Positions 1 through 33,814 of a DNA stretch of 33,814 nucleotides are shown piece after piece. Under the pieces are notes generated by a model. The model was given only the letters and a program-made list of their open reading frames with translations. It ran no database searches and was not told the origin of the DNA. The DNA comes from Gammaproteobacteria bacterium (GTDB lineage: Bacteria; Pseudomonadota; Gammaproteobacteria; SZUA-152). Position 1 is the stretch's first letter. Each line of letters starts with the position of its first letter. Made by a program: the position numbers and the translations under genes. The stretch covers positions 1 through 33,814 of the forward strand of contig DRKQ01000263.1 of assembly GCA_011051685.1 (NCBI GenBank), read 5' to 3'.

Positions 1-1841
1 CCCACGTGATCCTCCGGGGTAAACACGTCCACCTTCATGATGGGCTCCAGCAGTTGCGGACCGGCCTTGGGCATGGACTGGCGGAAGGCGTTCTTCGCGG
101 CAATCTCGTAGGCCACGGCCGAGGAGTCCACGGGGTGGAAGCCACCGTCCACCAGGTTGACGTGCACGTCCAGCACGGGGAAGCCGGCCAGCACGCCCTC
201 TTCCATCATGCTCTTGAAGCCTTTTTCCACCGCGGGCCAGAATTCACGGGGCACGTTGCCGCCGGTGACGGTGGATTCGAAGGTGAAGCCGCTGTTCTGT
301 TCACCGGGCTCGACGATGTAATCGATCTTGGCGAACTGACCGGAACCACCGGTCTGTTTCTTGTGGGTGTAGCTGTCTTCCACCCGCTGGGTGATGGTTT
401 CGCGATAGGCCACCTGCGGCTTGCCCACTTCCACGTCGATGCCGTGGGTGCGCTTGAGAATGTCCACCTTGATGTCCAGGTGCAGCTCACCCATGCCCTT
501 GATGATGGTCTCGCCGGAGTCCTCGTCGGTCTCCACGCGGAAGGACGGATCCTCGGCAATCATCTTGTTGATGGCCAGGCCCATCTTTTCGGAGCCGCCC
601 TTGTCCTTGGGCTTGATGGCGATGGAGATCACCGGGTCCGGGAACACCATGGGCTCCAGGGTGGCGGGTTGTTTCGGATCACACAGGGTGTGACCGGTCT
701 GGGTATTCTTCAGACCGATGAAGGCCACGATGTCGCCGGCCTGGCAGGAGTCCAGTTCGATGCGCTCATCGGCATGCATTTCCACGATGCGGCCGATGCG
801 CTCGGTCTTACCGGTGGCTGTATTGAGCAGGCTGTCACCCTTCTTGACGGTGCCGGAATAGATGCGGGTAAAGGTCAGGGCGCCGAAACGGTCGTCCATG
901 ATCTTGAAGGCCAGGGCGCGCACGGGCTTGTCGGGATCGACAATGGCGAACTCGCCGGTCTCGTTGCCTTCCAGGTCCACTTCCGGCTGGGGCTTCACCT
1001 CGGTGGGATTGGGCAGGTAATCCACCACGGCGTCCAACACCAACTGGATACCCTTGTTCTTGAACGCGGAGCCACAGTAGGTGGGGAAGAAATCCAGATT
1101 GATGGTGCCCTTGCGAATGCACTTCTTGATGTCGTCGATGGCAGGCTCTTCACCTTCCAGGTATTGCTCCATCAGATCGTCGTCCTGCTCCACGGCAGCT
1201 TCGATGAGTTTTTCACGCCATTCTTCCACCAGGTCGGTCATGTCGTCAGGCACGTCTTGGATGGTATACTTGGTGGGGTCACCGGACTCGTCCCACACCC
1301 AGGCCTTGCGGGTGAGCAGATCCACCACACCGACAAAATCGTCTTCCTCACCGATGGGCAGCACCATTACCAGCGGATTGGCGCCCAGCACGTCTTCCAC
1401 CTGCTTGACCACGCGATAGAAATTGGCGCCCAGGCGATCGAGCTTGTTCACCAGGATGATACGCGCCACCTCGGATTCGTTGGCATAGCGCCAGTTGGTC
1501 TCGGACTGGGGTTCCACCCCGCCGGAACCACAAAACACGCCGATGCCACCATCCAGCACCTTCAGCGAACGGTACACCTCGATGGTGAAGTCCACGTGTC
1601 CGGGGGTGTCGATGATGTTCAGGCGATGGTCATTCCATTCACAGGACGTGGCAGCGGACTGGATGGTGATACCGCGCTCCTGCTCCTGTTCCATGAAATC
1701 GGTAGTCGCAGCGCCGTCGTGCACTTCACCCAGTTTGTGGATTTTACCGGTGAGTTTGAGGATACGCTCGGTGGTGGTGGTCTTACCCGCGTCCACGTGT
1801 GCGAAGATGCCGATGTTTCGGTAATGGCTAAGGTCGGTCAT
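1..1841 (-). CDS. fusA: Elongation factor G, EF-G 2 type (3' end cut by window edge)
   Basis: This is a ribosomal translocase GTPase that moves tRNA and mRNA after peptide bond formation. The visible 613 codons begin [22 protein letters not shown]. The G1 loop AHVDAGKTT is at residues 14-22, DTPGHVD at 78-84 and NKLD at 132-135. Domain IV is present ([17 protein letters not shown], near residue 570). The frame runs off the left edge at [13 protein letters not shown], inside domain V, so about 80-90 residues are missing compared with the usual length near 700. The N-terminus ([37 protein letters not shown]) matches the second EF-G paralogue of gammaproteobacteria better than the canonical str-operon EF-G, which reads ILFYTG and [12 protein letters not shown]. 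There are no rps genes beside it, which fits the paralogue. The ATG at 1841 is preceded by a weak GAG Shine-Dalgarno. tRNA-Pro lies 100 bases upstream in the same direction and no terminator separates them, so co-transcription is possible. Confidence 0.95.
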
Positions 1842-1881
1842 GTTGATTACTCTAAAGTTTTAAAAATGTCTGTATTGACCA

Positions 1882-1895
1882 CAGCAGTACCGCTG
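1882..1895. other. Palindrome in the EF-G leader
   Basis: CAGCAGTACCGCTG is a near-perfect 14-bp inverted repeat with one mismatched pair. It lies about 40 bases upstream of the EF-G start codon, between it and tRNA-Pro. It could be an operator or a short leader hairpin. No U-tract follows on either strand, so it is not a terminator. Confidence 0.3.
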
Positions 1896-1940
1896 CGGAC
1901 ATCTAACCGCTTAATCTCACAAATAAGTAAAACGGTGAAA

Positions 1941-2018
<78 letters not shown>

Positions 2019-2072
2019 TTTTTCCGCCGGGATACCCAAGCATAAAGATGGGCCCCGTCAACAGAGCGGCGT

Positions 2073-2101
2073 ATTCTACTCCAGGAGTGGGCCGATAGGA
2101 A
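2073..2101 (-). promoter_or_regulatory. Possible promoter of tRNA-Pro (and EF-G)
   Basis: A -10-like TAGAAT (5/6 to consensus) at 2073-2078 is spaced 17 bases from a weak TTCCTA (3/6) at 2096-2101. Start of transcription would fall about 48 bases before the tRNA 5' end. A TTGACG at 2056-2061 is a better -35 but has no acceptable -10 at 16-18 bases. Confidence 0.25.
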
Positions 2102-2141
2102 GGGCACAAAGCGCCAAAATGCGTGAGTGAACCCAGGGCGA

Positions 2142-2498
2142 TCAGCGTTTGAGTATTTCCAGCACGTCTTCCAACTCGGTGATCATCTGCTGGATGATCT
2201 GCCGGCTGTGATTGACGTCCTCTTTGGCCTCGCCGCCGGCCAGCTTCTGGCGGGCGCCACCGATGGTGAAGCCGTGCTCGTAGAGCAGGCTGCGGATCTG
2301 GCGAATCATGATCACATCGTGGCGCTGGTAATAACGGCGGTTGCCGCGGCGCTTCACCGGCTTGAGCTGGGGAAACTCCTGCTCCCAATAGCGCAGTACG
2401 TGGGGTTTGACGCCACACAGGTCGCTCACCTCACCGATGGTGAAGTAACGCTTGCCGGGGATGGGGGGAAGTTCGTTATTGTTGGCTGCTTCCAGCAT
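2142..2498 (-). CDS. MerR-family transcriptional regulator (ihfA-linked)
   Basis: This is a small DNA-binding protein of 118 residues. The MerR winged helix-turn-helix is at residues 16-60 ([24 protein letters not shown], then RRGNRRYY), followed by a helical dimerisation segment ([16 protein letters not shown]). It has no cysteine-rich or large effector-binding domain, so the inducer cannot be read. The ATG at 2498 lies inside the last codons of ihfA. The two genes overlap by 23 bases, which suggests translational coupling. An in-frame TTG at 2507 is the alternative start. A regulator of this kind directly after ihfA is a conserved gammaproteobacterial arrangement (known context); its regulon is not known to me. 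Confidence 0.9.
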
Positions 2499-2778
2499 AG
2501 GCCTCAACTCGTGCTTTCAGTTTCTGGCCCGGACGGAAGGTCACCACGCGTCGGGCTGAAATGGGGATCTCTTCACCGGTCTTGGGATTGCGGCCGGGGC
2601 GCTCGTTTTTACTGCGCAGGTCGAAATTCCCGAAACCGGATAGCTTTACCTGTTGACCGGCTTCCAGCGCATCGCGGATCTCAGAGAAGAAAAGTTCAAC
2701 GATTTCCTTGGCTTCGCGCTTGTTCAGGCCCAGCTCTTCGTAAAGTTTGTCTGCCATTTCAGCTTTGGTTAACGCCAT
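2476..2778 (-). CDS. ihfA: Integration host factor subunit alpha
   Basis: This is the 100-residue alpha subunit of IHF, the heterodimeric DNA-bending nucleoid protein used in recombination, replication initiation and sigma54 transcription. The start [24 protein letters not shown] and the DNA-binding arm region ([20 protein letters not shown]) are typical. The conserved Pro of the intercalating arm tip lies in RPGRNP. It starts 23 bases after the pheT stop and follows pheST, the classic operon position of ihfA. A purine-rich GAGAGAG precedes the ATG. The Ser-Gln-Gln tail ends inside the start of the following merR-type gene. Confidence 0.98.
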
Positions 2779-2801
2779 AGTTGCTCTCTCGCTTTATCAG
2801 C

Positions 2802-5183
2802 TTATTGTCTCAGCGTTGCGCCTAGTTGCTCGGTCAATGCCGCCAGGATGGGTGTCATGGCCTCCTCGACATCGGCTTCCTCCAGTGTGCGCGAGCGCTC
2901 CTGGAAGGTCAAGCCAAACGCAACACTTTTTCTACCGGAATCAATGCCTTTGCCTTGATACACGTCAAATAACTGGAAGTTCTCCAGTATGTCTGTAGCG
3001 GCACTTTTCACCACTTCCTTGAGCTGATTCAGGGATATTTTTTCGTCGATAACCACGGCCAGATCCCGGCGGATGGAGGGATACTTCGACAGGGGAACAA
3101 ATCGGGGAATCTCCGCATGTTCGAAGCAGTTGAGTGCAAGTTCGAACAGGTACACCCCTTGGTTCAAACCCAGCTTGTCGGCCACCGCCGGATGCAGGGC
3201 GCCCATCTGACCCACTTTTTCGTTGCCGGGGCCGTAAATGGCCGCCGACTGGCCCGGATGCAGGGCCGGCACCGGCTCGCTCACAAAGCGGAATTTATCG
3301 CCCTTGCTCACCATAGCCAGCAGGTTTTCCACATCCCCCTTGAGGTCGAAGAAATCCAGCGGCCGGGCCTTTTCCGCCCATTGCTCCGGGACATTGTTGC
3401 CGGTAATTACACCAGACAGATAATTTTCCTGTGAAATTTCATCATCTTGAGGAATAAACCTGAGACCAGACTCGAACAGTTTTACATCCGTCTGCTGACG
3501 ATTCAGGTTGTGCAACAGGGCCTGCACCAGCCCCGGCCAGTGGCTGGTGCGCATCACCGACATGTCTGCCGAGATGGGATTGGCCAGGGCAATGGGCGTT
3601 TGCTCGGGATCGAACAACTGCTGCAGCGCGGGGTCGATGAAACTGTAGGTGATGGCCTCCTGGTAGCCCCGCGCCACGAGGAGATCCTCCAGGCGCGACA
3701 GCGGCACCCGTTCCTCGGGGATGGGCTGGATGTGCGCCGCCGACTGGGGCAGGCTGGTGGGCAGGTTGCCATAACCATAGACCCGGGCCACCTCCTCGAT
3801 GAGGTCTTCCTCGATGTTGATGTCGAAACGAAAGCTGGGCGCCGTCACCCACCAGTTTTCGCCCTCTGACTCCACCGTCATACCCAGGCGGGTGAGGATG
3901 TCTTCCACCTCGGCGGCGGGGATGGCCTGCCCCAGCACGCGCTGGATGCGCTCGCCACGCAACAGGATGCTGGGCCGCACGGGCAGCTCGTCCTCGTGTA
4001 CCACCTCCACCACCGGGCCGGCCTGGCCGCCCATGATCTTCAGCAACAGGCCCGCGGCCCGCTCCAGGGCCCGGCGTTGCAACTGGGGGTCCACACCGCG
4101 TTCGAAGCGGTGCGAGGAATCGGTGTGCAGGCCATAGCTGCGCGCCTTGCCGGCGATGCTCAGGGGATTGAAATAGGCGCTTTCGAGGACGATGTCGGCG
4201 GTGGCGTCATTCACCGCGGAATCGGCGCCGCCCATGATGCCCGCCAGGGCCAGGGGGGCCTTGTCATCGGCGATCACCAGGCTGCCTTCCGTCAGTTTGA
4301 TCTCCTGGCCGTCCAGCAGGGTCAGTGATTCCCCTGCCGCTGCGCTGCGCACCCGGATGCCGCCGCTGATCTTTGCCCGGTCGAAGGCATGCATGGGCTG
4401 GCCCAGTTCCAGCAGCACGAAATTGGTGATGTCCACCACCGGGCCGAGGCTGCGCAGGCCGCTGCGGCGCAGGGCCTCCTGGATCCACAGCGGCGTGCTG
4501 GCCGTGGGATCGATGCCCTCGATCACCTGGCACAGGTAACGCGGGCAATCTTCGGCGGCGTCCACCGTGACCGGCATGCGGGTATCGGTGCTGATTTCCA
4601 CCGCATCGGCCTTGTCTTCGCTCACCGTGGTCTTGCACAGCGTCGCCACTTCCCGCGCGATGCCGGCGATGCCCAGGCAGTCACTGCGATTGGGGGTGAG
4701 ACTCAGCTCGATGCTGTTGTCGTCCAACCACATATAGTCACGTAGGTCCTTGCCGATGGGCGCATCCTCGGGCAAAGCCATGAGGCCGTCCACGCCCTCA
4801 CCCAGCCCCAGTTCCTTTGCCGAACACAACATGCCAAAGGATTCCACGCCACGCAGCTTGGCCTTCTTGATCTTCATGCCACCGGGCAGCTTCGCTCCTA
4901 CCCTGGCCACCGGCACGCGCATGTCCACGGCCACATTGGGCGCGCCGCAGACGATCTGCAACAGTTCAGCTTCACCCACGTCCACCTTGCACACCTGCAG
5001 CTTGTTGGCATCGGGATGGGGCTCGATACTTTTCACCTGCCCCACCACGGTGTGGTCGAAGTCACCGGCCACGGGCTCCACGCCCTCCACTTCCAGGCCG
5101 GCCATGGTCATCACCACGCACAGCTCATCGGTATCGATCTTTGGATCCACCCATTCGCGTAACCAGAGTTCACTGAATTTCAT
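2802..5183 (-). CDS. pheT: Phenylalanyl-tRNA synthetase beta subunit
   Basis: The 793-residue beta chain of the (alpha-beta)2 PheRS carries the tRNA-binding, B3/B4 editing and anticodon-binding modules in the cytoplasm. An N-terminal EMAP/OB tRNA-binding domain occupies about 40-150 (VVGQVKSIEPHPDANKLQVCKVDVG). B3/B4 is around 210-370, B5 around 400-475, and the C-terminal FDX-ACB domain is in the last ~95 residues (PSIRRDLAVVIDEKIS). The length equals that of the E. coli family member to within a few residues. The ATG at 5183 has GGAG about ten bases upstream. It lies 33 bases after pheS. Confidence 0.98.
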   Translation of the reverse strand: MKFSELWLREWVDPKIDTDELCVVMTMAGLEVEGVEPVAGDFDHTVVGQVKSIEPHPDANKLQVCKVDVGEAELLQIVCGAPNVAVDMRVPVARVGAKLPGGMKIKKAKLRGVESFGMLCSAKELGLGEGVDGLMALPEDAPIGKDLRDYMWLDDNSIELSLTPNRSDCLGIAGIAREVATLCKTTVSEDKADAVEISTDTRMPVTVDAAEDCPRYLCQVIEGIDPTASTPLWIQEALRRSGLRSLGPVVDITNFVLLELGQPMHAFDRAKISGGIRVRSAAAGESLTLLDGQEIKLTEGSLVIADDKAPLALAGIMGGADSAVNDATADIVLESAYFNPLSIAGKARSYGLHTDSSHRFERGVDPQLQRRALERAAGLLLKIMGGQAGPVVEVVHEDELPVRPSILLRGERIQRVLGQAIPAAEVEDILTRLGMTVESEGENWWVTAPSFRFDINIEEDLIEEVARVYGYGNLPTSLPQSAAHIQPIPEERVPLSRLEDLLVARGYQEAITYSFIDPALQQLFDPEQTPIALANPISADMSVMRTSHWPGLVQALLHNLNRQQTDVKLFESGLRFIPQDDEISQENYLSGVITGNNVPEQWAEKARPLDFFDLKGDVENLLAMVSKGDKFRFVSEPVPALHPGQSAAIYGPGNEKVGQMGALHPAVADKLGLNQGVYLFELALNCFEHAEIPRFVPLSKYPSIRRDLAVVIDEKISLNQLKEVVKSAATDILENFQLFDVYQGKGIDSGRKSVAFGLTFQERSRTLEEADVEEAMTPILAALTEQLGATLRQ

Positions 5184-5216
5184 TGTTCTCTTACTCCATC
5201 TATCTCTAGTTAGCCG

Positions 5217-6251
<1,035 letters not shown>

Positions 6252-6286
6252 TTATTCGTTGTGCGCCGCGGTGAAAAAACCGGCGC

Positions 6287-6321
6287 AATAAAAAGGGGAA
6301 AGGTGTTGGCCTTTCCCCTTT
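6287..6321 (-). terminator. Terminator or attenuator between rplT and pheS
   Basis: On the minus strand AAAGGGGAAAG and CTTTCCCCTTT form an 11-bp stem around an 8-base loop (GCCAACAC). The stem runs straight into TTTTTATTG. It sits between rplT and pheST, the place where E. coli has the pheST attenuator. I find no Phe-rich leader peptide before the stem, so this may be a partial terminator rather than ribosome-mediated attenuation. Confidence 0.8.
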
Positions 6322-6379
6322 GGGTTCTCAGCGATCAATCTCTTCAGTCACCGCTCACACTGTGAACGGCAAACAGGGA

Positions 6380-6739
6380 TTAATCGGAAAGATTTGCCTT
6401 GGCGGTTTCAGCCAGTTGAGCAAAGGCCGCTTTATCGAACACCGCGATGTCGGCCAGCATCTTGCGATCGACTTCCACCTCGGCATTTTTCAGACCATTG
6501 ATAAATCGGCTGTACGACAGGCCACACTCGCGGGCCGCCGCATTGATGCGGGCGATCCACAGGGCGCGGAACTGGCGCTTGCGTTGACGGCGGTCGCGAT
6601 AGGCATATTGACCGGCCTTGGTCACCGCCTGGACGGCGACCCGGTAAACGTTCTTGCGCCGGCCGGAATACCCCTTGGCCTTGGCAATCACCTTTTTGTG
6701 TTTGGCGCGTGCTTGTACGCCGCGTTTTACTCGTGCCAT
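6380..6739 (-). CDS. rplT: Large ribosomal subunit protein bL20
   Basis: The 119-residue bL20 binds 23S rRNA early in 50S assembly and, in E. coli, represses its own operon. The N-terminus is strongly basic ([38 protein letters not shown]). The globular half has [23 protein letters not shown]. The size matches the family (118-119). It starts 26 bases after rpmI with AGGAG upstream, so the two are one transcription unit. Confidence 0.99.
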
Positions 6740-6765
6740 TTCTCTACTCTCCTAAATTCGACGAC

Positions 6766-6963
6766 TTACACGTAGGGCATCATGCGGTTGCACATCTTCA
6801 CGTCTGCTTCGTGGATCATTTCGCCCGAACGCAGGTGACGTTTCCGCTTGGTGCTCTTCTTGGTGAGAATATGACGACGGTGTGACTGGGCGCGTTTGAA
6901 GCCCCCGGATGCTGTGCGCTTGAAGCGCTTGGCAGCACCGCGATTGGTTTTCATCTTTGGCAT
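6766..6963 (-). CDS. rpmI: Large ribosomal subunit protein bL35
   Basis: This is a 65-residue basic ribosomal protein beginning [20 protein letters not shown], with the typical [18 protein letters not shown] core. A Shine-Dalgarno TTGGAG lies about ten bases before the ATG. It follows infC by 147 bases and precedes rplT, as in most bacteria. A good promoter lies just upstream, so rpmI-rplT can be made independently of infC. Confidence 0.99.
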
Positions 6964-7005
6964 AACAACAACTCCAATGTGTTAACTACGCATTTTCAAC
7001 GGCAT

Positions 7006-7034
7006 ATTATAAAAGGCACGTTTTCGACTGGCGA
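7006..7034 (-). promoter_or_regulatory. Promoter for rpmI-rplT
   Basis: Read on the minus strand, TCGCCA (4/6 to the -35 consensus) at 7029-7034, a 17-base spacer, and a perfect TATAAT at 7006-7011. The start would fall near 6999, giving a leader of about 36 bases before rpmI. So short a leader leaves little room for the long-range L20-binding pseudoknot known from E. coli on transcripts starting here. Transcripts from infC could still carry such a site. Confidence 0.6.
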
Positions 7035-7064
7035 TCCGGCTGCCACACCTGACCGACAGTAGCG

Positions 7065-7084
7065 CCTGTGTCTAGCGCCTCATT
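7065..7084. repeat. Direct repeat in the infC-rpmI gap
   Basis: TAGCGCCT occurs twice, 13 bases apart start to start, just downstream of infC. It is short and its role is unknown. Confidence 0.3.
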
Positions 7085-7110
7085 AATAAAGAAAATGAAA
7101 CAAATGAGGC

Positions 7111-7635
7111 CTAGTTTTTCTTGGGTGCGATCACCATGGTCATCAAGCGCCCTTCCATCTTGGAACGTTGCTCGACGGTGCCATGGCCTTCCGATTCCAC
7201 ATCGTGGGCAACCCGGTCCAGTAATTGTGCACCGAGTTCCTGATGCGCCATCTCGCGCCCACGGAAACGCAGAGTCACCTTCACTCTGTCTCCGTTGTTA
7301 AGGAACTTGATAAGGTTGCGTAGTTTTACCTTATAGTCCCCGATCTCCGTCCCGGGACGGAATTTCACTTCCTTGACTTGCGTCTGTTTCTGCTTCTTCT
7401 TTGCCGCGTGGCGCTTCTTGTTTTCTTCAAACAGGAATTTGCCGTAATCCATGACGCGGCAGACTGGAGGTTCAGCATTCGGCACGATCTCCACCAGATC
7501 CAGATCGGCGTCCAGTGCGGCCTGCTGTGCTTCGTCAATCGGTACCACCCCGACCTGTTCACCGTCTGCGCCGATGAGGCGTACCTGCGGTGCAGTGATG
7601 TCTTCGTTCAGGCGAACCTTTTTTTCTTGAGCGAT
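7111..7635 (-). CDS. infC: Translation initiation factor IF-3, AUC start codon
   Basis: IF-3 binds the 30S subunit, prevents premature 50S joining and rejects non-standard start codons. The protein is 174 residues (E. coli has 180): N domain about 1-75 ([16 protein letters not shown]), Lys-rich linker ([17 protein letters not shown]), C domain with [17 protein letters not shown] and [13 protein letters not shown]. The first ATG in frame would remove the conserved N-terminus. The only suitable start is ATC at 7633-7635, followed by GCT CAA GAA AAA AAG. It has a perfect GGAGG eight bases upstream, inside the thrS stop region, and a TGA closes the frame two codons before it. A non-canonical AUU/AUC-class start is the known basis of IF-3 autoregulation. 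Confidence 0.97.
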
Positions 7636-7648
7636 GCTTCAATCCTCC
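7633..7648 (-). promoter_or_regulatory. infC ribosome binding site with AUC start
   Basis: GGAGG at 7644-7648 (in the last thrS codons), then eight bases, then ATC at 7633-7635. The thrS stop TGA (7639-7641) lies between them. No ATG, GTG or TTG exists in this frame between the upstream TGA stop and codon 30, so the start must be non-canonical. Confidence 0.85.
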
Positions 7649-9564
7649 AAAGTAGTGCGGCCGCGACTCGCGATGTCCGTGGCAAGACCTTCGCTGAATT
7701 GGGCCAGCGTCATGCTGCCCAGGTCTTTGCCACTACGCGTGCGCACGGCCACTGTGTTCGTTTCGACTTCCCTGTCGCCCGCAACGAGCAAATAGGGAAT
7801 ACGCTGTAAAGTGTGCTCGCGGATTTTAAAGCCAATCTTCTCATTTCTCAAGTCCGATTTTGCCCGGAAGCCCCCGTCGCACAAGGCCTTTTCCACGCTT
7901 TGCACATAGTCGTTGTGGCGGTCGGTGATGGGCATCACCATCACCTGGGTGGGCGCCAGCCAGGCGGGGAAGGCGCCGGCGAATTCCTCGATCAAAATAC
8001 CGATGAAGCGTTCCAGGGAACCGAGGATGGCGCGGTGCAGCATCACCGGCACCTGCTTGGAGCCGTCCTCGGCGATGTAGTGGGCGTCGAGGCGGCCCGG
8101 CATGGAGAAATCCACCTGAATGGTGCCGCACTGCCAGACCCGGCCGATGCAGTCCTTGAGTGAAAACTCGATCTTCGGCCCGTAAAAGGCCCCCTCGCCC
8201 GGCTGCAGGTCCCACTCCAGTCCCTTGTTATTCAAGGCCTTTTCCAGGGCGTGCTCGGCCTTGTCCCAGTCGGCGTCGGACCCCACGCGCTTTTCCGGGC
8301 GGGTGGAGAGCTTGATGATCACCTCGTTGAAGCCGAAATCCTGGTAGACCCGGTACAGCAGGTCGATGAACGCGGAGACCTCGTCCTGAATCTGGTCTTC
8401 GGTGCAGAAGATGTGCGCGTCGTCCTGGGTGAAACCGCGCACCCGCATCAGCCCGTGCAGGGTGCCCGAGGGCTCGTTGCGGTGGCAAGAGCCGAACTCG
8501 GCCATGCGCAGCGGCAGGTCGCGGTAGCTCTTCAGGCCCTGGTTGAAGATCTGCACGTGGCAGGGGCAGTTCATGGGCTTGATGGCGAAGGTGTGTTTTT
8601 CCGACTCGGTGACGAACATGTCCTCGCGGAATTTCTCCCAGTGGCCGGATTTCTCCCACAGTACCCGGTCCACCACCTGCGGGGTCTTCACCTCGCCGTA
8701 GCCGTGTTCCGTCAACACACTCCGGATGTACTGCTCCACCTGCTGGTACACCGTCCAGCCATTGGGATGCCAGAAGATCATCCCCGGCGCCTCGGGCTGG
8801 GTGTGGAACAGATCCAGCTGCCCGGCCAGGCGGCGGTGGTCGCGTTTTTCCGCCTCTTCCAGGCGGTGCAGGTAGGCCTTGAGATCCTTCTTGTTGGCCC
8901 AGGCGGTGCCGTAGATGCGCTGCAGCATCTCGTTGTCGGAGTCACCGCGCCAGTAGGCGCCGGCCAGCTTCATGAGCTTGAAGGCTTTGAGCTTGCCGGT
9001 GGAGGGCACGTGGGGTCCGCGGCAGAGATCGATAAACTCCCCCTGCTGGTACAGCGACAGCTCCTCGCCCTTGGGAATGGCCTCGATGATCTCGGCCTTG
9101 TATTTCTCGCCCTTTTCCAGGAAGAACGGGATGGCCTCCTCGCGGGACATCACCGTGCGCTCCACGGGGATGTCCTGTTTGGCCAGTTCCTTCATGCGCT
9201 TTTCGATGGCAACGAGATCGTCGGGACTGAAACCCGGTTCGTAGGCGAAGTCGTAATAAAAGCCGTCCTCGATCACCGGACCGATGGTCACCTGGGCCTC
9301 GGGATACAACTGTTGCACGGCCTGGGCCAGCAGATGGGCCGTGGAGTGGCGGATGATCTCCAGCCCCTCGGGATCGCGCTCGGTGATGATGGCCAGGCTG
9401 GCATCGTGATCAATGACGTAAGAAGCATCCACCAGCTTGCCGTCCACGCGGCCGGCCAGGGTGGCCTTGGCCAGGCCGGGACCGATGTCGGCGGCCACGT
9501 CCAAAACGGAAACGGGGTGATCAAAGGAACGCTGGGAGCCGTCAGGCAGGGTAATGGTGGGCAT
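7639..9564 (-). CDS. thrS: Threonyl-tRNA synthetase
   Basis: This class II synthetase charges tRNA-Thr and edits Ser-tRNA-Thr. The 641 residues have an N-terminal TGS domain (about 1-61, [14 protein letters not shown]). The second editing domain contains [16 protein letters not shown] (about 73-88). The catalytic core has a zinc-ligand Cys in MNCPCH, motif 2 in [20 protein letters not shown] and motif 3 in [14 protein letters not shown]. The C-terminal anticodon-binding domain begins near 540. Length and all key residues are normal. It heads the thrS-infC-rpmI-rplT series. The infC start lies three bases past its stop, so the two are tightly coupled. Confidence 0.99.
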
Positions 9565-9656
9565 GTTTTCTCCAGTGGTGATCCATACGCGAGACCACGT
9601 GTTTATCGATGGTTGTGTGCGGCGTTACTTTTTGGCAGGTGCCCGATGGCCACAAC

Positions 9657-9687
9657 GCCAGGGCGGGCGAACTTTACCCGCCCTGGC
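9657..9687. other. Perfect 11-bp inverted repeat between glgP and thrS
   Basis: GCCAGGGCGGG and CCCGCCCTGGC flank a 9-base loop. Neither strand continues into a T-tract (the minus strand reads GTTGTGGCC), so a standard intrinsic terminator is not supported. It may still end glgP transcription inefficiently, or be a protein-binding site over the thrS -10. Confidence 0.6.
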
Positions 9688-9699
9688 CGGGCCTGTCAA
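9671..9699 (-). promoter_or_regulatory. thrS promoter embedded in an inverted repeat
   Basis: On the minus strand a perfect -35 TTGACA (9694-9699), a 17-base spacer and TAAAGT (9671-9676, 4/6). The start would be near 9664, leaving a thrS leader of about 100 bases. The -10 box occupies the loop of the 11-bp inverted repeat at 9657-9687, an arrangement that could act as an operator. Confidence 0.6.
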
Positions 9700-9719
9700 A
9701 AAACCCTGTCTGAAAATGC

Positions 9720-12221
9720 CTAGCGATACCAGAGAATATGCTGCGTCTCGAGGGGTGTATGGGCCAGGGGATGATGGGGAATCACCCGCGGCGTGTAATC
9801 CCGGGCCGGGCGATCCGCCGGCACGGCGCCGGTGTAGAGATAGGCATTGGCCGCGCCGGTCAACACCCCGCCACGCGCCAGTGGCTGACGCAGGGGCGGT
9901 TCATCCGGGTTGCGTGGCGCAGCGAACAATTCCACCGCCACCGCATCCACGGGCACATCGTCCAGATAAACCTGCACCTCGAAATGATGGGCGCCGCCCT
10001 CCTCGTGGGAGCTGACGTTACCGAAATGCAGATACTGCCAGTGTTGGTCGAGGTTGAGCCGCCAGGCCAACAGGCTCTCGATGCTGGCCGGGTCGGCGTC
10101 GCGCTGCCGGTAGGCCCGGGCTAACGGCAAATAGTATTTCTTGGTGTACTCCCGCAACATGCGATTGGTGGAGAAACGGGTGGTCAGGCGGCTCATGCTC
10201 TCGCGCATGCGCGCCACCCAGGCCTCGGGCAGGCCCTGTTCGTTGCGTTGATAGAAACAGGGCACCACCTCCTCTTCCAGCAGGCGGTAGAGCTGTTCCG
10301 CTTCGTGGGCATCCCAGGCGGCGATATCGGCATGCTCTCGGGCATCACCCACCGCCCAGCCCAGCTCCGGGGCATAGGCCTCGGCCCACCAGCCATCCAG
10401 TTCGGAGAGATTCAGCCCGCCGTTGACCAGCACCTTCATGCCACTGGTGCCGCTGGCCTCCCAGGGCCGCCGCGGGGTGTTGATCCACACGTCCACCCCC
10501 TGGGTGAGTTGCGCGGCCACCCCCAGGTCGTAATCCTCCACGAACACCACCCGCTCGGCCATGCCGTTCTCGGCGATAAACCTTTGCCATTGATGCACCA
10601 GGGCCTTGCCCACCTGATCCTGCGGATGGGCCTTGCCGGCGATCACCAGTTGCACCGGCCGGTCCCGATGGCTGAGCAGGCGCATGAGTCGCTGCGGGTC
10701 GTGCAGCAGCAGGTTGGGCCGTTTGTATTCGGCAAAGCGGCGGGCAAAGCCCAGGGTCAGCACATCGGGATCGAATAATTCATTGGCCGTCCTTTGCCCA
10801 TTTGCGAGGCGCTGGCGCTGCTGGCGCAGGAAATCGATGAGACGCTGGCGACCCGTGGTGCGAAAAGCCCACAGCTGCTCATCGTCCACCGCGCGCAGCT
10901 CGGCCTCCACGCTTTCCAGGGTGCCCACCCAGCGACCCTTGCCGCAGGCCTCGGTCCACAGCGCGTCGGCGGCAGCCGAGTCCCAGCTGGGCACGTGCAC
11001 GCCGTTGGTGACATGGCCCACTGGCACCTCTTCCCGGGGCCAGCGGGGAAACAGCGGCTGAAAGAGATGCCGGCTGACCTCGCCATGCAGGCGGCTGACG
11101 CCGTTGACCGCTCCCACCCCGCGCAGGGCCAGGGTGGCCATGTTGAAGGGCTCGGCCGGGTTGTTTGCATCGACTCGCCCCAGAGCCAGCAGTTCCTCCA
11201 TGCTCACCCCCAGGGCGCTGGCCATGTCATCAAAGTACAGGGCAAACAGTTCGGGGGCGAAACGGTCGAAGCCTGCCGCCACCGGGGTGTGGGTGGTGAA
11301 GAGATTGCCGCCGCGAGTGGTCTGCAGGGCCGCGGCAAAAGACTGGCCGGTGCGTTGTTGATGGTAACGGGCACGCTCGAGGATAGCGAAGGCGGCGTGA
11401 CCCTCGTTGAGATGACACACCGGACAATCAAGTCCCAGAGTTTCGAGCAGACGCCAGCCGCCAATGCCCAGCACCATCTCCTGTTGCAGGCGCAGTTCGC
11501 TGCCACCGCCGTAGAGTTCGCTGGTGATGGCACGCAGATCGGGATCGTTCAGGGGATCATTGCTGTCCAGCAGCATCAGGGTACGCCGACCCACCTGACC
11601 GCGCCAGGCGCGCAGACGCAACGGCCGGCCACGCAGTTCCAGGTTCACATGCACCCACTCGCCGGCATCATCGCGCAGCGGGATCACCGGCAGGCTGTTG
11701 GGATCGTTGTAGGGATAGAATTCGATCTGCTCGCCGCCGGGGCCAAAGCCCTGGCGAAAATAACCCTGCTGGTACAACAGGCCGATGCCGATGATGGGCA
11801 CATTGAGATCACAGGCGGTCTTCAGGTAATCCCCTGCCAGCACCCCCAGCCCGCCGGAATAGATGGGCAGGGATTCGCACACCCCGAACTCCATGCTGAA
11901 GTAGGCGATGTGACCCTGAAAGGCATCACCGATGGTCTCGGAGAACCAGGAGGGGGCATCGAAATGGGCCTCGCGGGCTTTCAGTTGTTGCTGGAGGAGC
12001 GTCAGGAATGCCGAATCCTTCGCCAGGGTCTGCAGGCGCTGGTCGGAGACCGTTTCCAGGATCAGCCAGGGATTGGCCGTGGCCTGCCACAGCTCGGGAT
12101 CCACCTGACGCCAGAGCATGTCGGCGCCGTGATGCCAGCTCCAGCGCAGGTCCAGGGCCAGGGTGGCCAGGCCCTGCACTGCTTCGGGCAATTTGCGTGG
12201 CAGGTAATGGTTGGTTTGCAT
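9720..12221 (-). CDS. glgP: Alpha-glucan phosphorylase (GT35), first copy
   Basis: This enzyme phosphorolytically removes glucose from alpha-1,4-glucan ends, giving glucose-1-phosphate with PLP as cofactor. It has 833 residues and belongs to the alpha-glucan phosphorylase subfamily with an N-terminal DUF3417-type region (LRWSWHHGADMLWRQVDPELW), not to the E. coli GlgP/MalP type. Landmarks are SMEFGVCESLPIYSGGLGVLAGD near 110-132, HLNEGHAAF, LGFARRFAEYKRPNLL, IAGKAHPQDQ, and the PLP site EASGTSGMK with Lys596, followed by LNLSELDGWWAEAY. It lies downstream of pgm on the same strand, so product and next enzyme are linked. The ATG at 12221 has only a weak AGAG. It shares its key blocks with the second phosphorylase at 24163-26721 but differs at both ends and around the PLP lysine. 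Confidence 0.95.
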   Translation of the reverse strand: MQTNHYLPRKLPEAVQGLATLALDLRWSWHHGADMLWRQVDPELWQATANPWLILETVSDQRLQTLAKDSAFLTLLQQQLKAREAHFDAPSWFSETIGDAFQGHIAYFSMEFGVCESLPIYSGGLGVLAGDYLKTACDLNVPIIGIGLLYQQGYFRQGFGPGGEQIEFYPYNDPNSLPVIPLRDDAGEWVHVNLELRGRPLRLRAWRGQVGRRTLMLLDSNDPLNDPDLRAITSELYGGGSELRLQQEMVLGIGGWRLLETLGLDCPVCHLNEGHAAFAILERARYHQQRTGQSFAAALQTTRGGNLFTTHTPVAAGFDRFAPELFALYFDDMASALGVSMEELLALGRVDANNPAEPFNMATLALRGVGAVNGVSRLHGEVSRHLFQPLFPRWPREEVPVGHVTNGVHVPSWDSAAADALWTEACGKGRWVGTLESVEAELRAVDDEQLWAFRTTGRQRLIDFLRQQRQRLANGQRTANELFDPDVLTLGFARRFAEYKRPNLLLHDPQRLMRLLSHRDRPVQLVIAGKAHPQDQVGKALVHQWQRFIAENGMAERVVFVEDYDLGVAAQLTQGVDVWINTPRRPWEASGTSGMKVLVNGGLNLSELDGWWAEAYAPELGWAVGDAREHADIAAWDAHEAEQLYRLLEEEVVPCFYQRNEQGLPEAWVARMRESMSRLTTRFSTNRMLREYTKKYYLPLARAYRQRDADPASIESLLAWRLNLDQHWQYLHFGNVSSHEEGGAHHFEVQVYLDDVPVDAVAVELFAAPRNPDEPPLRQPLARGGVLTGAANAYLYTGAVPADRPARDYTPRVIPHHPLAHTPLETQHILWYR

Positions 12222-12527
12222 GAGTCTCTAAATTCCTACACTCCAAATTAACGCAGACTATTGTGGTGACACACACCTGAAGCGATAAACACTTGAGTGA
12301 CAACCAGCTTGTGGGAGAGGCTGATTCGCGCCTGGAAAGGCGCTCCCACAAGGGTTCGCAATGTCGCTCCCACCGATGTATGTCCAATGCCGCTGCCATA
12401 GGGGTATGCGTGTTGCATCCTGAAAACCCATGATACATTTCCCGACTGCTCAAAGAAGGCAGGAATGGCAGGTGAAGGCTTGTCGCGCCAGCCACAACCA
12501 GATAGGCGCAGACCGAACGATACAGAA
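12222..12527. other. Gap between pgm and glgP
   Basis: This 306-base gap has no convincing gene. It holds the REP-like palindrome at 12308-12352 and a stretch just before glgP that could contain a promoter, although I see no good -35/-10 pair. Short frames here show no conserved sequence. Confidence 0.5.
12308..12352. repeat. REP-like palindrome, copy A
   Basis: CTTGTGGGAG (12308-12317) and CTCCCACAAG (12343-12352) form a perfect 10-bp stem. The internal core GCCTGGAAAGGCGCTCCCACA (12330-12350) recurs exactly at 22552-22572 and with three mismatches at 15075-15095. Such extragenic palindromes often bind IHF or gyrase or affect mRNA ends, but no function can be read here. Confidence 0.7.
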
Positions 12528-14234
<1,707 letters not shown>

Positions 14235-14260
14235 CTACCTGGGCCCGGGTTTGAATATAC

Positions 14261-14542
14261 TCAAACTGACTGATTCGGTTCCAGCAACCAGAGCCCGGCC
14301 TCACCTTCTTTGGCGTGCACCACATAACCTTTTACCCCGCCAGGATGCTTGAAGCGTTGTTGCTGTTCTTCCGGCAGACTCACCTCCACCAGGGTACCCT
14401 GGGGAAAGGGCATGTCATCGAGACGCACGGCGATGCCTTCGTGGCTGATATCGAGAACCCTTGCCTCTTTGCTGCCATAGCGGGGGTTGCTGATGGTGAC
14501 TGGGAAGTCTTCCTTATTTCGAGGATAGAGTCGATGTTCCAT
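14261..14542 (-). CDS. PilZ-domain protein with intact c-di-GMP motif
   Basis: This is a 93-residue single-domain protein. The canonical PilZ signature is present: RxxxR as R4-L-Y-P-R8, and DxSxxG as D31-I-S-H-E-G36. A beta-barrel-like remainder follows (VEVSLPEEQQQRF, GYVVHAKEGEAGLWLL). It is predicted to bind cyclic di-GMP; there is no output domain, so it probably acts on a partner. A longer frame extends upstream to 14662, but the ATG at 14542 has GGGAGG seven bases before it and starts exactly at the domain. It overlaps the preceding Lys-rich gene by 29 bases and lies just before pgm, which places a second-messenger sensor inside the glycogen genes. Confidence 0.85.
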   Translation of the reverse strand: MEHRLYPRNKEDFPVTISNPRYGSKEARVLDISHEGIAVRLDDMPFPQGTLVEVSLPEEQQQRFKHPGGVKGYVVHAKEGEAGLWLLEPNQSV

Positions 14543-14927
14543 CGTCGCCCTCCCCGGTTTCCAGAAGACGATCCACCAGAACCTCGGCCTCCAGCCAGTC
14601 ATCGAGGGGGGAACCTCCCACAAAGCCCCGACGCTCGGCGATAAAATACGAGGTCTCGGCAATCATGCGCCGGCGATGTTCCGGATCGATCTTCTGCAAC
14701 GACTGTTCGCCGCTCTTCATTTGAGAAATGACTTTAGACTTGGTTTTGCCAGGCGCTTTTTTGACGGTCTTCTTTTTCGCCACTTTCTTTGTAACAGGCT
14801 TTTTAAGCGACTTCTTTTTGGTATTTCCGGCGGTCTTTTTTGTGCCGCCGGTAGATGTCTTGCTGGTGGTTTTCTTAGGTACAGATTTTTTCTTTACGGT
14901 CTTTCCCGTCTTTGCTGAACTGGCCAT
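14514..14927 (-). CDS. Lys-rich, histone H1-like protein with DUF2934-like C-terminus
   Basis: This 137-residue protein has two parts. Residues 1-71 are low-complexity and basic, with 26 lysines in KKK, KKT and KKPVTKK runs like bacterial histone H1-type tails. Residues 81-123 (DPEHRRRMIAETSYFIAERRGF, then DDWLEAEVLVDRLLE) match the small helical DUF2934 pattern. There is no signal peptide or membrane segment. A strong AAGGAG lies seven bases before the ATG. The gene overlaps the PilZ gene, so the two are probably translated together. The function is unknown. The basic tail could bind DNA, RNA or another polyanion; that is inference. Confidence 0.8.
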   Translation of the reverse strand: MASSAKTGKTVKKKSVPKKTTSKTSTGGTKKTAGNTKKKSLKKPVTKKVAKKKTVKKAPGKTKSKVISQMKSGEQSLQKIDPEHRRRMIAETSYFIAERRGFVGGSPLDDWLEAEVLVDRLLETGEGDDGTSTLSSK

Positions 14928-15299
14928 ATCCCTGCTCCTTTGCGCTGTTTGCTGTACGAAACATGGAGGCTTGAACGACAGCTTTCAAGTAGCGCCCCAT
15001 GAACAAGCCTCAAACTATTCGCCCACCATTATCAATCGTCTCAAGCAAGACAGTTACAACAGCGTTATTCTCCCGCCCGGAAAGGCGCTCCTACGGTATT
15101 TGCGCTACCAGAATAAGTACGCTGATGGCTGACTTACGTTCATTCACCGTCACTTTCGGCATTCCCAATGTGGCGACTACTCAGAGATGTCTGGCAACCC
15201 TAATTTGAGACCTCTAAAAGATTAAAGGTTAAACATGACAGGCTGGTGACAAGAAAGTTTATTGATTGTTACACGATGACGAATGTGTATATTTGGGTA
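14928..15299. other. Gap between glgA and the DUF2934-like gene
   Basis: This 372-base gap holds no supported gene. It contains a partial REP-like core (15075-15095), a neighbouring 40-base stretch (15031-15070) that resembles the leader of malQ in reverse orientation, and a weak promoter candidate on the minus strand (TTGAAA at 14983-14988, 17 bases, CATGTT at 14960-14965). I see no terminator with a T-tract after glgA. Confidence 0.5.
15031..15095. repeat. REP-like core, copy B, with shared flank
   Basis: GCCCGGAAAGGCGCTCCTACG (15075-15095) matches the REP core with 18 of 21 bases. The adjacent 15031-15070 contains AATCGTCTCAA (15034-15044) and CAACAG (15057-15062). The same elements occur on the other strand at 22578-22615, just before malQ. 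Confidence 0.55.
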
Positions 15300-16769
15300 C
15301 TATCCTGGGTCTGGCAGCGATTTGCGATTGTCATGCTGGGCCTGTAGATACAGGCTAAGGTATTTCCTGGCGCTGTGTTGCCAGGAAAAATCAGCCTGCA
15401 TCCCAGTGAGTTGTAGTTGTTGCCACTGTGCCTTGTCGCGAAAACGCCGTAACGCTCGTTTGACCGCTTTGATAAGCGCCGAACTATCGTCACTATCGAT
15501 AATAAAACCGTTGGCCCTGCTCTCCGCCAGGGTTTTGGCGCTGGTGTCCACCACGGTATCCGCCAGCCCACCCACGTTGCGCACGATGGGCACCGTACCA
15601 TAGTGCAGGCTGTACATCTGGTTGAGACCGCAGGGCTCGAAACGCGAGGGCATGAGATACATGTCCGCACCCGCCTCGATGCGATGGGCAAGCGTTTCGT
15701 CGTAACCGATGCGCACCGCCAGCTTTTGCGGATATTGCTCCGCCAGTTTGAGAAGCCGGGTCTCCATGTCACGATCTCCGCTGCCCAGCAGGGAAAATTG
15801 CAGCGGTAACTTCAGCAGGTCGGGCATGGCCTCGATGATCAGGTCGATGCCCTTTTGGCTCACCAGCCGGCTGATCAGACCGATCACGGCCGTGACGGGT
15901 TTGTCAGGTAGTCCCATTATGCTTTGCAACACCTGCTTGTTGGCCTGTTTACCGGACAGGTCATGGAGATCGTAGTGATGTTCCAGCAACGGATCACTGG
16001 CTGGATCCCACTCCCGGGTATCGATGCCGTTGAGGATGCCGCTCAACGCCGCACTGCGATGGCGCAACAGGCCTTCCAGGCCATAGCCGAATTCCGCTGT
16101 CTGTATTTCCCGGGCATAGGTGGGGCTGACCGTGTTGATACGATCGGCAAACACCAGGCCACCTTTGATGAAGGACAACTGATTGTGAAATTCCAGGGCA
16201 TGATGACTCCACCAACTGGCGGGCAGGCCCAGCTTGTGAAAGGTATCCTCCGGAAACAGGCCCTGATAGGCAAGGTTGTGAATGGTGAATACCGTGGCGG
16301 GCCGCTGCGTCGCAAGGTCCAGCAAGGCCGGCGCCAGTCCCGTCTGCCAGTCGTTGCAGTGCACGATATCCGGGGCCCAGTCCAGGCCGGCCTGGTTCAG
16401 CGCCAGGCGGGTGACCATACGACTGAACAGGGCGAAGCGCTCGGCGTTGTCCGCCCAGGGCTGACCGTTGCTGTCGAGGTAGGGATTGCCGGGGCGATCG
16501 AAGTAACCCGGCGCATCCACCAGCCAGACCTTCAGCGGGCTTTCGGGCATCTGGCCTTCCACCACGGAGACACTCTGCCCGGCCTCGGAAAATTCCGCCA
16601 GGGTGCGCGGCGCCTCAAGCTGGCCCAGCACCGTGGCATAGGCCGGTAAAATGAGGCGTACGTCCTGTCCCAGTTCGAGCAACGCCCGCGGCAGGCTGCC
16701 GGCCACGTCACCCAGGCCACCGGTCTTGATCAGCGGGTAGGCCTCACTGGCGGCAAACAGGATGCGCAC
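15300..16769 (-). CDS. glgA: Glycogen synthase (ADP-glucose, GT5)
   Basis: This enzyme transfers glucose from ADP-glucose to the non-reducing end of alpha-1,4-glucan. The 489 residues form two Rossmann-like GT-B domains. The N-terminal nucleotide-sugar loop is K15-TGGLGDV. Further landmarks are HCNDWQTGLAPALL near 138, FTIHNLAYQG near 163, NGIDTREWDPASD near 246, and the C-terminal donor-binding block MPSRFEPCGLNQMYSLHYGTVP with the catalytic Glu of the E-x7-E motif. The length is typical (about 480). The ATG at 16769 lies only five bases after the glgB stop, so glgBA form one operon. The tail ends with a hydrophilic QAQHDNRKSLPDPG that looks dispensable. Confidence 0.97.
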   Translation of the reverse strand: MRILFAASEAYPLIKTGGLGDVAGSLPRALLELGQDVRLILPAYATVLGQLEAPRTLAEFSEAGQSVSVVEGQMPESPLKVWLVDAPGYFDRPGNPYLDSNGQPWADNAERFALFSRMVTRLALNQAGLDWAPDIVHCNDWQTGLAPALLDLATQRPATVFTIHNLAYQGLFPEDTFHKLGLPASWWSHHALEFHNQLSFIKGGLVFADRINTVSPTYAREIQTAEFGYGLEGLLRHRSAALSGILNGIDTREWDPASDPLLEHHYDLHDLSGKQANKQVLQSIMGLPDKPVTAVIGLISRLVSQKGIDLIIEAMPDLLKLPLQFSLLGSGDRDMETRLLKLAEQYPQKLAVRIGYDETLAHRIEAGADMYLMPSRFEPCGLNQMYSLHYGTVPIVRNVGGLADTVVDTSAKTLAESRANGFIIDSDDSSALIKAVKRALRRFRDKAQWQQLQLTGMQADFSWQHSARKYLSLYLQAQHDNRKSLPDPG

Positions 16770-16774
16770 GGGGG

Positions 16775-18967
16775 CTACCCCTGTGGCGGCCGCAGCACCA
16801 CGGCGGCCAGGGGCGGCAGGTCCAGTTGCAGGGAACAGGGGCGGCCCATCCAGGGAATGGGTTCGGCGGCCACGCCACCGGCGTTGCCCACATTGCTGCC
16901 GCCATAGTGGGCGGAATCGGAATTGAGCGCCTCTTCGTAAAAGACGTCTTCGGGCACACCGATGCGGTAGGCCATGCGCGGCACGGGGGTGAAATTGAGG
17001 ATCACCAGCACGTGGCTATCCCCATCGCGACGCAGGAAGGACAACACGGATTGATCGGCATCGTGGCAATCGATCCACTCGAAGCCCTCGGGTTCGAATT
17101 CGTGGCGATACAGCGCCGAGTGCACGCGGTACAAACGGTTGAGGTCGCCGAGCAGTTTTTGCACCCCCTGATGCAGGGGATAGTCGGTGACGTACCAGTC
17201 CAGGGCCTGCTCGGCATTCCACTCCCTGCCCTGGCCGAATTCATTGCCCATGAACAGCAGCTTTTTGCCAGGGTAGAGGTACATGTAGGTGTACAACAGG
17301 CGCAGGTTGGCAAAGCGCTGCCATTCGTCGCCAGGCATCTTGTTGAGCATGGAACCTTTGCCGTGCACCACCTCGTCGTGGGAGAACGGCAGCATGAAAT
17401 TTTCGCTGAACAGATAGAGCAGGCCGAAGGTCAGGCGGTCGTGATGATAATGACGATGCACCGGATCCTTGCTCATGTAGTCCAGGGTGTCATGCATCCA
17501 GCCCATGTTCCATTTCATGCTGAAACCCAGGCCACCCACCCAGGTGGGCCGGGTTACCTGCGGCCAGGCGGTGGATTCCTCGGCGATGATCATGGTGCCC
17601 GGCTGCTGGTCATGGGCGACGATGTTCAGCTCACGCAGGAACGCGATGGCCTCGAGGTTTTCGTTACCGCCATAGATATTGGGCAGCCAGTCGCCGGCCT
17701 CGCGCGAATAATCAAGATAGAGCATGGAGGCCACGGCGTCCACGCGCAGGCCGTCGATGTGAAATTCCTCCAGCCAGAACAGCGCACTGGCCAGCAGGAA
17801 GTTTTTCACCTCGTTGCGGCCGAAGTTGTAGATCAGCGTGCCCCAGTCGCGGTGTTCACCGCGTCGCGGGTCTTCGTGCTCGTAGAGGGCGCTGCCGTCG
17901 AAACGGGCCAGGGCGAAGTCGTCCTTGGGAAAGTGGGCCGGCACCCAGTCCAGCAAAACGCCGATGTCGTGCTGATGGCAATAGTCCACGAAATAGCGGA
18001 AGTCATCGGCCTGCCCGAAGCGGCTGGTGGGGGCGAAGTAGCCGGTGGTCTGGTAGCCCCAGGAGGCATCCAGTGGATGCTCGGTAATGGGCAATAACTC
18101 GATGTGGGTGAAACCCAGCTTGCCGACGTAGTCCACCAGGCGATGGGCCAGTTCCCGATAATTGAGAAAGTTGCCTGCGTCATCCCGTTGCCAGGAACCC
18201 AGGTGCACCTCATAGACCGAGATGGGCTTGTGCAACCAGTCGGCGGACTGGCGTTGTTGGCGCCAGGCGGCATCCTTCCAGGCATAGTCGTCTTCACGTG
18301 TGACCACCGCCGCGGTATCGGGCCGCAGCTCGAACTGCTGTGCGTAGGGATCGGTCTTGGTGAGCACGGCGCCGCTGTCGCGGTTTCGCAACTCGAACTT
18401 GTACAGGTTCCCCGGATGCAGTTCGGGGATAAACAGCTCCCACACGCCGCTGCCTCCGCGACAGCGCATGGGATGGGTTCGTCCATCCCACTGGTTGAAG
18501 TCGCCTACCACGCTGACCCGCTCGGCATTGGGCGCCCAGGTGGCGAACAACACACCACAGATGCCATCTACCTCGTGTTCATGGGCGCCCAGGACGCGAT
18601 ACAAATGCCAGTGCCGGCCCTCGCCGAACAGATGCAGGTCAAATTCCGAGATTTGTGGCGGAAAACTGTAAGGATCGTGAGTCTCCTGCGTCTGACCGTC
18701 ACTCTCCGTGCACTGCAGGGTGTAATACCGCGGGACCCTATGCGCAGGACCGGTCCAGGCAAACAAGTCCGTTGCGCCCCGTCGTTGCATCAGGGGACCT
18801 TCTGCGCCCAGACGGATTTGCTGGCAGTGGGGCCGGAATACGCGGATGGTTTCCTGTTCGCCGTCCCCATGCCTGCCTAACACCATAAAGGGATCATGGT
18901 GGCGGGCCTCGATGATCTTCAGTTCATCATCTGACAGCTTTGCTGAATTTTCGCTGAGGGTGCTCAT
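16775..18967 (-). CDS. glgB: 1,4-alpha-glucan branching enzyme (GH13)
   Basis: This enzyme cuts alpha-1,4 chains and re-attaches them as alpha-1,6 branches. The 730 residues have the long, E. coli-like layout: an N1 domain with [16 protein letters not shown], a CBM48 domain near 125-220 ([22 protein letters not shown]), a GH13 barrel and a C-terminal beta domain. Catalytic residues are in place: nucleophile Asp410 in GLRVDAV, acid/base Glu463 in IAEEST, and the third Asp near 531 in FSHDEVVHG. There is no recognisable Shine-Dalgarno before the ATG at 18967, and an in-frame TGA lies eight codons upstream, so no longer start exists. It is divergent from glgC with 183 bases between them. Confidence 0.97.
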
Positions 18968-19006
18968 ACAGTGATTGTACGCCAGTTTTTTTCATAGCGC
19001 CTTGTC

Positions 19007-19034
19007 TGTTTAAATAAAAGCGGTTCCATGTCAA
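19007..19034 (-). promoter_or_regulatory. Candidate glgBA promoter
   Basis: A perfect -35 TTGACA at 19029-19034 on the minus strand is followed after 16 bases by a poor TAAACA (3/6) at 19007-19012. The -10 is weak, so activation by another factor would be expected. Transcription would start about 33 bases before glgB. Confidence 0.4.
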
Positions 19035-19038
19035 AAGG

Positions 19039-19047
19039 TGCTATTCT
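19039..19047 (+). promoter_or_regulatory. Candidate extended -10 for glgC
   Basis: TGCTATTCT is an extended -10 (TG-N-TATTCT, 4/6) with no good -35. A start near 19055 would put the 14-bp tandem repeats inside the glgC leader. It overlaps the back of the glgBA promoter candidate, so the two could compete. Confidence 0.3.
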
Positions 19048-19096
19048 TAGATTGAGCAAGGCTCGCAAGGATCATTAAAAAAGTCCGGCATATTTC

Positions 19097-19130
19097 GCCA
19101 TACATGTTTTGCCACACATGTCTTGCCATA
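19097..19130 (+). repeat. 14-bp tandem repeat upstream of glgC
   Basis: GCCATACATGTTTT (19097-19110) and GCCACACATGTCTT (19111-19124) are followed by a partial third unit GCCATA (19125-19130). Each full unit carries the palindrome ACATGT. They lie about 20-55 bases before the glgC ATG and end just before its Shine-Dalgarno. They could be paired protein sites or a structured leader. Confidence 0.6.
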
Positions 19131-19150
19131 ATAAGGGGAGGGTCAATGTC

Positions 19151-20413
19151 ATGAGTCATTCACCGCGTTTCGTGAGCCGTCTCACCCGCGATACACTGGC
19201 GCTCATTCTCGCCGGAGGGCGTGGCTCACGACTCAAACAGTTGACCCAGTGGCGCGCCAAGCCGGCGGTACCCTTTGGCGGCAAGTTCCGCATCATCGAC
19301 TTTCCCTTGTCCAATTGCATCAACTCGGGCATCCGCCGCATTGGCGTGCTCACTCAGTACAAGGCCCATTCCCTGATCCGTCACATCCAGCAGGGTTGGG
19401 GGCACTGGCGGGGTGAATTCGGTGAGTTCGTGGAGCTGTTGCCCGCCCAGCAACGCATTGCCGATTCCTGGTATGCCGGCACCGCCGACGCTATTTACCA
19501 GAATCTGGACATCATCCGCGCCCATAATCCCAGTTATGTACTCATTCTCGCCGGCGATCACATCTATAAGATGGACTATGGGCCCATGCTCGCCGCCCAT
19601 GCGGAGCACGAGGCGGATCTCACCATTGGTTGCATCGAGACAGACCTGCAAACCGCCAAGGCCTTTGGCGTAATGGGGGTGGACGATGACTACCGGATTC
19701 GTAGCTTCGAGGAAAAGCCGGATGAACCGACGCCTATCCCTGGTAAACCGGATACCGCCCTTGCTTCCATGGGCATATATATTTTCAACACGAGTTTCCT
19801 GTTTGAACAACTGATCAAGGATGCGGATCTGGCCCAATCCGCTCACGACTTCGGTAACAACATCATCCCTTCCCTTATCGACAAGTACCGGGTACTTGCC
19901 TATCCGTTTCTGGATGTGCAAAAAGGTATCCAGGCCTACTGGCGTGATGTGGGCACCGTGGATGCCTTTTGGCAAGCCAACCTGGAACTCATTGGCGTGA
20001 CCCCTGAACTTAATCTGTACGATGAAGATTGGCCCATCTGGACCTACCAGGAGCAGGCACCACCGGCTAAATTTGTGTTTGATGACGAAGACCGGCGGGG
20101 CATGGCGGTTGATTCCATGGTTTCCGGTGGCTGCATCATCTCCGGTGCCAGGATCCGTCATTCCCTGTTGTTTTCCAATGTGCACGTGAATTCCTACAGC
20201 GAGATCGAGGACTCGGTTATTTTGCCCAACGTGGAGATCGGCGAGAATAGCCGGATACGTCGTGCGGTGTTGGACAAGTGCTGTCAGATTCCACCGAATA
20301 CCACCATCGGCTACGATGCTGAAGAAGACGCCAAGCGCTTTCATGTTTCGCCCAATGGAGTGGTGCTGGTAACGCCGGACATGCTGGGACAGGAAACCCA
20401 CAGGGTGCGATAA
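19151..20413 (+). CDS. glgC: Glucose-1-phosphate adenylyltransferase
   Basis: This enzyme makes ADP-glucose from ATP and glucose-1-phosphate, the committed and usually regulated step of glycogen synthesis. The 420 residues have a nucleotidyltransferase domain with [15 protein letters not shown] (18-32), [29 protein letters not shown] and FEEKPDEP, then a left-handed beta-helix ([18 protein letters not shown]). E. coli Lys39, the fructose-1,6-bisphosphate activator contact, aligns with Trp34 here ([10 protein letters not shown]). The ATG at 19151 follows AAGGGGAGG at about eight bases. An upstream in-frame ATG at 19109 would add 14 unconserved residues. The GH57 gene follows after 32 bases, probably as an operon. 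Confidence 0.97.
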
Positions 20414-20445
20414 TCACCACTGATCAGCAACCGGAAACCAACATC

Positions 20446-22158
20446 GTGACCCAAGAACACAAGCTCAAGGTGGTGCTGTGCTGGCACATGCATCAGCCGG
20501 AATACCGTGACCAGCGCAATGGCCAGTACTATTTGCCCTGGACCTATCTTCACGCCATCAAGGACTATGTTGACATGGCCGCCCATCTTGAGGCCGTGCC
20601 TGAAGCCCGTGCAGTGGTGAATTTCGTGCCCACCCTGCTGGAGCAGATCGACGACTATGCCCAGCAGGTACAGCACTTCCTCAATAACACTGGGAGTATC
20701 AATGATCCATTGCTGGCCGCCCTGGCCGAACCGGTACTGGAATCCTCTGCCGACACCCGCCTGCGCCTGATCAAGGAATGCCTGCGCGCCAATCGCCAGC
20801 ACATGATTGAGCGCTACCCCGCTTTCAGGCAACTGGCCACCATTGCCGACTGGCTGCTCGAGCACCCGGACGCCCTGGTCTACACCAGCGAACAATTCAT
20901 CATCGACCTGCTGATGTGGTATCACCTGGCCTGGCTGGGAGAAACCGTGCGGCGCAGCGACCCGCGGGTCAAACGCCTGTTGGAGCAACAGACCAGTTTC
21001 AGCCTGCAGGATCGTCATGAGTTGCTGGGCATCATGGGCGAATTGCTGTCTTCGCTCATCGGCCGCTATCGCAACCTGGCGCTACAGGGACAGATCGAGT
21101 TGTCCGTCACTCCCTACGCCCATCCCATCATGCCCCTGCTGCTGGACATCCAATCGGCACGCGAGGCCATGCCCGATATCACCCTGCCCTCGCTGCAGAG
21201 CTACCCCGGCGGTGAAGAACGGGTACGCTGGCACCTGTCCCGCGGACTGGAAGTGTTCAAACATTATTTCGGCACTACGCCCCGCGGCTGCTGGCCCTCC
21301 GAAGGCAGTCTAAGCGAAGCCACCCTACGGCTGCTGAGCGAGTATGGTTTTGAATGGACCGCCAGCGGCGAATCCGTATTACGCCACAGCCTGCACAAAC
21401 CCGCAGAGGACAACGACCTGTGTGGCGTCGAAAGCGTCCACCACGCCTATCGACTCAAGGACACCGAGACCACCATCTTCTTTCGCGATGACGGCCTCTC
21501 GGATCTCATCGGTTTTACCTATGCTGACTGGAAGGCCGACGATGCCGTGGCCAACCTGGTGCATCATCTGGAAAACATCGCCGAAGCCTGCAAGGATCAG
21601 CCAGACAGTATTGCGTCCATTATTCTCGACGGGGAAAACGCCTGGGAGTATTACCCCGAAAATGGTTATTACTTCCTGAGTGCACTCTACGAAAAACTGG
21701 CGGCCCACCCTAAGCTGAAATTAACAACCTTTGCCGATTGCCTCGATGAATCCATCATTCCCACCGAATTGCCACACCTGGTAGCCGGCAGCTGGGTCTA
21801 TGGCACCTTCTCCACGTGGATCGGTGACACGGACAAGAACACCGGCTGGAACATGCTGGGGGATGCCAAGCAGGCCTTCGACCGGGTGGTGGCCAGCGGC
21901 CGGCTGAATGCCGAGCGCCTGGCCCAGGCCGAACACCAGCTGGCCATTTGCGAGGGCTCGGACTGGTTCTGGTGGTTTGGTGACTACAATTCGGCGGAAT
22001 CCGTGGCCAACTTCGAATACCTGTACCGCAGCCATCTCTCCAACCTTTATCATCTCCTTGGGGAGACGCCGCCCTCTTACCTGTCCCAGGTATTTTCCCA
22101 CGGCAGTGGTTCGCCAGCCATGGGTGGCGCCATGCGCCCGGGCCAGGCCAAGGACTGA
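20446..22158 (+). CDS. Glycoside hydrolase family 57 protein
   Basis: This is a retaining alpha-glucan-active enzyme of the GH57 clan (amylase, branching enzyme or 4-alpha-glucanotransferase activities occur in the family). It has 570 residues and starts with GTG at 20446; the Shine-Dalgarno is weak. Conserved regions are visible: region 1 HMHQPEY (14-20), region 2 GCWPSEGSL (281-289), region 3 EWTASGES with the likely nucleophile Glu309, region 4 FFRDDGLSDLIGF with acid candidates Asp348/Asp349, and region 5 DGENAWEYYPENG. There is no signal peptide, so it acts in the cytoplasm. It follows glgC by 32 bases, which supports a role in glycogen or maltodextrin handling. The exact reaction cannot be told from sequence. 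Confidence 0.9.
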   Translation: MTQEHKLKVVLCWHMHQPEYRDQRNGQYYLPWTYLHAIKDYVDMAAHLEAVPEARAVVNFVPTLLEQIDDYAQQVQHFLNNTGSINDPLLAALAEPVLESSADTRLRLIKECLRANRQHMIERYPAFRQLATIADWLLEHPDALVYTSEQFIIDLLMWYHLAWLGETVRRSDPRVKRLLEQQTSFSLQDRHELLGIMGELLSSLIGRYRNLALQGQIELSVTPYAHPIMPLLLDIQSAREAMPDITLPSLQSYPGGEERVRWHLSRGLEVFKHYFGTTPRGCWPSEGSLSEATLRLLSEYGFEWTASGESVLRHSLHKPAEDNDLCGVESVHHAYRLKDTETTIFFRDDGLSDLIGFTYADWKADDAVANLVHHLENIAEACKDQPDSIASIILDGENAWEYYPENGYYFLSALYEKLAAHPKLKLTTFADCLDESIIPTELPHLVAGSWVYGTFSTWIGDTDKNTGWNMLGDAKQAFDRVVASGRLNAERLAQAEHQLAICEGSDWFWWFGDYNSAESVANFEYLYRSHLSNLYHLLGETPPSYLSQVFSHGSGSPAMGGAMRPGQAKD

Positions 22159-22204
22159 AAACGACACGGATTGTTTGTTAAGGGGCTCTAAATTGGTTTA
22201 ACAG

Positions 22205-22410
22205 CACTGCTGTCCCACTAACTTACATTTTGTTTTGATGCAGCTGGTGACACAATTGGGAATCAGGGAGGTTAGCGGAATTGGAGACATAAACATCGTT
22301 GCTCTCTTTTTCCGTCATTCCGGCGTAGGCCGGAATCCAGCGGCTTTAATGACTTACTGGATCCCGACCTACGCCGGGATGACAAATCTGAAGTTAGTGG
22401 GACAGTAGTG
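22205..22410. mobile_element. MITE-like element 1 (206 bp)
   Basis: Terminal inverted repeats of 20 bp: left CACTGCTGTCCCACTAACTT (22205-22224), right its complement with one mismatch (22391-22410). Inside are two inverted 27-base arms (22314-22340 and 22357-22383) of the GTCATTCCGGC...GGAATCCAG type. The flanks GTTTAACAG and GTTTAGTGA agree at five of nine bases, which may be a decayed target duplication. There is no coding capacity. A relative lies at 29934-30199. Confidence 0.8.
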
Positions 22411-22452
22411 GTTTAGTGAGCATTAGCCACCTGGGGAATGCCTGAAGCGGCA

Positions 22453-22532
22453 GTTGTAGGCTGGGCATGTTTTTCATGCCCACGCGGAACATTCAGCCAA
22501 AGCGTGGGTACAAGGCACGTGCCCACCCTACG
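22453..22532. repeat. Imperfect inverted repeat before malQ
   Basis: GTAGGCTGGGCATG near the left end and CACGTGCCCACCCTAC near the right end are imperfect inverted copies. Inner CATGCCCACGC and GCGTGGGTAC give a second pair. This looks like another extragenic repeat class, distinct from the MITE and the REP core. Confidence 0.5.
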
Positions 22533-22533
22533 A

Positions 22534-22573
22534 TTTCCAGGCGCGAATCGCGCCTGGAAAGGCGCTCCCACAG
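22534..22573. repeat. REP-like palindrome, copy C
   Basis: TTTCCAGGCGCGA (22534-22546) and TCGCGCCTGGAAA (22548-22560) are perfect inverted arms around a single A. The 21-base core at 22552-22572 is identical to that at 12330-12350. The 3' flank 22578-22615 resembles 15031-15070 on the opposite strand. Confidence 0.7.
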
Positions 22574-22616
22574 AGGGGAAACAACCCTGTTGCAAGTATT
22601 TTGAGACGATTAATCT

Positions 22617-24125
22617 ATGATGGACACCATCGCCACTTCCGGCGAGCGATTACAGAGGCGGCAACGCCGTTGCGGTCTTTTGTTACATCCCACCTCATTG
22701 CCCGGTGATCTGGCGCAAGGTGATCTGGGTCATGAGGCCTTCCGGTTCATCGAGTTTTGTGCCGCCAGCGGAGTCCATCTTTGGCAAATGTTGCCGCTGG
22801 GGCCTACCCACGAGGACGGCTCACCCTATCAATGCCTGTCGGTACATGCGGGCAATCCCCTGCTCATCAGCCTGGACTGGCTGGTGGATCGCGGCTGGCT
22901 GGATAAATCCCGTTGCCCGGACGACACCGAACAACATGAGGCCTATCGTCAACACTGCCTGCAGATGGCCTGGGTCGGTTTCGAGGTGGCTGCCGACCCG
23001 GATCAGCAACAGGCCTATGAGGCCTTTCAGGCCGAACACGCCCACTGGCTGTCCGACTTTGCACTGTACATTGCCCTTCGCTGGGAACGGGGTCATCGTC
23101 CCTGGTGGGAATGGCCGGCCGGGGAACGGGATCGCAAACCCGCGGCATTGAAAAAGGCCCGCCAGCGCCTGGCCAACGAAATCGCCCAGGTGCAATTCGA
23201 ACAATTCGTGTTTTTCAGCCAGTGGCGTGAACTGAAGGAGTACGCCCACCAACACGGCCTTGCCCTGTTTGGTGATGTGCCCATCTTTGTTGCTCACGAC
23301 AGCGCTGAGGTATGGGCACATCCCGAGTATTTTTCCGTGGATGCCCTGGGCAGGGCCGAGACCGTGGCCGGAGTGCCACCGGATTACTTTTCCGAAACCG
23401 GGCAACTGTGGGGCAATCCGTTGTATCGCTGGGATCGATTGCAGGCCGACGGCTTTCAGTGGTGGATTGAACGCCTGCGCACCCAACTGGAATTGTTTGA
23501 CCTACTGCGCATTGATCATTTTCGCGGTTTTGAGGCCTGTTGGGAAATTCCCGCCACGGCGGAAACCGCCATTGAAGGACACTGGGTGAAGGCGCCGGGA
23601 GAAGCCCTGTTACGCGCCCTGCACGAAGCCTTTCATCAGTTGCCATTGGTGGCCGAAGATCTGGGCACCATCACTCCCGAGGTGGTAGCCCTGCGTCAGG
23701 CCTTTTCTCTGCCCGGTATGAAAATCCTTCAATTCGCTTTTGATGGCAATGCCGACAATCCCTACCTGCCCCACAATCACGAACGGCACAGTGTGGTCTA
23801 CACCGGCACCCATGATAACGACACCACACTGTCATGGTACAAGAACCTGAATAATGCCGATCAACAACGGGTAGCGGATTATCTTGGGTATGCCATCGCC
23901 AAGGACATGCCTTGGCCACTCATCCGCAGCGCCATCGCCTCTGTGGCGGAGTTGGCGGTATTACCCATGCAGGATGTGCTGGGGCTGGGCGAAGGAAATC
24001 GAATGAATCTGCCCGGCACCGTGGAAGGTAACTGGCGCTGGCGTTTTCAGTGGTCGCAATTACCGGCGGAGCTGGCCCCGCGGTTACGGCATATGAACCG
24101 GCTTTACGGGCGCAGTGATGACTGA
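22617..24125 (+). CDS. malQ: 4-alpha-glucanotransferase (amylomaltase, GH77)
   Basis: This enzyme transfers alpha-1,4-glucan segments between oligosaccharides, releasing glucose and making chains usable by phosphorylase. The 502 residues form a compact GH77 barrel of the Thermus-like length. Landmarks are GLLLHPTSLPG (20-30), WQMLPLGPTHEDGSPYQC, and the three catalytic acids: Asp300 in LLRIDHFRGF, Glu347 in VAEDLG and Asp400 in GTHDNDTT. The 250s-loop region has AGVPPDYFSETGQLWGNPLY. There are two adjacent ATGs (22617, 22620); the Shine-Dalgarno is weak (GAGACG). It is convergent with the second phosphorylase, 37 bases apart, with no clear terminator between them. Confidence 0.96.
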   Translation: MMDTIATSGERLQRRQRRCGLLLHPTSLPGDLAQGDLGHEAFRFIEFCAASGVHLWQMLPLGPTHEDGSPYQCLSVHAGNPLLISLDWLVDRGWLDKSRCPDDTEQHEAYRQHCLQMAWVGFEVAADPDQQQAYEAFQAEHAHWLSDFALYIALRWERGHRPWWEWPAGERDRKPAALKKARQRLANEIAQVQFEQFVFFSQWRELKEYAHQHGLALFGDVPIFVAHDSAEVWAHPEYFSVDALGRAETVAGVPPDYFSETGQLWGNPLYRWDRLQADGFQWWIERLRTQLELFDLLRIDHFRGFEACWEIPATAETAIEGHWVKAPGEALLRALHEAFHQLPLVAEDLGTITPEVVALRQAFSLPGMKILQFAFDGNADNPYLPHNHERHSVVYTGTHDNDTTLSWYKNLNNADQQRVADYLGYAIAKDMPWPLIRSAIASVAELAVLPMQDVLGLGEGNRMNLPGTVEGNWRWRFQWSQLPAELAPRLRHMNRLYGRSDD

Positions 24126-24162
24126 ACACGGACCCGTTCCAGCGATGACTCGCAAATTTCCG

Positions 24163-26721
24163 TTAGAGCCAGATCATACAGCCCGTCTCAAAGGGATGGG
24201 TCTGCAGTTGATGATAGGGATAGGCGCGGATCTTGTAATACTGCAGGCCGGGTAGCACCGGTTCCAGATCCAGGCAATAGGTCTGCCGATTGTCAACCTT
24301 TTCACCTTCGGCATGGAACGGTATGCGTTGCTGGACAATGAATTCCTCATGGGCCGAAACAGTACCCACCAAGCATTCCACGACAAGATCCGTGGACGCA
24401 AGTCCATCAAGATAGGCGCTGACCTCAATCTTCAGGGTATCGCCATGCATGAGTTTTTGCGGTGAGTTATCGATACGTTGCAGGCTCACTTCATGCCAGC
24501 GCTCATGGATTTTCTTTTTCCAGGCGGCCAGTTCACGCGCCGGTCCACCTTCATCCACCAGCAGCTTGCGCTTTTGCCTGCTGGCCGGGGCATAGAATTT
24601 TTTCAGATAATCCATCACCATGCGTTGTGAATTGAATTGCGGCAGGATGGACTTCATGGAGTTCTTGGACATGCGCACCCATTCCTCGGAATAGCCGTGT
24701 CCATTACGCTCGTAATAGCTGGGAATGATGTCATTCTCGAGGATATCCAGCAGCGCCTGACCTTCTTCGCGATCCCGGAAATCCGCTGCATAGTCCGAAC
24801 CATGGGGCACAATGCCCCAGCCATTCTCCCCGTTAAACCCTTCACCCCACCAGCCATCCAGCACGCTGAGGTTGAGTACGCCGTTGAGTCCGGCCTTTTC
24901 CCCCGAGGTGCCGCTGGCCTCCATGGGGTATTCCGGATTATTGACCCAGACATCCACGCCGCTCACCAGTTTGCGCGCCAGGGCCAGGTCATAGCCTTCC
25001 AACAGGATGATCTTGCCCTCAAATTCCGGCTGGCGGGAAAAATGATGAATGGTGCGAATCAGTTCCTGCCCGGGCTGGTCATTGGGATGGGCCTTGCCGG
25101 CGAAGATGATCACCACCGGGCGCTGCGGGTCATTGAGCAGGCGTGCCAGGCGCTGTGGATCGGAAAACATCAACGTGGCGCGTTTGTATGTGGCGAAACG
25201 TCGGGCAAAACCCAGGGTGAGGATGTCGGTCTGGTGTTCGGATATCTGGCTGGTCAGGCGCTGGATATGGAATTCACCACAGCCATTTCGCGTCAGCTGC
25301 AGATTCAGACGGTGGCGTACATCGGCAAACAAACGCGACTTCAAGGTTTGGCGAATACTCCAGTAGGACTGATCCGGAATCTCATCGATACGCTGCCAGT
25401 ACGCTTCATTGAGTTGTTCATTGCGCCAGCTGCGATCAAAGGTCATGTCGAACAGGTTGAACCACTCCCGCGCCAGGAAGGTGCTGAGATGCACACCATT
25501 GGTGACATAGTCGATGGGGTTTTCCTCGGCAGGGATCTGTGGCCAGACATAGCCTTCGTTCTGCGATGCCACCGTGCCATGAATACGGCTGACGCCATTG
25601 TGAAAGCGTGAACCCCGCAGGGCCAGTGCCGTCATGTTGAAGCCGCCGGGATTGTCGGGACTGTGTCCCAGGGCAAGGATATGCTCCAGGGGTTCATGCA
25701 GGTCTTTGACGAATGATTTGAAATAACTGCTGAACTGATGATGGTCGAAAATATCATGCCCGGCGGGTACCGGCGTGTGGGTGGTGAACACCGTATTCGC
25801 CGCCACCAGTTCCAGGGCAGCATCGAATGGCATGTCGTCAAGGGTGTATTCCCGGCATCGCTCGAGAATCTGGAAGGCGGCATGGCCTTCGTTGATGTGC
25901 CAGACACTGGGTTTGAGGCCCATGGCCCGCAGGGCACGTACCCCACCAATACCCAGGACGATTTCCTGCTGGATGCGCGTATTGATATCCCCACCATAAA
26001 GCTGCCGGGTAATGGTTCGGTCTTCGGCGGAATTTGTTTCCAGGTCACTATCCAGCAGGTACAGTGTGATGTGCCCGGCCTTGGCCTGCCAGACCTTGAG
26101 GGTCAGGGTGCGGCCAGGCAGTCCCACCTGTACCTTCAGTTTCTCTCCCTGACTGTCCAGGGCCGGTGAAATGGGTAAATCACCAAAATGGGTTTTTGTG
26201 TAGTGGGCGATCTGGTTGCCCTGGCCATCGATGGTTTGGGTAAAGTAGCCCTGACGATAAAGCAGTCCTACGCCGATAAAGGGCAGGCCCAGGTCGCTGG
26301 CTGCCTTGCAGTGATCACCCGCCAGAATACCCAGGCCTCCGGAATAAATGGGCACGCTTTCATGCAGGCCGAACTCCGCACAGAAATAGGCCACCAGATC
26401 CTCTTCATCATCCAGCAGGTCCGAGACGGAGGGGTGTCGGGTTTTCTGCTGATAGATGTCATAGGCCGATAGCGCACGCTCATAGTCCTCCATGAAAATG
26501 CGGTCGTCAGCCACGTCTTCCAGGCGCTCCTGGGAAACGCGGCGCATGAACACCTTGGGATTATGCTGGCAGGCCTCCCAAAGAATGGGGTCCAGGTGAT
26601 GGAACAGGCCTCTCACCTGTCGATCCCAGCTGTAGAAGAGATCATTGGCCAGCTCATTGAGCCGGCTCAGGCGCTCCGGCACATGGGGCTGAACTTCCAG
26701 TGAAAAACGTTTTCCGGTCAT
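24163..26721 (-). CDS. glgP: Alpha-glucan phosphorylase (GT35), second copy
   Basis: This is a PLP-dependent phosphorylase releasing glucose-1-phosphate from alpha-glucans. It has 852 residues from the ATG at 26721; a TTG four codons upstream is a poorer start. The N-terminal region (LANDLFYSWDRQVRGLFHHLDPILW) is followed by AEFGLHESVPIYSGGLGILAGDHCKAASDLG, HINEGHAAFQIL, TNGVHLSTFLAREW, LGFARRFATYKRATLM and FAGKAHPNDQ. The PLP site is EASGTSGEK with Lys609, then LNGVLNLSVLDGWWGEG. It belongs to the same broad subfamily as the copy at 9720-12221 but to a different branch: that copy has GTSGMKVLVNGG and an NTPRRPW lead-in. It is convergent with malQ, so a division of labour between glycogen and maltodextrin is plausible. 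Confidence 0.94.
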   Translation of the reverse strand: MTGKRFSLEVQPHVPERLSRLNELANDLFYSWDRQVRGLFHHLDPILWEACQHNPKVFMRRVSQERLEDVADDRIFMEDYERALSAYDIYQQKTRHPSVSDLLDDEEDLVAYFCAEFGLHESVPIYSGGLGILAGDHCKAASDLGLPFIGVGLLYRQGYFTQTIDGQGNQIAHYTKTHFGDLPISPALDSQGEKLKVQVGLPGRTLTLKVWQAKAGHITLYLLDSDLETNSAEDRTITRQLYGGDINTRIQQEIVLGIGGVRALRAMGLKPSVWHINEGHAAFQILERCREYTLDDMPFDAALELVAANTVFTTHTPVPAGHDIFDHHQFSSYFKSFVKDLHEPLEHILALGHSPDNPGGFNMTALALRGSRFHNGVSRIHGTVASQNEGYVWPQIPAEENPIDYVTNGVHLSTFLAREWFNLFDMTFDRSWRNEQLNEAYWQRIDEIPDQSYWSIRQTLKSRLFADVRHRLNLQLTRNGCGEFHIQRLTSQISEHQTDILTLGFARRFATYKRATLMFSDPQRLARLLNDPQRPVVIIFAGKAHPNDQPGQELIRTIHHFSRQPEFEGKIILLEGYDLALARKLVSGVDVWVNNPEYPMEASGTSGEKAGLNGVLNLSVLDGWWGEGFNGENGWGIVPHGSDYAADFRDREEGQALLDILENDIIPSYYERNGHGYSEEWVRMSKNSMKSILPQFNSQRMVMDYLKKFYAPASRQKRKLLVDEGGPARELAAWKKKIHERWHEVSLQRIDNSPQKLMHGDTLKIEVSAYLDGLASTDLVVECLVGTVSAHEEFIVQQRIPFHAEGEKVDNRQTYCLDLEPVLPGLQYYKIRAYPYHQLQTHPFETGCMIWL

Positions 26722-26874
26722 GATCTCGTCCAATATGTGTTCGTGGCCATGAATCGACCATTGATTGATGAAGTGTCAGGCACTGACATGCCTGGATAGG
26801 ATTATAATGAATCCAATCCCGCCTTGGATAGAGAAGCCGGCAACATGCAGGGGATATGTCCGGTTATTTATCTG

Positions 26875-27213
26875 TCAAGCAACCTCGGGACGCACAATCG
26901 GCAGACTGCTGTGGGCCCAGCCAATCATGCCACCACGCAGATTGAAGACATTTTCAAATCCCTGTTGCTTGAGAAAGACACAGGCCTGGGCGGAGCGCGC
27001 CCCACTACGACAGATAAACACCAGTTTTTCGTCCGGAGCGAATTCACTGAGACGCATGGGCAACGTGGCCAATGGCAGGGCCTCGGCCCTGGGCGTGGTG
27101 CCTTGGGCGATCTCCCGCATCTCGCGCACATCGATGATGCGAAAGGACTGTGACTCGTCATTGATCCAGCTGGCCAGCTCCGGAGCGTCGATTTCTTGAA
27201 TACTGTTGAACAT
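26875..27213 (-). CDS. Single-domain rhodanese-like sulfurtransferase
   Basis: This 112-residue protein has one rhodanese domain: IIDVREMREIAQG (26-38), then the active loop C68-RSGARS, then FNLRGGMIGW. The catalytic Cys and the six-residue loop are intact, so thiosulfate or persulfide transfer is possible. There is no signal peptide, so it is cytoplasmic. It resembles GlpE-type and other small rhodaneses. The physiological acceptor cannot be inferred. The ATG at 27213 has a weak AGAGAG upstream. A promoter and an 8-bp inverted repeat lie just before it. Confidence 0.92.
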   Translation of the reverse strand: MFNSIQEIDAPELASWINDESQSFRIIDVREMREIAQGTTPRAEALPLATLPMRLSEFAPDEKLVFICRSGARSAQACVFLKQQGFENVFNLRGGMIGWAHSSLPIVRPEVA

Positions 27214-27260
27214 GGGCGAAGTGATTCTCTCTGTTTCAGTCGTTGGGTAATAGCAATTGC

Positions 27261-27289
27261 AGAATATTAGTTTTCTCTAATATTGTCCA
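27261..27289 (-). promoter_or_regulatory. Promoter of the rhodanese gene with operator-like repeat
   Basis: On the minus strand TGGACA (5/6) at 27284-27289, 17 bases, TATTCT (4/6) at 27261-27266. The spacer contains the perfect inverted repeat AATATTAG / CTAATATT (27263-27270, 27277-27284) with a 6-base loop, overlapping both boxes. It could be an operator for an unknown repressor. Confidence 0.5.
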
Positions 27290-27304
27290 GAGGTATCTTT
27301 GGGT

Positions 27305-27883
27305 CTAGTCGGCAAAATTCAACCAACCGGTGATGATGAATTTTTCCTGGGTCTTGGATACCACGCCATGGTGCGTGTGAGTAAAATCCGAAGGCCACAC
27401 CAACAACCGCCCCTTGCGCGCTTCGAAGGTATGGCGCTGATAGACAAAATGGGTGCCACCACCATCGCTGACGTCATTGAGGTACATCATCCACACCAGC
27501 ATGCGTGTGGTGGAATCCAGCCCGGTACGTTCACAATGAGGCCAGCGATAACCCCCGCCCCGTTTGTAACGTTGAATAATCGGCGACTCACCAATGTGAT
27601 AGGCGCCCAGTTGCTTGATGATGGGAAATTTCTCTGCATATTGATCGATACAGTCCTTCAAAGCGCCATAGAATTCTGGCAGCCGGTGCTGTTCGGCCAG
27701 TGCATCAGGAACGGTAATAAGCCCCAGGTCGTAGGAATCTTTTTTCTTTTTATCGACCACCATGCCTTGATCCGTGCCCAACCGGCCGCGCACCACAAGG
27801 CCCTGCTTGGCACAGGCCTTGTGCAAGGCAATGAGGTCATCGCACAGAGTCGGATCTACCTGATAATCACCCACGAATTGCAT
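27305..27883 (-). CDS. 2-oxoglutarate/Fe(II)-dependent oxygenase-like protein
   Basis: The 192-residue protein looks like a prolyl-hydroxylase-type double-stranded beta-helix. The pattern is: a candidate first metal ligand in YRWPHCERTG (HxE in place of the usual HxD), then RMLVWMMYLNDVSDGGGTHFVYQ, then KGRLLVWPSDFTHTHHGV with the second His, and KTQEKFIITGWLNF, where a Lys replaces or accompanies the usual 2OG-binding Arg/Lys. It would use Fe(II), O2 and 2-oxoglutarate to hydroxylate an unknown protein or small molecule. GAGG lies about ten bases before the ATG. It is probably a single-gene unit downstream of the tRNA-Val terminator. Family assignment is good; the substrate is unknown. Confidence 0.8.
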   Translation of the reverse strand: MQFVGDYQVDPTLCDDLIALHKACAKQGLVVRGRLGTDQGMVVDKKKKDSYDLGLITVPDALAEQHRLPEFYGALKDCIDQYAEKFPIIKQLGAYHIGESPIIQRYKRGGGYRWPHCERTGLDSTTRMLVWMMYLNDVSDGGGTHFVYQRHTFEARKGRLLVWPSDFTHTHHGVVSKTQEKFIITGWLNFAD

Positions 27884-27948
27884 GTGTCGTTATCCTCGAT
27901 TCACTGACAGTAGGCAGATTACCCTGTTTTGCCACTGTTTTCAGGCCG

Positions 27949-27984
27949 AAAAAAAAGCACTCCGAAAATACGGGAGTGCTTTTT
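27949..27984 (-). terminator. Intrinsic terminator of tRNA-Val
   Basis: On the minus strand GCACTCC / GGAGTGC form a stem around CGTATTTTC, extended by A-T pairs, and eight T residues follow. It starts just after the tRNA 3' end, as expected for tRNA termination. Confidence 0.92.
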
Positions 27985-27989
27985 GGGAT

Positions 27990-28066
27990 TGGTAGGCGCG
28001 AGTGGATTCGAACCACCGACCCCCACCATGTCAAGGTGGTGCTCTAACCAACTGAGCTACGCGCCT
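27990..28066 (-). tRNA. tRNA-Val (anticodon GAC)
   Basis: A 77-base cloverleaf on the minus strand with acceptor AGGCGCG / CGCGCCT, D arm GCTCAGTTGGTTAGAGC and anticodon arm CCACC-TTGACAT-GGTGG with GAC at 34-36. The T arm contains GGTTCGAATCC. The 3' CCA is encoded. It reads GUC and GUU. Confidence 0.97.
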
Positions 28067-28079
28067 GCGAAGGCCGGCT

Positions 28080-28109
28080 ACTTTACCCGAAAGCGGGGGG
28101 CATTGACAA
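28080..28109 (-). promoter_or_regulatory. tRNA-Val promoter
   Basis: TTGTCA (5/6) at 28104-28109, an 18-base spacer and TAAAGT (4/6) at 28080-28085, read on the minus strand. A GC-rich discriminator (AGCCGGCC) follows, typical of stringently controlled stable RNA promoters. The tRNA 5' end lies about 14 bases past the -10. Confidence 0.6.
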
Positions 28110-28210
28110 GCGACACCGGCGAATCACGAAGCCGCGCATACCCTACGCCTCGATCACGGTCCTGCGCAGCGCCCGCAATCTTCCTCTAGTCAACAAGCCC
28201 TGGCGGCGAC

Positions 28211-29791
28211 TCACCATACCTCTTCTGTCTCCGCCGTTGCGGTCACACGTTGCAGGGAACCGGCGACGTCCGCATTCAGGTAAAAAATATCGGACTGTGT
28301 GGTCGGTGTCGTCATGGAATTGAGGGTGATTTCAACCCCGCAAAGTGCATTTGCACCAATCGAAAAACAATCGATCGCGGATATTGGATCCGTGTCAGGC
28401 AGCGTCCCCAGTATGGCCACATCGGCCGAGGTGGATGCATCCACGGATTTGATCGTGGCCCCCGCGAACCCTGCACCAGACGTGTCGGCCTCGGCGAGAA
28501 TCAATGTCTTTACGAGGTCGGGATAGAACAATCCGTTCATGGGCCATTGGTTCGCAGTATTCAAGCCGGCCCAGGCGGCATCCGTGATCTCGACGGGATT
28601 CGCCCCGCTGCTTTCGATCACACCCGCCAGTGACGATGTGCCCTGGATGTTGTAATACATGAGCTTGTCGCCGACGTAGTAGATTTCCAATTCATCGGTG
28701 CCGCTGGCCGTTGCCAGGGTCATGGGCGTGCCACCGGTTTTGGCCACCGACTTCAGGCTGGTTCCTCCGGCATTGTCGCTGACGGAATAAACCAGGGTGG
28801 AGTTGGCGATGTACAGTTCATCAATCCAATCCGTCTCTGTCGCCACGGTTGTCGCCGCGGCGCTTCCGTCGATGGGAACCTGGAGGATCCACGAGCCCGA
28901 CATCGAACTGGACGCAATATAAAAATTGACGCCATCCTGGTACGCATCGAAAACGCTGCTGCCGGAGGCATCGAACAAGGGCTGAGACAGGGTGTTCGTT
29001 GCAACGGTGTACACATACACCTGGCTGTCGATCTCCAACAAAAACGCCGTACCGAAACCGGACTGAAAATCGAGGGATGACACGAAACTGCTCACCGGCG
29101 CAAGCGTCGTGCAATTGGCAAAACCGGCATCACAGCGTTGCAGTTCGCTCGCAGCCTTGTCGTGCACCAGCCAGCCGGCAAGGACGCCACTGCTGGAATC
29201 CATGATTTCCCCGACCACGGGCTTGGCGCTGATCGGAGCCTCGGAGGCGCTCATACCGAGACGTACCATTTTCCAGACATCGTCATCGGTATCACAGGTT
29301 GCGTCCATGCCAGGCAAGGCGTACACGTATTGCGAGTCGTCCGCCGTGGCAAAATCCATGCTCACTATGCTGCTACTGGTACACAACTGATTCGCCATGG
29401 TTTCACTTGACACGCGCACCGGCGAAAGCGTCCCACTCTTGAGCGCGCTGACCTTGTAAAGATAACCATCGGCATTGGGGTAAATGATGGCATGCAGATG
29501 TATATCCCGAAGCATGCCCGAATCGGGTGTCGCCGCATACACGCGATTGATCACGGCCAGCGTATCGAAATCACCTGGTAGAAGGCTCATTGCCGGCTCC
29601 ACCTCGGTGGGCGAGGTGGGCGAGTCCGGATCCACCGCCTTCAGACCCAGCGAGTCCAGCATGTAAAAGAGGTCGGTGGGGGTTGTCGTTCCACCACCGC
29701 CATTACCGCCATTGTCATTACCACCCCCGCCACAAGCGGTTAGCACAAGACCGACGACACCAACCCATAAAAATCGAATAACCTGCTCCAT
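28211..29791 (-). CDS. Predicted lipoprotein of unknown function
   Basis: This is a 526-residue protein I do not recognise. A lipoprotein signal is clear: basic-hydrophobic start MEQVIRFLWVGVVGLVLTAC with lipobox LTAC and Cys20, followed by a flexible Gly/Asn linker (GGGGNDNGGNGGGG). The rest is rich in Ser, Thr, Ala and Asp and in beta-prone segments of the form DGVNFYIASS, SQVYVYTV, DELYIANSTLVYSV and DKLMYYN. These recur at about 40-50 residue spacing and suggest a beta-propeller. A few Cys pairs (for example LQRCDAGFANC) could form disulfides. It is probably anchored in the outer membrane facing the periplasm or surface. AAAGGAG lies nine bases before the ATG. Three tandem 12-bp repeats lie immediately upstream. 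Confidence 0.85.
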   Translation of the reverse strand: MEQVIRFLWVGVVGLVLTACGGGGNDNGGNGGGGTTTPTDLFYMLDSLGLKAVDPDSPTSPTEVEPAMSLLPGDFDTLAVINRVYAATPDSGMLRDIHLHAIIYPNADGYLYKVSALKSGTLSPVRVSSETMANQLCTSSSIVSMDFATADDSQYVYALPGMDATCDTDDDVWKMVRLGMSASEAPISAKPVVGEIMDSSSGVLAGWLVHDKAASELQRCDAGFANCTTLAPVSSFVSSLDFQSGFGTAFLLEIDSQVYVYTVATNTLSQPLFDASGSSVFDAYQDGVNFYIASSSMSGSWILQVPIDGSAAATTVATETDWIDELYIANSTLVYSVSDNAGGTSLKSVAKTGGTPMTLATASGTDELEIYYVGDKLMYYNIQGTSSLAGVIESSGANPVEITDAAWAGLNTANQWPMNGLFYPDLVKTLILAEADTSGAGFAGATIKSVDASTSADVAILGTLPDTDPISAIDCFSIGANALCGVEITLNSMTTPTTQSDIFYLNADVAGSLQRVTATAETEEVW

Positions 29792-29807
29792 GTTTTAAGA
29801 CTCCTTT

Positions 29808-29843
29808 CAGACGATCTGCCAGACGATCTGCCAGACGATCTGC
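29808..29843. repeat. Three tandem 12-bp repeats before the lipoprotein gene
   Basis: CAGACGATCTGC occurs three times head to tail without mismatch (29808-29819, 29820-29831, 29832-29843). Each unit is a hyphenated palindrome (CAGA-CGA-TCTG). The block ends just upstream of the gene's Shine-Dalgarno, so it lies in the leader or overlaps the promoter. Confidence 0.85.
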
Positions 29844-29901
29844 AAAATGACGACGCCCTGCCCCAACCCGAATGGGAAGGCACAGGCTATTGAACTTTTT
29901 T

Positions 29902-29931
29902 ATTATAACAAACGATTATTTTATAGTTCAA
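29902..29931 (-). promoter_or_regulatory. Candidate promoter of the lipoprotein gene
   Basis: TTGAAC (4/6) at 29926-29931, an 18-base spacer and a perfect TATAAT at 29902-29907, read on the minus strand. The -35 lies inside the 9-bp target duplication of the MITE-like element, whose end is two bases further upstream. The leader would be about 105 bases and would include the three tandem repeats. Confidence 0.45.
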
Positions 29932-29933
29932 AT

Positions 29934-30199
29934 CACTGCTGTCCCGTTAACTTGCCTTTTGATTTGGCGAAGCTGTTGAAAAAAAACGGGAAAACAGCGA
30001 GCCTTGCGGCACTGGAGACATGAATAGCGCTGGTCTTTTTCCGTCATTCCGCGAAGGCCGGAACATAAGCGCGTAGCGCGTTGAACGCCCAACGGGCGGC
30101 CCGTAGGGTGCGCGCAGCGAATAATCCAGTGATTTCTGCAGGTTACTGGATCCCGGCATTCGCCGGGATGACGAATCTGAAGTTAACGGGACAGCAGTG
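29934..30199. mobile_element. MITE-like element 2 (266 bp) with 9-bp target duplication
   Basis: Perfect 20-bp terminal inverted repeats CACTGCTGTCCCGTTAACTT (29934-29953 and complement at 30180-30199). They are flanked exactly by the direct repeat AGTTCAAAT (29925-29933 and 30200-30208). Internal GTCATTCC...GGCCGGAA (from 30043) and CTGGATCCCGG...GGGATGAC (30146-30172) match the arms of element 1, with an extra GC-rich insert between them. It encodes nothing. A 9-bp duplication suggests mobilisation by a transposase of an IS4-like or similar family acting in trans. Confidence 0.88.
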
Positions 30200-30223
30200 A
30201 GTTCAAATAGAAAATGAGCGGCG

Positions 30224-32254
30224 TCAGTGAAGATGGGCCAAACCCATGGCATTCTCCTGAATGTGATTGATCTCATCCCGTAGCCGCGCTGCTTCTTCGA
30301 ATTCCAGATCCTGGGCATGCTGATACATCTGCTTTTCCAGTGAGGTAATGCGCTTGGCCAGTTGTGCCGGTGTCATTGAGGCATATTCGGCGATCTCGTC
30401 GGCCACCCTGGCGAAGTCGCCGGGCTTGAGCCGGTCGTAGCCCTTGCCCGTGCTGCGCCCCCCTTCCATGATGTCGGCGATCTGCTTGCGAATGGTGGTG
30501 GGGGTAATGCCATGCTCCTCGTTGTAGGCCTGCTGTTTGGCGCGGCGTGCCTCGGTGATGTCCATGGCCTTTTGCATGGAGTTGGTGATCTTGTCGCCGT
30601 AGAGAATGGCCATGCCCTCGGCGTTGCGCGCGGCGCGGCCGATGGTCTGGATCAGCGAGCGCTCGGAACGCAGGAAGCCTTCCTTGTCGGCGTCCAGAAT
30701 CGCCACCAGTGACACCTCGGGCATGTCCAGGCCCTCGCGCAGCAGGTTGATGCCCACCAGCACGTCGAACTCACCGAGACGCAGGTCACGGATGATTTCC
30801 ATGCGCTCCACAGTTTCGATGTCCGAGTGCATGTAGCGCACCCGTACGTCGTGGTCGCCCAGATAATCGGTGAGGTCTTCGGCCATGCGCTTGGTCAGCG
30901 TGGTCACCAGCACCCGTTCGTTCACCGCGGTGCGTTTGTGGATCTCCGACAGCAGGTCGTCCACCTGGGTGCTGGCCGGGCGCACCTCGATCAGCGGATC
31001 CAGCAGACCCGTGGGCCGCACCACCTGCTCGATCACCGCGCCGGAGTGCTCTTCTTCGTAGGCCGCCGGGGTGGCGGAGACGAAGATGGTCTGCGGCATC
31101 ATGCGCTCGAATTCGTCGAAGCGCAGCGGCCGGTTGTCCAGCGCCGAGGGCAGGCGAAAGCCGTACTGCACCAGGTTTTCCTTGCGCGAACGGTCGCCCT
31201 TGTACATGCCGCCGATCTGCGGCACGGTGACGTGGGATTCATCCAGAATCATCAGCGCATCCCGCGGCAGGTAATCGATGAGCGTGGGCGGCGGCTCCCC
31301 TGGCTGGCGCCCCGACAGGTAACGCGAGTAGTTTTCCACGCCTGAGCAATAGCCCAGCTCCAGCATCATCTCGATGTCGTACTTGACCCGCTGCTCCAGG
31401 CGCTGGGCCTCCACCAGCTTGTTCTCCTGGTAGAAATACTCGAGCCGTTCGGGCAGTTCCTGCCTGATCTGCTCCACGGCCTCGAGAATCGTCGCGCGCG
31501 GCGTGGCGTAGTGGGTCTTGGGATGGATGGTGACCCGTGGCACCCGCTGCAGCACTTCGCCGGTGAGCGGGTCGAAATAGGCGATGTTGTCGATCTCGTC
31601 GTCGAACAGTTCCACGCGCACCGCGTCGCGGTCGGAGTCGGCGGGAAAGATGTCGATGACATCGCCGCGCACCCGGTAGGTGCCGCGATGCAGTTCCACG
31701 TCGTTGCGCTTGTATTGCAGCTCGGCGAGGCGGCGCAGGATTTTACGCTGGTCGATGGTTTCGCCGCGCGACAGGTGCAGCAGCATCTTCATGTAGGACT
31801 CGGGGTCGCCCAAACCATAAATAGCGGACACGGTGGCGACGATGATCACGTCCTTGCGCTCGAGGATGGCCTTGGTGGCGGACAGGCGCATCTGCTCGAT
31901 GTGCTCGTTTACCGAGGCATCCTTTTCGATGAAGGTGTCGGAGGACGGCACGTAGGCCTCGGGCTGGTAATAGTCGTAATAGGAAACGAAATACTCCACC
32001 GCATTGTGCGGGAAGAATTCCTTCATCTCGCCGTAGAGTTGCGCCGCCAGGGTCTTGTTGGGGGCCATGATGATCGCCGGGCGCTGCACGGCCTGGATCA
32101 CGTTGGCGATAGTGAAGGTCTTGCCCGAGCCAGTGACGCCCAGCAGGGTCTGCCCCGCCTCGCCGGCCTCGATGCCTTCCACCAGCGCCTTGATCGCGCC
32201 GGGCTGATCGCCGGCGGGTTTAAATTCTGACTCTAATTGAAATCTTTTGCTCAT
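30224..32254 (-). CDS. uvrB: Excinuclease ABC subunit B
   Basis: This is the damage-verification subunit of nucleotide excision repair. It receives DNA from UvrA and recruits UvrC. The 676 residues include Walker A GVTGSGKT (39-46), the beta-hairpin that grips DNA ([14 protein letters not shown], near 93-106), the DEAD-like DESH box ([11 protein letters not shown]) and helicase motif VI (QTIGRAARN). The C-terminal UVR coiled coil (near 635-670) binds UvrC. The length is normal. The ATG at 32254 has a weak purine-rich leader. It is divergent from the aminotransferase gene with 79 bases between them, as I recall from Pseudomonas. I see no clear LexA box. A MITE-like element lies 24 bases beyond the stop. 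Confidence 0.99.
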
Positions 32255-32333
32255 ACTCTTTCTTGCGTGCAGGCCAATCGAGTATATTACCCCAAAACAC
32301 CGTCATTAGTTCCCAACCATTGAGGAGCCCCAC

Positions 32334-33533
32334 TTGAGCCAGCCGTCGTCCCAGTCCCTGTCGCAGCGCGTGCAAAATATCAAGCCCTCGCCGACACTGG
32401 CGATTACCGCGCGGGCCAAGGCGCTCAAGGCGGCCGGGGAAGACATCATCGGTCTGGGCGCCGGTGAACCGGATTTCGACACGCCGGCGCACATCAAGCA
32501 GGCGGCCATTGCCGCCATCGACGCCGGCGACACCAAGTACACCGCCGTCGACGGCACCCCGGAGCTGAAGGCGGCGGTGGCACGCAAGTTTACGCGTGAC
32601 AACCAGCTTGAATACGGCATGGATCAGATCCTGGTCTCCTGCGGCGGCAAGCACAGCTTTTTCAACCTGGCGCAGGCCCTGCTCGATCCCGGCGACGAGG
32701 TGATCATCCCAGCGCCCTATTGGGTCTCGTATCCGGACATGGTAACATTGGCTGAGGGTGTGCCTGTGATCGTTGCCGCCGGCATCGAATCGGGATTCAA
32801 GATCAGCCCCGAGCAACTCGAGGCCGCCATCACCCCCAAAACCCGCATGGTGGTGATCAACAGCCCCTCCAACCCCACCGGCGTGAGCTACAGCCATGCC
32901 GAACTGAAAGCGCTGGGTGCGGTGCTTGCGGCGCACGAGAACATCATCGTGGTCAGCGACGACATCTACGAGCACATCCGCCTCACGGATCATGAGCCCT
33001 TTGCCAATATCGTCACCCTATGCCCGGCGCTGGTGGAGCGCGCCGTGGTACTCAACGGTGTATCCAAGGCCTACTCCATGACCGGCTGGCGTATCGGTTA
33101 CGCCGGCGGCCCGGCCTGGCTGATCGGCGCCATGAAAAAGATCCAGTCGCAAAGCACCTCCAACCCGGCCTCCATTTCCCAGGCCGCGGCACTGGCGGCG
33201 TTGGATGGCGATCAGGGCTGCATCGGAGAAATGGTGGCCGCCTTCCGTGAGCGCCATGTCTACGTGGTGGACCGGCTCAACGCCATGCCGGGCATCCAGT
33301 GCCTGCCCTCCCAGGGGGCGTTTTACAGCTTCCCCGATTGCCAACAGGCCATTGCGACACTGGGCCTGGCGGACGACCTGGCCTTCGCCGAGCACCTCAT
33401 CAGCGAGGCCGGCGTGGCGCTGATCCCCGGCTCGGCCTTTGGTGCACCAGGCTATGTGCGCCTGTCATTCGCCACCAGCATGGACAACCTGCGCAAGGCC
33501 CTGGATCGCATCGAGGCCGTGGTCAGCGCCTGA
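32334..33533 (+). CDS. PLP-dependent aminotransferase, aspartate aminotransferase Ib type
   Basis: This is a fold-type I transaminase, probably aspartate/2-oxoglutarate, of the Ib subgroup (often annotated aspC or aatA; not the E. coli AspC type). The 399 residues include GLGAGEPDFDTPAHI (45-59), KYTAVDGTPELK, the PYW pocket APYWVSYPDMV, NSPSNPTGVSYS, and the PLP lysine Lys245 in SKAYSMTGWRIGYAGG. A late Arg in YVRLSFATS binds the substrate carboxylate. Translation starts at TTG (32334), chosen because GAGGAG lies six bases upstream and the N-terminus fits the family. No in-frame ATG exists nearby. It is transcribed away from uvrB and is followed by tRNA-Asn. Confidence 0.95.
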   Translation: MSQPSSQSLSQRVQNIKPSPTLAITARAKALKAAGEDIIGLGAGEPDFDTPAHIKQAAIAAIDAGDTKYTAVDGTPELKAAVARKFTRDNQLEYGMDQILVSCGGKHSFFNLAQALLDPGDEVIIPAPYWVSYPDMVTLAEGVPVIVAAGIESGFKISPEQLEAAITPKTRMVVINSPSNPTGVSYSHAELKALGAVLAAHENIIVVSDDIYEHIRLTDHEPFANIVTLCPALVERAVVLNGVSKAYSMTGWRIGYAGGPAWLIGAMKKIQSQSTSNPASISQAAALAALDGDQGCIGEMVAAFRERHVYVVDRLNAMPGIQCLPSQGAFYSFPDCQQAIATLGLADDLAFAEHLISEAGVALIPGSAFGAPGYVRLSFATSMDNLRKALDRIEAVVSA

Positions 33534-33562
33534 CACCGAAATGAGTAAAAGCGCCGGGTCTA

Positions 33563-33591
33563 TTGACCGAATTCGGGCCCGCGGTTAACAT
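33563..33591 (+). promoter_or_regulatory. tRNA-Asn promoter
   Basis: TTGACC (5/6) at 33563-33568, a 17-base spacer and TAACAT (4/6) at 33586-33591. A GC-rich ACGCCCCGC discriminator follows, typical of stable RNA promoters. The tRNA starts 22 bases after the -10. Confidence 0.7.
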
Positions 33592-33612
33592 ACGCCCCGC
33601 TTGATTTGACGT

Positions 33613-33688
33613 TCCCCTGTAGTTCAGTTGGTAGAACACCGGACTGTTAATCCGTATGTCGCTGGTTCGAGTCCAGCCGGGGGAGCCA
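33613..33688 (+). tRNA. tRNA-Asn (anticodon GTT)
   Basis: A 76-base cloverleaf with acceptor TCCCCTG / CGGGGGA, D arm GTTCAGTTGGTAGAAC, anticodon loop CTGTTAA with GTT and T arm GCTGGTTCGAGTCCAGC. The discriminator is G and the 3' CCA is encoded. It closely resembles E. coli tRNA-Asn. Confidence 0.98.
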
Positions 33689-33783
33689 TTTATTTTTCAG
33701 GTACATTCGTTGCCTGACCTTCAGTACATTGAATAGAATCCGTAGACTCGACCCAGCGCGCTGGTTGGCGCAAAAGACGCGCC

Positions 33784-33805
33784 CCGTTTTCTCGTTGGAA
33801 AACGG
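33784..33805. other. Perfect 8-bp hairpin downstream of tRNA-Asn
   Basis: CCGTTTTC (33784-33791) and GAAAACGG (33798-33805) flank TCGTTG, near the right edge of the window. No T-tract follows before the sequence ends. It may be the start of a terminator or of an element next to the tRNA; the window is too short to tell. Confidence 0.35.
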
Positions 33806-33814
33806 TCAAGTCCA

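What the first reader, a model, noticed from the sequence alone, without database searches (positions are those of the whole stretch)
29925..30208. MITE with perfect 20-bp ends and a 9-bp target duplication
The terminal repeats are perfect and the direct repeat AGTTCAAAT lies exactly outside them, which is strong evidence of transposition. The element has no genes and shares ends and inner arms with the copy at 22205-22410. It looks like a family of non-autonomous elements built around the widespread GTCATTCC...GGGATGAC palindrome.
Basis: seen in the sequence. Interest (0 to 1): 0.6.

Follow-up and report, generated by a model that had tools for sequence, protein, structure and literature searches.

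The report
IS4-type MITE carrying REP hairpins
This is a genuine 266-bp gene-less jumping DNA element, one of several dozen copies in its genome, that is almost certainly moved by an IS4-family transposase, carries copies of a common bacterial hairpin repeat, and contains a short internal signal that its parent transposons also preserve inside their transposase gene.

Summary
The element is at 29934-30199, with perfect 20-bp inverted ends and the 9-bp duplication AGTTCAAAT on both sides. The genome holds 71 exact CACTGCTGTCCC ends; 20 paired copies have perfect 9-bp duplications (27 with at most one mismatch). One same-genus relative has the neighbouring genes without the element; seven others lack both the element and the upstream gene.

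Autonomous partners exist: 1271-1274-bp IS4-family elements (DUF4372 + DDE transposase, YREK motif) with the same ends and 9-bp duplications, fitting the IS4Sa subgroup. The window's own genome keeps the left end of such an IS and a decayed copy.

First, the inner palindromes are head-to-head CGTC-type REPs carried as passengers; same-ended MITEs elsewhere carry other palindromes. Second, a box GACATGAA lies about 80 bp inside one end of otherwise unrelated MITEs across Gammaproteobacteria, and about 150 bp inside the left end of the parent IS, within the transposase gene, where its codons are frozen (AGA 16/18 against 9% background). I infer a second cis-acting transposition site; this is untested.

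The parts
29925..29933 (.). left target site duplication AGTTCAAAT
   Evidence: same length in at least 20 other or paired copies
29934..29953 (+). left terminal inverted repeat CACTGCTGTCCCGTTAACTT
   Evidence: 71 exact copies of its first 12 bases in the genome
30017..30024 (+). internal box GACATGAA, 83 bp inside the left end
   Evidence: same box inside the transposase gene of the parent IS
30042..30063 (+). first CGTC-type REP (one loop-side base missing), interrupted before its tail by a GC-rich piece of about 60 bp
   Evidence: read; REP form as
30146..30173 (-). second CGTC-type REP, head-to-head with the first
   Evidence: pattern match at 30146-30172 with no mismatch
30180..30199 (-). 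right terminal inverted repeat, perfect reverse complement of the left one
30200..30208 (.). right target site duplication AGTTCAAAT
22205..22410 (+). second, shorter and older-looking copy (206 bp) with imperfect ends, box GACATAAA at 22286-22293, a REP dimer, and no matching TSD

Best explanation
The element is a MITE mobilised in trans by an IS4-family (IS4Sa-like, DUF4372-type) transposase. Shown by sequence: the shared ends, the shared 9-bp duplication length, several dozen copies in this genome, its absence from relatives, and IS elements with the same ends and an apparently intact transposase in other Gammaproteobacteria. Inferred: the transposase of a resident IS, seen here only as a left end at a contig edge plus a decayed copy, binds the CACTGCTGTCCCGTTAAC ends, cuts the element out and inserts it at a staggered 9-bp cut. 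Also inferred: a second signal, GACATGAA about 80 bp inside one end, takes part in transposition, because it is frozen in otherwise unrelated MITEs and, at the DNA level, inside the transposase gene of the parent IS. The REP hairpins are passengers copied along with the element.
For: 71 exact ends, 0 in control; 20 copies with perfect 9-bp TSD; absent in relatives; own genome has the left end plus transposase start of an IS with the same end and a decayed transposase ending in the same terminus; complete ISs with the same ends and perfect 9-bp TSDs: L093, L170 and L171, L313; IS4-family models far above cut-off; IS4Sa ends, size and TSD length in PMC2266710; co-occurrence of box-bearing MITEs and DUF4372 genes, p = 8e-4. 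Box.
Against: No base-exact empty site was found. No intact IS is assembled in the window's own genome. Only 6 of 16 genomes with box-bearing MITEs show a DUF4372 gene, although most are drafts in which IS copies collapse. About a third of the non-redundant MITEs lack the box within one mismatch, so it may be dispensable. Nothing here shows binding or movement experimentally.
Confidence: 0.92

Rival explanations
1. The REP palindromes are the mobile unit (moved by a RAYT tyrosine transposase or another enzyme), and the CACTGCTG ends are merely part of a longer REP-associated repeat.
For: REP dimers outside these elements are common (47 of 108 examined), and the genome has five Y1_Tnp genes.
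Against: The 9-bp duplications lie exactly outside the CACTGCTG ends, not outside the REPs. Same-ended elements without these REPs transpose with the same TSD length. MITE REPs and free REPs differ in loop sequence.
Confidence: 0.04
2. The GACATGAA box has no transposition role: in the IS it only reflects protein constraint on the PRHEF residues, and in the MITEs it is an inherited relic of the transposase gene.
For: The box overlaps conserved residues of the DUF4372 domain; a third of MITE lineages lack it within one mismatch.
Against: Codons are frozen beyond the protein constraint (AGA 16/18 against 9%, CCG 13/14 against 24%, GAA 16/16 against 55%). MITE arms around the box have diverged beyond recognition while the box and its distance stayed. 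The distance differs between IS (about 150) and MITE (about 80), so simple inheritance would need a deletion.
Confidence: 0.3
3. The structure is a conserved regulatory or terminator hairpin at the uvrB 3' end rather than a mobile element.
For: It folds strongly as a single strand (z = -6.3) and lies 15 bp behind the uvrB stop codon.
Against: Intact perfect TSD, dozens of copies at unrelated sites, and absence in relatives.
Confidence: 0.02

Closest known systems
IS4 family, IS4Sa subgroup (De Palmenaer 2008, PMC2266710), DUF4372-type transposase
   Same: Ends CA------T, size 1150-1750 bp, 8-10-bp duplications, YREK motif; NCBIfam IS4 model NF033592 at 258-269 bits against a cut-off of 115.
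   Different: Placed by these criteria only; no tree with ISfinder members was made. The internal GACATGAA box is not mentioned in the passages I read.
CGTC-tagged REPs (Di Nocera 2013, PMC3733652)
   Same: CGTC tag, short stem and loop, CCA tail, head-to-head dimers.
   Different: That paper found no transposase association; here one REP lineage rides inside IS4-type MITEs.
QMITE2 of Coxiella burnetii (Wachter 2018, PMC5896051)
   Same: 150-190-bp MITE with 7-11-bp duplications that carries a REP.
   Different: GTAG-type REP, not CGTC; I did not compare its terminal repeats with these.
MITEAba12 of Acinetobacter (PMC6382973)
   Same: From the search listing only: a mobile MITE paper that mentions 9-bp and target site duplication.
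   Different: Paper not opened and sequence not compared; its parent family and ends were not checked.

Membership tests
MITE | short (under about 400 bp), no coding gene, terminal inverted repeats | tested here: met
   266 bp, perfect 20-bp TIR, no convincing gene
MITE | target site duplication and multiple copies at unrelated sites | tested here: met
   9-bp TSD; 71 ends, 20 copies with perfect TSD
MITE | autonomous relative with the same ends and duplication length | tested here: met
   L093, L170, L171, L313 in other genomes; left end only at a contig edge in the own genome
MITE | empty site in a close relative | tested here: inconclusive
   element absent in relatives, but the gap aligns poorly and is not base-exact
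IS4 family (the partner IS) | DDE transposase with YREK motif (Y-2-R-3-E-6-K) | tested here: met
   DDE_Tnp_1 and IS4 models; YKARWQVELFFKWIK read from the L093 protein
IS4Sa subgroup (the partner IS) | ends CA------T, 1150-1750 bp, 8-10-bp duplications | tested here: met
   CACTGCTGT ends, 1271-1274 bp, 9 bp
IS4Sa subgroup (the partner IS) | clusters with IS4Sa transposases in a tree | not tested
CGTC-tagged REP (passenger) | CGTC tag, 8-9-bp stem starting AT, 4-5-bp loop, CCA tail, head-to-head dimers | tested here: met
   seen in the copies; 133 pattern places in the genome, many paired. The first REP of the finding's own element is degenerate.

The most novel reading that the evidence does not exclude
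GACATGAA is a previously undescribed second cis-acting site of this IS4 group. It takes part in transposition, is kept at about 80 bp by most MITE lineages, and overlaps the reading frame of the parent transposase, so that the gene and the transposition signal constrain each other. The same MITEs spread one lineage of CGTC REPs, for which no transposase was known.
Probability: 0.5. Interest if true: 0.65.

Novelty: new variant of a known kind. Interest (0 to 1): 0.5.

Why it matters
It links a common orphan repeat (CGTC REPs, reported in 2013 as lacking a transposase) to a concrete transposition system, at least for one REP lineage. It also points to an unrecognised internal signal shared by IS4-type elements and their MITEs. 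The box gives a cheap, testable prediction in laboratory E. coli and a better search profile for such MITEs across Gammaproteobacteria.

Tried and rejected
the first pairing script assumed that minus-strand loci were reversed; its coordinates were wrong and were replaced; a long MITE pattern in named genomes found nothing, so the short 18-bp end was used; no matches in viral contigs. PF14294 gave no hit in the window's genome, which fits an IS that lies at contig ends (C186); the box test was partly circular, since some loci had been fetched with the box, and one control permutation reached 19 (I took it to be a shifted copy of the motif); redone without those loci and without shifted permutations. 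One search contained six false transposase starts, removed. Literature searches for the end sequence found no relevant paper. Rejected: a small peptide starting at the ATG of the box, because the frames after it are not conserved (stop at the fifth codon in L141; read). Rejected: REPs as the only mobile unit. Not pursued: structure prediction, since sequence families already identify the transposase.

Full report
OBSERVATION. The element is exactly as described. TSD AGTTCAAAT lies at 29925-29933 and 30200-30208; the 20-bp TIR CACTGCTGTCCCGTTAACTT lies at 29934-29953 with a perfect reverse complement at 30180-30199. It lies 15 bp behind the uvrB stop codon (uvrB 30224-32254 on the minus strand) and upstream of a 526-aa gene without a Pfam match (28211-29791). 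The copy at 22205-22410 has near-identical ends, but its flanking 9-mers do not match.

A REAL FAMILY. The genome (3.36 Mb, 308 contigs) holds 71 exact CACTGCTGTCCC ends against 0 for the reversed pattern. Paired copies come mainly in three size classes, about 160, 204-206 and 259-266 bp. Twenty have a perfect 9-bp TSD and seven have one mismatch, and two decayed copies also keep a perfect TSD. Five other copies match the finding's element over its whole length at 93-96%. Over all validated copies, the TSD prefers A at its first and T at its last position (61% each, counted on both strands together).

ABSENCE IN RELATIVES. Nine same-genus relatives have a uvrB match. In seven of them tRNA-Val sits close to the uvrB end, with neither the 526-aa gene nor the element between (L104-L109, L111); L112 is similar with a somewhat longer gap. 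In L110 an apparent counterpart of the 526-aa gene is followed by uvrB without the element; the short gap aligns poorly, so this shows absence, not a base-exact empty site.

THE PARTNER. Contig C186 ends inside an element that starts with the same terminus and continues into what reads as MAHHNTVFSQLLKF, the start of a DUF4372-type IS4 transposase (sequence; translated by eye in the frame that matches the family). Its flanking 9-mer ATCTCAAAA recurs where contig C103 begins with the opposite terminus, as expected for an IS collapsed out of the assembly; the same 9-mer also flanks another copy (C31), so this is supporting rather than decisive. C127 holds a decayed transposase that ends in GGGGCAGCAGTG. 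Complete ISs occur elsewhere: L093 (1271 bp, TSD ATTCATTAA), L170 of Zhongshania antarctica DSM 25701 (1273 bp, TSD ACCAATCAG) and L171 (1274 bp, TSD ATACTGTCC); L313 has TSD AGTCTGGCC. The transposases tested hit Pfam DDE_Tnp_1 + DUF4372 and NCBIfam IS4 far above cut-off, and the L093 protein carries the YREK motif (read). Ends, TSD and size match the IS4Sa row of Table 1 in PMC2266710. In 369 Gammaproteobacterial genomes, box-bearing MITEs and DUF4372 genes co-occur in 6 genomes where 1.3 are expected (p = 8e-4).

THE PASSENGER. The inner palindromes (GTCATTCCGGCGAAGGCCGGAATCCAG, preceded by C) fit the CGTC-tagged REP super-family, usually in head-to-head dimers, for which no associated transposase was found (PMC3733652). 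The genome has 133 places that match the REP pattern within two mismatches. Of 108 distinct REPs examined, 61 lie near an IS4-type end and 47 do not; the two sets differ in loop sequence (first loop base C in 5/61 against 28/47, p = 9e-9). Free dimers had no convincing TIR with TSD. So the MITEs spread one REP lineage but do not explain all REPs; the genome also has five Y1_Tnp genes. MITEs with the same ends in other genomes carry other palindromes: CCCTCTCCC/GGGAGAGGG repeats, GTCATGCCGGGCTTGACCCGGCATCC, and CATCCTTCGACTTCACTTCGC. The hairpin is therefore cargo, not the defining core.

THE BOX. Between the end and the cargo, one stretch is constant. GACATGAA lies about 80 bp inside one end of MITEs whose arms are otherwise unrelated (24 non-redundant arms, chosen for carrying GACATGA). 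In a set of 26 non-redundant, TSD-validated MITEs that were not fetched with the box, it is exact in 12 and within one mismatch in 18; 600 permuted motifs average 0.01 and 0.46 (maxima 1 and 9). A gapped search finds end plus box at this distance in 16 of 369 genomes, 11 genera, with 0 in the reversed control. The parent ISs have the same box in the same orientation about 150 bp from their left end, inside the transposase gene at the PRHEF codons. There its codons are frozen: in 19 transposases, Arg is AGA in 16/18 (9% elsewhere in the same genes; the strongest of 36 columns tested, p = 2e-15), Pro is CCG in 13/14, Glu is GAA in 16/16 and His is CAT in 18/18, while the next Glu codon is split between GAA and GAG. 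These sequences are related, so the p values are indicative only. The distance from the ends is bimodal (75-85 and about 150) and the box is rare in the flanking DNA outside the ends. The 70-bp difference is close to the length of a predicted hairpin that covers the transposase start region in the IS leader; this is a lead only.

MECHANISM. Shown by sequence: mobility, family, partner type, duplication length, box conservation. Inferred: trans-mobilisation by the resident IS, and a role of the box in transposition (transposase or host-factor site). Not shown: any binding or movement in the laboratory.

Noticed in passing
window 28067-29933: The 526-aa gene (28211-29791, no Pfam match, start region reads like a lipoprotein signal) lies between tRNA-Val and uvrB; seven relatives lack it there, so it looks like a tRNA-adjacent insertion or a lineage-specific loss.
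   Followed up: partly
window 29808-29850: Three tandem copies of a 12-bp unit CAGACGATCTGC just upstream of the 526-aa gene.
   Followed up: no
window 30064-30124: A GC-rich piece of about 60 bp (CATAAGCGCGTAGCGCG...) interrupts the first REP; similar pieces sit in REPs of L263 and L247, so it may be a repeat of its own.
   Followed up: no
L070:1986-2131, L154, L160, L171 left ends: The IS leader is predicted to fold into a strong hairpin that covers the transposase start region, perhaps a guard against read-through expression.
   Followed up: partly
G000 contigs C40, C70, C252, C144: Four copies sit in nearly the same target word (TTGTCGGGT / ACCCGACAA and variants), which hints at a preferred repeated target.
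   Followed up: no
L095:397-1872: What looks like an IS with a DUF4372 gene nested inside a MITE with these ends in a same-family genome.
   Followed up: no
G000 contigs C250, C166, C72, C142, C259: Five Y1_Tnp matches, candidates for moving the REP dimers that lie outside the MITEs; their flanks were not examined.
   Followed up: no
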